In this document: piece after piece, positions 1 to 64,000 of the stretch
Layout: every line of letters begins with the position of its first letter
How positions within the stretch are numbered: the first letter of the stretch is position 1
Source of the DNA: Oxalobacteraceae bacterium
GTDB lineage: Bacteria; Pseudomonadota; Gammaproteobacteria; Burkholderiales; Burkholderiaceae_D
DNA length: 64,000 nt
NCBI GenBank assembly: GCA_025352145.1
Contig: JANXTY010000030.1
Location: forward strand, 62,001-126,000
Direction: 5' to 3'
The notes under the pieces: model-generated
Seen by the model: only the letters and a program-made list of their open reading frames with translations
Told to the model about the DNA's origin: nothing
Databases searched by the model: none
Position numbers and translations under genes: made by a program

Positions 1-73
1 TGCCACCACGGATATATGGGCGAAGTCAGAAGCATTTTTTCTGCCCCGCCAGCGCATTTTAAAAGGACGAGCA

Positions 74-805
74 ATGGCCCGACAAGCCCGACTAGTGATT
101 CCATCGCATGTGCATCATGTTCTTCAGCGCGGGCATGATGGACAGCGAATCTTCCAGGACGTTGAGGACTACCGCTCTTTTTTAGCTTGGGTCGGTAAAG
201 CCGCCACATTATTTGGTGTGGCCATCCATGCCTATGTACTGATGCCAAATCATGTGCATTTTATGGTGACGCCGATGGATGAGCAAGGACTGGGACGCAT
301 GATGCAGTGGGTAGGTCGTCATTACGTGCCGTACTTCAACCATAAATATGGGAGAACCGGGACGCTTTGGCAGGGTCGCTTTAAAGCGTCGGTTATCGAC
401 GCAGAGCGTTACTTTATAACCTGCTGCCGGTATATTGAAAGCAATCCAAAGCGGTGTGGTCTGGTGGAGGATTTAGTGGAATTTCCCTGGTCGAGTTATG
501 CCCATCATAGAGGCCTCAAATCGGACTTACTTATTCATGATCATCCACTCTATTGGGAGTTGGGTAATACGCCTTTCGAACGGGAGGCAGCCTATAAAGA
601 GTTGATAGAGCAAGAACTTACTGAGGACGAGCTCATGCAGATAGATCATGCGGTGCTGAAGGGTTGGCCGCTTGCATCGTCGGATTTTCAGCGGCAGTTG
701 GAGAAGCAGGTGAATCGAAGAATCGGATTGGCAAAGCGTGGACGTCCTCAAAAAATTGTCGCGAGTGTAGAAGGAGTATCAGAGCATGCGGGATTGAAGC
801 AGTGA
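74..805 (+). CDS. REP-associated tyrosine transposase (RAYT, Y1/HUH family)
   Basis: Single-strand DNA transposase-like protein of 243 residues. The HUH metal-binding pair is visible in PNHVHFMV, and a candidate nucleophilic tyrosine lies downstream in the segment RYFITCCRYIESNP, which is typical of the IS200-like/REP-associated group. The segments GTLWQGRFKAS and FPWSSYAHH are also characteristic of this family. The ATG follows an AAAAGGA ribosome site. RAYTs are usually single-copy, domesticated genes thought to spread REP palindromes rather than a full insertion sequence. No inverted repeats or left/right ends flank it here, in line with that. A REP-like palindrome is present at about 18.3 kb. 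Family call is firm; activity is inferred. Confidence 0.9.
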   Translation: MARQARLVIPSHVHHVLQRGHDGQRIFQDVEDYRSFLAWVGKAATLFGVAIHAYVLMPNHVHFMVTPMDEQGLGRMMQWVGRHYVPYFNHKYGRTGTLWQGRFKASVIDAERYFITCCRYIESNPKRCGLVEDLVEFPWSSYAHHRGLKSDLLIHDHPLYWELGNTPFEREAAYKELIEQELTEDELMQIDHAVLKGWPLASSDFQRQLEKQVNRRIGLAKRGRPQKIVASVEGVSEHAGLKQ

Positions 806-998
806 GGACTTGCTTATGGCGTAAAACCGCTGTGTTGCCCTCTTTCTCCTAAGTGAGCGTCTTTGCTGGGACAGTTCGGCCTATGTCTTGAGCAGGGAAA
901 AGGGGCGGGTATTTCATCATTCGATATTGCTATGTCCCCATTTAAAAATCTTATTTTCAGGTTGAAATATTAATCTACTCCGACCCTAATTATTTTTC

Positions 999-1027
999 TT
1001 GAGTATTCTTGCCGGCTGCACTATGCT
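999..1027 (+). promoter_or_regulatory. Putative sigma-70 promoter of gltBD
   Basis: A -35 like TTGAGT (999-1004) and a -10 like TATGCT (1022-1027) are separated by exactly 17 bases and lie 36 bases before the gltB start codon. Each hexamer matches four of six consensus bases. The gltB ribosome site GGAG is at about 1052. The rest of the 258-base gap after the transposase gene is AT-rich and shows no other gene. Confidence 0.5.
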
Positions 1028-1063
1028 GCTTTTTCTATCTCACCAAAGTAGTGGAGAACGCTC

Positions 1064-4000
1064 ATGCTTGCTCAAGGAATGTACGATCCGTCTAATGAAC
1101 ATGATGCCTGCGGCGTCGGTTTTATCGCCCATATTAAAGGCCAAAAAAGTCATTCCATTGTTGAACAGGGCCTGATGATCTTGAAGAATCTGGATCATCG
1201 AGGTGCGGTCGGCGCCGATAAACTGATGGGGGATGGCGCTGGTATCTTGATTCAGGTGCCGGATCAGTTTTATCGGGAAGAGATGGCCCGGCAAGGCGTG
1301 GACCTTCCGCCGCCGGGCGAGTATGGCGTCGGCATGGTGTTTCTCCCGCAGGAAAATGCCTCCCGCATCGCGTGTGAGCAAGAAATCGAGCGCGCGGTGC
1401 GTGCTGAAGGTCAAGTCGTACTCGGCTGGCGCAACGTCGCTATCGATGCCGACATGCCGATGTCCCCCATCGTGCGGGCAAGAGAGCCGGTCATTCGCCA
1501 GATATTTATCGGTCGCGGTCAAGACATCATGGTGACCGACGCGCTCGAGCGCAAATTGTATGTGATCCGAAAATCGTCCGGTCATGCGATTCAGGCGTTG
1601 AACCTGATTCACGGCCAGGAATTCTTCGTGCCGTCAATGTCTGCACGCACCGTGGTCTATAAAGGTTTGCTGCTGGCCGACCAAGTTGGCGTCTACTACA
1701 AAGACCTGCAAGACCCGCGTTGCATCTCGGCACTGGCATTGGTGCATCAACGTTTTTCCACCAACACTTTCCCTGAATGGCCGCTGGCTCATCCTTATCG
1801 CCTAGTGGCGCATAACGGCGAAATCAATACCGTCAAAGGCAATTTCAACTGGATGCGCGCACGTGAAGGCATCATGAAATCGGCTGTGCTGGGCGAAGAT
1901 TTGCAGAAATTATTTCCCCTCATTTATGAGGGACAGTCAGACACAGCATGTTTCGACAACGCGCTTGAATTGTTGTTGATGGCAGGCTACCCCATCGCCC
2001 AGGCAATGATGATGATGATTCCTGAGGCTTGGGAAAATCACACCACGATGGACGATAACCGCCGCGCTTTTTATGAGTATCACGCGGCGATGATGGAACC
2101 GTGGGACGGGCCTGCCGCGATGGCGTTTACCGACGGTCGTCACATTGGCGGTACGCTGGATCGCAATGGGTTGCGTCCGGCGCGTTATATCGTCACGGAT
2201 GATGATTTCGTCGTGATGGCATCGGAGTCCGGTGTGTTGCCGATTCCTGAATCGAAGATCATCCAAAAATGGCGTTTGCAACCGGGAAAAATGTTCCTGA
2301 TCGATCTGGAAGCAGGCCGCATCATCGACGACAAAGAACTGAAAGACACCTATGCCAATGCCAAGCCTTACAAGGCATGGATTAACTCGGTGCGTATTAA
2401 GCTAGATGAAATCAAGCTCGATGAAATCAAGGCGCAAGCTGCCGAAGAAAAAAACGCAACACCACTCCTCGACCGTCAGCAGGCATTCGGCTATACCCAG
2501 GAAGATCTCAAGTTCTTGATGGCGCCGATGGCGCTGGCAGGCGAGGAGGCGGTGGGATCGATGGGCAACGATTCTCCGTTGGCGGTGATGTCTAACAAGC
2601 TCAAGCCGCTTTACAACTATTTCAAGCAATTGTTTGCGCAAGTGACCAATCCGCCGATTGATCCGATTCGCGAAGCGATGGTGATGTCGCTGGTGTCGTT
2701 TGTCGGCCCTAAGCCCAATTTGCTGGATACGAACAACATCAATCCGCCGATGCGTCTGGAAGTATCGCAACCCGTGCTGAACTTTGCCGACATGGCCCGG
2801 TTACGCAATATCAGCGCACTCACCGGCGGCAAGTTCAAATCATATGAACTAAATATCTGCTACCCGGTTGTGTGGGGTAAAGAAGGCGTTGAGGCGCGCA
2901 TCGCTTCGCTGTGCGCCGAAGCGGTGGACGCTATCAAATCCGGTCACAATATTATTATCGTTTCCGATCGCAAAATAGATGCGGCTCATGTGGCGATACC
3001 GGCCTTGTTAGCGACCTCATCAATCCATCAACATCTAGTGAGCAAGGGGCTGCGTGCTTCAACCGGGCTCGTCGTAGAAACCGGATCAGCGCGGGAGACG
3101 CATCATTTTGCGTTGTTGGCCGGTTTCGGCGCCGAAGCCGTACACCCTTATTTGGCTATGGAAACATTGGCTAGCATGGCCCACGGATTGAGTGGCGATT
3201 TGTCTCCAGAAAAAGCCGTCTATAACTACACCAAAGCCATCGGTAAAGGCCTGATGAAAGTCATGTCGAAGATGGGTATTTCGACCTACATGTCCTATTG
3301 CGGCGCACAGATTTTTGAAGCCATTGGCTTGAACAAATCCTTGATCGATAAATATTTCAAAGGCACAGCATCGAACGTTGAAGGCATCGGTGTTTTTGAA
3401 GTGGCTGAAGAAGCTTTGCGCTTGCATAAACTCGCATTCGGCAATGACCCCTTATTAGAAAATGCGCTCGACGCCGGTGGCGAATATGCCTTCCGTATTC
3501 GCGGTGAAGAACATATGTGGACGCCAGACGCGGTGGCTAAATTACAGCATTCCACACGCTCCAATAATTTTAGCTCCTACAAAGAGTATGCCCAGATCAT
3601 CAACGATCAAAGCAAGCGCCACATGACGTTGCGTGGCTTGTTTGAGTTTAAGCTCGACCCAAGCAAAGCGATCCCATTGGAGCAGGTAGAGCCTGCAAAA
3701 GAAATCGTCAAACGATTTGCGACTGGTGCAATGTCGCTTGGTTCGATCAGCACCGAAGCGCATGCAACCCTGGCTATTGCAATGAATCGGATGGGTGGCA
3801 AGTCCAATACCGGTGAAGGCGGCGAAGATTCAAGTCGTTATGTGAATGAATTGAAGGGTATTCCTATCAAAAAAGGAGAGACTTTAGCCTCCATAGTGGG
3901 CCGTGATCAGGTCGAAGTAGATATTCCTTTGCTCGATGGCGACTCCCTGCGTTCACGCATTAAACAGGTCGCTTCCGGTCGCTTCGGTGTGACTGCGGAA

Positions 4001-5767
4001 TATCTCAATTCCGCCGACCAGATTCAGATCAAAATGGCGCAAGGCGCCAAGCCCGGCGAAGGGGGGCAACTGCCGGGCAGCAAGGTATCCGAATACATTG
4101 CCAAAGTACGTTTCTCGGTACCGGGCGTAGGCCTGATTTCGCCGCCGCCGCATCACGATATTTATTCGATCGAAGATTTGGCGCAACTGATTCATGACTT
4201 GAAAAACGCTAATCCGCGCGCATCGATTTCTGTCAAATTGGTATCTGAAGTGGGTGTCGGCACTATCGCCGCTGGTGTGACCAAAGCGAAGTCCGACCAT
4301 ATCGTTATTGCCGGACATGACGGCGGCACTGGCGCTTCGCCTTTGTCGTCGCTCAAACATACTGGTACGCCTTGGGAATTAGGTCTGTCAGAAACCCAAC
4401 AAACATTAGTCTTGAACGGCTTGCGAGGACGTGTCCGGGTGCAGGCCGATGGTCAGATGAAAACCGGGCGCGATGTAGTGATCGCTGCGATGCTCGGTGC
4501 TGACGAGATTGGTTTTTCCACCGCACCGTTGGTGGCCGAAGGCTGCATCATGATGCGCAAATGCCACCTTAATACATGTCCCGTCGGTGTCGCAACCCAA
4601 GACCCTGTTCTGCGTGCCAAGTTCACCGGCAAGCCGGAATACGTCGTCAACTATTTCTTCTTCGTGGCCGAAGAGGCGCGGCAATTGATGGCGCAATTAG
4701 GCATCCGTACTTTTGATGAATTGATCGGTCGGGTTGACCTGCTCGATAAGTCGAAAGCGGTTTCGCATTGGAAAGCCAAAGGTCTGGATTTCTCCCGCAT
4801 TTTTTATCAGCCGGAAGTGAGTCACCAGATGTCAGTACGTCATGTGGAAATGCAAGATCACGGTCTTGAAAAAGCGCTCGATAACAAGCTGATTTCCCAA
4901 GCCAAAGCAGCACTGGAAAAAGGCGAAAAAGTTTCTTTTATTTCTCCCGTGAAAAATGTCAATCGTACCGTCGGTACCATGCTTTCAGGCGAAGTTGCGC
5001 AAAAATACGGTCATGCCGGTTTGCCGGACGATACGATTCATATCCAGTTACAAGGGACAGCGGGTCAGTCGGCCGGGGCATTCCTGGCGCACGGCATCAC
5101 GCTCGATCTGGTGGGCGAAGGCAATGACTACGTTGGCAAAGGCTTGTCGGGAGGGCGCATCATCGTGCGCCCGAATACTGAATTCCGTGGATGGGCGGTA
5201 GACAACATCATCATTGGCAACACCGTGTTATATGGCGCGATTTCGGGCGAGGCATTTTTCAACGGCGTCGCAGGCGAACGTTTTGCGGTGCGTAATTCTG
5301 GGGCGACAGCAGTGGTCGAGGGAACCGGTGATCATGGTTGCGAATACATGACCGGTGGCACCGTAGTCGTGCTAGGTACCACGGGCCGGAATTTCGCTGC
5401 AGGTATGTCGGGCGGTATCGCTTACGTGTATGATCCAGACGGCCAATTCGAGCGGCGTTGCAATACATCGATGGCAACGTTGGAGCCAGTCATGATCGCA
5501 GCAGAGCAGCAAGCCAAGGTAGATTCGTCCGTTTGGCATAGCCAGACTCGTGGCGGTGACGGGGAGCTCGACGAAGTGATACTCAAGCGTTTGATCGAGC
5601 GCCACTTCAAGTACACCGGTAGCACGCGCGCGCGCAATTTACTGGACGATTGGGTGACCAGTTGCGGCAAGTTTGTCAAAGTGTTTCCTGGCGAATACAG
5701 GCGTGCATTGGGTGAGATGGCTGCGGCCAAACGGCTCGCCAAAGACCAGGAAAAAGTCGCCGCATAA
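1064..5767 (+). CDS. gltB: Glutamate synthase (NADPH) large subunit
   Basis: Converts 2-oxoglutarate plus glutamine-derived ammonia to glutamate in the cytoplasm, together with GltD. The protein has 1567 residues, the normal length for bacterial GltB. A 15-residue propeptide precedes Cys16 in the context HDACGVGF, the expected N-terminal glutaminase nucleophile. The FMN-binding synthase domain follows, with a Cys-x5-Cys-x4-Cys 3Fe-4S motif at Cys1161, Cys1167 and Cys1172, and a C-terminal beta-helix rich in glycine. The start is supported by GTGGAG upstream. An in-frame duplication, [10 protein letters not shown], lies near residue 447, in the linker after the glutaminase domain. It forms an operon with gltD, 91 bases downstream. 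Confidence 0.98.
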
Positions 5768-5858
5768 TTTCTGCCACGGTCCCAATATCGCAATATAGAC
5801 TGCACCACAAACCCTCCTTCGCGATGAAAGAGGGTGTTAGAAAATACAGAGGGAAATA

Positions 5859-7322
5859 ATGGGTAAGATTACCGGTTTCATGGAATTCAAGCGTCAGGAA
5901 GAAGCTTATTTGCCACCTGCTTCGCGCGTAAAAAATTATAAAGAATTCGTTTTGCGCCTGACTGACGATGAAGTCAAAGTACAAGGCGCACGTTGCATGG
6001 ATTGCGGTATTCCGTTTTGTAACAACGGCTGCCCGGTGAATAACATCATTCCCGATTGGAACGATCTGGTCTACGACGGTGAGTACCGCGCTGCGCTTGA
6101 CGTGCTGCATTCGACTAACAACTTCCCCGAATTTACCGGCCGTATTTGCCCTGCACCGTGCGAGTCTGCCTGTACGTTAGGGATCGGCAGCGATCCAGTC
6201 GGCATTAAATCGATTGAGCATTTCATCATCGATAAAGGCTGGGAAAATGGCTGGGTCACGCCGCAAATTTCTGCTACAAAAACGGGCAAAAAGGTTGCCG
6301 TAGTCGGTTCCGGCCCAGCCGGTCTGGCTGCCGCCCAACAGTTGGCACGCGCTGGTCACGACGTGACCGTGTTCGAGAAAAGCGATCGCATTGGCGGCTT
6401 GTTGCGCTATGGTATTCCCGATTTCAAAATGGAAAAATCGCATATCGACCGCCGCATCGAGCAGATGAAAGCGGAAGGCGTTGTGTTCCGTACCAGTGTA
6501 CTGATTGGCACCGATTTCCCTGCCAGTGTCAACAACTGGTCGAAAGAAACGATTGCGCCTGCAGCCTTGGAAAAAGAATTCGATGCCGTCGTCATCGCCG
6601 GCGGCGCAGAATTGCCGCGCGATCTTCCAGTACCGGGACGTGAACTACAAGGCGTGTATTTTGCGATGGATTTCCTTCCCCTGCAAAACAAAGTCAATGC
6701 GGGCGACAAATTAAAAGACCAAATCAAAGCGACCGGCAAACACGTGGTCGTGATCGGAGGGGGCGATACCGGCTCCGATTGCGTTGGCACCTCCAATCGC
6801 CACGGCGCGGCCAGCATTGCGCAATTTGAACTGATGCCGCAACCCCCTGAGAAAGAAAATAAGCCATTGGTGTGGCCATACTGGCCGACCAAATTGCGTA
6901 CTTCTTCATCGCATGACGAAGGCTGCGAACGCGATTGGGCGGTCGCCACCAAGCGCTTTGAAGGCAAGGATGGCAAGGTGGAAAAATTGATCGCCTGTCG
7001 GGTCGAATGGCAGGACGGAAAGATGCAGGAAATGCCTAACTCCGAGTTCGAGATGAAGGCCGATTTAGTATTTCTAGCGATGGGTTTCCTGTTCCCGGTG
7101 CAGCAGGTGCTGGATGCGTTTGGTGTGGAAAAAGACGCGCGTGGCAACGCCAAAGCAACGACTGACGGCGAAGGCTGCTACAAAACTTCCGCAGCCAAAG
7201 TATTCGCCGCAGGCGATATGCGTCGTGGGCAATCGCTGGTGGTGTGGGCGATCCGAGAAGGGCGTCAGTGCGCACGCGCGGTGGATGAATTCTTGATGGG
7301 AAGCTCGGTATTGCCGCGCTGA
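5859..7322 (+). CDS. gltD: Glutamate synthase small subunit
   Basis: The NADPH-oxidising, FAD-containing partner of GltB; it passes electrons through iron-sulfur clusters to the FMN site. The 487 residues include N-terminal cysteine motifs [14 protein letters not shown] and CPAPCESAC for 4Fe-4S clusters, a first dinucleotide fold [14 protein letters not shown] for FAD, and a second, [13 protein letters not shown], for NADPH. The C-terminal [16 protein letters not shown] is the usual FAD-binding end of this family. The start codon follows GAGGGAAATA. It is the last gene of the gltBD unit, with a clear terminator behind it. Confidence 0.98.
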
Positions 7323-7340
7323 TTTTGTCTCAGGGTACGT

Positions 7341-7380
7341 AAAAAAACAAACGCTCATCATTTTGATGGGCGTTTTTTTA
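7341..7380 (+). terminator. Rho-independent terminator after gltD
   Basis: A 10-bp stem (ACGCTCATCA with TGATGGGCGT, one G-T pair) at 7351-7372 is followed by seven T residues. It lies 18 bases after the gltD stop codon. A run of seven A residues before the stem would also allow weak termination in reverse. Confidence 0.88.
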
Positions 7381-7525
7381 TGGGTGATGTGGAGTAGTGC
7401 AATTCCCTTCCATTTCATCTTGCGCCAGCCAACAACTTAAAAAGTGTAACAAATACTTTCTTTTCTGTTTGTCAGTTTTTTATAGATGATAAACTCCCGC
7501 GATCATCTTCCACAGGAATACTTTT

Positions 7526-8485
7526 ATGCCAATAACAAGAACTTTATCGATAATGGTAGCCATATTGTCGCTTTCATCTTCCGCCTGCGGGGAGGAAAAC
7601 AAGCCTGTGTCGGTGCCAACGGCGCCATCCATCCTGCCAGGCAAGGGACTGATTCAGCATGATTTCTTTTATGCCGGCGAGGCCAAGACGCGGGATATGT
7701 ATATCGTGCGTGGAGGAAAAATTGTTTGGTCGTACCATGATCCAGAAGGCAGAGGAGAAATCAGTGATGCGTCCTTGCTGCCTAATGGCAATGTACTCTT
7801 GGCGCATCAGTTTCGTGTGGCACTGATTACTCCAGAAAAAAAAGTAGTGTGGGAGTATATGGCCCCGCCAAAAACAGAAATTCATACGGCGCAGATGATG
7901 TCTAAAGACCGTGTTTTTTTCATACAAAACGGCAACCCTGCCAAGCTTATGATGGTGAACGTGGCGACAGGTAACATCGACAAAGAATTTATCCTGCCAG
8001 TCGGTAATCCCTTGAGCACGCATGGCCAATTTCGTCATGCGCGTTACACCACAGCGGGGACGTTTCTGGTAGCTCACATGGACATGAAAAAAGTAAGTGA
8101 ATACGACATATCGGGTAAGCAAATTTGGTCCTTTGATGTCGGCGCTACACCCTGGTCGGCTGAGCGTTTGAAGAATGGTAATACGCTCATTACCGGAACC
8201 CAATTCACCCGCGAGGTCAATGCGCTTGGCGAAACCGTGTGGGAGCTTACGGCGAGCGATGTGGCTGGTTATAAATTTGATTCCAGGCAGATCGCCACAC
8301 GGCTACCCAATGGCAATACGCTGATCAATAATTGGGTGAATCAATGGAGCGATAAATTTGATAGCACGACGGTACCGGTGCAAGCGCTGGAAGTGACGCC
8401 TGATAAAAAAATAGTATGGGCCTTACGCGCTTGGGATGAACCTGCCAATCTAGGCCCGGCAACGACGATTCAATTGCTCGACTAA
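7526..8485 (+). CDS. Secreted beta-propeller protein, PQQ/arylsulfotransferase-like repeats
   Basis: A 319-residue exported protein. The N-terminus has a short charged start, a hydrophobic stretch and SSSACGEE, which may be a non-canonical lipoprotein or signal peptidase site. The rest consists of repeating beta-propeller blades marked by LPNGNVLLAHQ, KNGNTLITGTQ and LPNGNTLINN, with tryptophans in KIVWSY, KVVWEY, QIWSF, TVWEL and KIVWAL. Such blades occur in arylsulfotransferase-like and PQQ-like repeat proteins. No enzymatic residues are recognisable, so a binding or scaffold role is as likely as catalysis. It lies 51 bases upstream of the GH2 gene and is probably co-transcribed with it. 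RBS AGGAA precedes the ATG. Confidence 0.75.
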   Translation: MPITRTLSIMVAILSLSSSACGEENKPVSVPTAPSILPGKGLIQHDFFYAGEAKTRDMYIVRGGKIVWSYHDPEGRGEISDASLLPNGNVLLAHQFRVALITPEKKVVWEYMAPPKTEIHTAQMMSKDRVFFIQNGNPAKLMMVNVATGNIDKEFILPVGNPLSTHGQFRHARYTTAGTFLVAHMDMKKVSEYDISGKQIWSFDVGATPWSAERLKNGNTLITGTQFTREVNALGETVWELTASDVAGYKFDSRQIATRLPNGNTLINNWVNQWSDKFDSTTVPVQALEVTPDKKIVWALRAWDEPANLGPATTIQLLD

Positions 8486-8536
8486 TACTGCCTGCCACGT
8501 CATTACTTTATCGAACTCTTACGGGACCAGACTGAT

Positions 8537-11500
8537 ATGCGTTTCTTTTCCACCCCCTTGTTTGTCCGTTTCTCGCCTCATTTTGTGCGTACAGTTTTTG
8601 CACTATCGCTTGTTTTCTCGGGGGGGGCTCTTTTCGCTGCGACTCCGCAAACTGAACGCCAGTATCTCAGTGGTCACGGACCAAAAGATGCTGTGCCGTG
8701 GGAGTTTTCTGTCACCGGCGGACGACGTGCCGGGGAGTGGACCACTATTCCGGTGCCCTCGAATTGGGAGCAGCATGGTTTTGGCGGGTATGACTATGGA
8801 GAGGGTGCCCCTAAACGTTTTAATGAACATGGATTGTATCGTTTTCATTTTTCTGTGCCTAAGGCCTGGCAGGGGCGGGCGATTCGGATTGTTTTTGAAG
8901 GAGCGATGACAGACGCTACCGTCAAAGTGAATGGTGTCTCTGCCGGGCCGACACATGTGGGTGCCTTCTATCGTTTTTCTTACGATGTCACCTCGATCGT
9001 GAAGCTGGGTGATTCGCCCGACAATGTAGTCGAAGTGGATGTGGCAAAAGTGTCTGCCAATGCACGCACCGAGGCTGCCGAACGTCAGGCAGATTACTGG
9101 GTTTTTGGTGGGATCTTTCGTCCGGTGTGGTTAGAAGCCGCACCGATGCAGTCGATTGAGCATACCGCTATCGATGCACGGGCCGACGGCACTTTTTCTG
9201 CGGAGGTTACGCTGACTGCAGCGCCGGAAGGCGGCCGTGTTGAGGCGCAGATTCTCTCTGCGAATGGTCAACCTGTCGGCGCCCCTTTTTCTACGGAGAT
9301 CTCTGGGGATCGTAGCCTCCCGGTCAAATTGAATACAAAAATTCCTGCACCTTTATTGTGGACGGCGGAGACGCCGCATCTTTACAAAGTAGAACTAACC
9401 TTGCGAAAAGGTGATGCGCTGTTGCACACGGCGAGCGAGCGTTTCGGTTTTCGTACCTTTGAAGTGCGCAAGGGCGAAGGATTTTTTCTCAATGGCAAAC
9501 GTATTCTGCTCAAGGGCGTGAATCGCCATAGCTTCCGTCCAGACACGGCGCGTGCATTGAATCGCGAAGATAGTTATGAAGATGCGCGACTGATCAAAGA
9601 AATGAATATGAACACGGCGCGCATGTCGCATTATCCGCCGGATGAAGCTTTCCTCGAAGCTGCCGATGAACTTGGTTTATATGTACTCGATGAACTCAGC
9701 GGCTGGCATCACTCGCATGACACAGAAGTTGGCCGCCGTCTTGTCCACGACATGGTGGTACGGGATGTCAACCACCCGAGCATTTTGTTCTGGGATAACG
9801 GTAATGAAGGTGGTTGGAATCGTGAGCTCGATGGCGATTTTGCTCTTCACGATCCACAACATCGTCATGTATTACATCCGTGGGAACTTCACGACAATGT
9901 CGATACCAAACACTATCCTAAGTTTGATGATCTGGTTAAGCGTTTGCAAGGCCCGCACATCCTCATGCCGACTGAGTTTATTCATGCGCTGTACGATGGC
10001 GGTGGCGGCGCAGGTTTGGCCGATTATTGGAAAGAAATTTCGACTTCGCCATTTGGCGGTGGCGGCATTATCTGGGTTTTTGCAGATGAGGGAATCGTTC
10101 GTACCGATCAGGGCGGTCGCGTCGATGTATATAGCACCTATGCCCCCGATGGGTTAGTCGGTCCGCGCCATGAGAAGGAGGGCAGTTTTTATACCGTGCG
10201 TCAGGTATGGTCGCCGATACAGATTGCTGCGCCGGTATTGGATGCGCATTTCGATGGCAGGCTCACGGTGAATAATCGCTACGATTTTAATTCGCTTTCC
10301 ACTTGCGGTTTTACGTGGCAACTGGTGCGGTATCGGGACCCAGGCGATAAAAATACGGCCCCTATCATCCTTTCTGAAGGGCGTGTTTCTGGTCCTGAAA
10401 TAGCGCCCAATGCGAGCGGCCAGCTTGATCTGGCATTGCCGAAAGCATGGCGTCAAAAAAAGGCCGACGCACTTGTAGTAACCGCTTACGGCCCTGATAA
10501 AAAGGCGGTCTGGACATGGAGTTGGGCCGCCCCGACCTTGTCGCAACGTTTGGCTGAGTCAGTGCGAATGACGAAAGCGGCTGCGCCCACAGTACAGAAA
10601 ACGGATGGCGAGGTTCGTCTCATTGCAGGCAATGTGACGGCAAGTTTTGATGCGGCCACTGGATTGATTCGTAGTTTGCGTCACGGCGATAAAACTTCAG
10701 CGTTGACCAATGGTCCGCGTTTGGTTTTTGCCCGCCCTGGTTCTGCGGGTCCGGTCGAGTGGTTACCCTTCGCAGAAGAAGCCGGGGCGACACAGACGCG
10801 TCGTCTCGCCGCTCCACACTTGGCTAATACGATCGAGATTGAGCTGGCCTTTGATAAGGCAATTCACTATGCAGGATTTAAACTGGAGATATCGTCCGAC
10901 GGTCAGTCATGGAAAACGATTTTCGATGGAACGCGGCGTGCTATTGATGGCAAGGGATATCAGTTCCCTCCACAGCAGGTACTGGCTGTCCGGCTATCCA
11001 ATCTGCACAACGCTGAAGGGCAAGAAATTGCTTTGAAATCGCTGCGTCTGGGTTATGCCGCCGCACGTTTTCCTCTATCCTCTCCTGTTCCTGCCGTTAT
11101 CACTACTGGTGTGGATACAGATAAAAAAACGGGTGAATCGATTGCTTGGTTGGAAGCGGTCGCTAGCAATGGTATGGGCAATGGCGCCCTCACTGGCTCT
11201 GGCCTAGATCGCCATCGTTGGTCGTTGCGTAGCGACGGCACCTTGAAGCTTGATTATCAATATTCTCTGGATGGTACGTTCGTGTATCACGGCATCACTT
11301 TCGATCATCCAGAGGCTGAGATGAAGTCTTTGCGTTGGTTGGGTGAAGGCCCTTATCGCGTTTGGCAGAATCGATTGCAAGGCACGTGGCTGGGCGTTCA
11401 TGAAATTGCGCGAAATGAAATTCAGCCAGGAGATTCGTGGGGCTATCCCGAATTGCAAGGTTTTTTTGCCGGTTTGCGCTGGGCTCGCCTGGAGACCAAT

Positions 11501-11737
11501 CCCGGTGCCTTGACGGTTACTGCGTTGTCGTCAGATGCCATTCTTCGCGTTGGTACGCCGCGTATTAGCCATCAGAATACGAGCGTCGAATTTCCCGCAG
11601 GCGATCTCTCTTTTATGCAGGCAATACCCGCGATGGGGTCGAAGTTTGTGACCACAGATCAATCGGGTCCTTCCAGTGAACGCGCCAAGGCCGCTGGTCA
11701 GTATCGGGGGACGTTGTCGTTTCATTTTACCGAGTAA
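8537..11737 (+). CDS. Glycoside hydrolase family 2, beta-galactosidase-like, with inserted F5/8C-like domain
   Basis: A 1066-residue exported GH2 enzyme, expected to remove beta-linked galactose or a related sugar from oligosaccharides in the periplasm. A signal peptide (residues 1-34) leads into the GH2 sugar-binding domain, an immunoglobulin-like domain and the TIM barrel. The acid/base is Glu424 in WDNGNEGGW, preceded by the GH2 signature DVNHPSILFW. The likely nucleophile is Glu480 in MPTEFIHAL. A beta-galactosidase small-chain domain follows, with LRWLGEGPYRVWQNR. It is interrupted at about residues 770-840 by a discoidin (F5/8C)-like segment, recognisable from FKLEISSDGQSWKTIFDG and LAVRLSNL. 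Context with two fucosidases suggests a fucosylated galactoside substrate; specificity is inferred. Confidence 0.88.
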   Translation: MRFFSTPLFVRFSPHFVRTVFALSLVFSGGALFAATPQTERQYLSGHGPKDAVPWEFSVTGGRRAGEWTTIPVPSNWEQHGFGGYDYGEGAPKRFNEHGLYRFHFSVPKAWQGRAIRIVFEGAMTDATVKVNGVSAGPTHVGAFYRFSYDVTSIVKLGDSPDNVVEVDVAKVSANARTEAAERQADYWVFGGIFRPVWLEAAPMQSIEHTAIDARADGTFSAEVTLTAAPEGGRVEAQILSANGQPVGAPFSTEISGDRSLPVKLNTKIPAPLLWTAETPHLYKVELTLRKGDALLHTASERFGFRTFEVRKGEGFFLNGKRILLKGVNRHSFRPDTARALNREDSYEDARLIKEMNMNTARMSHYPPDEAFLEAADELGLYVLDELSGWHHSHDTEVGRRLVHDMVVRDVNHPSILFWDNGNEGGWNRELDGDFALHDPQHRHVLHPWELHDNVDTKHYPKFDDLVKRLQGPHILMPTEFIHALYDGGGGAGLADYWKEISTSPFGGGGIIWVFADEGIVRTDQGGRVDVYSTYAPDGLVGPRHEKEGSFYTVRQVWSPIQIAAPVLDAHFDGRLTVNNRYDFNSLSTCGFTWQLVRYRDPGDKNTAPIILSEGRVSGPEIAPNASGQLDLALPKAWRQKKADALVVTAYGPDKKAVWTWSWAAPTLSQRLAESVRMTKAAAPTVQKTDGEVRLIAGNVTASFDAATGLIRSLRHGDKTSALTNGPRLVFARPGSAGPVEWLPFAEEAGATQTRRLAAPHLANTIEIELAFDKAIHYAGFKLEISSDGQSWKTIFDGTRRAIDGKGYQFPPQQVLAVRLSNLHNAEGQEIALKSLRLGYAAARFPLSSPVPAVITTGVDTDKKTGESIAWLEAVASNGMGNGALTGSGLDRHRWSLRSDGTLKLDYQYSLDGTFVYHGITFDHPEAEMKSLRWLGEGPYRVWQNRLQGTWLGVHEIARNEIQPGDSWGYPELQGFFAGLRWARLETNPGALTVTALSSDAILRVGTPRISHQNTSVEFPAGDLSFMQAIPAMGSKFVTTDQSGPSSERAKAAGQYRGTLSFHFTE

Positions 11738-11765
11738 CACAACACGAAACTACGCATTACAGGTG

Positions 11766-11798
11766 AAATCGCCATCGATGTTCCGGTGGCGATTTTTT
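11766..11798 (+). terminator. Rho-independent terminator after the GH2 gene
   Basis: The arms AAATCGCCA and TGGCGATTT flank a 13-base loop and the stem runs into a T-stretch at 11793-11798. It lies between the GH2 gene and the first fucosidase gene, so the latter may have its own promoter or depend on read-through. Confidence 0.72.
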
Positions 11799-11834
11799 GG
11801 GTGATTACTCCATTATTTTTTGCCTATTTTCTAT

Positions 11835-13445
11835 ATGAACATCCGCCCTTTATTGCTCACGCTATTGTTGGCTGCTTGTTCAGCCCCTGTTGTCCATGTC
11901 GCTACTTCCCCGGTGAACCCCACGGCCAAAAATAATACTTTGAATGGACCCATCGACGAAGATCCAGTTGCAATGACCGCTGCTGGAAAACTGAAAACAG
12001 GCACGCAAACTGCGCCGATGAAGCGTCGCTTCGAAGATCCGCCAGAAACAATTGCGGCAGCAGTTGCGCGTTTGCCAGCAGTGCTAGTGGGACCGTTTAC
12101 ACCTTCGTGGGAATCGATTCGCACACACTATACCGACCCGGATTGGCTGCGCGATGCGAAGTTTGGAATCATGATGCATTGGGGACTCTACTCCGTTCCA
12201 GCACATGGCAGCGAGTGGTACGTGCGCTACATGTATGATCGTAAGAATACCGGCTTCGTTAAGTGGCATACAGAACATTATGGGCCGCCGGAAAAATTTG
12301 GCTACAAAGATTTCATTCCCCTTTTCACTGCAGAAAAATGGGACCCGGATGCATGGGCAGCTTTGTTCAAGGAAGCAGGCGCAGGTTATGTTCTCTCCAG
12401 TGGCGAGCATCATGATGGTTTCTCGAATTGGGATAGCGCGATCAATCCCTACAATGCGAAAGCGATGGGCCCCAAGCGTGACTTAGTCGGTGAGTTGACT
12501 GCAGCCGTGCGCAAGGTGGGACTCAAGACAGGTGTTGCGAACCACAGTAATATTCATTTCGACTTTGTCACGCCGTTACTGGGCAGTGATCAATTCGATC
12601 CCGCATGGTCGGCTTTTTACAGCGTCGCGGATCGCAGCGAACAGGCTCGCGTTAAGTTTCTCGAAACGTGGGTAACGAAGAACATGGAGCTGATCGATAA
12701 ATATCAGCCCGACATGCTCTGGTTCGATATGAATGGTTCAGACCGCACATGGGACCCGCTCAAACTCAGGCTCGCAGCGTATTATTTTAATCGTGCTGCG
12801 GCGTGGAAAAAGCAGGTCGCTATCAGCGCCAAGGGCGAGTCCTTCCTTGCTGGGATGGTGATGGACTACGAACGTCAAGGCCGGGCACCGAAAGTGCTTA
12901 CGGATTTTATCTGGCAACCGGACGATCCTATCGCGGATAAGTTTGGCTATGTTGAGGGATTGCCGCTGAAATCTGCGGGAAGTCTGGTTCATAATCTGGT
13001 GATTAATGTCAGCCGCAACGGCGGTTTGCTTCTTAATATCTCGCCGAAAGCGGACGGGACCATTCCCGATAATCAACAGCAAGTTCTCCGATCAATCGGT
13101 GCTTGGTTGCACGTCAACGGCGATGCGATTTATGGCACGCGCCCCTGGAAAATAGCTGAAGAGGGGCGCGTTCATTTCACCACCAAAGGCAACGCGCTCT
13201 ATGCGATCGCGCTTGATTGGCCTGCAGGCGAGTTACTTATTTCCGCACTAGGCGAAAGGCGTTCCCCGGCCGGGAAAATCGCTCGTGTTGAGCTTCTCGG
13301 GCATCCAGGAGAATTAACGTTCACGCAGGACGCTGCCGGTTTGCATGTCAGTTTTCCTTCCGTGAAGCCTAACGATTTTGCTTACGCCCTTCGCATTACC
13401 GGGCTTAAGTTGAAGATGCCCGACGATATATTGGCCAAGCCATGA
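11835..13445 (+). CDS. Alpha-L-fucosidase, GH29, lipoprotein
   Basis: Retaining fucosidase acting on terminal alpha-L-fucose outside the inner membrane. ATG at 11835 gives MNIRPLLLTLLLAACSAP, a good lipobox (LAAC); an in-frame TTG 15 bases earlier is less likely. The catalytic barrel begins near FGIMMHWGLYSVPAHGSEWY, a GH29 hallmark. The nucleophile is Asp298 in DMLWFDMNG. A C-terminal beta-sandwich follows from about residue 430. Length (536) fits family members. It is 75 bases upstream of a second, divergent GH29 gene, and the two probably form an operon. No ribosome site is obvious for this start. Confidence 0.9.
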   Translation: MNIRPLLLTLLLAACSAPVVHVATSPVNPTAKNNTLNGPIDEDPVAMTAAGKLKTGTQTAPMKRRFEDPPETIAAAVARLPAVLVGPFTPSWESIRTHYTDPDWLRDAKFGIMMHWGLYSVPAHGSEWYVRYMYDRKNTGFVKWHTEHYGPPEKFGYKDFIPLFTAEKWDPDAWAALFKEAGAGYVLSSGEHHDGFSNWDSAINPYNAKAMGPKRDLVGELTAAVRKVGLKTGVANHSNIHFDFVTPLLGSDQFDPAWSAFYSVADRSEQARVKFLETWVTKNMELIDKYQPDMLWFDMNGSDRTWDPLKLRLAAYYFNRAAAWKKQVAISAKGESFLAGMVMDYERQGRAPKVLTDFIWQPDDPIADKFGYVEGLPLKSAGSLVHNLVINVSRNGGLLLNISPKADGTIPDNQQQVLRSIGAWLHVNGDAIYGTRPWKIAEEGRVHFTTKGNALYAIALDWPAGELLISALGERRSPAGKIARVELLGHPGELTFTQDAAGLHVSFPSVKPNDFAYALRITGLKLKMPDDILAKP

Positions 13446-13520
13446 CAAAACTCAGTTCTGGGGTACGCCGGGTTCGGCCTGAGCGTTCTTAAATCGAAAA
13501 ATCATCAGGATACCTTTCCC

Positions 13521-15248
13521 ATGAAGACGCCACTTTCCCGCCGCTCTTTTTTAAAAACTTCCGCGCTGGCGACCACGGCGGGTTTAACAATCCCGGCCTG
13601 GTCTAAGGCAGGCGCGACTGAAGTGACTGCGGCGACTGTGGCGGCAGGTGCGATAGCCGGCACGTTGGAGGGATCATCGACGCAAACGGCGTCCGGTCGC
13701 AGCATCGCCAGCGGGCCATTTGATCCGACGTGGGAATCACTTGCGCGTAGGTATAAAGTGCCGGAATGGTATCGCGATGCTAAGTTTGGTATCTGGGCGC
13801 ATTGGACCGCGCAATGTGTCCCCGAACAGGGCGATTGGTACGGACGGAATATGTATATTCAAGGCCATCCTCAGTATGAATATCATGTTAAAACCTACGG
13901 CCATCCGAGCAAGGTGGGCCTGATGGAAATCCAGCATCGCTGGAAGGCCGATAAGTGGAATCCTGAAAAACTCATGGCGTTATATAAACGCGCTGGGGCG
14001 AAAATATTTTTTGCTCTCGCCAATCACCATGATAATTTCGATGCCTATGACTCGCAATATCATGCGTGGAATTCGCTCAACGTGGGGCCAAAAAAAGATA
14101 TCGTCGGTAACTGGGCCAAAGCGGCTCGCGCGCAAGGTCTGCGTTTCGGGGTGAGTAATCATGGTTCCTGGGCGCCGCGCTGGTTGCAAACTGCTTATGG
14201 CTATGACGGCGAGGGTCCGCTCGCGGGAGTACGTTACGACGCCTATTACCATAACAAGCATGCGGGGCAGGGACAATGGTGGGAGGGATTAGATCCACAA
14301 GATTTGTACTCGGGTCGTTCGGTAGTCATTCCCGATGGAATTAAGGGTGCATTGGCGGTTGCTGAGTGGCATAAAAAAAATACGAGTCTTGATCGTACCA
14401 ATCCACTACCGGACGCGCGCTTTGTTGAAAACTGGTTTTTGCGTTGTCAGGATTTAGTCGATAAATATCAACCTGACGTCACGTATTTTGATACCAACGA
14501 GTTGCCGCTTGAACAGGCGGGCCTCGATCTCGTGGCGCACTATTACAATCGCAGTGCTGCGCGGCATGGTGGCCGGGCTGAAGTCGTTGTCAATGGTAAA
14601 CACATGAGGCCGGAGCATACGGGTGCATTTGTGGACGACATCGAGCGCGGCGTGACGGGCGGAATACGTGATGAGCCTTGGCAGATCGATACTTGTATCG
14701 GCCATTGGCATTATGATCGGGCGCTTGCCGAAATGAATGGCTACAAGACAGTTGAACAAGTAGTGAGCATGTTGGTAGATGTCGTCAGTAAAAATGGCAA
14801 TCTCATGCTCAGTATCCCTCTCCGTGGCGATGGCACCATTGACGAACACGAAGAGGCTTTCCTCGAAGGCATGGCCGCATGGATCGCGGTGCATGGCGAG
14901 GGTATTTATTCCACGCGGCCTTGGAAAGTGTTTGGTGAAGGACCTACCAAACTTTCCGGGCGTGAACAGATCGCCACCTACACGCCGGAGGATATTCGTT
15001 TCACTACCAGGGGTGACTCGTTGTACGGGTTCATGCTGAAGTGGCCGACCGCTGGTCAGGCTTTAGTCAAGAGCCTGGCATCCGGCTCGGTATCGTTAGC
15101 GGGGCGCAAAATTACCGACGTGACGCTGCTTGGGCATGTTGGGAAATTAACGTGGTCTCAGACCGAGCAGGGCCTTAAAGTAAAATTGCCTAGTCAAGCA
15201 CCGAGTGTGTATGCGACAGCTCTGCACATCAAAACGACGATGGCCTAA
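13521..15248 (+). CDS. Alpha-L-fucosidase-like GH29 enzyme with Tat signal
   Basis: A second GH29 enzyme of 575 residues, clearly a distant paralogue of the preceding gene (FGIWAHWTAQCVPEQGDWYGRNMY corresponds, in two parts, to the HWG region of its neighbour). The N-terminus SRRSFLK followed by a hydrophobic alanine/threonine stretch is a twin-arginine signal, so it is exported folded, unlike its lipoprotein neighbour. The expected nucleophile is Asp324 in DVTYFDTNEL. The usual HWG-x-Y is altered to HWTAQ, which may change the sugar-binding pocket. A C-terminal beta-sandwich ends the protein. An RBS-like AGGATA precedes the ATG. Fucosidase activity is likely but the substrate may differ. Confidence 0.87.
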   Translation: MKTPLSRRSFLKTSALATTAGLTIPAWSKAGATEVTAATVAAGAIAGTLEGSSTQTASGRSIASGPFDPTWESLARRYKVPEWYRDAKFGIWAHWTAQCVPEQGDWYGRNMYIQGHPQYEYHVKTYGHPSKVGLMEIQHRWKADKWNPEKLMALYKRAGAKIFFALANHHDNFDAYDSQYHAWNSLNVGPKKDIVGNWAKAARAQGLRFGVSNHGSWAPRWLQTAYGYDGEGPLAGVRYDAYYHNKHAGQGQWWEGLDPQDLYSGRSVVIPDGIKGALAVAEWHKKNTSLDRTNPLPDARFVENWFLRCQDLVDKYQPDVTYFDTNELPLEQAGLDLVAHYYNRSAARHGGRAEVVVNGKHMRPEHTGAFVDDIERGVTGGIRDEPWQIDTCIGHWHYDRALAEMNGYKTVEQVVSMLVDVVSKNGNLMLSIPLRGDGTIDEHEEAFLEGMAAWIAVHGEGIYSTRPWKVFGEGPTKLSGREQIATYTPEDIRFTTRGDSLYGFMLKWPTAGQALVKSLASGSVSLAGRKITDVTLLGHVGKLTWSQTEQGLKVKLPSQAPSVYATALHIKTTMA

Positions 15249-15548
15249 AAAATTGGCTAAAAAAGATCCGCTTCGTCTTCTGGAGATGCACGATCATTCC
15301 GCTAGAAAAGGCGACAGTTCGGACGACAATGGTGATCGATAATCAATGTCGATTGCCCATCTCTATTTGTGCCCCCGTTAATTTGAATACTACCTCTGCG
15401 ATGCTCATCGTCTTTGCAGTCCCCTGCTACGCCAGTCGACGGTCGCTCTTCTCGATCCACTATTTCGCTGCTCGATACCCCGGTGTACAGAGGTCTCAAT
15501 GAACGAGTGAGGGGGAATGTTGCCGTTTCATGTTGTATTGCGCTGATA

Positions 15549-15562
15549 TGAAATCGATTTCA
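15549..15562. promoter_or_regulatory. Upstream LacI-type operator, TGAAATCGATTTCA
   Basis: A perfect 14-bp palindrome with the central CG typical of LacI-family sugar repressors. An identical copy lies with its centre 127 bases downstream, close to twelve helical turns, which would suit looping between the two. No LacI-type regulator gene lies in this window, so the regulator is unlinked. The assignment to the LacI family is an inference from palindrome form. Confidence 0.6.
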
Positions 15563-15675
15563 ATATGGCAATGTTATTGAAAGGTATTAAATGGATGAAT
15601 TATGGGGTGATAATTTCTTCTTGAATAGAGGGGATAGGTATTGGAAATGCACCCCATCCTAATAAAAGTACTAGG

Positions 15676-15695
15676 TGAAATCGATTTCATATAAT
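15676..15695 (+). promoter_or_regulatory. Second LacI-type operator abutting a perfect -10 box
   Basis: TGAAATCGATTTCA (15676-15689) is followed at once by TATAAT (15690-15695). A bound repressor would cover the spacer of this promoter. No good -35 hexamer is seen 16-18 bases upstream, so the promoter could need an activator or be weak. Downstream lies the GH6 gene. Confidence 0.6.
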
Positions 15696-15899
15696 GGTAG
15701 GGTAAGTCTGTTGTCAATGGCAATGAACGTTGGTTAATGAATCATGAATAAATTGCATCCAAAAAGGAAAATATTTGCAGAGGTAATGCAAGTTTGCAGA
15801 GGAAAAGTCGCTTTCCGCTTGGAATCCGAGCGATGCAATGTAACGGTGGCATAGTAGGGCGACATTAATCAAAACAATCACAAAACGATGGAGAACAGC

Positions 15900-17921
15900 A
15901 TGGGTTATATAAATAAGAGAATGCTTGCGAAGGTGGTTATTTGTCTGTTGGGGTTATACCAATTGAGTGGATGCGGTGGCGGTTCGCAAGAGGCGGCTTC
16001 TGAGCAACCTAAATTGTTGGCCGATGTAGGGGCTTGTAGTCCAGCTTGGGTTAGCACAACCGTCTATGTGGCGCCGACTACGGTCAGTTACCAAGGGGTT
16101 AACTACACCTCCAATTATTATTCGGTAGGCAAGCCGCCTGCGACCAATACGGGCGCTACTGCTTCTGTTGGGCAGCCATGGATTACCGGTAGTGTATGTA
16201 TGAGCGGAGGCACCACTAGTACGATAGCAACCACGACCACCACCACTGCGCCGCTCGGCGCATGTAGTCCAGCGTGGGTTAGTACGACGGTATACTTGCC
16301 GCCGACGACAGTTAGCTATCTCGGGGTTAACTACACGGCAAATTATTATTCCGTAGGCAGACCGCCTGCGACCAATGCCGGCGCGACCGCATCTGTCGGT
16401 CAGCCGTGGATCACTGGTTTGGGATGTTTGAGCGGAGGGACGACCCAGGCAACGACCACTACCACACAAAACACGACAACGAGCACTGTCAATGGATCGA
16501 CTACAACCACGGTTATAGCAACATCGACTACCAGCACGTCTGCCACAACCACGACCACTAGCAACACAACAACAACGACCCAGGGAGGAAATACCACGCA
16601 TGTGTTAAATCCTTTTGACAACACCAACCAATATCTCAGCCCAGACTATGCGGCGTTGATAGACAAGTCGATCGCAACTGAGAGTAGTGACCCAGCCCTG
16701 GTTGCGAAGATGAAATTGTTGAAAAATGTCCCGACCGCAATTTGGCTGGATCGGATTGAAGCTATTACAGGTGGTGTGATCAACAGCGGGCGGCTTGGAC
16801 TCCAAGCGCACTTGCTTCAAGCCCTGGCGCAGCAAAATGCGTTGGTGGCTGCTGGATCGACCAAGCCAATGTTGGTGACTATTGTCGTCTATGATTTGCC
16901 GGACCGCGATTGCGCTGCACTTGCTTCTAACGGTAGTCTGCATGGCACTGCTGGTCTTGCCACTTACAAAACCGGCTACATTGATGTCATTGCGAGTATC
17001 TTAGCCGACCCGCGTTTTAGCGCACTTCGCATCGCTGCGATTATTGAGCCAGATTCTTTGCCGAACATGGTGACCAATAACATTTCCAAGTTCCCCGTGT
17101 GTCAAGCAGTTGCTAGCGCAAGAACGTATGAATTTGGTGTTCAATATGCGCTCAATAAGCTACACGCCATGAGCAATGTGTATACCTATCTCGATATCGG
17201 GCACTCAGGCTGGTTGGGCTGGCCTTCCAATTCCGGTCCGGCAGCGCAATACTTCAAGACAGTAGTTGCGGGTGCGGCAAATGGTGACATGAGTCTGGTC
17301 GATGGCTTTGTCTCGAACACGGCCAATACGACACCCACAACTGAGCCATTCCTGCCCAATCCAGATTTGCAGATAGGTGGTGCTGCCATAAAATCTGCGA
17401 CTTTTTTTGAATGGAACCCAATTTTTGATGAAGTTACGTTCGCTTCCCTTATGAAGCAATTATTCGTGGCTCAAGGGTTCTCTCCCAATATCGCCATGCT
17501 GATCGATACCTCGCGTAATGGTTGGGGTGGAGCAGCACGTCCGGTAGCGCTCAATCCAACGCCAACAACAGTTTCTACCTACGTTGATGCCAATCGTGTG
17601 GATCGTCGTTTCCACCGTGGCAACTGGTGTAATCCAAGCGGAGCTGGCATAGGTCAACGGCCGCAAGCAAATCCATTCGGCGCCAGCAGCCCGGTGAGAG
17701 CATTTGTTTGGATCAAACCACCTGGTGAATCGGATGGTACCAGCCAACCCCAAAGCGGCCCGGATTCAGAAGGTAAGAGTTCCGACCCTATGTGTTCGCC
17801 AGCGTTTATTACATCAGCAGGTCTCCCAACCGGCGCGATGCCTAATGCGCCCGCAGCTGGTGCATGGTTCCACAACCAGTTTAAAGCGTTGATACAAAAC
17901 GCCTATCCAGTAATCCAATAG
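15900..17921 (+). CDS. GH6 cellulase (endoglucanase/cellobiohydrolase) lipoprotein with two repeated binding modules
   Basis: Inverting 1,4-beta-glucanase. ATG at 15900 (after GGAG) gives a 673-residue preprotein with the lipobox LSGC at Cys25; an ATG 12 bases earlier is possible. Two near-identical modules of about 60 residues follow (starting GACSPAWVSTTVY, ending QPWITG), resembling the chitin/cellulose-binding CBM5/12 fold. They are joined and followed by threonine-rich linkers, the second about 55 residues long. The GH6 domain runs from about residue 238 to the end, with the family signature VVYDLPDRDCAA and the aspartate region IIEPDSLPN. Linkers and modules fit a surface-tethered enzyme reaching for insoluble glucan. 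Two palindromic operators upstream suggest sugar-controlled expression. Confidence 0.92.
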   Translation: MGYINKRMLAKVVICLLGLYQLSGCGGGSQEAASEQPKLLADVGACSPAWVSTTVYVAPTTVSYQGVNYTSNYYSVGKPPATNTGATASVGQPWITGSVCMSGGTTSTIATTTTTTAPLGACSPAWVSTTVYLPPTTVSYLGVNYTANYYSVGRPPATNAGATASVGQPWITGLGCLSGGTTQATTTTTQNTTTSTVNGSTTTTVIATSTTSTSATTTTTSNTTTTTQGGNTTHVLNPFDNTNQYLSPDYAALIDKSIATESSDPALVAKMKLLKNVPTAIWLDRIEAITGGVINSGRLGLQAHLLQALAQQNALVAAGSTKPMLVTIVVYDLPDRDCAALASNGSLHGTAGLATYKTGYIDVIASILADPRFSALRIAAIIEPDSLPNMVTNNISKFPVCQAVASARTYEFGVQYALNKLHAMSNVYTYLDIGHSGWLGWPSNSGPAAQYFKTVVAGAANGDMSLVDGFVSNTANTTPTTEPFLPNPDLQIGGAAIKSATFFEWNPIFDEVTFASLMKQLFVAQGFSPNIAMLIDTSRNGWGGAARPVALNPTPTTVSTYVDANRVDRRFHRGNWCNPSGAGIGQRPQANPFGASSPVRAFVWIKPPGESDGTSQPQSGPDSEGKSSDPMCSPAFITSAGLPTGAMPNAPAAGAWFHNQFKALIQNAYPVIQ

Positions 17922-18092
17922 TAGCCGTCTTATTTTCTTCGTGCTAGCCCGACTGAAATAGGGTTGGGCTAGTGGGAAGAGTAGAAGAGCCTATTGGCAG
18001 TCAATAGCCAAGTGGCAGGATGGAAAGCAACCAATTTGATGATCCGTTGCTCATGCTTTCTGATGATTGTTTAGGTAGATAATTTTCAATAG

Positions 18093-18128
18093 AACGGCCT
18101 CAGTTTTTGTACTGAGGCCGTTTTTTTT
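18093..18128 (+). terminator. Strong Rho-independent terminator after GH6
   Basis: CGGCCTCAG and CTGAGGCCG form a perfect 9-bp stem, extended by flanking AA/TT pairs, with an 8-base T-rich loop. Eight T residues follow. It lies about 170 bases after the GH6 stop codon. Confidence 0.92.
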
Positions 18129-18246
18129 CGAGATATTCCATTCGCGTAATTCATTGATTAATAATTTCAGGTATGTTCCATCCAATAAGCGAATCCATAG
18201 AAGAATGCGAAATGGCTTCTATTGGCAAACTGCCTAAGCAGCATTT

Positions 18247-18276
18247 GTCTTGAACACCAGCGTCTTGAACACCAGC
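18247..18276. repeat. 15-bp tandem direct repeat, two copies
   Basis: GTCTTGAACACCAGC is present twice in a row without a gap (18247-18261 and 18262-18276). It lies in non-coding DNA immediately before a REP-like palindrome. It looks like replication slippage or a repeat-unit remnant. Confidence 0.85.
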
Positions 18277-18283
18277 AAAGCCG

Positions 18284-18311
18284 CTCGATTCCAGCGTCAG
18301 CTGGAATGACA
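18284..18311. repeat. REP-like palindrome
   Basis: ATTCCAGC (18288-18295) and GCTGGAAT (18300-18307) form an 8-bp stem with a 4-base loop, followed by GACA. Read on the minus strand it is TGTCATTCCAGC-TGAC-GCTGGAAT. The GTCATTCC head and GC-rich hairpin are typical of REP elements in many proteobacteria. A RAYT transposase, the usual partner of REP elements, lies at the start of the window. Confidence 0.6.
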
Positions 18312-18478
18312 GTATTTTGTGAATGTTGCCCTCCAATTTCCCATTAGATCGCTTTCTTTTTTGCCAAAGCCGCATGCTTTCTCACGCTGGAAAAAAATGA
18401 AAATCGCGATTGACGTAAGAGCGCTACGAGCCCAAGCACCTATCTGGCGCACCGCCGGACAGCTATCGCCCATAGGGG

Positions 18479-18593
18479 TATTGGCTTGCAAGCCAATATA
18501 GCTTCGCTGCGTCGGCTCCCTTGCAGGGCGCATGTTCGCTGATGAATAGCTGATACGCGAACATCGTTACTCAGGCGAATGACATGTCATTCG
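18479..18593. repeat. Cluster of perfect palindromes
   Basis: Three elements in 115 bases: a perfect 20-bp palindrome made of TATTGGCTTG and its complement (18479-18498); an inverted repeat ATGTTCGC/GCGAACAT (18532-18539 and 18557-18564); and a perfect 18-bp palindrome CGAATGACATGTCATTCG (18576-18593). The last contains two facing copies of the GTCATTC head seen in the nearby REP-like element. No gene or known RNA family is recognised. Confidence 0.7.
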
Positions 18594-18786
18594 AAACCTC
18601 TGCTTCACCCTTGCCAGAGAGAGCACGCCAGATGCACATGCGGACTCGTCCTAATGAAAAATCCGGGTTCAAACTTATAGAATGTAAATGTTGGCGATCG
18701 TATGGCTTCCCGTCATTTTCCTGGGAAATTATCGACGCTGATTAAACCCGCTATCATCTCAATGCCAAGATCAGGATAGTTAAAAT

Positions 18787-19728
18787 ATGAACCCTCACTT
18801 ACCCAGCATCATCTTGCGATCGATGCTTATCACCTCCATTTTTTCGCTTTTCCTTATTGCTTGCGGATCAGGTTCTGGTGGTGATGATAAAAAATTCAGC
18901 CCCAATATGCAGATCGTAGAAAAATGGAAGCATCTCAAAATGATAGATATCCATAATCACGATGCTTGCTGCGACAAGGCTTATCAACGTTACAAGCAGC
19001 TCTTTGATACTTATTACATCGATAAAATTGTATTGTTCGGTGATATATCGGAGCCTTCAGCCATCAACACGGATGAAGTTGCCTGGAATGCCTACAAAGA
19101 CAATCCCGCAAGGATTATTCCCTTTTTCTCTGGATTCGAAATGTATCAACCTCAAGGGCTCGATCGCGTAGTCGCCAACATTAAGAAGGGATATTTTGGC
19201 GTTGGAGAAACCGTGGCAGCCTCCACTAATTCTCCAGTAGCGAGTGTCGTGGCTTGGAAGGCCCAGCATCCGATGGATGGTAACCTGCCCCAAATCTATA
19301 AAATCTGCGCAGACTATGATGTCCCCATTTTGTTACACATCGATCCTTTATCCGGTTTTTCGATTGAAAAACTCGAAGAAGCACTGAAAGCTTTCCCTAC
19401 CACCAAATTTATCTTGGGCCATGTCAACGCCTATAACTCACCCGCCAATTTGGTTCACCTGCCAGCAACTTACAGCAATCTTTACTTAGATTTTTTACCC
19501 GGATTTACCCGTTATAACCCGGATAGTGCTTACAGCTTGAAAGACTGGATACCCCTAATCAAACAATATCCAGATCGCTTCATGTTGAGTACGGACTCTG
19601 GATATGGCGTCGGCCATGAAGAAGCGCTCTTCGCCATGTATGAACTCATTGATCTTATTAATGATGAGGCGATAGCAAAAAAAATTGCGCGTGAAAATTT
19701 TCTAAATTTAATTAAAGCTAAACTTTAA
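18787..19728 (+). CDS. Amidohydrolase-family (PF04909-like) lipoprotein
   Basis: A 313-residue TIM-barrel metal hydrolase attached to the membrane. The lipobox is LIAC in FLIACGSGSGG, followed by a glycine/serine spacer. Likely metal ligands are the His-x-His of IDIHNHDA, the His in ILLHIDP, the His in LGHVNAY and the Asp in STDSGYG, all in the order expected for amidohydrolase 2 proteins. The natural substrate cannot be told; this family hydrolyses or decarboxylates small cyclic or carboxylic compounds. An export signal on this enzyme type is uncommon. The next gene starts within about 120 bases. No clear ribosome site is visible. Confidence 0.78.
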   Translation: MNPHLPSIILRSMLITSIFSLFLIACGSGSGGDDKKFSPNMQIVEKWKHLKMIDIHNHDACCDKAYQRYKQLFDTYYIDKIVLFGDISEPSAINTDEVAWNAYKDNPARIIPFFSGFEMYQPQGLDRVVANIKKGYFGVGETVAASTNSPVASVVAWKAQHPMDGNLPQIYKICADYDVPILLHIDPLSGFSIEKLEEALKAFPTTKFILGHVNAYNSPANLVHLPATYSNLYLDFLPGFTRYNPDSAYSLKDWIPLIKQYPDRFMLSTDSGYGVGHEEALFAMYELIDLINDEAIAKKIARENFLNLIKAKL

Positions 19729-19849
19729 ATCAGGTTTGCGTTTTAAACTCAACCGGACTACGGACGGGGTAGTAACATCAGTTGTAAGGTACCGGATTTC
19801 GCACTATGTTTTTTTATTCAATCTGTCATTCGATTACCCTGCGATATTT

Positions 19850-20335
19850 ATGCTCGATATGTTGATTTATCTTGCGCCCTCCCTCGCTCTGGCTGGAGTG
19901 GTACGATTTTTAGCAAGGCGACATCCATTCTTCTTCTTACTCACACTTGCCGGAACGTTTTGTCACGAGCTGGCGCACTTCTGCGTCGGATTGATCACCG
20001 GCGCACGTCCGGCGTCCTTATCGATTTTTCCTCAACGCAAGGGCAATCACTGGCAACTGGGGGCCGTCGTGCTTGGCAATATCCGCTGGTACAATGCCGC
20101 GCCGACCGCGTTGGCACCACTGCTCATTATCGCCATCCCTTTTTTGTTTGCAGCATGGCGCGTCCACGGGCATTGGGCATTTACTATATCGGATATTTTT
20201 ATCGCTTTTCTATTAGCGCCCCAATTTTTGAGCTTCTGGCCGTCCAGCGCCGATTGGCATATCGCCTGGAGATCATGGCCTTATCTGATCGTTGTATCGA
20301 TTGGTTATGGGCTATATAGTATGTTTGCGATGTAG
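19850..20335 (+). CDS. M50-like integral membrane metalloprotease
   Basis: A membrane protein of about 161 residues from ATG 19850; an open frame extends back to 19736, but those residues do not look like part of the protein. The zinc motif HELAH occurs in GTFCHELAHFCVGL within a hydrophobic helix, as in site-2 (M50) proteases, and SSADW near the C-terminus could give the third ligand. Four to five membrane helices are predicted by eye. The short length suggests a minimal M50-like or M50-related protein. It follows the amidohydrolase gene closely and may be co-transcribed. Substrate unknown. Confidence 0.65.
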   Translation: MLDMLIYLAPSLALAGVVRFLARRHPFFFLLTLAGTFCHELAHFCVGLITGARPASLSIFPQRKGNHWQLGAVVLGNIRWYNAAPTALAPLLIIAIPFLFAAWRVHGHWAFTISDIFIAFLLAPQFLSFWPSSADWHIAWRSWPYLIVVSIGYGLYSMFAM

Positions 20336-20380
20336 CCAAGCGACTTCAAATACCCGTTCAAAAGAACATCCAGCGCCGCC

Positions 20381-22045
20381 TTAAGGCGTCATCCTGAAAT
20401 AATCGACATCTACGTAATTATTTTTGCTGACGTTCTTGTTTTCGCTAATGCTAAATAAACCCATCTGCGCACCTACCCAGCGTCCCATGACGGCGATAAA
20501 AGGTTCGCCAATATTGGTATAAGCAAGCCCATCAAGGCTATAGGAGAATTGCGTTTTTGCACCTTCGCTTACCGCCATTCGCAAATAGACATGCCGTTGC
20601 AGAAGGTCGATACTGGCTAAGGTATTTTCCTTACAATGCGCATCTGTTTTCTGACAATGGACTAATACCAATTGTGATTTTTCCGATTCTTTTTTTACGC
20701 CTAACCAAGCGGTATCGAAGCCGTACATCAACAGACCGGCGCGATCGCCATGTCGTTGCTCATTCACATCCAATCGCGTGGTGACAGTGAATTTTTCAGC
20801 GGGAAGTTTTTGCAATAATATCGACGGAACATCCCATAGATTCTTTTGTTGTACAAAAGATTCATCGTAGATTGAATACAAACGCAAATGACCATCGTGT
20901 GCAGTCAATGAATACCAGTCGCTTTTCCAATTGGCATTCCACTGCCATTGCAAACCCAATTCGGGCTGTGAGAATTCGTCTGAAGTAGCCGGCACCTTGA
21001 TTGCAAATTCGCCGGCGACAGGCTTGGCATGACGAATGATGGGTTGACCGGTTCCGGTGCCATTTTTATCTTCGCCAATCACCGGCCAATTATCTTTCCA
21101 TTGCATCGGTTGCAAATGCACGATGCGGCCATAGGCGCGCCTGTCCTGAAAATGAAAAAACCAATCACTACCATCTTGCGCTTGAACCCAAGCGCCCTGA
21201 TGTGGACCATTCGTCGACGAAGATCCTTTCGCCATCACAATTTTATCCTCGTAAGGGCCTTCAATCGTGCGGGAGCGAAACACCGATTGCCAGCCTTCTT
21301 CTACACCGCCTGCTGGCGCAAACACGTAATAATAGCCATTATGCTTATAAAATTTAGGCCCTTCGAGAGTCGTGTAGTTAGGTAATTTATTGCCATCAAT
21401 GATGACCTTGCCCTGATCGTCCAATAAACCAGTCGCATCAGGTGTCATGCGGCGCAACGTCAGTAAGTTGCTAATGCCCGCGCGGCTCTTAGCCCATGCG
21501 TGCAATAAATACGCGTGGCCATCATCGTCCCACAAAGGCGTAGGATCGATAATCCCTTTACCCGCGAGTAACAAGCGCGGAACACTCCAGGGACCGGTAA
21601 TTTTTTCGGCATGGATAACGTAAATGCCAAAATCTGGATCGGGATAAAAAATCCAAAATTTCCCCTCGTGGAAACGCAAACAAGGTGCCCATACGCCTTT
21701 GCCGTGTTGTGGCTTAGCGAAAACATCGAGTGGTATTTGCTGCTGTAGTGCATGTCCTACCAGTTCCCAATTGACCATGTCTTTCGATTGCAGCAAGGGC
21801 AAGCCTGGCACGTTATTGAAACTCGATGAAGTCATGTAATAGGTATCGCCCACACGAATCACATCTGGGTCGGAATAATCGGCATGAATGACAGGATTTT
21901 TATATAAGCCATTTGCCAAATCAGGTACCCAAGCCGGGATTGAGTCGGGGGCCTGATTTTTTGGCAGTATCTGGCAAGCGCTAATCGAACAAAGAATGCT
22001 CATCATAAGCAAAAAATTTCGCCAAGGTGTGCTTTGGATTATCAT
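20381..22045 (-). CDS. Glycoside hydrolase family 43 lipoprotein (xylosidase/arabinosidase type)
   Basis: A 554-residue five-bladed propeller glycosidase likely releasing xylose or arabinose from hemicellulose. The start at 22045 (ATG, preceded by AGGTG at good spacing) is preferred to a GTG nine bases upstream. The lipobox SISAC follows the N-terminal hydrophobic helix. The three GH43 carboxylates are visible: Asp in YSDPDVIRVGDTYY, Asp in IIDPTPLWDDDG and Glu in TTLEGPKFYK. The C-terminal 200 residues form the beta-sandwich common in this family (LGLQWQWN, RAGLLMYGFDTAW, SLDGLAYTNIG). It is divergent from the GH5 gene and shares a 364-base intergenic region with it. Confidence 0.92.
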   Translation of the reverse strand: MIIQSTPWRNFLLMMSILCSISACQILPKNQAPDSIPAWVPDLANGLYKNPVIHADYSDPDVIRVGDTYYMTSSSFNNVPGLPLLQSKDMVNWELVGHALQQQIPLDVFAKPQHGKGVWAPCLRFHEGKFWIFYPDPDFGIYVIHAEKITGPWSVPRLLLAGKGIIDPTPLWDDDGHAYLLHAWAKSRAGISNLLTLRRMTPDATGLLDDQGKVIIDGNKLPNYTTLEGPKFYKHNGYYYVFAPAGGVEEGWQSVFRSRTIEGPYEDKIVMAKGSSSTNGPHQGAWVQAQDGSDWFFHFQDRRAYGRIVHLQPMQWKDNWPVIGEDKNGTGTGQPIIRHAKPVAGEFAIKVPATSDEFSQPELGLQWQWNANWKSDWYSLTAHDGHLRLYSIYDESFVQQKNLWDVPSILLQKLPAEKFTVTTRLDVNEQRHGDRAGLLMYGFDTAWLGVKKESEKSQLVLVHCQKTDAHCKENTLASIDLLQRHVYLRMAVSEGAKTQFSYSLDGLAYTNIGEPFIAVMGRWVGAQMGLFSISENKNVSKNNYVDVDYFRMTP

Positions 22046-22409
22046 GCGCTTCACCTGTTTTTTTAAAAGGAAGAGCTTAGCAGTTTCAAATACAGTCAGT
22101 AAACAAAATGATCGTGTTACGGCATGAATGCGCAGTGACAGATTGGGGTTTTTTCGAGCGGCCCAGTAGGCCTTGACTTATATCGGGGCGTGTAATTTTT
22201 GATGATAAATACGCCAAAGAAATCGGTTCGGTGTAAGCCCGCGTAGATATAATGGGCACTTTCTGGAGCGGGTGTCTGCACAATTGGGTAGGGTGATTCC
22301 TATCTATTCGTATCTCACAAATTAAATCTTACGGTGCCCAGATGCGCTGCGATGACGATGATACTTATTGCGTATTGCCAGTCAGCTAAATACATTGAGA
22401 GGAAATATC
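22046..22409. other. Divergent control region between GH43 and GH5 genes
   Basis: 364 bases with no supported gene. A TATAAT at 22248-22253 on the plus strand is a candidate -10 box for the GH5 gene, but no good -35 lies at standard distance. The palindromic operator seen before GH6 is absent here, so these two genes are probably under different control. Confidence 0.4.
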
Positions 22410-23552
22410 ATGCGTATTTTTTATAATCAGGACTTAGGAAAAAACGTCCCAGCTTCGGAATTTTCAATGCCAGGACGATGGACCAGTTGGGCTATCCTCG
22501 CCTTATGCCTGACTCTCAGCGCATGCGCCGAGGTCAAGACGTCAGAGATTTTTCCTGACTACCCTTCAAACACAGTACGCGTGACCGCTTCTCCACAAGC
22601 ATTCGAGACGGCGCGTGCGCTAGGCCGTGGTATCAACTTGGGCAATATGTTCGAGTCGCCGCTAGGCAATGGCGATTGGGGGCTGCCCATGCGCAGCGAT
22701 TTTGTCGAGAAAATCAGCACTGCGGGTTTTAATACCGTGCGTATTCCGGTACGCTGGAGCAATCATGCAAACACGGATTCCGAAGCACATATCGATGAAG
22801 CGTTCGCCAAACGTATCGACGAAACCGTAGATGCATTTCTGGCACGGGGCTTGTACGTCGTCCTCAATATGCATCACTACCGTCAGATGACCGATGGACG
22901 TGTCGACTCCGGTGAAGCAATCGTCGATGATGCATTGGTGCAGGTCCGCTTTTTTAAATTGTGGCAGCAAATCGCGCAGCGTTATCAGAACCGATCGTCG
23001 CATTTGCTGTTCGAGCTCTACAATGAACCTCAAGGAAAAATAGAGAAGGAGTGGAATGCGATGGCGTCGCGTGCGTTGCGGATCGTGCGCCAAAGTAATC
23101 CCCAACGTATCGTTATCATTGGCCCTGTCCGCTGGAATAATGCGGATGCATTGGCGCAATTGCGCTTGCCGCCTGACCCCTACCTGATCGTCACTGTGCA
23201 TAATTACGATCCATTCAATTTCACACATCAAGGCGCTGAATGGATCAAACCTGTGCCGGTACAAGGTGTCGGCTGTTGTAATGAAGAGCAGCGTGGACGC
23301 ATTGCACATGGCTTAGATACGGCTCAGGCATGGGGTCAACGCAACGGTTATCCGATATGGTTGGGAGAATTCGGTGCGTTTAACAAGGCCCCGATGCCAT
23401 CGAGAATAATGTACACGCAGATAGTGCGCAGCGAGGCAGAGAAACGTGGCATCAATTGGGCGTACTGGGAGTTTGGTTCAGGATTCGGAATTTATAATCC
23501 CCATACTGATCGTTGGAATCAAGATCTGCTTGATGCGCTTGTAAAAAAATAG
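22410..23552 (+). CDS. Glycoside hydrolase family 5 cellulase (endoglucanase) lipoprotein
   Basis: A 380-residue retaining endo-beta-glucanase. The start at 22410 follows GAGAGGA; an in-frame ATG 42 bases upstream lacks a ribosome site. The signal ends in the lipobox LSAC of LTLSACAEV. The GH5 features are clear: GINLGNMFE near the start of the barrel, the acid/base Glu206 in FELYNEPQ, and the nucleophile Glu320 in WLGEFGAF. WAYWEFGSGFGIY near the C-terminus completes the barrel. It acts outside the cytoplasm, tethered to a membrane, and would complement the GH6 enzyme on beta-1,4-glucan or xyloglucan. Confidence 0.93.
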   Translation: MRIFYNQDLGKNVPASEFSMPGRWTSWAILALCLTLSACAEVKTSEIFPDYPSNTVRVTASPQAFETARALGRGINLGNMFESPLGNGDWGLPMRSDFVEKISTAGFNTVRIPVRWSNHANTDSEAHIDEAFAKRIDETVDAFLARGLYVVLNMHHYRQMTDGRVDSGEAIVDDALVQVRFFKLWQQIAQRYQNRSSHLLFELYNEPQGKIEKEWNAMASRALRIVRQSNPQRIVIIGPVRWNNADALAQLRLPPDPYLIVTVHNYDPFNFTHQGAEWIKPVPVQGVGCCNEEQRGRIAHGLDTAQAWGQRNGYPIWLGEFGAFNKAPMPSRIMYTQIVRSEAEKRGINWAYWEFGSGFGIYNPHTDRWNQDLLDALVKK

Positions 23553-23574
23553 CGTCGCATTTGAAGGTGCGTTT

Positions 23575-25329
23575 TTATTCAGATTGAAATTTCCGCAGAA
23601 ATTCCAAAAAAATTAAAGCGGATGCTTCGCCATCATCGGCGGTCATCGTTTCCAATGGATGATGGCTGATGCCGCCGTTACCGCAGCGCGTGAATAACAT
23701 AGCAACATCGGTGATAGCTGCCATCATCATGGCGTCGTGCCCGGCTCCTGATGTCAATGCAAGTCCAGGTATGCCCTTGTTTTCTGCGGCTGCCGTAAGC
23801 TGGCGCATGAGCCAAGGGGCACATGGCGTTGCAGATATGCTCAACGTTTCTTCGACCGTGAATCCTATGCCGCGACGCGTGCAAATGGCATTGATTCCCG
23901 CCAAGATATCTGCTACTGCCGACATACGCGTTACATCATCTGCAGCGCGTATGTCCAGCGACAAGGAGCATGCTGCCGGGATGACATTGACCGAACCGCC
24001 GGGGACCTGCAATTGGCCGACCGTACCGACCAGCGATGCTGCCTGGCTGCAGCGATATTCAACGAGTAAAACAATTTCAGCAGCAGCTGCAGCGGCATCT
24101 TTGCGCATAGGCATCGGCGTAGTACCGGCATGACCTGCCATGCCGGTGAGTGTGATCATATAACGTGAGTTGCCTGCAATAGAAGTGACGATGCCCACTG
24201 GCATATCCTGTTGCAGCAGAACAGGACCTTGCTCGATATGGACTTCGACAAAACCGAGAATATCATTGGGATTCCTGGCAATTGCCGAGATGTTTTCTGG
24301 CGGGTGTCCGGCGCTAACAAGCGCCTCGTACAAGGTGATGCCATCGGCGTCGGTTTTGTCCAGCAGCGCCATATCGAATTGTCCGACGATCGCACGACTA
24401 CCTAAAAAAGTGCTTTTAAATCGTACGCCCTCTTCCTCGGCGAAAGCAATCACCTCAAGATGATAAGGAAGTCGTTCGCCGCGCTGATGTAAGTAATTGA
24501 CTATCGCAATGGGCAATAAAATTCCTTCACGTCCGTCGTACTTTCCGCCGTTGCGTACCGTGTCGTAGTGCGATCCTGTGATGAGCGTTTTTGCGCGCGG
24601 TGCGTCTGAAATATACCGCCCGACCACATTGCCAACGGCATCGATAGCTACCTGCATTCCCGCATCGGACATCCAAAGAGCCAGCTGTGCTGCGCTCTTG
24701 CAATGAGCTTCGGTCATATACGCGCAAGTCAACCCGGTCGTCTCATCACTCCATTGTGCGAGTACATCGGCCCCTGCCATGATGGTGCTGCCAAACAAGA
24801 GGTCATTGCCGAATAAATCGTTAAGGCGCAGCTCGGCAATGCGATGGATCTGACGCAGACATTCATCCTGTTCGTCCACGATTAAGTGCTGCAAGCGGCG
24901 CTGAAAAGTACTGATGATCGTTTGCCGCGCCAAGCCTTTGCCATCGGGTCCTTTGACAGCGAGAATGAAAGGGAAGCCGAATTTGGCGTTGTAGTCCCGG
25001 TTGAGTTGATGCAAAGTGGCGAATTCTTCAGCGCTACAGGTTGTTAATCCGGTTTGAGTTTGCTCGCTGTTCGACGCTTCGGTGAGTGCGCCGCCGATGG
25101 CTGCCTTGCCAGCCAGTTCAGGATGGGCGCGCATCAGGCCGAGCTGCTCGTCTGGTGTCGCGGCCCTGACGCTTGCTTGCAATGCCTGTTTCAGTGCGTT
25201 GAGCGACTTGAACGGACGTTGGGCGATCGCACGTTGGGCTATCCAGGGGGAATGTTCATACACTCCGCTTAAGGCGGCAACGAAAGCTGCTTGGTCGCAG
25301 GTGTTTAATTGTGGAAGGCTTATCGTCAT
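23575..25329 (-). CDS. Bifunctional OHCU decarboxylase (UraD) - allantoate amidohydrolase (AllC) fusion
   Basis: Two purine-degradation enzymes in one 584-residue chain. Residues 1-170 form a UraD domain, which decarboxylates OHCU to S-allantoin; the catalytic pair His69-Pro70 is seen in MRAHPELAGKAA, and FGFPFILAVKG is a family signature. Residues 175-584 form an M20-type metal amidohydrolase; metal-ligand motifs are GSHYDTVRNGGKYDG, AFAEEEGVRF and VHIEQGPVL, with a C-terminal GAGHDAM. AllC releases ammonia from allantoate. The two activities are not consecutive (allantoinase lies between). It is divergent from puuD, which supplies the upstream step. Confidence 0.92.
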   Translation of the reverse strand: MTISLPQLNTCDQAAFVAALSGVYEHSPWIAQRAIAQRPFKSLNALKQALQASVRAATPDEQLGLMRAHPELAGKAAIGGALTEASNSEQTQTGLTTCSAEEFATLHQLNRDYNAKFGFPFILAVKGPDGKGLARQTIISTFQRRLQHLIVDEQDECLRQIHRIAELRLNDLFGNDLLFGSTIMAGADVLAQWSDETTGLTCAYMTEAHCKSAAQLALWMSDAGMQVAIDAVGNVVGRYISDAPRAKTLITGSHYDTVRNGGKYDGREGILLPIAIVNYLHQRGERLPYHLEVIAFAEEEGVRFKSTFLGSRAIVGQFDMALLDKTDADGITLYEALVSAGHPPENISAIARNPNDILGFVEVHIEQGPVLLQQDMPVGIVTSIAGNSRYMITLTGMAGHAGTTPMPMRKDAAAAAAEIVLLVEYRCSQAASLVGTVGQLQVPGGSVNVIPAACSLSLDIRAADDVTRMSAVADILAGINAICTRRGIGFTVEETLSISATPCAPWLMRQLTAAAENKGIPGLALTSGAGHDAMMMAAITDVAMLFTRCGNGGISHHPLETMTADDGEASALIFLEFLRKFQSE

Positions 25330-25584
25330 ACACTCGATAATATATTAAGATCGACCTGGCCTGATCTTTGCATGAAACTACGCGAACTCTTGTTCGTTTT
25401 TTGTTTCGGAGGGCAGTTTTCTCCTGTCGGCCAGCGGGACACCGCCAACACACATTCGGAGAATCGCCTTGCAAATCAAAATTTTGTGCAATCGTCTCTC
25501 TAATTTATGCAAAGGTCAGGTTAAGTCAGACGTCACAATCAAGTCTCACAAAAATAAATCTGTTCAAGCATTTGCAAAGGCAAC

Positions 25585-26838
25585 ATGGAAATTCCGGTCT
25601 ATTTGATGTCTTACAGTCTTGAATGGCTAAGCGTGCTGGTACGCTGGCTGCACTTGATCGTCGGCATCGCATGGATAGGCGCTTCATTTTATTTTATCTG
25701 GCTAGACAATACGATCAAACCACCTAAAGCCGGCTCCGATCTGGCGGAGAAAGGGGTGTCCGGCGAGTTGTGGGCAGTGCATGGCGGAGGTTTTTATAAT
25801 CCACAAAAATACCTGATCGCGCCGAAACAACTTCCGGAAAAGCTGCATTGGTTTAAATGGGAAGCTTATGCCACTTGGCTGTCCGGGTTTGCTCTTCTTT
25901 GTTTGGTCTATTATGCCAATGCGCAATCGATGATGATTGATAAATCAGTGGCTGATCTCAGCACTGGACAGGCGCTAAGCATCGGAATCGGCACATTGCT
26001 GATTGGGTGGATCGTGTATGACGGTTTGTGTCGTTCGGCGTTGGGGAAGCACGATGTGCTGTTTGGCATGGCGATATTTTTTTTCATCGTGGGAATGGCG
26101 TATGTTCTGTCCCGATATTTGAGCGGTCGAGCGGCGTACATCCATGTGGGTGCGATGATGGGTTCGATGATGGTGGGTAATGTGTTGATGGCGATCATTC
26201 CCGGACAGCGTAAACTGGTAGCTGCGTTGATGGCGGGAAAAACGCCGGATCCAACATGGGCGACCATCGCCAAGCAGCGCAGTGTTCATAATAATTATTT
26301 CACGTTACCGGTGCTGTTTATCATGATCAGTAATCATGCCGCCATGACCTACGGCCATCGTCATAGCTGGCTGGTGTTGGCTGCGATTATGGCAGCAGGT
26401 GCATTGATCAGGCACTTTTTTAACCTGCGGTATAAAGGACGTACCGCTTGGGGCTATCCGGTATGCGGCGTGGGATTGCTGCTGATGGTCGCAGTGGCAA
26501 TTGCGCCGACACCCATGTATTCCTCCTCATCTTTATCCTCGCCCTTGTCCGATCATCAGGAAAATGGGCGCTCTTCCACTATGTGGCAATTTGCACAGGT
26601 GCAGGCTGTGGTGACTCTGCGCTGCGTGTCCTGCCATACCGAGCATCCGCTGCAGCCAGGATTTGCCAGCGCGCCAGCTGGCGTGATGCTGGATAGCCCA
26701 AATCTGATTCACCAGCATGCCGCCCGGATTTATCGACAAGCAGTGGTATTGAAAACCATGCCGCTCGCCAATTTGACGCACATCACCGAAGAGGAACGTG
26801 CGATTATCGGTGCATGGTTTGAAGGCGGTGCCAAATGA
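25585..26838 (+). CDS. puuD: Membrane-bound urate oxidase with cytochrome c domain
   Basis: Oxidises urate to 5-hydroxyisourate and passes electrons to a c-type haem instead of making peroxide. The first 310 residues contain about eight membrane helices, beginning WLSVLVRWLHLIVGIAWIGA, the family signature. The C-terminal ~90 residues are a cytochrome c domain with a CVSCH haem site after the linker that follows the last helix (YSSSSLSSP). The 417-residue length is normal for PuuD. The ATG follows AAAGGCAAC. It is divergent from the UraD-AllC gene, so the two flank a shared 255-base control region. Confidence 0.95.
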   Translation: MEIPVYLMSYSLEWLSVLVRWLHLIVGIAWIGASFYFIWLDNTIKPPKAGSDLAEKGVSGELWAVHGGGFYNPQKYLIAPKQLPEKLHWFKWEAYATWLSGFALLCLVYYANAQSMMIDKSVADLSTGQALSIGIGTLLIGWIVYDGLCRSALGKHDVLFGMAIFFFIVGMAYVLSRYLSGRAAYIHVGAMMGSMMVGNVLMAIIPGQRKLVAALMAGKTPDPTWATIAKQRSVHNNYFTLPVLFIMISNHAAMTYGHRHSWLVLAAIMAAGALIRHFFNLRYKGRTAWGYPVCGVGLLLMVAVAIAPTPMYSSSSLSSPLSDHQENGRSSTMWQFAQVQAVVTLRCVSCHTEHPLQPGFASAPAGVMLDSPNLIHQHAARIYRQAVVLKTMPLANLTHITEEERAIIGAWFEGGAK

Positions 26839-27005
26839 ACCGGGCAGCCGGTCAGAACCTTGAACCGTGGGAGTATTGGCTGCCCTTCCAATCCACATTC
26901 AAAACGATCAATACGCCTCAACGTTCGACGGCTATGGCAAGCTGCAACTTTATTTTCAGAACCTATATCGCATAGACTGCGCTCCTCCCTGTATCGGAAC
27001 GATTG

Positions 27006-28634
27006 ATGACATCACCCCTTACACTCGACGGTTTCAGCTTAAGCGCGCAACAAGTGGTTAGCGTTGCGCGAGATTTAAGCGTACAGGTTGCGCTGGCACC
27101 CTCAGCACGCGAGACACTCAAGACGACCCGAGGCTATATCGACGCGACATGGATGCACGATGATGCGCCCATGATGTACGGCTTCAATACCGGTGTTGGT
27201 TTGTTGAAGGACACCCGTATCAAGGTAGCCGACATCGGGCTGTTTCAGACCCAACTGATCAAGGCGCACGCGGCTGGCATAGGGGAGCCATTTTCGGAAG
27301 AAATCAGCCGCGCCACCATGCTGTTGCGCGCGAATGCTTTCGCCAGTAATTATTCCGCCCTGCGGCCAGAGGTAGTCGAGCGCCTGCTGGCATTTATCCA
27401 TGCGGGCATTCATCCACTTATGCCACAGAAAGGCTCAGTCGGCGCATCCGGCGATCTTGCCCCATTGGCCTATCTGGCGGCGGCGATTGCCGGTTTTGAT
27501 GAAGCCCAAGTGATGGTGCAGGGAGTTCGCATGTCAGCACCGCAAGCGCTGCGGGCTGCCGGTATCGAACCTATCCGCTTTGAGTTGAAAGCTAAAGATG
27601 CTTCAGCCCTGATTAATGGCTGCACGGTGTCGCTGGCGGTAGCAATATTGGCGGCGCACGATGCGCGCAATTTGCTGACCGACGCTTGCTTAGGGTTGGG
27701 CCTGAGCCTGGAAGCAATGCGGGCCGAGATGTCGGCATTCGATGCACGTATTCATCAGGCACGCCCCCATGCCGGTCAAATAAAAACCGCTGCAATTATG
27801 CGTACTTTGCTGGCCGGATCGACGCGCACCAGCCATGCCGCACGGGCAGTGCAATTGCCCGATGAATTGCGGCGCACTGACATTCCCTACACCCCGCGTA
27901 TTCAGGACGTATATTCATTGCGCTGTGCGCCGCAAGTATTTGGCCCCGTGTTCGACGCACTCGATTACATCGATACCATTATCTCGACTGAAATCAATTC
28001 AGCCACCGATAATCCGTTGATCTTTGGCGACGATGCAGTGGGGTTCGAGATTATTTCGGGCGGTAATTTTCATGGGCAGTATCTGGCGCAGGCGATGGAT
28101 TTGCTGGCAATGGCCGTGACCGACCTTGGCAGCATGTGCGAGCGCCGCATTGCGCGTTTGATCGATCCGACCTTGTCATGGGGATTGCCGCGCAATCTGA
28201 TGTCGGGCACTCCCGGCGTGAATACCGGCTACTCAGTCGTACAGTGCGCGATGAGTTCGCTGGTGATGGAAAACCGCAGCCTGTGCGTGCCAGGCAGCGT
28301 GGATAACATTCCGGCTAAAGGCAATAGTGAAGATCATGTATCCAATTCTACCTGGTGCGCTCGCAAGGCCGCTACAGTAGTGGCCAATACGCAATATATC
28401 GTCGGCGTAGAAATGTTATTGGCAGCACAGGCGCTCACGATGACCGAATCGTGCCTGCGCGAATTTGTGCTGGGGCAAGGGACGCAAGCTGCATATGATG
28501 AAGTACGGCGTCAGATCCCAGCGTGCGTGGCCGGTGATCGTTGGTTTCATGATGACATCGCAATGGCGCAGTCATTTGTGGTTAGTGGTTCAGTACGCGA
28601 TGCAGTGGTGCAAAAAATGGGAAAATTTATTTGA
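27006..28634 (+). CDS. Histidine/aromatic amino acid ammonia-lyase
   Basis: A 542-residue member of the MIO-dependent lyase family that eliminates ammonia from histidine or an aromatic amino acid. The autocatalytic Ala147-Ser148-Gly149 triad is in GSVGASGDLAPLAYL, and YGFNTGVG and NPLIFGDD are family motifs. Two residues favour histidine over tyrosine or phenylalanine: the His of LIKAHAAG (the SH position of known histidine lyases) and the Glu of GNSEDHVS. No other histidine-utilisation gene is nearby; the neighbours are purine genes. ATG 27006 is preferred over the overlapping TTG three bases upstream. An RBS is weak (GGAAC). Confidence 0.85.
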   Translation: MTSPLTLDGFSLSAQQVVSVARDLSVQVALAPSARETLKTTRGYIDATWMHDDAPMMYGFNTGVGLLKDTRIKVADIGLFQTQLIKAHAAGIGEPFSEEISRATMLLRANAFASNYSALRPEVVERLLAFIHAGIHPLMPQKGSVGASGDLAPLAYLAAAIAGFDEAQVMVQGVRMSAPQALRAAGIEPIRFELKAKDASALINGCTVSLAVAILAAHDARNLLTDACLGLGLSLEAMRAEMSAFDARIHQARPHAGQIKTAAIMRTLLAGSTRTSHAARAVQLPDELRRTDIPYTPRIQDVYSLRCAPQVFGPVFDALDYIDTIISTEINSATDNPLIFGDDAVGFEIISGGNFHGQYLAQAMDLLAMAVTDLGSMCERRIARLIDPTLSWGLPRNLMSGTPGVNTGYSVVQCAMSSLVMENRSLCVPGSVDNIPAKGNSEDHVSNSTWCARKAATVVANTQYIVGVEMLLAAQALTMTESCLREFVLGQGTQAAYDEVRRQIPACVAGDRWFHDDIAMAQSFVVSGSVRDAVVQKMGKFI

Positions 28635-28705
28635 TGCTTCCTGCAAGAATTGCGGTTCGTCACTTCAATTATCATTTCAACTAGGCGGGGAAACAGACTC
28701 GTGAA

Positions 28706-29179
28706 TCAGCTTTTTTGTGTTTTCACCAGAGATAAGATGTGCCGCCATTCATCTACCGACACCGGCGTGATAGATAGGCGATTGCCGCGCTGGAGTAACC
28801 GCATCGCAACCAACTCTTGATGTGTACGTAATTGGGCGAGGGGAACCAGTTCGATCTTCTTGAACACGCGCACATCGACCAGCATCCAGCGCGGATTTTC
28901 CGGCGTTGCCTTGGGGTCGAAATATTTGCTGTCAGGCTCGAATTGGGTCGGGTCGGGATAAGGACCGCTCGCCACTTCGGCTAACCCGGCAATGCCCGGT
29001 TCCGCGCAGCTGGAGTGATAGAACAAGATGCCATCACCTTGCTTCATTGCATCGCGCATGAAGTTGCGGGCCTGATAGTTGCGTACACCAACCCAAGGGA
29101 TTGTGTGATCAGGCTCCAAGAGCGCCGCATCGATGCTCATTTCGTCTGGTTCGGACTTCATTAACCAATAGTTGGGCAT
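28706..29179 (-). CDS. EVE domain protein
   Basis: A 157-residue single-domain protein of the EVE/PUA-like superfamily, thought to bind modified bases in DNA or RNA. Family hallmarks are MPNYWLMKSEPDEMSID at the N-terminus, WVGVRNYQARNFMRDAMKQGD and FYHSSC. The biological substrate is unknown. It lies downstream of the 6S RNA gene and convergent with the ammonia-lyase gene; 6S RNA and zapA commonly stand upstream of this gene in related betaproteobacteria. Confidence 0.93.
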   Translation of the reverse strand: MPNYWLMKSEPDEMSIDAALLEPDHTIPWVGVRNYQARNFMRDAMKQGDGILFYHSSCAEPGIAGLAEVASGPYPDPTQFEPDSKYFDPKATPENPRWMLVDVRVFKKIELVPLAQLRTHQELVAMRLLQRGNRLSITPVSVDEWRHILSLVKTQKS

Positions 29180-29276
29180 GTTCCAGAGTCAGTCCAAAAA
29201 CAAGGCAGTGAAAAAAAACGAGGAAAATAAAAAAACGACTGTGCGCGAGAAAGATGCGGACAGCCGCTTCAAAATT

Positions 29277-29454
29277 AAATCCCGCCATTGCCGCTATGCC
29301 GGCATCCTGAACCTGGGTGGTTCAAGTTGGCCGCAGTTAGTTCAACTTCGGGTTCGTCGGACTAGCGACGCTCACGCCCATCGAACAAAATCCCGCAGCC
29401 TATGCACAAAAATGGTTCAAGGAATATATGGCATTCGCGAACATGGCAGGAGTC
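29277..29454 (-). ncRNA. ssrS: 6S RNA
   Basis: A regulatory RNA that mimics an open promoter and binds the sigma-70 RNA polymerase holoenzyme. The minus strand shows the expected closing stem: ATGTTCGC near the 5' end as in E. coli, with GCCAT pairing to ATGGC near the 3' end and GGCAT further in. Inside are CTTGAACC and a matching GGTTCA hairpin arm, plus the conserved GACGAACCC. Length is near 178 bases. Genomic position, between zapA and the EVE gene, is the usual one. Ends are estimated to within about 8 bases. Confidence 0.88.
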
Positions 29455-29457
29455 CTA

Positions 29458-29485
29458 AGTTTACTCGGATGGACTCCGATGTCAA
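29458..29485 (-). promoter_or_regulatory. Sigma-70 promoter of 6S RNA
   Basis: Reading the minus strand, a perfect -35 box TTGACA (29480-29485) and a -10 box TAAACT (29458-29463) are 16 bases apart. They would place the transcript start at about 29451-29454, exactly where the 6S RNA closing stem begins. Confidence 0.75.
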
Positions 29486-29522
29486 ACAATTTGAATGTTA
29501 ATTCGAAGAATTAATGGAGGAG

Positions 29523-29834
29523 TTAAAAAAGACTTTCTTGGGGCGCGAGAGCGTTATCCAACACAGCATGCATAGAGGCGATTTTTTGCCTTACTTCGAA
29601 CACAGTCATGTCTGATAAAGGGACTTGAGGTGATTTGCTAGATAGAAATTCAGCAGCAATACCTAAAGCGGCCATTACTGTGATGCGGTCGTTACCTTTT
29701 ACCTTCCCTCCATCACGGATAATACACATACGCTCATCGAGGTAATTGGCCGCCTCTTGCAAGGCATTCTCTTCGCCTTCTTTACAGGTGAGTTTGTAGG
29801 TCTGGCCCATGATGGTGACATCGATCTTAATCAT
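29523..29834 (-). CDS. zapA: Cell division protein ZapA
   Basis: A 103-residue protein that cross-links FtsZ filaments at the division ring. The N-terminal MIKIDVTIMGQTYKLTCKEG and the EENALQEAANYLDERM stretch are family signatures; the C-terminal half is a coiled coil for dimer formation. Its start overlaps the stop of the upstream zapB-like gene by four bases (ATGA), so the two are translationally coupled. 6S RNA lies downstream. Confidence 0.93.
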   Translation of the reverse strand: MIKIDVTIMGQTYKLTCKEGEENALQEAANYLDERMCIIRDGGKVKGNDRITVMAALGIAAEFLSSKSPQVPLSDMTVFEVRQKIASMHAVLDNALAPQESLF

Positions 29835-30046
29835 GCGGCCTCCTCGTTGCGTGTGGTGGCGGGGATATTTTTAAGTAGGGCAGAAACACGCTGATGGGCT
29901 TCGTGCATGCGGGTCGACAATTCGGCATTAGTAGCCGCCAAGGTCGCATTATTGAGACGTAACTCAGCGTTCTCGCGCCGCAAAGCTTGCGTCATTTCGG
30001 CCAATTGGTCGATTTTTTCGGAAAGGAGCTGGAAGTCAGAAATCAT
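29831..30046 (-). CDS. ZapB-like coiled-coil protein
   Basis: A 71-residue coiled-coil protein, from ATG 30046 (MISDFQLLSEKIDQL); a longer frame starting 45 bases upstream has no support. Heptads run through most of its length (LAEMTQALRRENAEL, LRLNNATLAATNAEL), as in ZapB, which links ZapA to the nucleoid. Position immediately before zapA with a 4-base overlap supports the call. Sequence identity of small coiled coils is weak evidence on its own. Confidence 0.75.
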   Translation of the reverse strand: MISDFQLLSEKIDQLAEMTQALRRENAELRLNNATLAATNAELSTRMHEAHQRVSALLKNIPATTRNEEAA

Positions 30047-30477
30047 CCTGCCACTATAGTAGTGCAAATCAATTTCCGTCAATAGATTCAAATACTTGCC
30101 GATGTTTTTTCAAGACATATCTAGCGGTTTGATCGCATGGGTAGGAGAAAAAGGATGTTTTGCACGCAAATATATTGGTGAAATGAATCGGCGCATAGCG
30201 GGCTGTGATTGCATTATTTCCAACTAACTCTTACAATTTCGCACCGATAGATCGTCATTGGCAGTGAGTCAAACTGACCACCCCCCCGATTTTTGCATCA
30301 GTGACCTGAATCCTCGTATGTTTTTCGATTCGTAGGAAGCAATCTTTGATCGGTTGGTGGATTGGTGGGACACTACGGCCTTCCTTCACAAACTTCCCTT
30401 ACGAACCAGAATCCTGCGCGATCACCTCCCGAAGTTATGCAAAAATCGGGGCAAAAGCTGAAAGAAGAAATAAGACA
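30047..30477. other. Non-coding region before the GGDEF-EAL gene
   Basis: 431 bases. An open frame continues upstream of 30478 to 30346, but its codons do not look like protein and no ribosome site supports that start. No c-di-GMP riboswitch or terminator is recognised. Promoters for zapB-zapA (minus) and the GGDEF-EAL gene (plus) must lie here. Confidence 0.5.
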
Positions 30478-33225
30478 ATGGACGTGAATCCGCCAGATAA
30501 TCGCCTCACTGCTTTAATGCAGAAGTTCGCGTTTCTGAAAGGGAGTATCCCATCCCTTCTTGTATGGCCTATCCTTGCGCTTATTGTCACCGTGCTGGTG
30601 TGGGGCTTAACGTTGGCGCAATTTTCTCAAGACAAGCGCCTGCTCGAAAAAAATGCTTATAGCGATGCTGTTTCCCTCACTCATGCCTACGCCCAGCATC
30701 TGACCCGTGCGATTGAGCAGGTCGATCAGGTGTCGCTATTGCTCAAATTCGAATGGGAGCGTACGCAAAGCGTACTGGAACTGGGCAGTCTTTTGCAAAA
30801 AGGGATTTTTCCGACGCCCGATTTTAAAGTAGTCGCCATTTTCGATAAAAACGGGTACGTCAAAACAACAAGTCCGCCTCTACAAAAACGGCATCTGCTT
30901 TCGGTGGAAAATAAAGAATTTTTTATTTTCCATAAAAATGAAAAGTCCCCTCTTCTATTCATTGGACAGCGACGTACTGAACAGAATTCCAAAAAATTTT
31001 GGATTGAGTTTTCCCGCAGATTAGAAACGGCACGCGGTGATTTTGACGGCGTAATTGTCATCGCAGTCGATCCATCTTATTTTTCCGCCCCGTTTTACGA
31101 TGGATTAGGTCTGGGGAAATCTGGATTTTTAGGCACCATAGACCCGCGCAATAAGATCAACCCCACATTCAGAATGGCCGGAACCATGATGGCGCCCGAT
31201 AGTCGGCTATTGCTTCAGATGCCAGAATTTTCCCCAAGTCATGGCGTACTTCGCATGGTGGGAGAAAAGTGGTTTGCAGATGGAAAAACGCGCTTCATTG
31301 CCTGGCAAGCTCTTCAACATTATCCGTTTATGGCGATGGCGGGACTTTCTGAAGAAGAACTCCTGGTTCCCTATGAAGAAACATGGAAAACTTACCGATT
31401 AAATGCGATTGCAGCCAGTATTTTATTGCTCGTCTTTACCCTGATAGCTATGGCTTTGGCCACGCGCTTGGCATGGCGCAAACATCTGGAAGAAGATGCA
31501 CGCACTGCCTACCGAACTGCAACGGAAGGCGGCAACGATGGATTTTATATGATGCGTGCCCTCCGCAAACGCGGTGTCATTGAAGATCTGGAACTCATTG
31601 ACTGTAATGAGCAAGGTGCCGCTTTTTATGGCGCTACCAGAAAACAATTTTTAGGGACTAAACTTTCAGATCGTTACAGCGGCCCGTATTTTGATGCGCT
31701 GATGGGGATCTATCGACGAGCCATTGAGCTGGGGTTCTATGAAGACGAACTTGAAATTGGTCCTGACAGCCCGCTCAAAATGGGATGGATACATCGCCGG
31801 TTCGTCCGCTCTGCTACCGGATTGGCCATGACAGTGAAAGATATCACCCAGGCCAAGACACACGAAAAAGCCTTATCCCGATTGGCAAACGAAGATGCGT
31901 TGACCTTGCTGCCCAATCGATATTGGTTGAATAACTACCTGCCGGCTGCATTAGTACGCATGGCTGAGAAAGACCAGATGTTAGCACTGCTATTCATCGA
32001 TCTGGACGATTTCAAATACGTCAATGACACATTGGGTCATCAGGCGGGTGATTCCCTGTTGTGTGAAGTAGCGCAGCGCCTGCGTGCCGTATTAAGGCCA
32101 GGTGATCATGTGGTGCGATTGGGGGGGGATGAATTTACCGTCATTCTTGAGTCGATTGCGGGTAGCGGCGATGCAGCCGAGGTGGCGACCCGCATAACGG
32201 AAAGCATGAAGCGGCCATTCCAGCTCTTGCGCAGAATGAGTACCATCGGCGCATCGATCGGCATCACCTTGTTTCCGCGTGATGGCACAGATACTGTCAC
32301 CCTTTTAAAAAACTCCGATATTGCGATGTACCACGCCAAAGCGGAAGGTAAGGGGAATTTCCGATTTTATCAACCGATCTTATATGAAAATCTGAAGATC
32401 AGACTTAACACTGAACGTGCCTTATTAAAAGCACTGGACCACAATCAATTCGTACTGTTCTATGAACCGCGTATCTGCACTTTTACCGGACAGCTGCGCG
32501 GATTGGAAGCATTAGTACGATGGTTGCATCCGCAACGTGGTTTGGTGCCGCCAAGTGAATTTATACGCTTGGCCGAAGATACCGGCCTGATTTTGAAGTT
32601 AGGTGAAATTGTTATTGAACAAGCGTGCGCCCAGATTGCGTATTGGAAAAAATTGGACGTTCCCTTAGTACCGGTCTCGATCAATGTTTCTGCCCGTCAG
32701 TTTAATCATGGTGGCATGAAAAATATTTTTGCATCGTGTTTGGAAAAATACGATATCCATCCTGAACTGATTGAAATCGAGTTGACCGAGTCCTCAATGA
32801 TGGGCGAGCAATCTGAAGTTGCCGAGCAGCTTGCAGCGATCCGAAGCATTGGTATCAAACTTCTGGTAGATGACTTCGGCACCGGATTTTCTTCACTCGC
32901 CCAATTGCAACGATTGAATATGGATGCGCTGAAAGTAGATCGTACATTTACGGCAGAATTGGCCCGCACGACCGAAGGCGAAATTTTCTTTAATGCTATC
33001 GTGTCGATGGCGCATTCGCTCGGCATGAGCGTAATCGCAGAGGGTGTTGAAACTATCGAACAACTACATTTGTTGCAATCCTTGTCTTGCGATGAAATTC
33101 AAGGCTACCTGATTGCGAAACCAATGCCCGCCAATGAAATTCAAAAAATATTGCAAAAACGCGTGTTATTGCAGCCAGGCTTATTTTCACCCGTCGTCAG
33201 TTGTTCAATGCAAAAAACACCGTAG
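30478..33225 (+). CDS. Membrane sensor diguanylate cyclase/phosphodiesterase (GGDEF-EAL)
   Basis: A 915-residue protein that makes and/or degrades cyclic di-GMP. The start at 30478 follows GAAGAAATAAG. Domain order: a first membrane helix (about residues 22-45), a periplasmic Cache-like domain, a second helix (about 318-340), a PAS-like domain, GGDEF and EAL. The GGDEF motif is intact at residues 549-553 and the EAL motif at 677-679 (EALVRW); the catalytic ESSMM, DDFGTG and EGVET elements are also present. Both activities are therefore possible. A short relic of a second EAL domain lies 42 bases downstream. Confidence 0.93.
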   Translation: MDVNPPDNRLTALMQKFAFLKGSIPSLLVWPILALIVTVLVWGLTLAQFSQDKRLLEKNAYSDAVSLTHAYAQHLTRAIEQVDQVSLLLKFEWERTQSVLELGSLLQKGIFPTPDFKVVAIFDKNGYVKTTSPPLQKRHLLSVENKEFFIFHKNEKSPLLFIGQRRTEQNSKKFWIEFSRRLETARGDFDGVIVIAVDPSYFSAPFYDGLGLGKSGFLGTIDPRNKINPTFRMAGTMMAPDSRLLLQMPEFSPSHGVLRMVGEKWFADGKTRFIAWQALQHYPFMAMAGLSEEELLVPYEETWKTYRLNAIAASILLLVFTLIAMALATRLAWRKHLEEDARTAYRTATEGGNDGFYMMRALRKRGVIEDLELIDCNEQGAAFYGATRKQFLGTKLSDRYSGPYFDALMGIYRRAIELGFYEDELEIGPDSPLKMGWIHRRFVRSATGLAMTVKDITQAKTHEKALSRLANEDALTLLPNRYWLNNYLPAALVRMAEKDQMLALLFIDLDDFKYVNDTLGHQAGDSLLCEVAQRLRAVLRPGDHVVRLGGDEFTVILESIAGSGDAAEVATRITESMKRPFQLLRRMSTIGASIGITLFPRDGTDTVTLLKNSDIAMYHAKAEGKGNFRFYQPILYENLKIRLNTERALLKALDHNQFVLFYEPRICTFTGQLRGLEALVRWLHPQRGLVPPSEFIRLAEDTGLILKLGEIVIEQACAQIAYWKKLDVPLVPVSINVSARQFNHGGMKNIFASCLEKYDIHPELIEIELTESSMMGEQSEVAEQLAAIRSIGIKLLVDDFGTGFSSLAQLQRLNMDALKVDRTFTAELARTTEGEIFFNAIVSMAHSLGMSVIAEGVETIEQLHLLQSLSCDEIQGYLIAKPMPANEIQKILQKRVLLQPGLFSPVVSCSMQKTP

Positions 33226-33267
33226 TTTACTTGGTGTAATGACGTTTTTATTGCCTGTCTTTCAGAT

Positions 33268-33420
33268 ATGCGCAATTTAAAAGTGAGTGCAGAAGGTGTA
33301 GAAATGATAGAGCAGCGCGACTATGGGCAGGGCTATTTTTTCGCCAGCCCAATGCCCGCAAAAGAATGTGATGTCCAATTGCAGAACAGCCAGTCTCTGT
33401 TTGCCGGCCATACGCGATAG
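33268..33420 (+). pseudogene. Relic of an EAL domain (C-terminal end only)
   Basis: A 50-codon frame reading VSAEGVEMIEQ, then GQGYFFASPMPAKE. These are the last two blocks of an EAL domain, equal to VIAEGVETIEQ and IQGYLIAKPMPANE of the gene just upstream, but the 9 residues between them have shrunk to RDY. The rest of an EAL domain is missing. It is best read as the decayed tail of a second, tandem EAL gene or a failed duplication. Confidence 0.75.
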
Positions 33421-33471
33421 AAATTCTGGTTTGATACGGGAAAAATAAAATTCAACTCGGCGCTTATGGGC

Positions 33472-34266
33472 TCACTGTTGTGGGCGATAGGCCCATCTCA
33501 ACATCATCAATCCACCTACTATCATCGGCACGGAATAAATCTGTCCAGCCGACAACGTAATGCCGAAAAATGTTCTCTCAAAATCGGGAGTGCGGAAATT
33601 CTCTGTAAAAAATCGCGCGCATCCATACAGGAAGGTAAACATGGCACCCACTGCCAGACGAGGGCGCGGTTTGCGGGAATACAACCACAACAAAACGAAT
33701 ACCAGCAGGCCATCGACCAGTGCCTGATAAATCGGCGAAGGATGGCGCGGTAAGTGGTCTCCCGATCTCGGCCAGATCATGGCCCAGGGTAAAGATGGAT
33801 CGGCGAGGCGGCCCCACAATTCACCGTTGATAAAATTACCGATGCGGCCGGCGGCATAGCCAAGCGGTACCAAGGGCGCGATGAAATCGTAGACATCCAG
33901 AGGATTGCGTCCGGCCTTGCGCGCCCACAGCGTCATTGCTAGGACAACGCCTATGAAGCCACCATGAAAGGACATGCCGCCATCCCGAATGGCAAAAATT
34001 TGTAAGGGGGTCAGAAAATATTCGGGATGATAAAAAATGACTTCGCCCATGCGACCGCCGATGACTACTCCCAACACGCCGTAAAACAGCATGTCGTCCA
34101 AATCCTCTTTTTTCCATCCGATACTGGCGATGTGCGGCTGCTTAATCCTGACCCTGCCCAGTACGATGAACATGATGAAGGCAAGCATGTACATGATGCC
34201 GTACCAGTACACCGCAAATCCGTTAATGCTAAATGCGACGGGATTAAATTGGGGATGAGTCAACAT
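33472..34266 (-). CDS. lgt: Prolipoprotein diacylglyceryl transferase
   Basis: Inner-membrane enzyme that attaches diacylglycerol to lipobox cysteines, the first step in lipoprotein maturation. The 264-residue sequence has about seven helices and the essential motifs MSFHGGFIG and RIGNFINGELWGR. It overlaps the end of the upstream lysR gene by seven bases. The window encodes many lipoproteins (GH6, GH5, GH43, GH29, the amidohydrolase), all clients of this enzyme. Confidence 0.97.
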   Translation of the reverse strand: MLTHPQFNPVAFSINGFAVYWYGIMYMLAFIMFIVLGRVRIKQPHIASIGWKKEDLDDMLFYGVLGVVIGGRMGEVIFYHPEYFLTPLQIFAIRDGGMSFHGGFIGVVLAMTLWARKAGRNPLDVYDFIAPLVPLGYAAGRIGNFINGELWGRLADPSLPWAMIWPRSGDHLPRHPSPIYQALVDGLLVFVLLWLYSRKPRPRLAVGAMFTFLYGCARFFTENFRTPDFERTFFGITLSAGQIYSVPMIVGGLMMLRWAYRPQQ

Positions 34267-35162
34267 GGTGATTTCTTTCGTAATAATTCTAAAAAAACAC
34301 GCAGCACAGGCGATGCATTGTCACGCCGCCAGGCAATGCCGGTTTCAACGAGCGTCGCTTGATCGGCAAGTGTGATGTATTGAACCCCGGACCGCTTTAA
34401 ATTCGACACAGATTGTGGCACAAGTGCGATGCCCATGCCAGCCGACACTAGCCCGATGATGGTTTGCATTTGAATCGCTTCTTGTCCGATGGTTGGCGTC
34501 ACACCAGCCGTGCGAAAACAAGTCAGGATTGCGTCATGAAAGGCAGGAGCGATGCGGCGCGGAAAAATAATCAGCGGCATGTCAGCCACCTTATTCAAAG
34601 AAACGTTTTTCCCTCTGGGTATCGCCAGTATCCCGGCAGGTACTGCCAGGATCAGCGGTTCGGACAAAACGGTGAGGTAATCCAGTTCCGATTTTGCTTT
34701 ATCCGGCAAGGGCGGAATCAATAAACCAGCATCGATGCGGCCCTGTGCCAAATCAGCCAGTTGTACATCTGAGGTGGCCTCACGCAAATCAATTTGCACC
34801 TGTGGATAGCGCTCCCGAAACTCGCGCAGCAAGGGCGGCAACACGTTGTAGTCTGCGCTCGACACAAACGCCAGCGATAATCTCCCTGAAGTACCGGAAG
34901 CAGCGCGGCAGACCAGATCAGGTAATGCTTCTGCTTGCGACAACAAACGGCGCGCTTCAGGCAATAACGCCAGGCCAGCCGGCGTCAGGGCGACACTGCG
35001 CTTGGTACGAGCGAATAACAATGTCCCCAGGTGGGCTTCGAGTGCCTGAATTGTTTGCGACAATGGCGGTTGCGTCATATGCAAACGTAAAGCGGCACGC
35101 CCGAAGTGCAGCTCTTCAGCTACGGCGATGAAATAACGCAGTTGTCGTAATTCAATGGACAT
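34260..35162 (-). CDS. LysR-family transcriptional regulator
   Basis: A 300-residue LysR regulator. The N-terminal winged helix-turn-helix is MSIELRQLRYFIAVAEELHF through LSQTIQALEAHLGTLLFAR; the rest is the two-lobe effector domain, with ISAGMG-like LVSAGMGIALVP. The sequence resembles the BenM/CatM/AlsR branch, which often senses aromatic acids or acetate, but no effector can be named. It overlaps lgt by seven bases. Its regulated genes are not evident nearby. Confidence 0.9.
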   Translation of the reverse strand: MSIELRQLRYFIAVAEELHFGRAALRLHMTQPPLSQTIQALEAHLGTLLFARTKRSVALTPAGLALLPEARRLLSQAEALPDLVCRAASGTSGRLSLAFVSSADYNVLPPLLREFRERYPQVQIDLREATSDVQLADLAQGRIDAGLLIPPLPDKAKSELDYLTVLSEPLILAVPAGILAIPRGKNVSLNKVADMPLIIFPRRIAPAFHDAILTCFRTAGVTPTIGQEAIQMQTIIGLVSAGMGIALVPQSVSNLKRSGVQYITLADQATLVETGIAWRRDNASPVLRVFLELLRKKSPC

Positions 35163-35293
35163 GCTGGAAAGGGTAATAGGGAAACATCAGGTATTTTGGC
35201 ATGGAAGCAGCAACCATAGCGCGATTGAAAAAAACCCGTATTTGTCTTCCTGTATCTTCTCTGTTAGAGGCAAGATGAGCATGCTCCAAAGCG

Positions 35294-37663
35294 TTACTCC
35301 ACCGTTTCAATCATCAATTCTCTACTATCGGAAAACCCATTAGCATCCACCACACGCAGCACATAATGTCCGGGCTTGGGCGGGATCCAGGACAGCGCTT
35401 CTCCCGCCTTGGCCGTCCCCAATAAAGAGTCGTCGGCAAACCAGCGCAAGTTACTGTTCCCGATACCCACCTCAGCCCGCAAAAAAATCGGCTCGGACCG
35501 ATTTAAACGCTGCAAATGCGTAACACCGCGCAGTGGGCTGACGATATGCGGCGCGCCGTTCTCGGCATCATCGTTTCCGCACTCGCCCTCAGGCAGTGCA
35601 CGCAGCGGCATGCCTGCTTTTTTGAACAGGGCTAGCATGTCCGAGGACCAATATTCAATTATCTCAGTACGCGTCGTAGCGCTAGGCGTACAGGCGCGAC
35701 GGCCGGTGCGGGTGTCGATCAGAACGGCACGATGCAAGGTGCTGTGTCTTATAGGCGATTTTCCCGCGATAAACCATGCCGGTGCTGTGACCGGACATTC
35801 TGGATTGGGCAAGTCGCCGCTGGCGGCGCACACATCGATGCGCTGCAAGTTGGATGGCTGGGCGCTTGCCATTTCAGCGGGTGCTAATTTCTCTGCGCGC
35901 AGAGCATCGACCATGCGGAGAAAAAGAGGGGCGGCAGCTTCGATCCCGACAAAAGCAGGATTGCTGGTGCCGTTAAAATTACCGACCCATACCACTAGCA
36001 CGCTACGGCCGAAAACACCGGCAGTCCAGGCATCCCGAAAGCCCCACGAGGTGCCGGTTTTCCATGCCACGGATGGCCGTGCTGGTGAGAAGGTATCGGG
36101 GCGGGGAGTTTGCCGTAGCATATCGAGCGTGATAAAGGCGGCTTCCGGGCTTAATAATGTCAACGGTTTCTCTATCACCATCGATGCATTTTTCGTGCTT
36201 TGCGCATCTTGTTTTTCCTGCTCATATTTTAATGGCTGCCATTGCCCGCGATTGGGCAGCGTCGCATATAGCTGCGCCAATTCCTCCATCGTGATTTCTC
36301 CGCCGCCGAGCACTAGCGCCAATCCATAATGCGACTCAGGTGCTAATTTTTGTACCCCGGCCATTTTCAGGAAATCGTATAAACCGGGTTTACTCAAGCG
36401 TGAAGCTAATTCCACTGCCGGTATATTGCGGCTGCGTATCAAGGCTTGATACGCTGGGATCGGGCCGCTGAAACGGCCATCGAAATTTTCAGGTGCGAAT
36501 GCGCCGAAATTGCTGGGAGCATCTTTAAGAATGGAAGCGGAATGAATCAGGCCCTGGTCCAGTGCCAAGGCGTAAATAAAAGGTTTGAGCGTCGATCCCG
36601 GGGAGCGCTTGCTAAAGAGGCCATTGACCTGTCCGTCAATGGCCTCGTTGCGGTAATCCGATGAGCCTACCATCGCCTTAACCTGCATCGTCGAAGCATC
36701 TAGCAAGAGCGCCGTAGCATTGGTAATGCCCTGAGCGGAACGCTCTTTGATATATTCGGCCAGCACCCGTTCAATGAGCGATTGCGCTTTAAGATCGATC
36801 GTGGCATGTACCTCACGACTCGTGGTTGTGCGCAACAGATAATCGACCGCGTGGGGTGCCAAGAACGGCAGGGTACTGCGCTGTTGAAAAGACACCGCCA
36901 GCACAGCGTCATTGGCAAAGCGGGCGTCCTCCGGGTGTCGTGCTATCCACAGCGCAGCCAGGCGGCGACGCGCAGATTGGCGTGTTTCTGGATCGGCCCG
37001 GCGCGCAGAATCGCTTAAACGTTTTCTGGGATTTTGCGGAATGACTGCCAGATTGATCGCCTCCGGCACGCTAAGATCGCGTACCGGTTTCCGCCAATAA
37101 GTAAGGCTCGCTGCACCTACGCCTTCGACGTTATTGCCGAAGGGGGCGATGTTCAGATAGGCTTCCAGAATATCGCGTTTTCCATAGCGCAGTTCCAGCC
37201 ACACTGCGGCCGCAGCTTGCGTCATTTTTCCAAAAATGGTGCGGCTATCGATACGATATAAACGGCGTGCCAGTTGCATGGTGATGGTGGAGCCGCCGAT
37301 ACGCCTTTTCCCCGCAGCGGTCGCCACGCTGGCGCGCACCAATGCCCAGGGATTAAACCCCGGATGCCAGTAAAACCAGCGATCCTCATAGAGCAAAACA
37401 GCTTCCTGCAAGGGGCTGGCGATTTCAGGTAGCGGTGTCCACAAACGATATTGCTCGTCCGAAGCCAATGTCATCCGCAGTAGTTCCCCGCCAGCAGCAA
37501 GGACGCTACGTGATGAGGGGAAGGCTTGAGCCAGCGTGGGCTTGGGCAGCACGCGCGGGAGTGTGAAAAGCAATGCCACTGCGGTCAAGGTAAATGTGGC
37601 CCGGCGAATACGGGGCCAAATACCGACCCGATATCGCCTGACCAGATTGACTAAACCCCTCAT
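35294..37663 (-). CDS. pbpC: Penicillin-binding protein 1C
   Basis: A 789-residue bifunctional peptidoglycan synthase in the inner membrane. The glycosyltransferase domain carries EDRWFYWHPGFNPWAL and GGSTITMQLARRLY. The transpeptidase has the active serine in SPGSTLKPFIYALAL and the KTG box in WKTGTSWGFRDAW. A C-terminal PBP1C-specific domain begins near residue 700. It overlaps the alpha-2-macroglobulin gene upstream by four bases; this pair is widely conserved and suggests joint action at the cell wall. Beta-lactam target by family. Confidence 0.95.
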   Translation of the reverse strand: MRGLVNLVRRYRVGIWPRIRRATFTLTAVALLFTLPRVLPKPTLAQAFPSSRSVLAAGGELLRMTLASDEQYRLWTPLPEIASPLQEAVLLYEDRWFYWHPGFNPWALVRASVATAAGKRRIGGSTITMQLARRLYRIDSRTIFGKMTQAAAAVWLELRYGKRDILEAYLNIAPFGNNVEGVGAASLTYWRKPVRDLSVPEAINLAVIPQNPRKRLSDSARRADPETRQSARRRLAALWIARHPEDARFANDAVLAVSFQQRSTLPFLAPHAVDYLLRTTTSREVHATIDLKAQSLIERVLAEYIKERSAQGITNATALLLDASTMQVKAMVGSSDYRNEAIDGQVNGLFSKRSPGSTLKPFIYALALDQGLIHSASILKDAPSNFGAFAPENFDGRFSGPIPAYQALIRSRNIPAVELASRLSKPGLYDFLKMAGVQKLAPESHYGLALVLGGGEITMEELAQLYATLPNRGQWQPLKYEQEKQDAQSTKNASMVIEKPLTLLSPEAAFITLDMLRQTPRPDTFSPARPSVAWKTGTSWGFRDAWTAGVFGRSVLVVWVGNFNGTSNPAFVGIEAAAPLFLRMVDALRAEKLAPAEMASAQPSNLQRIDVCAASGDLPNPECPVTAPAWFIAGKSPIRHSTLHRAVLIDTRTGRRACTPSATTRTEIIEYWSSDMLALFKKAGMPLRALPEGECGNDDAENGAPHIVSPLRGVTHLQRLNRSEPIFLRAEVGIGNSNLRWFADDSLLGTAKAGEALSWIPPKPGHYVLRVVDANGFSDSRELMIETVE

Positions 37664-40600
37664 TTCGCCGCAGGTTTTACCTTAAAGCTTCCCGCTGCAG
37701 AACGCGCAAATACGCTGTGTTCATACATCGCCTCTCCATAGGCGGCTGGCACCACGAAGGTACCGACATTGGTGGCGCGCACCTTATAGGTCACTTCGGT
37801 CAGGTTGCTTTGGACATTACCGTAAAAAATGACGCGATCCTCGCGGATGTCGGCATAGTCGATCTGCCATGTGCTTGTGCCGCCAAGTCGCCGACGCCAT
37901 AACGGTGTATCGGCTTCATCGCTATCGGATGGCGAAGTCAACACCGGTTCCATGCCGCCCGGCAGGACATCAACCAATGCCACTTGCGCAATTGTGGCGC
38001 GATTGAGCGAACGCACGCGTACCCGTACCGTGATTTCATCGCCCAGGCCTGCTTCCGTAATCGCATTGCCTTTGGCATCAAGGAACTCGTGAATGATTTC
38101 CATCCCTTGCGACTTTGCTTCTTGTGGCAAAAAGCGCTCATAGCCCGACTCAGCCCATGAATAAAATAGCGGCAAATCACCTTGGTTACTCAGCTTTAAT
38201 TTGGCCGTATCCAACGGCACCTTCACGGAAGCTAGTGCAAATTGCTTGGGTAATTCCAGTGCCTTCTCCAGTCCCTTGGCATCCACAGCGCTCAGTCCGA
38301 CCTTGCCTGCCGCCGATTGTGCCGCCGCAGTTGCATAGGCATCGACAGCCAGCATGATGACGGAGGCGGAATGACTTTGATAATAACCGTCGCGCACAAT
38401 TGTGGCCATGCGCTCCCAATAATTTTGCGGCAAATCCTTAATCCGCTTTGGAAAATGCTTAGCGACGATGGCCACCAGAGATGCTTTGTGAACAAGCGGG
38501 TCATAGTAATAATTCCAGTACCAGTTCTTGCGGTAGTCGGTATCGGACAACATATCCGCAAAAGCAGGTTCCAACATTTCCTGGGCGATGGCTTCCTGTT
38601 TCAGCAACTGATAGCTGGCTGCAAGATAGACCGCCCCCAAGTCGCGCCGTACAGCATTTTTAGCAGCTTCGTTGCGTGCGTTGGCTATCTCCTTGCGCTG
38701 CGCTTCACGCAAATTGGTCAGCGCGGCGGTCGTCACCATACCTTGCCGCGTCAGCAGGTAGGCAGCATATGCCTGTGTACGCCACATCCAAAAATCGCCG
38801 GTTGATCGCATCATCTGGGCTTGCAAATAGACATTGGCCCGTTGCAGCATATCGTTTGGTACCGGCAGCTTGCGCTCCTTCGCTTCAATCAACAGATTGG
38901 CGACATAAGTGGTCGCAAACAAGTCAGATGATCCGCCCGGCCACATTGAAAAACCACCATCCGCAACTTGCCGTGCACGCACCAATGCCAGATAACGTTC
39001 CAAGGTCTTGCGTGGATCAGGTATGTCGGCGCTGGAGCCGTCGCCGCTGCCACTCCTGCCACCCCTATTGTTAGCGTTAGCGCTGCTATTGCTACTCCGA
39101 ATTCCCTTCAACAATTCCTTCGCCAAGCCTGGCTGGGTACCGATAATGACTGCCGGAAATACCTGGCTGGTAATTTGTTCGGTACAGCCATACGGATAAA
39201 CGTCGAGATATTGAATCAGCCCACTGGTAAATGCCCAGGGCGATGCAGAGATGGCCGCTTCGCTTCGTTTGAAATTGGGGTACATATTTCCCTGAGCGTT
39301 AATAGCGCCCGACCCTTTGAATATCCCCGTCTGTACGAGTGTGACGTAGGCCGATGCAGGGCGAACGCTGACATCGGTCGATAGGCGTGCCCTGGCGTCC
39401 TTGGTTTGCGCAGTGAATATCACGCTGGCCGATCCCAGCTGCGCCTTGTCGGCTGCCTTCGCGCGGACCCAAAATTTGGCCGTGCCTTCCGAACGTTCGC
39501 TGATCTTTAACACTTGCTGCGCATTGCCAACTACTTCCAGTCCGGGCGATACGTTCAGTGACAACGTGACTGGTGCATCCTTCCCCGATCCGTGGGCATT
39601 GTTGGCAACGCCGATACCGATTTCCACTTCATCCCCCGGTGTAATCGCCACCGGCACATTCGGCAAGAGTACTAGATCGCCCCTAACCGTAGTAGAGGTA
39701 ACGGCGGCGGATGCCGTTTCATCATTGATCACCACAGCCATGATGCGCAAGCTGCCGTTAAAGCTTTCGGGCGTGGTATAGCTAAATTCTCGCGTGCCGG
39801 AAATATCGACTACGCCGGACCAATACACCACCGGTTTATCAGTCTTGCGTTTGAATGGATTGAGATTCTTCCCCATCATGCTTTCAGCGTCACCGCCCGG
39901 CGCTGCACCACTCATCAGCTTTTTAAACTCAGGCAAAATCAAGTCGAGTGTTTGTTGGGTAGTGACTTCGAGCGCCCGTTTCTGGAAAAAGAATTTCAAA
40001 GGATCGGGCGACTGGTAACGCGCCACTTGCAAGATGCCTTCATCGACTGCGAATACCACAGCACGCGAGGGTGTTTTCGATTCTAGCGTGATCTTCACGG
40101 TCTGGCCGGGTTTAACCATATTCGGCGCTTGTAGAACGATGGCGTTCGTGCGCCGCGCCAGGTTGGTCGCAAACGCTGCCACGCCATAACTCAGGGGACT
40201 CATGTAGATTTCATTGGATCCCAAGTCGCGAGCAAACTGTATCGAGACATAGCCATTGCCTTCAAAATCCTTGGGCAGTGTAATTTTTTGCACGGATGCA
40301 GTGCCGGTACTGCGAAACCACTTGTGCGTAAATACGCGATCACGTTCAATCGTGATCAATCCGGCACCCACATATGGCGCGCGAATGCTGATCTCAATTT
40401 CCTCACCGGGGTTGTAGTCTTTTTTGTTGAGTGACATTTGCAATTCTGCATTGCGATCAAGTGAGCGAGATACATTGCCCGTGCCCGCCACGCTGTAATC
40501 AACCCGCGCCAGGGTTAAGCCTTCTTCATCCTTGACAGCAAAAGAAAAATTGCCCGGAGTTTGGGTCGCGAGCGGCAATTTGGTGCCGGTTGCCGCAATC

Positions 40601-43600
40601 GAAAAAGGCGCTTCGTCAAGTACCGTTTCGGTCGAGCGGGATTCGTATTTATACAGTCCGTTTGGCTGCTTCATCAATACAGAGACCACTCTGCGCTCGA
40701 TACGCAACAGCTTCAATTTTTGGATGGCCGTTTTATTTGCTTTCGGGTCTATCGCAATGATCGATACATTACGCACGCTATTGCGATTGACATAACCGAG
40801 ATCGCCATCGGCTTTATAGCCGACCAGATAAGGTCTATCCGATACCAGTGCCGTTGCTTCGGCAGCGACACTGCGTCCGCCTTCCGGCTCAAAGGCCTTG
40901 ACCAGCAAATGCAATTGATAGCTTGCTTTCGCATAGCGCTGTAAGCCGAGCGGCAAGTCGACATTTCCCTGTGCATCCGTGGTCGTCCTGGCGAGATTGT
41001 CCTGAAATTTTTCCTTCGCGCGCTGGGGATCGAAAAAAGAATATTCAGGATAACTGCGGAACGCCGGATAGATCGGCGACAGTGTCAGTTGCGCTTCAAC
41101 CCGGCGTTCTGGCGCGGGCGTGCCAAACAGATTCTGTACGTTTACTTTGGCAGTCAACGCTTGTGGCGTGACCCAGCCTTCATTCGTTTCGCTGGATAAG
41201 TGCGCCGACACTTTCATCCGGTCAGGCATAAATTCCTGCACCTTGACCGTCAGCGTACCCAGGCGAAGTGGTGGTGTTTCTGGCGTACCCGGCGCAGCAC
41301 TTCCGGTATCGCGCCCCAGGTTCAGATTGATCGTGTAATTGCCCGTCGGAGAACTCTCCTGCGTAGCGTGAGAAAAATCTGCCATGCCGCCAACGCCAAG
41401 GTTAAATTTCTGGCGGCGAATCACCAACCCTCGCGCATCAATCACCTCGGCTTCTACCGGCAGGTCATTTAATTTCTGTGTCCAACCCAATGCCTTGGCA
41501 ACGATACCGACATTAATGGTATCGCCCGGACGATAAATGCCGCGATCCGAAAACAGATAAGCTTGCATCTGGTTCGGCAAACCGCCCGATTGTAAGCCGC
41601 CGACATCGAAGCGTGATAGATCCAGGTTGCGGTCCATCCTGTTCAACGGCAGAAAACTCAAGTCCCCGCTTTTCCTAATCACCAATACCGTCGGCATTTT
41701 CTCGCGTATAAAGCTGGTCAGAATCGGAATGCGGGCAAAGCCGCTGACATCGGTAGTCTGGGTGGCTATCACAGCACCGTTACGGCCCCACACTTCGACG
41801 GTGGCGGCAGCAACAGGTTGTCCATCATGAATCGATTGCACAAACACATCGCGTGAGCCGTCGAGTGCTTGCTTGGAAACGATACCAAGGTCGGTCACGA
41901 TGACCAAACGGCGATCGCGCATTTTGGCAAAATCGACGACTTCCGGCTTCTCTTCAGGCATCTCCTCTCCACCTTCGCCGTCACCATTATTGGACGGCTG
42001 ATCCGTCGCATCGGTAGTTGCCTCGGCGTGCATCTTCGGGTCAAAACCTTGCACCGTCAGGATAAAAATACCGCGCCGGTCAGAAGCATCCCCGCGCAAA
42101 TATTCAGAAAAATCGACAGTCTCGTAATGGGTTTTTCCGGGCCTCAGATTGAGCAGGATTTTTTTCTCGAAGCGCTCTGTCAGACTATCTGGCGTGATGC
42201 CGGAATAAAACTCCGGCTTGGTCATATCACCGCTCGATTGCATCACCAGATGTTGTAATTGCTGGGGTAATAATCGGCCAATTTCCACCCTCACTCCAGG
42301 TAAATCACGGATCAGGAGCGGGAGCTTTTTCTCTCCTGAAAGCGCTAGCAACGATCCCTTGCTCATGATGGAAAGTTCGGGTGCCGATCGCTTGATGCGA
42401 AATATTTCTTCGCGTGTTGCGCCCAGTTGATAACCGCCTGCAGACTTCAGGCCTTTCTGGATGCGGATGAAGAGAAAACGACCAGGTTCGGCAGAAAATT
42501 TAAACGCGTGCATGTCGCTGATTTCTCGCTCGGAGGGTGTCATTGTTAACGTGACGCGCTTGGATCGCTGGAGCACTGCATCCGTGACTTCGCTAGGATC
42601 ACTCCATAGAGTCGGCTCCCCATTGTCACCGCCATGTTTGACGGGAAGCAGCCATGCGCTGGTTACTTTTGCCATTTCTTTTTCGTGAACGCTCATGCCG
42701 GTCGCTATCTGAAGTACGTTCTCCGGTTCACCACTATCGCCAGTGACAATGAGCTGTTTAAGTTCGGCGATGTCGAGACTGTACAGCCCGGGAATGGAGA
42801 GCGCTTTAAGCATATCTTGGTCGGTCGGATTGCCACCGTGCTGCGCCTTCACGCCTGACGCAATGTTTAAGGACACGCTCGTCGTTTGGGAGGGGATCGT
42901 GAGCGCTTCGGAATGCACGCTGGCGACGAGGCGAAGCTTGTCGTAAGTAACAGTCAGTTTTTGAGCATCGCTCGCTTTGGTAAATAAACCCGGCGTTTCT
43001 GCATCGGCAACGAGCTTGAGTCTTTTTTCTAACGATTCCGGATCGACCGGGTGAGAAAACACGATGTCAAAAACGGCTTTACGCAAAGAAAACTGGACGG
43101 GATCCTGATAGAAAGTAGCTTCCCGAATCTTCATGTCGAAGCGGGGTGAATGGAAGATCACTGTACGATCTGCCGTGATATGCGGTGCTAACGCTTTAGC
43201 ACCCAACACAGCCTTATATTGAACGTCGATAGGCCAGTCTTCGGCAGGCGTGAATTCGAGGCGGCCAGGCGCTGTCCACATCCATTTTCCAGCCAATGCA
43301 GGCGTCATGCTGACATCGGTTGCCTCCTTGCCGACCCACGCCAATGGCGCTGCCGACACAGAAAATGTGAAGACAGCCGGATGCGGCTTGCCATTTTCTT
43401 CAATCGCGGTGCGTTCAGGATTGGATACGGTAATGCCACTGGCCGACTTCTCGCCATGATCCGGCTGCACGCTTTTGAATGAAGCAAACTTGGCTTGCCA
43501 ATCTATCCTCATTAAACGCGGAACGGCCAAAGCACTCACACCCAGAATCAACGCTAGCAATACCCAGGCTGCATGGGTTGCGGCGACAGGACCAAGGGGG

Positions 43601-43752
43601 CGCAGTTTTTCCTTGGCTCGATGAACCCAGGCCGGTGCCTCCCAATGCCCGAGCAGGGTCCTGCTTAACCAGAAGACCGGCGCCAAAATTAACAGGGCCC
43701 CTTTCCAAAACATTGCGCCCACGCGGAATACACCGTCGTTTAATTTTTTCAT
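37660..43752 (-). CDS. Alpha-2-macroglobulin family protein with thioester
   Basis: A 2030-residue protease trap anchored in the inner membrane, proposed to defend the periplasm and repair the wall together with PbpC. Two hydrophobic segments near the N-terminus (residues 13-32 and about 60-80) serve as anchors; there is no lipobox. MG domains follow. The bait-like region is followed by the thioester Cys1523-Thr-Glu-Gln1526 in YPYGCTEQI, intact. The C-terminus has receptor-like folds. The protein is longer than the usual ~1650-residue enterobacterial forms, mainly through N-terminal additions. Gene overlaps pbpC by four bases. Confidence 0.93.
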   Translation of the reverse strand: MKKLNDGVFRVGAMFWKGALLILAPVFWLSRTLLGHWEAPAWVHRAKEKLRPLGPVAATHAAWVLLALILGVSALAVPRLMRIDWQAKFASFKSVQPDHGEKSASGITVSNPERTAIEENGKPHPAVFTFSVSAAPLAWVGKEATDVSMTPALAGKWMWTAPGRLEFTPAEDWPIDVQYKAVLGAKALAPHITADRTVIFHSPRFDMKIREATFYQDPVQFSLRKAVFDIVFSHPVDPESLEKRLKLVADAETPGLFTKASDAQKLTVTYDKLRLVASVHSEALTIPSQTTSVSLNIASGVKAQHGGNPTDQDMLKALSIPGLYSLDIAELKQLIVTGDSGEPENVLQIATGMSVHEKEMAKVTSAWLLPVKHGGDNGEPTLWSDPSEVTDAVLQRSKRVTLTMTPSEREISDMHAFKFSAEPGRFLFIRIQKGLKSAGGYQLGATREEIFRIKRSAPELSIMSKGSLLALSGEKKLPLLIRDLPGVRVEIGRLLPQQLQHLVMQSSGDMTKPEFYSGITPDSLTERFEKKILLNLRPGKTHYETVDFSEYLRGDASDRRGIFILTVQGFDPKMHAEATTDATDQPSNNGDGEGGEEMPEEKPEVVDFAKMRDRRLVIVTDLGIVSKQALDGSRDVFVQSIHDGQPVAAATVEVWGRNGAVIATQTTDVSGFARIPILTSFIREKMPTVLVIRKSGDLSFLPLNRMDRNLDLSRFDVGGLQSGGLPNQMQAYLFSDRGIYRPGDTINVGIVAKALGWTQKLNDLPVEAEVIDARGLVIRRQKFNLGVGGMADFSHATQESSPTGNYTINLNLGRDTGSAAPGTPETPPLRLGTLTVKVQEFMPDRMKVSAHLSSETNEGWVTPQALTAKVNVQNLFGTPAPERRVEAQLTLSPIYPAFRSYPEYSFFDPQRAKEKFQDNLARTTTDAQGNVDLPLGLQRYAKASYQLHLLVKAFEPEGGRSVAAEATALVSDRPYLVGYKADGDLGYVNRNSVRNVSIIAIDPKANKTAIQKLKLLRIERRVVSVLMKQPNGLYKYESRSTETVLDEAPFSIAATGTKLPLATQTPGNFSFAVKDEEGLTLARVDYSVAGTGNVSRSLDRNAELQMSLNKKDYNPGEEIEISIRAPYVGAGLITIERDRVFTHKWFRSTGTASVQKITLPKDFEGNGYVSIQFARDLGSNEIYMSPLSYGVAAFATNLARRTNAIVLQAPNMVKPGQTVKITLESKTPSRAVVFAVDEGILQVARYQSPDPLKFFFQKRALEVTTQQTLDLILPEFKKLMSGAAPGGDAESMMGKNLNPFKRKTDKPVVYWSGVVDISGTREFSYTTPESFNGSLRIMAVVINDETASAAVTSTTVRGDLVLLPNVPVAITPGDEVEIGIGVANNAHGSGKDAPVTLSLNVSPGLEVVGNAQQVLKISERSEGTAKFWVRAKAADKAQLGSASVIFTAQTKDARARLSTDVSVRPASAYVTLVQTGIFKGSGAINAQGNMYPNFKRSEAAISASPWAFTSGLIQYLDVYPYGCTEQITSQVFPAVIIGTQPGLAKELLKGIRSSNSSANANNRGGRSGSGDGSSADIPDPRKTLERYLALVRARQVADGGFSMWPGGSSDLFATTYVANLLIEAKERKLPVPNDMLQRANVYLQAQMMRSTGDFWMWRTQAYAAYLLTRQGMVTTAALTNLREAQRKEIANARNEAAKNAVRRDLGAVYLAASYQLLKQEAIAQEMLEPAFADMLSDTDYRKNWYWNYYYDPLVHKASLVAIVAKHFPKRIKDLPQNYWERMATIVRDGYYQSHSASVIMLAVDAYATAAAQSAAGKVGLSAVDAKGLEKALELPKQFALASVKVPLDTAKLKLSNQGDLPLFYSWAESGYERFLPQEAKSQGMEIIHEFLDAKGNAITEAGLGDEITVRVRVRSLNRATIAQVALVDVLPGGMEPVLTSPSDSDEADTPLWRRRLGGTSTWQIDYADIREDRVIFYGNVQSNLTEVTYKVRATNVGTFVVPAAYGEAMYEHSVFARSAAGSFKVKPAAK

Positions 43753-44071
43753 TCTTCGCAGCTCCTGGTCGGATAAGTGAGTCGCTTATAGGCAGATGAA
43801 TGTCGTTGGCCGACCTCTGTATTCATCTACTTTCTTGATCAAGGATTGTAAGCGCTAATACTGCTGAATTGGCAATGATGGTGTGCTAATTTCTACTTTG
43901 GCTGGAAAAGTCGCGGAACTAATGGGCTGCGACAGGACTCTACTCAACTTCAACGGAGAAAACGATTGTGTAACAAGATGTGTGGGGGTATTTCAACTTA
44001 AAATTACCGCGATATACTGAAACAGGAAGCTATTTTTGTTGTAGCGCCGATTGATATCAAAGGAGTTCAGC
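43753..44071. other. Non-coding region upstream of two envelope genes
   Basis: 319 bases. A -10-like TATACT at about 44015 is seen before the small secreted protein gene, with no strong -35. The ribosome site AAAGGAG at 44060 decides the downstream start. Nothing else is recognised. Confidence 0.45.
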
Positions 44072-44470
44072 ATGAAATCGTTGACATTCAAATTGCTGCT
44101 GCTGTTAGGATCCTTGGCCGCTAGCGTCGCATGGGCCGAGCCCCATCATTTTCACCACGGTTTTCATGGTCCTCGGGTAGGCATCTATGTTGATCCGTGG
44201 CCCTTGATGTATCGTGACATCGGAGTATATCGACGGGTTGATTATTATCCCTACCCCGTCTATCCCCAAGTAATTGTGGAACCCGCTCCACCGGTGGTTT
44301 ATATGGAGCGGGAAGTGCCCGCTTCCAGCACCAGGGTCCTCAATAGCCAGCCGCCGGAGCAGTCTAATGATTGGTACTACTGCCATAATCCCGAAGGCTA
44401 CTACCCTTACATTAAAAGCTGTTCCTCGAGCTGGCAACGCGTGCCTGCCCAACCTGGTTCACAACGTTAA
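44072..44470 (+). CDS. Small secreted protein rich in His, Tyr and Pro
   Basis: A 132-residue exported protein, starting at ATG 44072 after AAAGGAG rather than at an ATG 21 bases upstream. The signal peptide ends AWAEPHHFHH. The mature part has a His-rich start, a Tyr/Pro segment (DYYPYPVYPQ), and a C-terminal WYYCHNPEGYYPYIKSC motif. The two cysteines could form a disulfide. Similar WYYC-xNP-GYYPY proteins occur in many proteobacteria, function unknown. It lies 16 bases before a glycine-zipper lipoprotein gene. Confidence 0.75.
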   Translation: MKSLTFKLLLLLGSLAASVAWAEPHHFHHGFHGPRVGIYVDPWPLMYRDIGVYRRVDYYPYPVYPQVIVEPAPPVVYMEREVPASSTRVLNSQPPEQSNDWYYCHNPEGYYPYIKSCSSSWQRVPAQPGSQR

Positions 44471-44486
44471 TTTTTTGAGGACGATT

Positions 44487-45026
44487 ATGCTATCGAACCA
44501 TAAACTATCCATTCTGCCGACTGCACTGATGCTTGTCTTAGCGGGATGTGCCACAGTACCGCAGGGGCCTAGCGTCGCTGTTTTTCCCGGTACCGGCAAA
44601 AACTTTGAGGATTTTCGTGCTGACGATGCCGTATGTCGGCAATATGCCGGCGAGCAAATCGGCGGAGCGAATGCAGGGCAAAATGCCAACGACAGCGCGG
44701 TTAGAAGCGGGGTAGTCGGAACGTTGATCGGCGCAGTCGCAGGTGCCGCCATCGGAGGTCGGCAGGGCGCGGCAGTGGGTGCGGGCAGCGGCTTGCTCAT
44801 CGGCAGCGCCGATGGCGCCGGTTCCACTCAGCATTCAGCCAATAGCACCCAGAGGCGCTATGACATTGGTTATCAGCAATGTATGTATGCGAAAGGGAAC
44901 CTGGTTCCAGCAGTCAACGGAATGCGTGCGCAACCTGCTCCGCCTCGATATGGCAACATACCCGGCCCCAATACGCCACCACCGCCTAACTATCCGCCGC
45001 CCCCAGATGCACCACTGCCGCGGTGA
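44487..45026 (+). CDS. Glycine-zipper lipoprotein
   Basis: A 179-residue outer-membrane-type lipoprotein starting at ATG 44487 (RBS TTGAGGA). The lipobox is LAGC in LVLAGCATVPQG. A glycine-zipper helix pair, GVVGTLIGAVAGAAIGG, lies in the middle, followed by a proline-rich tail. Two cysteines, VCRQYAGE and QQCMYAKGN, are conserved in this family, often annotated YMGG-like or Rickettsia 17 kDa surface antigen-like. Probable partner of the secreted protein just upstream. Confidence 0.85.
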   Translation: MLSNHKLSILPTALMLVLAGCATVPQGPSVAVFPGTGKNFEDFRADDAVCRQYAGEQIGGANAGQNANDSAVRSGVVGTLIGAVAGAAIGGRQGAAVGAGSGLLIGSADGAGSTQHSANSTQRRYDIGYQQCMYAKGNLVPAVNGMRAQPAPPRYGNIPGPNTPPPPNYPPPPDAPLPR

Positions 45027-45144
45027 GTTCTCGGTAATTGCGCAAACAAATAAGCGGGGCAATAGCACAGGGTGGGTGACAGCGTAAAGAATAGAACTCA
45101 TCCAAAATAGTGCGGCCATTTAAGTGTGTGCGGGCCATCAATGG

Positions 45145-45183
45145 AAAGGCCGGAACCCTCATGAAATAGTGTGCCGGCCCGAT
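45145..45183 (-). terminator. Weak terminator after tRNA-Val
   Basis: On the minus strand just past the tRNA 3' end, GGCCGG and CCGGCC pair (45148-45153 with 45174-45179) and the stem runs into three T residues. The T-run is short, so the call is tentative. Confidence 0.35.
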
Positions 45184-45187
45184 ATGT

Positions 45188-45262
45188 TGGTGGGAAGTGC
45201 AAGTTTCGAACTAGCGACCCCCGCAGTGTGAATGCGGTGCTCTACCCCTGAGCTAACCTCCC
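45188..45262 (-). tRNA. tRNA-Val(CAC)
   Basis: A 75-base cloverleaf on the minus strand with encoded CCA. Acceptor GGGAGGT pairs with ACTTCCC; D arm GCTC/GAGC; anticodon stem CCGCA/TGCGG with loop TTCACAC, giving anticodon CAC (valine, GTG); T loop TTCGAAA. It stands between the lipoprotein gene and dnaQ. Confidence 0.95.
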
Positions 45263-45294
45263 AAAACGCTGTGCATTATCGCATAATTTTTCTG

Positions 45295-46005
45295 TCACAC
45301 TGCCGCCACGGTTCGCCATACGCAGGTACCTTTGACCTCTTTGTCCAAGTCCGCCAGCATTGCTTCGTGCTCTGCTAATTCGGTATCGCTGGCCTGCACA
45401 ATGATGATGTCGGCCAGGGGAACCAATGGCAGCGGATGACCATCGAGCGTACTGGCTTCTTCGATTTCAAGGTCCATGCTAAGGCTGTTCTGGCCTCGGG
45501 TCATCGACAGATACACATCGGCCAGCAATTCGGCATCGAGCAATGCACCGTGCAATTTGCGGTGGGTATTCGAGACGCCATAACGGTCGCACAGAGCATC
45601 GAGCGAATTGCGTTTTCCGGGGTGCATTTCTTTGGCTTGCACCAGCGTATCGATCACACTGTTGATGTGTTCGCTGAAGCTGGGCATCTCCAGACGCTGG
45701 AATTCGGCATTGAGAAAACCCAGATCGAAGGGCGCATTATGGATGATGACCTCCGCGCCGCTGATGTAATCGCGCAGCTCCGCCACGATTTCAGCAAATT
45801 TTGGTTTGTCGCTCAAAAATTCAGTCGTTAATCCATGCACCGCCAACGCACCTTCTTCCGAATCGCGTTCCGGGTTAATGTAATAGTGAAAATTATTGCC
45901 GGTCAGTTTGCGGTTCATGAGTTCGACGCAGCCGATCTCAATAACGCGGTCTCCCGATCTGGGATTGAGGCCTGTCGTTTCAGTATCAAGAACAATTTGG
46001 CGCAT
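45295..46005 (-). CDS. dnaQ: DNA polymerase III epsilon subunit (proofreading exonuclease)
   Basis: A 236-residue 3'-5' exonuclease of the replicative polymerase. The DEDDh residues are seen in LDTETTGLNP (motif I), HNAPFDLGFLN (motif II) and LHGALLDAELLADVY (motif III). The C-terminal tail binds the alpha subunit. It lies 161 bases downstream of rnhA, in the conserved rnhA-dnaQ order. Confidence 0.96.
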   Translation of the reverse strand: MRQIVLDTETTGLNPRSGDRVIEIGCVELMNRKLTGNNFHYYINPERDSEEGALAVHGLTTEFLSDKPKFAEIVAELRDYISGAEVIIHNAPFDLGFLNAEFQRLEMPSFSEHINSVIDTLVQAKEMHPGKRNSLDALCDRYGVSNTHRKLHGALLDAELLADVYLSMTRGQNSLSMDLEIEEASTLDGHPLPLVPLADIIIVQASDTELAEHEAMLADLDKEVKGTCVWRTVAAV

Positions 46006-46166
46006 AAATAGTGAGAAGAATAGTGAGAAGAAAAAGTGGGTTTAAGGGGAGGAGCATGGTGGCAACAGCGGGATACTAATAAAATTTCCTATAAAGCTGA
46101 CCTCATGGGGGAAGGGGTCGCTTTGCGCACCAGCCTATCTGGTTGGCGGTAATACATAGAAGTCTA

Positions 46167-46601
46167 TCATCGTACCGACTCCACACCACGATTAGCCAGC
46201 ACATCGGCCCGTTCATTTCCCACATGGCCGGAATGCCCTCTAACCCAATGCCATTGCACCCGGTGTTGTGCTTGGGCTGTGTCCAGGGCTTGCCATAAAT
46301 CAACGTTTTTGACGGCCACCTTTGCTGCGGTTTTCCAGCCACGGGCTTTCCAGCCGTGGATCCATTCTGTGATGCCTTTTTGTACGTATTGGCTGTCGGT
46401 ATATAGCGCGACTTCGCAAGGGCGTGTGAGTGCGTTTAGCGCCTCGATTACGGCGGTGAGCTCCATGCGGTTATTGGTGGTATTTAATTCGCCGCCGAAG
46501 ATTTCTTTTTCTTTTCCATCGGCCACCATCAATGCGCCCCAGCCACCTATGCCGGGATTGCCTTTGCAGGCACCGTCGGCAAAAATTTCAATCTTGTCCA
46601 T
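46167..46601 (-). CDS. rnhA: Ribonuclease HI
   Basis: A 144-residue RNase H that cuts RNA in RNA-DNA hybrids. The start at 46601 ([17 protein letters not shown]) gives the normal length; the upstream in-frame ATG lies inside the methyltransferase gene. The catalytic DEDD residues lie in [30 protein letters not shown] and GNERADVLA. It overlaps the methyltransferase gene by 14 bases. Confidence 0.96.
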
Positions 46602-47394
46602 TGGTTTTTCTATGATGTCCTCTGTGATGTTTGTTGGTTGCCGGAACTGCTTTGGGTAGTTTGCCTGGATGTTTTGCCCAAGCCGGGCCAATCAAACGCA
46701 TGCCCTTCACGCGTTTGATCGCTTGCGTCATGTAGACAGCGCCGAGGTAGGGCCACCAGTGTTGTCCTGCTTTTTCCATAAAATTAAAACGATTGAGCCA
46801 CGCTTCTTTTTGGTAAGGTGGCGCGTAACAGCCGAAGTGGTCGCGATCGACTTCCATATCGAGTAATTTTAACCAGTCTTTCAGGCGATGCAATGCGATA
46901 AATTCGCCTTCTTTTGGTAAAAAATTTCTCCCCGTAACACGCCCTGCAGCTTGCCGTAATCCCCATAGGCTGGCGGGGTTGAAGCCGCTGATGATGACAC
47001 GTCCTTCGGGGATTAAGACACGCTCTACCTCGCGCAATATTTGGTGGGGCTCAGCTGCGAACTCAAGCACGTGCGGGAGTATCACCAGATCCAGACTTTG
47101 CGTGGCAAACGGTAGTTCTGTGAAATCGTGCGAGACGACAATGTGTTTCGCACCTTCTAGTTCTGAGGGGATATGCGTGTCTGTGAGCCATTTGTTGGGC
47201 ATACGGCTCGCTTGCAATGCATCGATTTGCGGCAAGCCAATTTGCACTGCGTGGAAACCAAAAATATCCGTAGTCAGTTCATTGAGACGTGTTTGTTCCC
47301 ATCCTTTGACGTATTCGCCCGCTGGGGTTTGCAGCCAGGTGTCGAGCGCTATAATCTTAGGCACAATGGACTTCTCTGACGGTGGATTTTTCAT
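46588..47394 (-). CDS. SAM-dependent methyltransferase (YafS-like)
   Basis: A 268-residue class I-type methyltransferase of unknown substrate. The fold is recognised from [17 protein letters not shown] and [15 protein letters not shown]; the first glycine-rich SAM motif is degenerate, as is common in this group. Placed between gloB and rnhA, the same position as yafS in E. coli. Its start overlaps that of gloB on the other strand, so the two promoters must be nested in each other's coding regions. Confidence 0.85.
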
Positions 47395-47410
47395 GGCTTC
47401 TTTTTTTACA

Positions 47411-48265
47411 ATGGTTGCGACAACACTTCAAAAAAACGCTTCCATTGGCGCTGCGGTTAAGGAACTTTCTGTATTAGCCGTTCCTGCGTTTGAGGATAAT
47501 TATTTGTGGCTGATTCACGATGGTTCTCATGCAGTCGTAGTCGATCCTGGTGACGCCGCGCCTATCCTTGCGATACTGGAAGCCAAAAGACTGACGTTAT
47601 CCGCTATTTTACTGACACATCACCATGCTGACCATGTTGGTGGCGTTGCCGAATTATTACAAACAAGGAAGGTACCATTGTACGTGCCAGTGTATGGCCC
47701 GCGCGGAGAGGCTATTGCGGGCGTGTCGAATGCGTTAGGCGAAGGGGATTGTGTCAGTCTTCCCGAATGCGGGCTTACCTTTTCTGTGCTTGACGTGCCG
47801 GGCCATACGCGGGGGCATATCGCGTATGTAGCGCCGATACAGGGTTGGCTATTTTGCGGGGATACTTTGTTTGCGGGTGGCTGCGGACGATTGTTTGAAG
47901 GCACACCGGCGCAAATGATGAACTCGCTTGCGACACTTTCAGCCTTGCCAGACGAGACCGCAGTTTTTTGCGCGCATGAATATACGCTGGCCAATTTGCG
48001 CTTTGCTTTTGAAGTCGAGCCTGGCAATACGGCTTTGTGCGCGAGAATTGTTGCCGACAAAGCCAAGCGCGCACAAGGGATTCCGACAGTGCCATCGCGC
48101 ATAGGCTTGGAAAAAGCCACCAATCCTTTTCTCCGTTGCCACGAACCTGCGATTGTGGATCGCTTGCGCGCTGCGGGAAGGCTCACCAGCATCGATCCGC
48201 TAGCGGTTTTTGCGGCTTTGCGTGAGTGGAAAAATAACTATCGTTCATTGAATGCGGACTTCTAA
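47411..48265 (+). CDS. gloB: Hydroxyacylglutathione hydrolase (glyoxalase II)
   Basis: Hydrolyses S-lactoylglutathione in methylglyoxal detoxification. The zinc-binding motif [10 protein letters not shown] and the second-ligand GHTRGHI are present, as is [14 protein letters not shown] 47411 gives 284 residues; the usual length (about 260) suggests the true N-terminus may lie at the [16 protein letters not shown] region, but no good alternative start is there. It overlaps the converging NADH dehydrogenase gene by four bases at the stop. Confidence 0.92.
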
Positions 48266-49587
48266 TGCAACTTAATCCGTGGATTACGCACCCAGTTAAT
48301 CGTCTCGGCCCATGTCGCCAGCCAGGTATGAAATAGGCCGTTGACCGCAATCTGGTGGTGTTTATGCAGCCACCAATACATCCCCTTGGCAATATACCCT
48401 TCGATGAAGACCGAGCCGCTGGCGATGGCGCCCATCAAGCTGCCGACCGTGCTGTAATCGCCTAGCGACACCAGCGACCCATGATCTTTGTAGGTAAATT
48501 CAGGCAAGGGCTTGTTACGCAAGAGGTCCGCCATCGATTGGGCCAGCATGGAGGCTTGTTGATGCGCTGACTGGGCGCGTGGCGGTACGTTTGGTTGTCC
48601 CTCCCCTTGAGGGCAAGCGGCACAATCGCCGAGTGCAAATATGGAGGGGTCGCGCGTTGTTTGCAAATTGCGATTGACCACGAGTTGGTTGATGCGGTTA
48701 GTCTCCAGGCCATCCAGGTCCTTCATGAAATCGGGCGCTTTGATACCAGCAGCCCAGACCACGATGCCACTCGGGATAAATTTTCCGCTCGCCATTTTTA
48801 CCCCTTCTTTGGTGATCTCGATGACTTTTTCGTTAGTATGAATTTCGATGTCGAGTTTGCGCAACTCAAGAGAAACCGAGGCTGACAGGCGCTCGGGCAA
48901 GGCAAGTAACAACCGTGGTGCGGCATCGACGATGACAATCTTCAGGTCTTTTTCTGGATGAAAATTGGATAGCCCATAGGTCGATAAAATTTTGGTCGTC
49001 ATGTGCAATTCTGCCGACAATTCCACACCAGTAGCACCGCCCCCGATGATGGTAACGGTAAATCGCCCTTCGCCGACGGCTTTGCCGGCCGCCTGCGCAC
49101 GCAGGCAGGAATTGATCAAGCGCTGATGAAAACGTTCTGCCGCAACCGGCGTGTCAAGCATGATGCAATGCTCGCGCGCGCCCGGTGTGCCGAAGTCATT
49201 GGTCTGACTACCCAAGGCAATGATTAAGGTATCGTAGCCAATTGCCTGGCGCGGGAGCACTTCGGCACCTTCTTCGTCAAGGGTGGCAGCCAGATAGACT
49301 TCCTTTTTTTCGCGCGATAACCCATCCATGCGCCCCAGTCGAAAGCTGAAATGATTGGTGCGCCCCAAACCAAAATAACCCAGTTCATCGGCATGACTAT
49401 CGAGGGTACCGGCGGCGACTTGATGCAACAACGGTTTCCATAAATGAGTGCGCGCCGCATCGATCAGGGTGATGTGCGCTTTGTTTTTTTTGCCTAGCTT
49501 TTTCCCCAGACGCACCGCAAGCTCAAGACCGCCAGCACCACCGCCGACGATGGCGATGCGCGGCAAATTTGTGGATGATTGAGTCAA
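48262..49587 (-). CDS. Type II NADH dehydrogenase (NDH-2 family)
   Basis: Single-subunit, non-proton-pumping NADH:quinone oxidoreductase in the inner membrane. A TTG start at 49587, behind AGGGGA, is preferred over an ATG at 49635 that has no ribosome site. The FAD motif [18 protein letters not shown] and the NADH motif [17 protein letters not shown] are clear, with the C-terminal amphipathic helix region [14 protein letters not shown] for membrane binding. The 441-residue length fits. Named ndh by family; specific role not shown. Confidence 0.88.
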
Positions 49588-49693
49588 CTTGTTTCCCCTT
49601 AAGATTAGAAAATGATATCTGAAGATGGTTGCCATTAGTGTATATGGTTCGCAGAAAATGGCTTTACCACACCGACGGTGATATCATGCCGCC

Positions 49694-50089
49694 ATGAAAA
49701 TGACGGTCACAATGCGTAGATTGACGGCGTGGATTGCAAGCTTTGCGATCCTGCTCGCTGCTCTTGCACCGTCGATTTCCCATGCGCTTGCTGCCGCCAA
49801 AGGCGGCAATAGCGGATGGATTGAAGTGTGTTCCGTTGTCGGCGCCAAGCTGGTCAAGGTGGCCGACAGCCAAAATCCGGCCTCTATTCCCGCAGGCAAA
49901 GCGATGCACACCGAGCATTGCCCCTACTGTTCTACCCACGCTGGATCGGTTGGTTTGCTACCGACTATGACGCTGGTTCTGCCTCTGGTCAATGGCACTT
50001 ATCCGCTTCCCGCGCTTTTCTATCAATCCTCTAGCCCCTTATTTTCCTGGGCATCTGCGCAACCTCGCGCACCCCCTGTCGCTTCTTGA
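49694..50089 (+). CDS. DUF2946 protein with HCPYC motif
   Basis: A 131-residue secreted or membrane-anchored protein of the DUF2946 family. An N-terminal signal helix (MRRLTAWIASFAILLAALAPSISHA) is followed by WIEVCSVVGAKLV and a HCPYCSTHAGS motif, which may bind a metal. Family members often stand next to TonB-dependent receptors for copper or other metals. Here it precedes a broken tonB, a receptor and a PepSY protein, all on the same strand. Confidence 0.8.
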   Translation: MKMTVTMRRLTAWIASFAILLAALAPSISHALAAAKGGNSGWIEVCSVVGAKLVKVADSQNPASIPAGKAMHTEHCPYCSTHAGSVGLLPTMTLVLPLVNGTYPLPALFYQSSSPLFSWASAQPRAPPVAS

Positions 50090-50162
50090 GTTTTACTGAA
50101 TGCCAAGATTACGTTTAACGACGTGACTTTGGCTGGTTCTCATGTTGAAACAGGAGGCTGTC

Positions 50163-50471
50163 ATGCCGACCCGACTTCAGTCTGTCGTCGTTTTTCATTT
50201 GTTTGTTCTTTCATTTCTCACCTTACTTTTGTTTGCTATTGGTCATCGCACGGCTGCGTCTACGGCTTCATTGGGCACTTCGTCTCAGTTGCAGCTCATT
50301 CCACTTCAAGTCACCTCTGGCATGGCGGTCGCATCAAAAAGCAGCGGTTCCCACGTCTGGATGAAGCGGCGCTGGTCACTGTAAGGCAATGGCGTTTTGT
50401 GCCAGCGCCGTGGCGATGATCCTGTCGCCGCCAATGTCGTCGTGCCTATTACATTTCGTCTTGATAGCTGA
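50163..50471 (+). pseudogene. Degenerate tonB-like gene (two frameshifts)
   Basis: Remnant of the inner-membrane energiser TonB. The start follows AGGAGG at good spacing and encodes a membrane anchor (MPTRLQSVVVFHLFVLSFLT). The TonB C-terminal end is split over frames: ASKSSGS in frame, then PRLDEAALVTVRQWRFVPA after loss of one C at about 50350, then RGDDPVAANVVVPITFRLDS after loss of about two bases near 50408, ending at 50471. The proline-rich centre and the first half of the C-terminal domain are absent. The intact first frame alone would give a 73-residue membrane peptide. Sequencing error cannot explain the missing middle. Confidence 0.72.
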
Positions 50472-50528
50472 ACGTCACGAATTGAATCACCCAGTGTTAA
50501 TTTAATTTTTAATTTCGGAGCATAAAAA

Positions 50529-52691
50529 ATGAACTGTCGTACTAAGCCCCTTTGCACCAAACCGCTTTACCTTGCGCTGATTGCTGCTTTTGCGCAGATG
50601 AGCAACATCGCCAACGCTGCGCCAACCGAGGAAACCGTGCTAGGTGAAATCGTCGTATCCGGCTCACGCGCCGTGACCAAATTGTCGGAGACGCCGCTCG
50701 CCATTGGCCTCGTCAAAGAAGACGTGCTCAAACGCGACAAACCGAAAACCATGGGCGAGGTGATCAATCGGGTTCCCGGAGTGTACTGGAACGACCTCGG
50801 CAACGAGCAACACAGCATGGGCATTCGCCAGCCGATCAGCACCAACGCGGTGTACCAATATCTGGAAGACGGGATTCCGATTCGGCCGCTAGGCGTGTTC
50901 AACCATAATTCGCTGAATGAAATGAATCTGGCCGGTACCGAGAGCGTCGAAGTAGTGAAAGGGCCAGCCTCATCACTCTACGGTAGCAATGCAGTCGGTG
51001 GCGCAGTTAATTTCCTGACCGCAGCGCCGTCACGTATGCCGTATGCCCGAGCTGGTGTTCAACACGACAGTACTGCAGGATTCACTCGTTATGACACGGC
51101 GGCCAGCGATACCTGGGGCGCGGTCGGTTTGCGCTTTTCGCATTACAGCTCGCGTCGCACAGACAACAACTGGCAAGACTACAGCCACGGCAGCAAGGAT
51201 TCGTTCTCCTTGCGGGGGGATTATGCAGTCAACGCGACATCGCAAATTCGCGCGACAGTGGTGCATACCGATCTCGATGCAGGCATGACCGGCGGGTTGA
51301 ATGAAGTTGATTACCAGAATAATCCAGGCAAAAGTATCAATACCTTTACCTACCGCAAGGATAAAACCACGCGTATCAATCTGGCGTGGGAAGGCGAGAC
51401 TATTCGCAACGGATTAAGTACAGTGACCTTGTTCAGCCGCAAAAACGATCACGGACAAATCCCCAGCTACACCATCAGCAAGTGCACCAAAAATACGACG
51501 ACATGCACCACCGGCACCAAAGGGACGATTAACAATAACCATGTCGATTCGCTCGGGTTGGATCTCAAGCATCAGCAGGAATTCGACTGGCTCTCATCGC
51601 GTCTGGTAGCGGGTGTATATATCGACCACAGCGATAACCCGTATGTCAGCGACAATTTGAGTATCGTGCAAGACCCGACCAGCCTGAGGAATCTGAGCTA
51701 TGCCAAATCCAATGCGCTCGATCCTGTCGGCGTGCGCGACTTCCAGGCAAATATCAAAAACACCGCCTTTTTTGCGCAGTGGGAGTTTTCTCCGATCAAA
51801 GATGTGCGTGCCGTGATCGGCGGGCGGTCGGATGAAATCAACTACGACTTTACCAATCGTCTGTCGCCATTGGGTAGCGCCAATTTCGGCGCACCGAACG
51901 AATTGCGTAGTTTTTCGCATTTCAGCCAAAAAATTGGCGCGACCTACGCATTGAGCAAAGAGTCCAACGTCTATACCAATATCAGTGAAGGTTTTACACC
52001 GCCGGAAGTGAGCCAGTTGTATGGCAAGACCGGCATTCCTAACTTGAAGCCAGCGACCTACGATAACTACGAATTGGGTCTGCGCATGGCCTTCCTCAAC
52101 GGCGCGTTGAAACTCGATTCTGCCATCTACCGTCTGGATGGCCGCGACACGATCGTGAGCTATACCGTCATCCAGGGCGTGAGTGAAAATCGCAACGCCG
52201 GACGTACCCGCAGCCAAGGTTTGGAACTGGGCTTGAGTTATGACGCAGGCGTAGTGGATGCACGATTTGGCACCACTGTGGCCAGTCATCGGTACCGAAA
52301 ATATCAGGTGTCGAGCACACTCGACTACAGCAGAAAAGAAATGCCGCAGGCGCCAAGCGACATTACCACCGCAGAGATCGGCTACCAACCTGTGCAAGGC
52401 GCACGTATCGCGCTGGAAGCGGTGCATCAAGGAGCGTACTGGATGAACAACGCCAATACGGTCAAATATTCAGGCCATGTTTTGTTCAATCTGCGTGGCA
52501 GCTATCAATGTGCAAAAGGCTGGGAAGCATGGCTGCAAGGACGCAATCTGACCGACAAGCATTATGCCGATTCTGCATCGAGTTCCTATTCTGGCATTGG
52601 CGCATATTCGCCCAATACACAGAATTCGTACACGCCAGGCGCACCACGTAGTTTCATGCTCGGACTGGCCTATACCTACGGCGAAAAATAA
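50529..52691 (+). CDS. TonB-dependent outer-membrane receptor
   Basis: A 720-residue outer-membrane barrel with a signal peptide (to SNIANAA), TonB-box region ETVLGEIVVSGSR, plug domain (KTMGEVINRVPGVYW; SVEVVKGPASSLYGSNAVGG) and a 22-strand-like barrel. The C-terminus ends in SFMLGLAYTYGEK. The ligand is unknown; neighbours (DUF2946 protein upstream, PepSY protein with a His-rich loop downstream) suggest a metal, possibly copper or iron-siderophore. ATG follows CGGAGCATAAAA. Confidence 0.93.
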   Translation: MNCRTKPLCTKPLYLALIAAFAQMSNIANAAPTEETVLGEIVVSGSRAVTKLSETPLAIGLVKEDVLKRDKPKTMGEVINRVPGVYWNDLGNEQHSMGIRQPISTNAVYQYLEDGIPIRPLGVFNHNSLNEMNLAGTESVEVVKGPASSLYGSNAVGGAVNFLTAAPSRMPYARAGVQHDSTAGFTRYDTAASDTWGAVGLRFSHYSSRRTDNNWQDYSHGSKDSFSLRGDYAVNATSQIRATVVHTDLDAGMTGGLNEVDYQNNPGKSINTFTYRKDKTTRINLAWEGETIRNGLSTVTLFSRKNDHGQIPSYTISKCTKNTTTCTTGTKGTINNNHVDSLGLDLKHQQEFDWLSSRLVAGVYIDHSDNPYVSDNLSIVQDPTSLRNLSYAKSNALDPVGVRDFQANIKNTAFFAQWEFSPIKDVRAVIGGRSDEINYDFTNRLSPLGSANFGAPNELRSFSHFSQKIGATYALSKESNVYTNISEGFTPPEVSQLYGKTGIPNLKPATYDNYELGLRMAFLNGALKLDSAIYRLDGRDTIVSYTVIQGVSENRNAGRTRSQGLELGLSYDAGVVDARFGTTVASHRYRKYQVSSTLDYSRKEMPQAPSDITTAEIGYQPVQGARIALEAVHQGAYWMNNANTVKYSGHVLFNLRGSYQCAKGWEAWLQGRNLTDKHYADSASSSYSGIGAYSPNTQNSYTPGAPRSFMLGLAYTYGEK

Positions 52692-52700
52692 TCAAAGTGA

Positions 52701-52730
52701 ATCGCATCCTCTCACTGCAGGGGATGCGAT
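52701..52730 (+). other. Intercistronic hairpin between receptor and PepSY genes
   Basis: ATCGCATCC and GGATGCGAT pair over nine bases around a 12-base loop. No T-run follows, so it is more likely an mRNA stabiliser or attenuating hairpin than a terminator; the PepSY ribosome site (AGGTGG) is 17 bases downstream. Confidence 0.55.
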
Positions 52731-52755
52731 CAACCTTTAATCAATAGGTGGAAAA

Positions 52756-54153
52756 ATGAATCAAGTCTCCAACGATGCCCGTAAAGCGTTACCGTCTTTG
52801 CCTGCCCGCCGCCGAAGCTTGTATTGGCGCATTCACTTCTGGGCGGCACTGATTGCCTCCCCGTTTGCGTTGCTGGCCACGCTGACGGGCATTCTGTACA
52901 TCTTCACGCCAAACATCGAAGCAGTGCTGTATGACAAGCTCGATCATGTTGTGCCTGCGTCGTCGATGCGCAGCCTGGACGAATCGATTACTGCAGCGAA
53001 GATCGCCGCACCAGTAGGATGGATATTGCATTCTGTGGTGCCTGCTTATGCAGCGAACGACACGCACAAAGTCACGTTTGCACCACCACCATCGGCCAGC
53101 AAAAAAATGGAACATGAAGAACACAACCATGGGCCAGCCAAAGCGGCAACAGACAACAAGCCAGCACGCCCAAGTTTCGGCCTTCCTGTGCAAGCGTTGG
53201 TGGTCTACGTCAACCCATACAACGCGCAGGTAGTCGGCAGCCTGGCCAATCAGGACCGCTTTAATGTGTGGGCGAAAAAACTGCATTCACGCCTGTTGCA
53301 AAACGATAGCTGGCGCTGGATGATCGAATTGGCGGCGAGCTGGCTGATGGTGATGCTACTCACTGGGATCGTGTTGTGGTGGTCGAGCGGCACTCAAACA
53401 GCACTCCCGCAAAAAGGGGTACAAGGACGCAATGCATGGAAACAATGGCACGCATTTATCGGCGTCGCATTAGGGGTGATGAGCTCGGTGATTCTGACCA
53501 CTGGTCTGACATGGAGCAAATATTCGGGCGATCAAATTCGTGCATTGCGCGACAACATGGGCCAAGCATCTGCTCCAGTACCGAATCATTTGAAGTCCAT
53601 CGTGCCAGATGGTGCAGTGCCGCTCGCATGGCAAGCCGCATGGATTGCTACACGCCGCAAAGCTCCCGATGTCGCGATTCAATTGACAGCGCCGCGTGGA
53701 CAGCAAGGAACATGGCGCGCCACCAGTGCTGATCGCAGCCAGCCAGAAAAGCGTTTCGACCTCCTGCTCGATGCCTATAGCGGCCAGCAGTTGTATTACG
53801 CAGGATGGGATCAGCAAACTGCCTTTGGCAAGGCGACGGCCATCGGCATTCCATTTCATCGCGGCGAGTTTGGCTGGTGGAATCAGGCGTTGCTGTTGGT
53901 GTTTGGTTTGGGGATGTTGTTTTCGTTGGTATCGGGATGGGTTATGTTTTTCAAGCGTCGCCGGATTGGATCATCTATGTTGCCGTGTTTGCTGCCGGGC
54001 GCTTGGGGATCCCTTTCGTTGATGGAATGGATCACGGCGTTGTTACTGTGTATGCTGATGCCGCTGCTAGCCATGTCAGTTGCACTCGTTCTGGTATTAG
54101 AGAGTATTTTATTTTTTACGTCGTCAAAGTGTGCATTCGCTTGCGAGGCATAG
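52756..54153 (+). CDS. PepSY-domain membrane protein
   Basis: A 465-residue inner-membrane protein of the PepSY-associated TM family. The start is after AGGTGG. Helix 1 (FWAALIASPFALLATLTGILYIF) is followed by a periplasmic loop with a His/Glu patch, EHEEHNHGPA, a plausible metal-binding site. Further helices are WMIELAASWLMVMLLTGIVLWW, IGVALGVMSSVILTTGLTW and the C-terminal pair. Members occur with TonB-dependent receptors for iron-siderophores or copper and may reduce the metal. The last 60 residues lie outside the conserved family. Confidence 0.88.
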   Translation: MNQVSNDARKALPSLPARRRSLYWRIHFWAALIASPFALLATLTGILYIFTPNIEAVLYDKLDHVVPASSMRSLDESITAAKIAAPVGWILHSVVPAYAANDTHKVTFAPPPSASKKMEHEEHNHGPAKAATDNKPARPSFGLPVQALVVYVNPYNAQVVGSLANQDRFNVWAKKLHSRLLQNDSWRWMIELAASWLMVMLLTGIVLWWSSGTQTALPQKGVQGRNAWKQWHAFIGVALGVMSSVILTTGLTWSKYSGDQIRALRDNMGQASAPVPNHLKSIVPDGAVPLAWQAAWIATRRKAPDVAIQLTAPRGQQGTWRATSADRSQPEKRFDLLLDAYSGQQLYYAGWDQQTAFGKATAIGIPFHRGEFGWWNQALLLVFGLGMLFSLVSGWVMFFKRRRIGSSMLPCLLPGAWGSLSLMEWITALLLCMLMPLLAMSVALVLVLESILFFTSSKCAFACEA

Positions 54154-54370
54154 AAAAATGGATGGTTGAAGAATTTTTAGTAAGTACTCGCAAACGTCCC
54201 CACATAAATGTTGGGCGTCAAAAAACATTAAAACCGTTCGACTGGCGGTATCACATTTCTCTATAAGAAATAGATTGGAAACCAATAAATACCAACAAAA
54301 AGAAAAGTGTACACATTGTCGTCATCCTGCAACCGCATAACACTGGATGACTCAAATATTTCCGTATTGA

Positions 54371-56268
54371 TTAAACACTGCCGCCCATTCCCTCAATAAA
54401 GGTATTGATGAAATCCTGAATTTTCTCGGCGACACGTTCAAGGATGGATTTTCTTTCCAGAATTTTGGGTTTGAAAGTCAGTGCCTCAACAATTTCTTGA
54501 TCTCTGGGCAGGCGGTTGGCAAAAACATAGGTTTGCAGCAGTTTTTCAAGCAGTTCTGGTTTGATATTCTCATCTGTACATAGCGCATCAAAAGCTTTTT
54601 TCTTGTGTTCCGTCCAGTAACTTTCAAACTCGGCAATCACATTGCCGTTCGGTTTCACCTTGGGTAGATTCTCTTCAATAAATTGCTCGATCAGTTTCCG
54701 CTTGCTGCGAAGCTGTACTTCACCGGCGATCAGATCAATGATTTCTTTTTGGCGTTTTTTGGCCTCTTCCGGCTTGAGCTTACTCAGGCTGATCAACAGT
54801 TGCAGGATATATGCGACATTAATTTCATCGCGATGGATCAGGCTTAATTCAAAGTCCACATCTTCCAGTATCGATGCTTTCTCGCCTTCCCCCTGTTTCT
54901 TTGTCTTGTCATGCAGATCAAGGTATTTGCTTTTGTAGTCTTCAAATTTTTGTGCTTCAAGAGCAAGATCGGCCTCATCGAAATCGGCAAAGGTCGTCAA
55001 AATATTTTTGATGCGCAGCAGTTCCCTGAAGCGGATCACAAATTGTAATTCTGCGTTTTCGTCGGGCAGCTCGTCAACGCTGGCAACCGTTGGGGCAATG
55101 GTCAATAGTGCGTCGGTCGCGGCGTTAAACTGTTTGACGTAATCCTCATACGGTTCCAGCAATACGGTTTCTTTGGCGTTCTTGTTTGAGAACAAGGCGA
55201 TTGCTTCGTCCGTTAATAATTTCAGATTTCTGAAGCAAACAATATTGCCTTGCGATTTCTTATCGTTGAGGATGCGGTTAGTGCGTGAGAAGGCTTGCAC
55301 CAATCCGTGAAACTTGAGATTCTTATCCACATACAGCGTATTCAGACGCGGGCTATCAAACCCCGTCAAAAACATATTCACCACCAGCAAAATATCGACC
55401 TGTCCCTGCCGCACCCGCTTGGCAATATCTTGGTAGTAGCTGTAATACGACTGGCTATCCTTGGTGCTGTATTTCGTGCCGAACATCGCGTTATAGTCGG
55501 CGATAAACTCATCGAGCTTATCGCGGCTGTAGGTGTTGATTTTTTTATCTTCAAGACTTAAATCTTCTTCCGGGATCAAGCCATTGGTCAGGCCGTTGGC
55601 GTTGGCATCTTCTTCATTAGCGGCATAGCTGAAGATGGTCGCAATCCTGAGCGGCTTGGCGGCGTCCGTCTGTTTTTCCTTGAATAGCTCGTAATACTTG
55701 ATCAAAGCCTCAACACTGCTGACGCAAAACATCGCCGTAAAATCCGGTGCTTTGGTTTTCTGCGCATGGTGGGCAAGGATGTAATCGGTGATCTTCTCCA
55801 GCCGTTTCGGGCTATCTAATAACTCCTTGGTGTCGATTGCCTCGACCTCAATATCCAATTCGTTGGCGCTGTCCTTGCGCTTGTATTTGCCCACATACTC
55901 CACCGCAAAGCGCAGCACGTTCTCATCTTTGATGGCGTCTACGATCACGTATTTATGCAGGCATTCGCCAAATAAATCCTTGGTGGTTTTTTGATGGCCG
56001 ATGCTGCCCGTTGCGTTATCGGCAAAGATAGGCGTGCCGGTAAAGCCGAACATTTGCGCGTTCTTGAAGAATTTTTTAATGTTCTGGTGCGTATCGCCAA
56101 ACTGGCTGCGGTGGCATTCATCAAAGATGAAGACGAACTTCTTGTCTTGCAGGTGCGTGACCTTGCTCAAATAATGCTCTTTCATAATCGCATTATTGAG
56201 CTTCTGGATTGTGGTCAGGATCAGCTTGGTGCTGTCGTCATTGAGCTGCTTGACCAGCTTTCCAATCC
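54371..56268 (-). pseudogene. hsdR: Type I restriction subunit HsdR, N-terminal part deleted
   Basis: The motor/nuclease subunit of a type I restriction system, remaining about 630 codons out of about 1000. It begins after KLVKQLNDDSTKLILTTIQ, with helicase motif II (FIFDECHRSQFG), motif III (FGFTGTPIF) and motifs V-VI (FLTGFDSPRLNTLYVDK, AFSRTNRIL), and the C-terminal domain to residue EGMGGSV. The nuclease domain and Walker A motif are missing, so restriction should be lost. The frame joins the truncated hsdS at about 56255-56275. An ATG at 56185 could still start a 604-residue fragment. It is the last gene in the hsdM-to-hsdR chain. Confidence 0.88.
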
Positions 56269-56669
56269 TCGATGTGGTAGTTTAAATAACTGAGTAAAAA
56301 ATATGGATGAAAAACTTCTGGCTTAGGTAATAACGCAGAAAGAGCTTGGTTAATTGCTGCCTGTCGAGTCAATAAGCCCGTTCTACCAATTTGATTAAAG
56401 CCGCCATACATCGCAACTAATACACTTCCTTCGGGAAGAAGTTTGATAGAGGTTTTCTTAAGAGCTATATCTGTAATTTTTTCCTGAGTTTTAAATATCC
56501 GACCGTTATTTAAATCAGTGGTCTTTATCCAATGATGTTGACCGCCTTCAAAATATTCGTTGATACTTCTCAATGGAGTCGTTCCTGAAGTTATGTCAAA
56601 CAACTCCCCTAACTTCTTCCGTTGCCAAGAAATATCACAATCTAAAAACCGCAACTGCGGCGCACTCAT
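56238..56669 (-). pseudogene. hsdS: Type I specificity subunit HsdS, truncated
   Basis: The first 143 codons of an HsdS, covering only one target-recognition domain. The start MSAPQLRFLDCDISWQRKKL and GELFDITSGTTPLRS are typical, as is the later INQALSALLP. After NYHIEDW the reading runs into hsdR sequence in another frame and ends at 56238. The central helix, second recognition domain and second helix are absent. It overlaps the 3' end of rhuM by four bases. Confidence 0.88.
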
Positions 56670-57691
56670 GGCTTACCCCGCTTATTTTTAGCAACCACCT
56701 TCGCCACTTCATCCAATTCCTGCAAATCCTGCGCATCGGCTTCGAGCGCTTGCTCTCGCTTGCGCCTCGTGTCAAATTGCTCGTATAAGGCAGCAATCTT
56801 TTGTTCCATTTGCGCGTGGCTAATACGTCCCGCTGTGGTGAGTATCGGCTTGTCATTAAACGTAAGTAGCTTCTCTACGTTATCGCGCCAATAAGCTATG
56901 GTGAGGTCTTTCCGCTCTTTGACGCGCAGCTCGGCGGTTTCAAGAAAGATGACCGTCAAGCGGTTAAGGCTATCGACTTCGTCGGCGTTGAGGTAATTTT
57001 TTGCGGTGGTGATGTCGGCCTTGCGTACTACGCTGCCTTTCCATGCAGTGAGATTCATATTGGGTGCATTGGCATCGGCGCGTTGCAGGATAATTTCCGC
57101 AGCGGTGTGGCCGGTGACGGCATAGAGCAGTTTATTTTGCGTTTCGGCAAAAAACATTTGCGTGGCTTTGTCGGTCGCATCGTAATCGGATGAAAGGGCA
57201 AGCAGGTCGCGCACTTTTTGATAAAAGCGCAGTTCCGAGGCGCGTATGTCACGGATACGATTGAGCAGCTCGTCGAAATAGTCGGCTCTGCCATCGGGGT
57301 TTTTAAGCCTTTGGTCATCCATCACAAAACCCTTGATCAGGTATTGTTTGAGATGGGCATTTGCCCACTTCCTGAACTCGGTGCCGCGTGTGCTGCGCAC
57401 GCGAAAGCCGATGGCGAGGATCATGTCCAGCGCATAAAACTTCACCTTGTATTGTTTGTTATCGGCGGCAGTTATTAAGTAATCCTTAATAACTGAATTT
57501 GCTTCCAATTCCTTTTCTTTCAATAACTTAGAGATATGCGTGTTGATATTGGGTACTGAGGTGGCAAACAATTCTGCCAACTGGTTTTGGTTCATCCATA
57601 CGTTGCCATCACGGGTATAGAGCGATACCGCCGCCTTGCCATCCGCAGTGTTGTAGATGATGAGGTTTTGCTGGTTGTTGGCGTCGTTCAT
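56666..57691 (-). CDS. RhuM-family protein
   Basis: A 341-residue protein of the virulence RhuM family, often found inside type I restriction loci. It carries YTRDGNVWMNQNQLAELF near the N-terminus, the signature VKFYALDMILAIGFRVRS and FRKWANAHLKQYLIKGF, and a C-terminal coiled coil. The molecular function is unknown; a link to restriction or phage defence is inferred from location. It overlaps dinD and hsdS by four bases each. A fragment similar to its residues 55-81 is found in the yhcG-like pseudogene of this same island. Confidence 0.92.
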   Translation of the reverse strand: MNDANNQQNLIIYNTADGKAAVSLYTRDGNVWMNQNQLAELFATSVPNINTHISKLLKEKELEANSVIKDYLITAADNKQYKVKFYALDMILAIGFRVRSTRGTEFRKWANAHLKQYLIKGFVMDDQRLKNPDGRADYFDELLNRIRDIRASELRFYQKVRDLLALSSDYDATDKATQMFFAETQNKLLYAVTGHTAAEIILQRADANAPNMNLTAWKGSVVRKADITTAKNYLNADEVDSLNRLTVIFLETAELRVKERKDLTIAYWRDNVEKLLTFNDKPILTTAGRISHAQMEQKIAALYEQFDTRRKREQALEADAQDLQELDEVAKVVAKNKRGKP

Positions 57692-58551
57692 TCTTTAACC
57701 TTGCCGCCGCGCCCTAACTGCTTCTTTTGTTCGTTTTCAATTTTCCCTATGCTCTTGTCTGGCGTCGGCAGTGCTTCGGGCAAGGTGCCGCCCAACTCCC
57801 GAATTGTCTGGCGTACCTTTGCGCCTACCTGGAAGTGGGTGTTGTTGGCTTCTGTTTTTGTTTTAACTTGGTCGCGCTTGAGTTTTTCTTCTGCTTGTGT
57901 GGCACGAAATAGATTTGCGGCAAGTTCGGTGCTGCCCATGTGGTCGAGTATTTTCTGCGATTTTTTTAGCCCTTTCGTGGTGTGTATGCCTTTGGCATCC
58001 AATCCACCGTAAAGTCCTTTGTAGCCGTGGTTTTGAAAAATCGCAAAATCGAGGCCGCTATCCACGCCCGCTTGCGAGGCAACGTCCACAAGTTGCTTGT
58101 TGTGTAGCTTTAATTCATTGCGCAAAAACAGGCGTTTCTTGTCTTCTTCCAATAGCTTGAATGCGTCGTCATCCGCCAGCTCTTGTCGCCGTGCTTGTAT
58201 CGCAAAATAGACTTGCCCATTGGCGATGACAGGTTTGGACGGGTCGGCATTTTGCACGATCAAATAGCAGGCATGGCGCGAAAGAACGTAGGAATCCATT
58301 TCTCGTTGCGCACCCTTTCCAATCGAGATCATCTCGTTGGTTTCAACGATATGATCGGGCACCGCCAGGTTACTATTTTCGCAGGCCTTTTTGGCTTTCT
58401 CTATTACGCTGACAAAGTTGCGGTAATCGGTGTAGTCAAGCACCTTGGCTAAGGCTCTGGCGTACCAAAACTCGTTGCCTTGTGCATCGATGTGCTTAAT
58501 GCTTTCAAAAGTTTGGTGATTGCGCTGCTCGGTGGTGAGTCCTTTTTTCAT
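57688..58551 (-). CDS. dinD: DinD-like DNA damage-inducible protein
   Basis: A 287-residue protein with a BRO-N-like start (FWYARALAKVLDYTDYRNF) and the DinD signatures ISIGKGAQREMDSYVLSRHACYLI (in two parts) and GLDFAIFQNHGYKGLYGG. In E. coli DinD antagonises RecA filaments after DNA damage. No LexA box is recognised upstream because the gene starts within the preceding one (four-base overlap), so its expression follows that of the hsdM chain. Inclusion in a type I restriction locus is seen in other bacteria. Confidence 0.92.
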   Translation of the reverse strand: MKKGLTTEQRNHQTFESIKHIDAQGNEFWYARALAKVLDYTDYRNFVSVIEKAKKACENSNLAVPDHIVETNEMISIGKGAQREMDSYVLSRHACYLIVQNADPSKPVIANGQVYFAIQARRQELADDDAFKLLEEDKKRLFLRNELKLHNKQLVDVASQAGVDSGLDFAIFQNHGYKGLYGGLDAKGIHTTKGLKKSQKILDHMGSTELAANLFRATQAEEKLKRDQVKTKTEANNTHFQVGAKVRQTIRELGGTLPEALPTPDKSIGKIENEQKKQLGRGGKVKE

Positions 58552-59030
58552 TGCAAGTGTCCCTGCATGGGGTTGTATTGCTTGCCAGCGGCGGCAGTTA
58601 TCAAGTAACCCTTGATAACTGAATTTACCTTGATTTTCTTTTTTTTTAATAACGTGGCATTGGCATACCAGTCACGGGCAGTTGCATTTTCCAGTCGGAT
58701 AATTTTGCAGTAATGACTCCAGCTCAATTTGAGAGACACTGTCTCTTGAATTGGATAGGCCAAATAAAAACGACGCATGTTACGCAAATTGCTGGCATCA
58801 AAGCCTTTGCCAAATTCAGCCGTCAGGTTTTGTGCGAGTTGCGCCAACACTTGTTTGCCATACTCGGCGCGGGTGTGGCCTTGTTGTTCGTATTCAACGA
58901 TCAGGCGGCCCACATGCCAATAGGTTTGCACCATCGCAGTGTTGACCGTTTGCACCAGCGTTTGGCGGGCATGGGTCAGTAGCTGACGAATGTCACTGAG
59001 TAGTTGTGTGGAGATGATCTGGGTCATCAC
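58548..59030 (-). pseudogene. YhcG/DUF1016-like N-terminus fused to a RhuM fragment
   Basis: A 160-codon hybrid. Residues 1-117 are the DUF1016 N-terminal domain of YhcG-type PDDEXK nucleases (LLSDIRQLLTHARQ, WHVGRLIVEYEQQG, SLKLSWSHYCKIIRLEN, ARDWYAN). At NATLLKKKK the sequence switches to a RhuM-like piece, NSVIKGYLITAAAGKQY, that matches residues 55-81 of the neighbouring RhuM at 18 of 27 positions. The C-terminal nuclease domain is absent. The DNA match is also evident (58590-58640 against 57465-57515). Overlaps dinD by four bases and hsdM by one. Confidence 0.82.
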
Positions 59031-60628
59031 TAGCTGGCTTGTGCAAACGGCGGAGCTATGCCCAGCTCTTTGCAGAACGCGGCAATGGTGGCATCGGTGG
59101 CATGGCTGGCTTTATCTAGCGCGACCAACTGGGCGGAAATTGCGGCCAGATCAATGGCATCTTCCGCCTCGAAGGTATCCACATAACGCGGAATATTGAG
59201 GTTGTAATCGTTGGCCTTGATGCTGGCGATGCTTGCCACATGGCTGTATTTATCTTCATTGGCGCGTGCTTTGTAGGCATTGACAATTTTTTCGATATGC
59301 TCTGGACGCATAATGTTTTGCGTCTTCACTTTTTCAAAATGGGCACTGGCGTCGATGAATAAAATATTGTCTGGATTCTTACGGCATTTTTTGAACACCA
59401 GTACGCAAGTGGGGATGCTGGTGGCGTAGAAAATATTGGCAGGCAGGCCGATCACCGCATCCAGACAATTCATTTGGTCGATCAGGTATTGGCGAATATG
59501 GCCTTCTGCGCCGCCACGGAATAACACGCCATGCGGCAACAACACGGCCATCGTACCTTCTTCGGCAAGTTGGTAAACCATGTGCTGCACAAAAGCCATG
59601 TCTGCCTTGGTGCTGGGGGCTAGTTTGCCGTAGACGCTAAAACGATCGTCGCTCATGTGGAGCTGGCTGGCGCTCCAATGTGTAGAGAACGGGGGATTAG
59701 CGACGATGGCATCAAAGCGCATGTCGCGGTGCTGCGGATTCTCCAGCGTGTCTTCCTGGCGAATGTCGAAGTCTGCATAATGCACATCATGCAAAATCAT
59801 GTTCATGCGTGCAAGATTGTAGGTGGTGCGGTTCAGCTCCTGGCCGTAAATCTTGTCAACGTGTTTGGCTTCACGCTTGACACGCAGCAAAAGCGATCCG
59901 CTGCCACATGTAGGGTCATAAACGCTTTTGAGGGTTTTATTGGTGCTGGTAACTAGCTTGGCGAGCAAGGTGGACACCGGCTGCGGCGTGTAAAACTCAC
60001 CGGCTTTTTTCCCTGCACCGCTGGCAAATTCACCAATCAGATATTCATAGGCGTCACCCAGCACATCGGCAGTTTTGTTGGATAAATTGAAGTCGATCTT
60101 GTCGAGATGTACCAGCACTTTGGCAACCAGATCGTTTTTCTCTTTTTCTGTTTTTCCTAGTTTGGAGGAAGTTAAATCCAAGTCTTCAAACAAATTGACG
60201 AAATCGTCAGCGCTGTCGGTGCCTAGCGTACTTTGTTCGATGTTTTTAAGAATCTTGGTCAGGTCGGCCAGAATGAAGTTGTGGCTATCGCCCTCTTTAT
60301 TAGTGTCTTGCTGATTGCTGCCTTTCAAGGCGATGGCATGGAACAGCTCGGAGGGTTTGAGGAAGTAACCTAGTTCACTGAGTGCGGCATGTTCCAATGC
60401 TTCAATATACGTTTTGCCTTCCTTGGTGTTTTCTTTGATGTCGGCGAACTTGAGATTTTCCTGTGCGAGTTCGGTATCGGCGAAGCCTTGAATTTTTTCG
60501 GACAGGTATTTGTAGAAAATAAAACCAAGGATGTAATCCCGAAACTCATCTGCTCCCATCTTCCCACGCAGGGTATTGGCGATATTCCAAAGCTGTTGTT
60601 GTAGTCGGCGACGCTCTTCTTCTGACAT
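59030..60628 (-). CDS. hsdM: Type I DNA methyltransferase subunit HsdM
   Basis: A 532-residue N6-adenine methyltransferase subunit. The start at 60628 (MSEEERRRLQQQLWNIAN) is the family N-terminus. The SAM-binding motif is DPTCGSGSLLL (about residue 235) and the catalytic motif is NPPFSTHW (about residue 310). First gene of the chain hsdM - yhcG' - dinD - rhuM - hsdS' - hsdR'. It appears intact, so a methylation-only state is possible if an HsdS is available. It reads away from tRNA-Thr, with a terminator between the two. Confidence 0.96.
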   Translation of the reverse strand: MSEEERRRLQQQLWNIANTLRGKMGADEFRDYILGFIFYKYLSEKIQGFADTELAQENLKFADIKENTKEGKTYIEALEHAALSELGYFLKPSELFHAIALKGSNQQDTNKEGDSHNFILADLTKILKNIEQSTLGTDSADDFVNLFEDLDLTSSKLGKTEKEKNDLVAKVLVHLDKIDFNLSNKTADVLGDAYEYLIGEFASGAGKKAGEFYTPQPVSTLLAKLVTSTNKTLKSVYDPTCGSGSLLLRVKREAKHVDKIYGQELNRTTYNLARMNMILHDVHYADFDIRQEDTLENPQHRDMRFDAIVANPPFSTHWSASQLHMSDDRFSVYGKLAPSTKADMAFVQHMVYQLAEEGTMAVLLPHGVLFRGGAEGHIRQYLIDQMNCLDAVIGLPANIFYATSIPTCVLVFKKCRKNPDNILFIDASAHFEKVKTQNIMRPEHIEKIVNAYKARANEDKYSHVASIASIKANDYNLNIPRYVDTFEAEDAIDLAAISAQLVALDKASHATDATIAAFCKELGIAPPFAQAS

Positions 60629-60811
60629 GGTTTCTCTATAAGTTCGGTGTGGGTGTGACAAACCCCAAAACAATGCAATATTAGAGCGGGATTATGCCAC
60701 GCTACTAGCTGGGCTTGAATTGCGATGTTGATCCAGCCATTGAAAAAGTGCGTCAGCAAGCCCCTCTTTCTGTCGGTATTCCATGCTAGCCATCAATCGG
60801 CTTGAGACAAT

Positions 60812-60846
60812 AAAAAGCCCGCTTCACCTATGAGGAGAGCGGGCTT
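60812..60846 (-). terminator. Rho-independent terminator after tRNA-Thr
   Basis: On the minus strand AAAGCCCGCT pairs with AGCGGGCTTT around an 11-base loop, and TTTTTATT follows. It lies 33 bases past the tRNA-Thr 3' end and protects hsdM from tRNA read-through. Confidence 0.88.
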
Positions 60847-60878
60847 TAATACTGGATGATACTGGGTAAAACATGTTC

Positions 60879-60954
<76 letters not shown>

Positions 60955-60980
60955 AAAACTTCTCAGCGGCGTATTATACG

Positions 60981-61478
60981 TTACTTAATACGGGTTAGGG
61001 TTGGCCGTGCACCTTTTTTTGGGGATTTTGGTCCGTCATCGGGCAAGGTCGGGCTACTTCCCGGCTCACTCTGTTGCGTTGTTGGAACCGATGCCAGGGT
61101 CGGTGGTCCTCCTCCCGCGACGGCTCCGCTCGGTGCTGGTTCTTGGTCTTCATCGTGGACACGAAGAATAGGTGGTTCGAAAGCCATTCCCTGACCATTT
61201 TCATTGGCGTAAATAGCCAAAACATTCTCCACCGGGACAGAAATCTCCCGTGCGACCCCACCAAAACGGGCACTGAAACGAATCAACTCATTGTCCATTT
61301 TTAGGCCGCTGGTAGCGCCAAAACTGATGTTAAGCACGATCTCGCCATTCTTGACGAACTCCATCGGCACACGTGCGTTTGCATCGACCTTGACCGCAAT
61401 ATGTGGTGTGTAGCCGCTGTCTGTACACCACTCGTAAATAGCACGCAATAGATAAGGCTTTGTTGAAATGTCGGGCAT
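60981..61478 (-). CDS. sspB: ClpXP specificity-enhancing factor SspB
   Basis: Adaptor that delivers ssrA-tagged proteins to ClpXP. From ATG 61478 the protein has 165 residues: YLLRAIYEWCTDSGYTPHIAV, LNISFGATSGLKM and ARFGGVAREI form the conserved domain, and a disordered linker leads to the lysine-rich C-terminal tail ARPTLTRIK that docks on ClpX. It follows sspA and precedes tRNA-Thr, the usual betaproteobacterial order. Confidence 0.96.
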   Translation of the reverse strand: MPDISTKPYLLRAIYEWCTDSGYTPHIAVKVDANARVPMEFVKNGEIVLNISFGATSGLKMDNELIRFSARFGGVAREISVPVENVLAIYANENGQGMAFEPPILRVHDEDQEPAPSGAVAGGGPPTLASVPTTQQSEPGSSPTLPDDGPKSPKKGARPTLTRIK

Positions 61479-61507
61479 GATTCTGGCCTTGCTACACAAA
61501 CATGATC

Positions 61508-61546
61508 CCCACCGTATCTATAAATAAAAAGAGAGAATACGGTGGG
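61508..61546. other. Inverted repeat between sspA and sspB
   Basis: CCCACCGTAT and ATACGGTGGG form a perfect 10-bp stem around a 19-base AT-rich loop. No T-run follows in either direction. It may attenuate or stabilise the sspA-sspB transcript, or be a protein-binding site. Confidence 0.6.
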
Positions 61547-61594
61547 TACATTAAACCAAATGGATGACGGGGTTAATGAAGCATTAACGACGCA

Positions 61595-62206
61595 TTAACG
61601 ACGCATTACTTTTTCGGATGGCGTCAACGCCTCGATATAGGCGGGGCGTGAGAATATCCGCTCTGCATATTTCATCAACGGCGCTGCTGTTTTGGATAAC
61701 TCAATTCCGTAATGATCCAGACGCCATAGCAACGGCGCTACTGCGACATCCAGCATAGAAAACTCATCGCCCAGCATGTACTTATTCTTCAGAAATAACG
61801 GAGCCAGTGTCGTCAAATGATCGCGGATTTCTACCCGTGCTTTTTCCACTATTTTTTCGGTATTTTTCGCTTTGTCGTTCTCAAGCGTATGCACATGAAT
61901 GAATAATTCTTTTTCAAAATTAAAAAGCATCAATCGTGCACGAGCGCGCATCAAAGGGTCAGCCGGCATCAATTGCGGATGAGGAAAGCGCTCATCGATA
62001 TATTCGTTGATGATGTTCGATTCGTAAAGAATCAAATCGCGCTCAACCAGAATGGGAACCTGACCGTAAGGATTCATGGTCGAAATATCTTCTGGCTTGT
62101 TGAACAAGTCGACATCACGCACTTCAAAATCCATGCCTTTTTCGAACAATACGAGACGGCAGCGTTGAGAAAACGGGCAAGTAGTGCCCGAGTAGAGAAC
62201 CATCAT
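61595..62206 (-). CDS. sspA: Stringent starvation protein A (GST-fold)
   Basis: A 203-residue RNA polymerase-associated protein with a glutathione transferase fold. The start at 62206 follows AAGGA. The thioredoxin-like domain (MVLYSGTTCPFSQRCRLVLF) and the helical domain (YMLGDEFSMLDVAVAPLLWRL) are both present. The last codons lie in an 11-bp unit (ATGCGTCGTTA) tandemly repeated; the stop codon is in the first copy. Regulates acid and stationary-phase genes in E. coli; same role inferred. Confidence 0.95.
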   Translation of the reverse strand: MMVLYSGTTCPFSQRCRLVLFEKGMDFEVRDVDLFNKPEDISTMNPYGQVPILVERDLILYESNIINEYIDERFPHPQLMPADPLMRARARLMLFNFEKELFIHVHTLENDKAKNTEKIVEKARVEIRDHLTTLAPLFLKNKYMLGDEFSMLDVAVAPLLWRLDHYGIELSKTAAPLMKYAERIFSRPAYIEALTPSEKVMRR

Positions 62207-62298
62207 TTTGCAGTTCCTTAGAAACAAGAGGATAAGACACGCTCTTGCAAGCGTACATCACCCCGAAACAAATGTCCGCGAAGTGCGGACACTAGACT

Positions 62299-63063
62299 TT
62301 ATTTAACTTCTTTCCAATACGACGCGTTTAAACGCCACGCGAAGAAGGAAAGCAATGCCAGAAACATGACGACCCAACCGCCCCAACGTTTACGTTGATC
62401 TTGTGTCGGCTCGCCCATCCAGGCGAGATAAGAAACCAAATCCGCTACCGCCGTATCATATTCAGTTGCCGAGAGCTTACCTGCCTTGACCTGCTCGAAT
62501 CCTTGGAATTTATGAATCATCTTCCCCTCTTCATGAGGATCTTTTTCCTCCCCAAACTTGGCTGTGCGTATGCCCTGCAATTCCCACAATACGTGCGGCA
62601 TACCTACATTTGGAAAGACCATATTATTCCAGCCAGTAGGGCGTGTATCGTCTTGGTAGTAGGTGCGCAAATAAGTGTAAATCCAGTCAGGGCCGGTTCC
62701 AGCCTCTGAAGACTTGGCACGGGCAATCACGGATAAATCCGGTGGCACCACTCCGAACCATTCTTTAGCATCTTTCGTGCTCAAGTTAGTCTTCATCAGA
62801 TCGCCTACCTTGTCACTGGCAAACAACAAATTATTTTTGATCTGATCTTCGGTCAAGCCAATATCCCGGAGACGGTTATAACGCATTGCGGAAGCAGAGT
62901 GACAATTAAGGCAGTAATTGACGAACAGCTTGGCACCGTTTTGCAACGCTACCATGTCGTTGCTGCGATCAGGTGCGCGGTCAAGTGTATAGCCACCTTC
63001 ATTAGCCATCGCCAATGCAGGTATCAAAGCCAATGCAACGAGCAGATTTTTTAAAACATTCAT
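62299..63063 (-). CDS. petC: Cytochrome c1 of the bc1 complex
   Basis: A 254-residue membrane-bound haem protein that passes electrons from the Rieske protein to cytochrome c. The signal peptide ends at ALAMANEGG; the haem site is CLNCH, and PPDLSVIARAK leads to the sixth ligand region. A C-terminal helix (WVVMFLALLSFFAWRLNASYW) anchors it. It is 31 bases downstream of the cytochrome b gene. Confidence 0.97.
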   Translation of the reverse strand: MNVLKNLLVALALIPALAMANEGGYTLDRAPDRSNDMVALQNGAKLFVNYCLNCHSASAMRYNRLRDIGLTEDQIKNNLLFASDKVGDLMKTNLSTKDAKEWFGVVPPDLSVIARAKSSEAGTGPDWIYTYLRTYYQDDTRPTGWNNMVFPNVGMPHVLWELQGIRTAKFGEEKDPHEEGKMIHKFQGFEQVKAGKLSATEYDTAVADLVSYLAWMGEPTQDQRKRWGGWVVMFLALLSFFAWRLNASYWKEVK

Positions 63064-63094
63064 GTCGTAATCCTTATGCGCTTAGCGTTATCGA

Positions 63095-64000
63095 TTAGTG
63101 CGGATGGAAAGTAACGCGATCCGGCACAGGTTTGAATTTCCCTATCGCGCTCCACCAAGGCATCAGCAAGAAGAAACTGAAATAAATGAAAGTGCACACT
63201 TCCGAGACATATCCACCAATCGGTGATGGCGGCTTTACACCCAAATAACCCAAAGCGACAAAAGCGATGCCAAACACGATATAGACATATTTATGCCAGT
63301 CGGGGCGATAGCGAATAGATTTGACTTTAGATTGATCCAACCAGGGTAACGCCCCTAGGATCATTACCGAAGAACCAAACAACACTACGCCCCAAAACTT
63401 GGCATCAAGCGCACCTGGCATCATGCCCGCAATTGCTGCTAATCCGATACATGCTATGGCCGCTTTCAAGATGATGGGCAAACGCGTTTTCAGGAAAATC
63501 AATCCGACATACCCCACAATACCGGCTATCAGTACCCATAAAAAGTCTGAGGTAGTAGCACGCAAAATCGAATAAAACGGCGTGAAATACCAGGTTGGCG
63601 CAATGTGCAACGGCGTCTTCATCGAGTCTGCAGGAATGAAATTGTTGTACTCCAGGAAGTAGCCGCCCATTTCGGGAGCAAAGAACACAACCGCACTGAA
63701 AATCACCAAAAATACTGTCACGCCAAAAATATCGTGCACGGAATAATAAGGATGGGAAGGAATCGCGTCGAGCGGATGACCATCTGCGCCCAGCTTATCT
63801 TTCACTTCAATACCGTCTGGATTAAGCGAGCCGACTTCATGCAAGGCGATCAAATGGGCGACTACCAGACCCAACAATACCAGCGGGATAGCAATCACAT
63901 GAAAGGCAAAGAAACGATTCAATGTCGCGTCCGACACGACGAAATCGCCACGAATCCATGTTGAAAGATCCGGTCCGATGAAAGGAATTGCGCCAAACAG
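63095..64000 (-). CDS. petB: Cytochrome b of the bc1 complex (5' end outside window)
   Basis: The last 301 codons of cytochrome b; the gene enters from the window edge, so the first part is missing. IPFIGPDLSTWIRGDFVVSDATLNRFFAFH (seen in parts) places it in the second half of the haem-binding bundle. The quinol-oxidation motif PEWY is replaced by PTWY in HIAPTWYFTPFYSILRA, a variant close to that of other betaproteobacteria. Upstream of petC in one operon. Confidence 0.95.
   Translation of the reverse strand: MFGAIPFIGPDLSTWIRGDFVVSDATLNRFFAFHVIAIPLVLLGLVVAHLIALHEVGSLNPDGIEVKDKLGADGHPLDAIPSHPYYSVHDIFGVTVFLVIFSAVVFFAPEMGGYFLEYNNFIPADSMKTPLHIAPTWYFTPFYSILRATTSDFLWVLIAGIVGYVGLIFLKTRLPIILKAAIACIGLAAIAGMMPGALDAKFWGVVLFGSSVMILGALPWLDQSKVKSIRYRPDWHKYVYIVFGIAFVALGYLGVKPPSPIGGYVSEVCTFIYFSFFLLMPWWSAIGKFKPVPDRVTFHPH

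Follow-up and report, generated by a model that had tools for sequence, protein, structure and literature searches.

The switch proposed here is of a kind already known, represented by CelR in the Actinobacteria and by the BglR and CelR groups elsewhere, and the targets of Thermobifida fusca CelR include GH6, GH48 and GH9 genes. CelR is a LacI-family protein whose palindromes have CG at their centre and lie before cellulase and cellobiose uptake genes, and in vitro cellobiose breaks up the complex of CelR with DNA (PMC3377646). In that study, sites with one mismatch were counted too, as they are below, and two identical palindromes stand before one uptake operon (Caci_5330). The BglR and CelR groups of the Proteobacteria are likewise LacI-type, with even palindromes centred on CG and beta-glucoside genes as targets (Ravcheev et al., 2014; PMC4052901); the sections of that paper used here name BglR for Caulobacterales and CelR for gamma-Proteobacteria, with no mention of the present family or of GH6 and GH48. 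The same sections give autoregulation as common among LacI-family regulators (72 %) and 16–22 nt as the usual operator length, read tandem sites about 22 bp apart as cooperative dimers, with spacing peaks at 13, 22 and 32 bp, and find groups of four sites to be rare, at only five operons (PMC4052901).

We describe a locus in a stretch of 64 000 nt (the window) from a bacterium of the Oxalobacteraceae, in which two copies of a palindrome with these properties lie before a GH6 gene. Judging from sequence, they are operators of a LacI-family, probably dimeric, CelR-like repressor encoded elsewhere in the genome, on contig C40, and we put the probability of this reading at about 85 %. The locus resembles the T. 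fusca system in the family of its candidate regulator, in the central CG and in the genes served, and the GH6 pair recalls the doubled palindrome of Caci_5330; however, CelR belongs to the Actinobacteria and to a cellobiose ABC transporter, whereas TonB-dependent receptors and an MFS transporter are found here, and the CelR half-site, in printed variants such as TGAGAGCGCTCTCA, differs from TGAAATCGATTTCA (PMC3377646). Because of this difference in half-site we claim for the C40 protein only that it works like CelR. The 14 bp core is also short beside the usual 16–22 nt (PMC4052901). A search of the open-access literature, with subscription papers and supplements outside its range, found no account of this regulon in this family.

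Probable operators and core promoter before the GH6 gene

The two palindromes are located in a gap of about 650 bp between a GH29 alpha-L-fucosidase gene, which ends at 15248, and the GH6 gene, and the features of this region are as follows.

15549–15562, no strand assigned: upstream operator, perfect 14 bp palindrome TGAAATCGATTTCA, exact match
15676–15689, no strand assigned: downstream (core-promoter) operator, identical 14-mer TGAAATCGATTTCA, directly 5′ of the −10 box
15690–15695, + strand: TATAAT, probable GH6 −10 element, adjoining the downstream operator; no −35 hexamer recognized
15900–17921, + strand: gene under the operators, encoding a GH6 cellulase of the cellobiohydrolase type (PF01341, E=1e-91)

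A preliminary description, made from the letters of the window, had reported identical 14-mers 127 bases and close to twelve helical turns apart, the downstream one abutting TATAAT, and all of this was borne out: both copies are exact, their start-to-start distance is 127 bp, or 12.1 turns at 10.5 bp per turn, and TATAAT begins right after position 15689. The palindrome is of even length with CG at its centre and lies 5′ of the GH6 gene, as is typical of LacI-family operators, and consists of the 14 bp core and weak A/T flanks. The likeness of the two copies is limited to the palindrome and its A/T-rich neighbours, with no repeat beyond the 14-mer; a duplicated promoter segment was considered as the source of both copies and rejected, the 60-base flanks being identical at only 14 and 20 of 60 positions.

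The downstream 14-mer occupies the place of the −35/−10 spacer of the GH6 promoter, and an operator in that position blocks polymerase. A consensus scan found no two-hexamer sigma-70 promoter on the + strand, so that the promoter call is based on the −10 element, and TATAAT is probably used as such. Between the −10 and the start codon lies a leader of about 200 nt; an RNA element within it was rejected, since 15249–16000 gave no Rfam match up to E=1.

The GH6 ORF opens at 15888, although the ATG at 15900 is preceded by GGAG (by eye) and is thus the likelier start. The best solved relatives of the protein are CbsA (5xyh, E=7.5e-142), Exoglucanase A (7cbd) and a GH6 cellobiohydrolase (6k52), and the product is therefore predicted to be probably an exo-acting cellulase. 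It has a full GH6 domain, Thr-rich linkers and a weak match to CBM5/12 (PF02839, 22.5 bits, below the cut-off of 26.2), seemingly present twice (by eye). The N terminus (15900–15990) has a signal-peptide-like stretch that ends in a lipobox-like LSGC (by eye), and the cellobiohydrolase may be a lipoprotein. At the left end of the window, the ORF at 74–805 reads by eye like a REP-associated (Y1-type) transposase.

Distribution of sites in the genome and a candidate regulator

Within the window there are three matches to the palindrome at up to two mismatches, compared with a mean of 0.45 in 100 shuffles, one of which reached three; the next-best match after the GH6 pair has two mismatches and lies at 32772, within the ORF 30346–33225. 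In the 3.48 Mb genome (G000), TGAAATCGATTTCA is found exactly four times and at 11 places with no more than one mismatch, as against 0.17 and 1.4 respectively expected per 3.48 Mb under a first-order Markov model of the window, a rough estimate from few counts. A control with the reversed motif, which is also a palindrome, gave none as against the 11 at this threshold, and 99 as against 364 at up to three mismatches. The 11 places, and the regulator gene that adjoins one of them, are as follows.

Window 15549 and 15676: two sites, before GH6
C40, L012:5682–6740, − strand: CelR-like LacI-family gene, the candidate regulator, facing the GH1 gene across an exact operator
C40, L012:6947: one exact site, with lacI on one side and on the other a run of divergent genes for a GH1 beta-glucosidase, glucokinase and an MFS transporter
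C40, L012:13988 and 14009: two sites 21 bp apart, between a TonB-dependent receptor gene and a tryptophan-halogenase-family gene
C7, L013:5259, 5470 and 5680: two sites and a third with two mismatches, upstream of GH48-CBM2
C65, L015:6538: one site, before a TonB-dependent receptor gene, with a GH3 gene beside it
C65, L015:17960: one site, before GH9-CBM2
C29, G000:C29:158759 (L014:6760): one site, TGAAAGCGATTTCA, at the 5′ end of a GntR-family regulator gene
C2:81603 (L016:5604): one site, with no link to cellulose

Nine of the 11 thus precede cellulose or beta-glucoside genes or lie between lacI and the GH1–glucokinase–MFS run. The preliminary description had named occurrence at random frequency in non-regulatory places as what would tell against it, and this is not the pattern seen. 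That the pair is an A/T-rich palindrome without function, a product of chance or composition, might be suggested by the A+T content of 15541–15700 (0.66, against 0.51 and 0.60 in its surroundings), but the idea is contradicted already by the distribution of sites over the genome, with 11 against none in the control and the sites before related genes, and also by the conservation of the operator in relatives described below; we find it scarcely credible. The two sites without a cellulose link, at C29:158759 and C2:81603, are about the number expected by chance and possibly no more than that. Neighbours of the former include GH88, GH28, pectinesterase and altronate-dehydratase-family genes.

Downstream of GH48-CBM2 on C7, on the same strand, is a GH5-CBM2 gene, and the GH3 gene on C65 has a two-mismatch site (C65:12957) over its start region. 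The tryptophan-halogenase-family gene on C40 (L012:14154–15725, PF04820) is divergent from the TonB receptor gene across the doublet, a layout that by eye resembles that of a relative (L136). The stretches scanned around the GH5 gene of the window (22368–23552) and a CBM2 gene on C68 contained no site; a fourth CBM2 match, at C68:31836–32093 (L122), has an in-frame stop codon and is possibly a broken gene. The earlier statement that other glycosidase promoters lack the site holds for the window, where none was found at the promoters of the GH2, two GH29, GH43 and GH5 genes, and fails for the genome as a whole. A shared operator before exo- and endocellulase, transport and beta-glucosidase genes is what defines a CelR-like regulon as a functional kind; the genome has such an operator before genes of all these classes, and their co-regulation is predicted. 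What had been an orphan pair of palindromes can now be assigned to a predicted regulon, with a candidate for its regulator gene.

No matching regulator had been recognized among the genes around the pair, and this proved right for the window: a regulator there was rejected, as none of the three LacI-family genes of the genome is on contig C29, and the search for a LacI-family gene with a matching operator led to C40. Only that gene adjoins a site, and the exact copy at L012:6947, between lacI and the divergent GH1 gene, is an arrangement of the autoregulatory type; the earlier assignment of the pair to a LacI-family repressor is supported by it. The other two LacI-family genes are located by GH10/GH30 genes and by an enolase-superfamily gene, with no TGAAANCGNTTTCA site listed near either, and the palindromes in their vicinity are of another type, with GGTAGCG. 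The C40 protein has a LacI helix–turn–helix (PF00356, E=8.3e-18, residues 26–70, above cut-off) and a periplasmic-binding-protein-like effector domain (PF13377, E=4.5e-31, residues 189–348).

In place of a substrate-specific repressor one might consider an activator of the LacI type, or a global regulator of carbon catabolism: the closest solved relatives of the C40 protein include CcpA proteins, a palindrome with central CG is of the general LacI-family type (PMC4052901), and the distal copies are compatible with activation. The nine sites, however, stand before cellulose and beta-glucoside or regulator genes and not before those of central metabolism, and one copy is in the spacer of the core promoter, where it would block polymerase, so that an activator or global regulator appears distinctly unlikely.

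Computation shows the sites themselves, how they are distributed over the genome, the regulator gene linked to one of them, and the conservation of the operator with that gene and with GH6 and GH48 loci in the family; we infer DNA binding, repression rather than activation, the oligomeric state, the effector and the use of TATAAT. A substrate-specific repressor would act as follows. When breakdown products of cellulose are lacking, a dimer on the core copy would block RNA polymerase at GH6, to judge from its position, and the copy 127 bp upstream would add local occupancy or a second contact. With TonB-dependent receptors and an MFS permease as its routes of entry, cellobiose or another cello-oligosaccharide would bind the periplasmic-binding-protein-like domain, upon which the repressor would leave the DNA and GH6, GH48-GH5, GH9, the receptors, the GH1 beta-glucosidase and glucokinase would be expressed jointly. 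The genes under the sites would form a path from cellulose to glucose 6-phosphate, with the GH6, GH48, GH9 and GH5 enzymes presumably outside the cell, TonB receptors in the outer membrane, the MFS protein in the inner membrane, and the GH1 enzyme and glucokinase inside; for this reason, and by analogy with T. fusca CelR, we take cellobiose or a cello-oligosaccharide as probably the natural inducer. Deletion of a single gene would allow the induction of the exocellulases GH6 and GH48 to be tested in the family to which this genome belongs.

Conservation of the operator in relatives

In a survey of the family, 99 of 294 genomes, this one included, have a match to the C40 protein at E≤1e-80, with 42–100 % identity, and close relatives (70–80 % identical) are present in Rugamonas, Pseudoduganella and Massilia. 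Among 36 lacI loci scanned at 67–80 % identity, a TGAAANCGNTTTCA site with at most one mismatch is present in 26, although these are counts of loci and not of independent events, with identical doublets in L037/L079, L038/L082, L093/L096 and L102/L103. Ten loci (L080, L084, L087–L092, L095 and L099) have no site in the stretch scanned, and in seven of these cases the genome has one 1.6–1.7 kb upstream, outside that stretch, a tally to which L090–L092 do not belong. In L136, from one of these seven genomes, a receptor-like gene and a halogenase-like gene flank the site at this distance from lacI, as on C40.

The scans were extended by 14 further regions, comprising two lacI loci (L136 and L137), five with lacI homologues (L131–L135), a GH48 locus (L141) and six around sites away from lacI. 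At 55–57 % identity, four of the five regions with homologues have a site, which is upstream of the gene in L131, L132 and L135 and just behind lacI in L134; in the fifth, L133 of genome G055, no site was found in 17 kb around lacI, though the GH6 locus of the same genome (L146) has one. At 31–37 % identity, in loci which we take to be from Alteromonadales, the 14-mer with up to one mismatch was found in none of the 15 scanned (L041–L055, with L056–L060 left out), and a degenerate form of the motif gave a single one-mismatch site, in L048. We therefore claim the operator only within the family of this genome. Sites with other neighbours were seen in L142, by a solute-binding protein gene, and in L143, about 2.4 kb from a GH10 gene, and L140 and L144 have sites with no clear partner gene.

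A test that could fail is provided by the GH6 genes, which a Pfam domain search found in nine of the 294 genomes. Five of these (this one, G055, G104, G135 and G237) have a LacI homologue at E≤1e-80, which in the other four is 55–64 % identical to the C40 protein, and in all five the GH6 locus has a site; in the remaining four (G086, G132, G239 and G282), which have no such homologue, 9–13 kb of the GH6 locus contain no site at up to one mismatch. With this genome left out, the comparison is four of four against none of four. Here and in G237 (site at L148:7851, gene from 7972) the operator directly precedes GH6, and in G055, G104 and G135 it lies before a receptor or MFS gene that is itself followed by GH6. 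An earlier search of 40 relatives with the full GH6 protein was discarded: it had matches in four genomes including this one, in the other three of which only residues 4–229, before the catalytic domain, were matched, and the domain search was used for this reason. GH48 is present in ten genomes of the 294, all with a LacI match at E≤1e-80, and the GH48 stretch of each contains a perfect TGAAANCGNTTTCA. Both tallies include related genomes, nine of the ten with GH48 being of one genus, and are not to be read as independent events. The GH48 gene of G253 is broken by frame changes, and in G109 the GH48 gene, a small gene and GH5 follow one another in the same order as on C7.

Two of the regions away from lacI bear on whether the sites might be read by a regulator of another family, such as a ROK-family sugar repressor. 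In G018 and G164, the exact 14-mer has a ROK-family regulator gene on one side and a TonB receptor gene on the other (L138:8371 and L139:8007); both genomes also have the LacI gene, and either the LacI protein controls these receptors or the ROK protein reads a like motif. In the present genome, on the other hand, lacI has one exact site beside it, and the ORF and Pfam lists show no ROK gene next to any of the sites inspected; the motif follows LacI homologues across genera and distinguishes GH6 loci with them from those without. We thus regard a reader from another family as very improbable, and retain the LacI-family protein.

Operator spacing and the question of looping

The preliminary description had proposed that the 127 bp spacing suits a looped repressor, and the E. 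coli Lac repressor, a member of the same family, does have two distant operators with one at the core promoter. It also has a C-terminal tetramerization tail. The C40 protein aligns with LacI over residues 24–346 of 352 (LacI 4–327 of 360), which leaves 6 residues after the aligned core as against 33 in LacI, and thus no room for such a tail. In this genome itself the distant copies are in phase, at 12.1 turns for the GH6 pair, and at 211 and 210 bp (20.1 and 20.0 turns) for the GH48 copies on C7, as would be expected of copies of the same repressor joined by a DNA loop, of about 12 turns before GH6. Across relatives, unlike in E. coli, the distal spacing is not phase-locked. Among the matches listed, four genomes of genus g6 have distal pairs in their lacI promoters that are 154, 164, 165 and 168 bp apart (14.7–16.0 turns), and a fifth genome (G305) has a 166 bp pair that does not share a contig with lacI; in seven GH48 loci from genus g12, the pair is 480–492 bp apart (45.7–46.9 turns).

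This drift argues against a phase requirement. Moreover, 31 nt are alike around each of the three GH48 operators on C7 (L013:5257–5708), and these operators may, to judge by that likeness, be what is left of a tandem duplication (about 210 bp) that has since decayed, so that the 211 and 210 bp spacings may stem from a single old event. With the drift among orthologues and this possible common origin, the near-whole-turn spacings of 127, 211, 210 and 21 bp lose most of their weight. The looped repressor is accordingly not supported, and we consider a loop unlikely, though looping by dimer–dimer contacts or a helper protein is possible.

Close doublets show a different behaviour. At every one of the 20 lacI loci, among the 36, that have two sites within 60 bp, the sites are exactly 21 bp apart (16 distinct sequences); one genome (G246) has a doublet at 20 bp. 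Given this fixed close spacing, the absence of a tail and the distal drift, the 127 bp pair is more readily understood as the sites of two dimers that bind separately, most of the work being done by the copy at the core promoter.

A wider reading, which we offer tentatively and with considerable doubt, is that of a cellulose regulon of Gram-negative type in the family of this genome, where a dimeric LacI protein ties the TonB-dependent uptake of cello-oligosaccharides to the exocellulases GH6 and GH48, with graded operator arrays that set thresholds and with possible looping. Receptor promoters would have two to four copies at an exact 21 bp pitch, on the same face and bound cooperatively, and the exocellulase promoters of this genome would have copies more than 100 bp apart; if this is true, uptake and enzyme export would differ in their thresholds of induction. 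The 21 bp doublets and arrays in many relatives offer ready material for testing whether LacI dimers bind cooperatively. Arrays are found in two other genomes, with four operators beside a TonB receptor gene (L153:8611–8687) and three beside a Trp-halogenase-family gene (L154:7534–7589), both at an exact 21 bp pitch, some of the copies having one mismatch.
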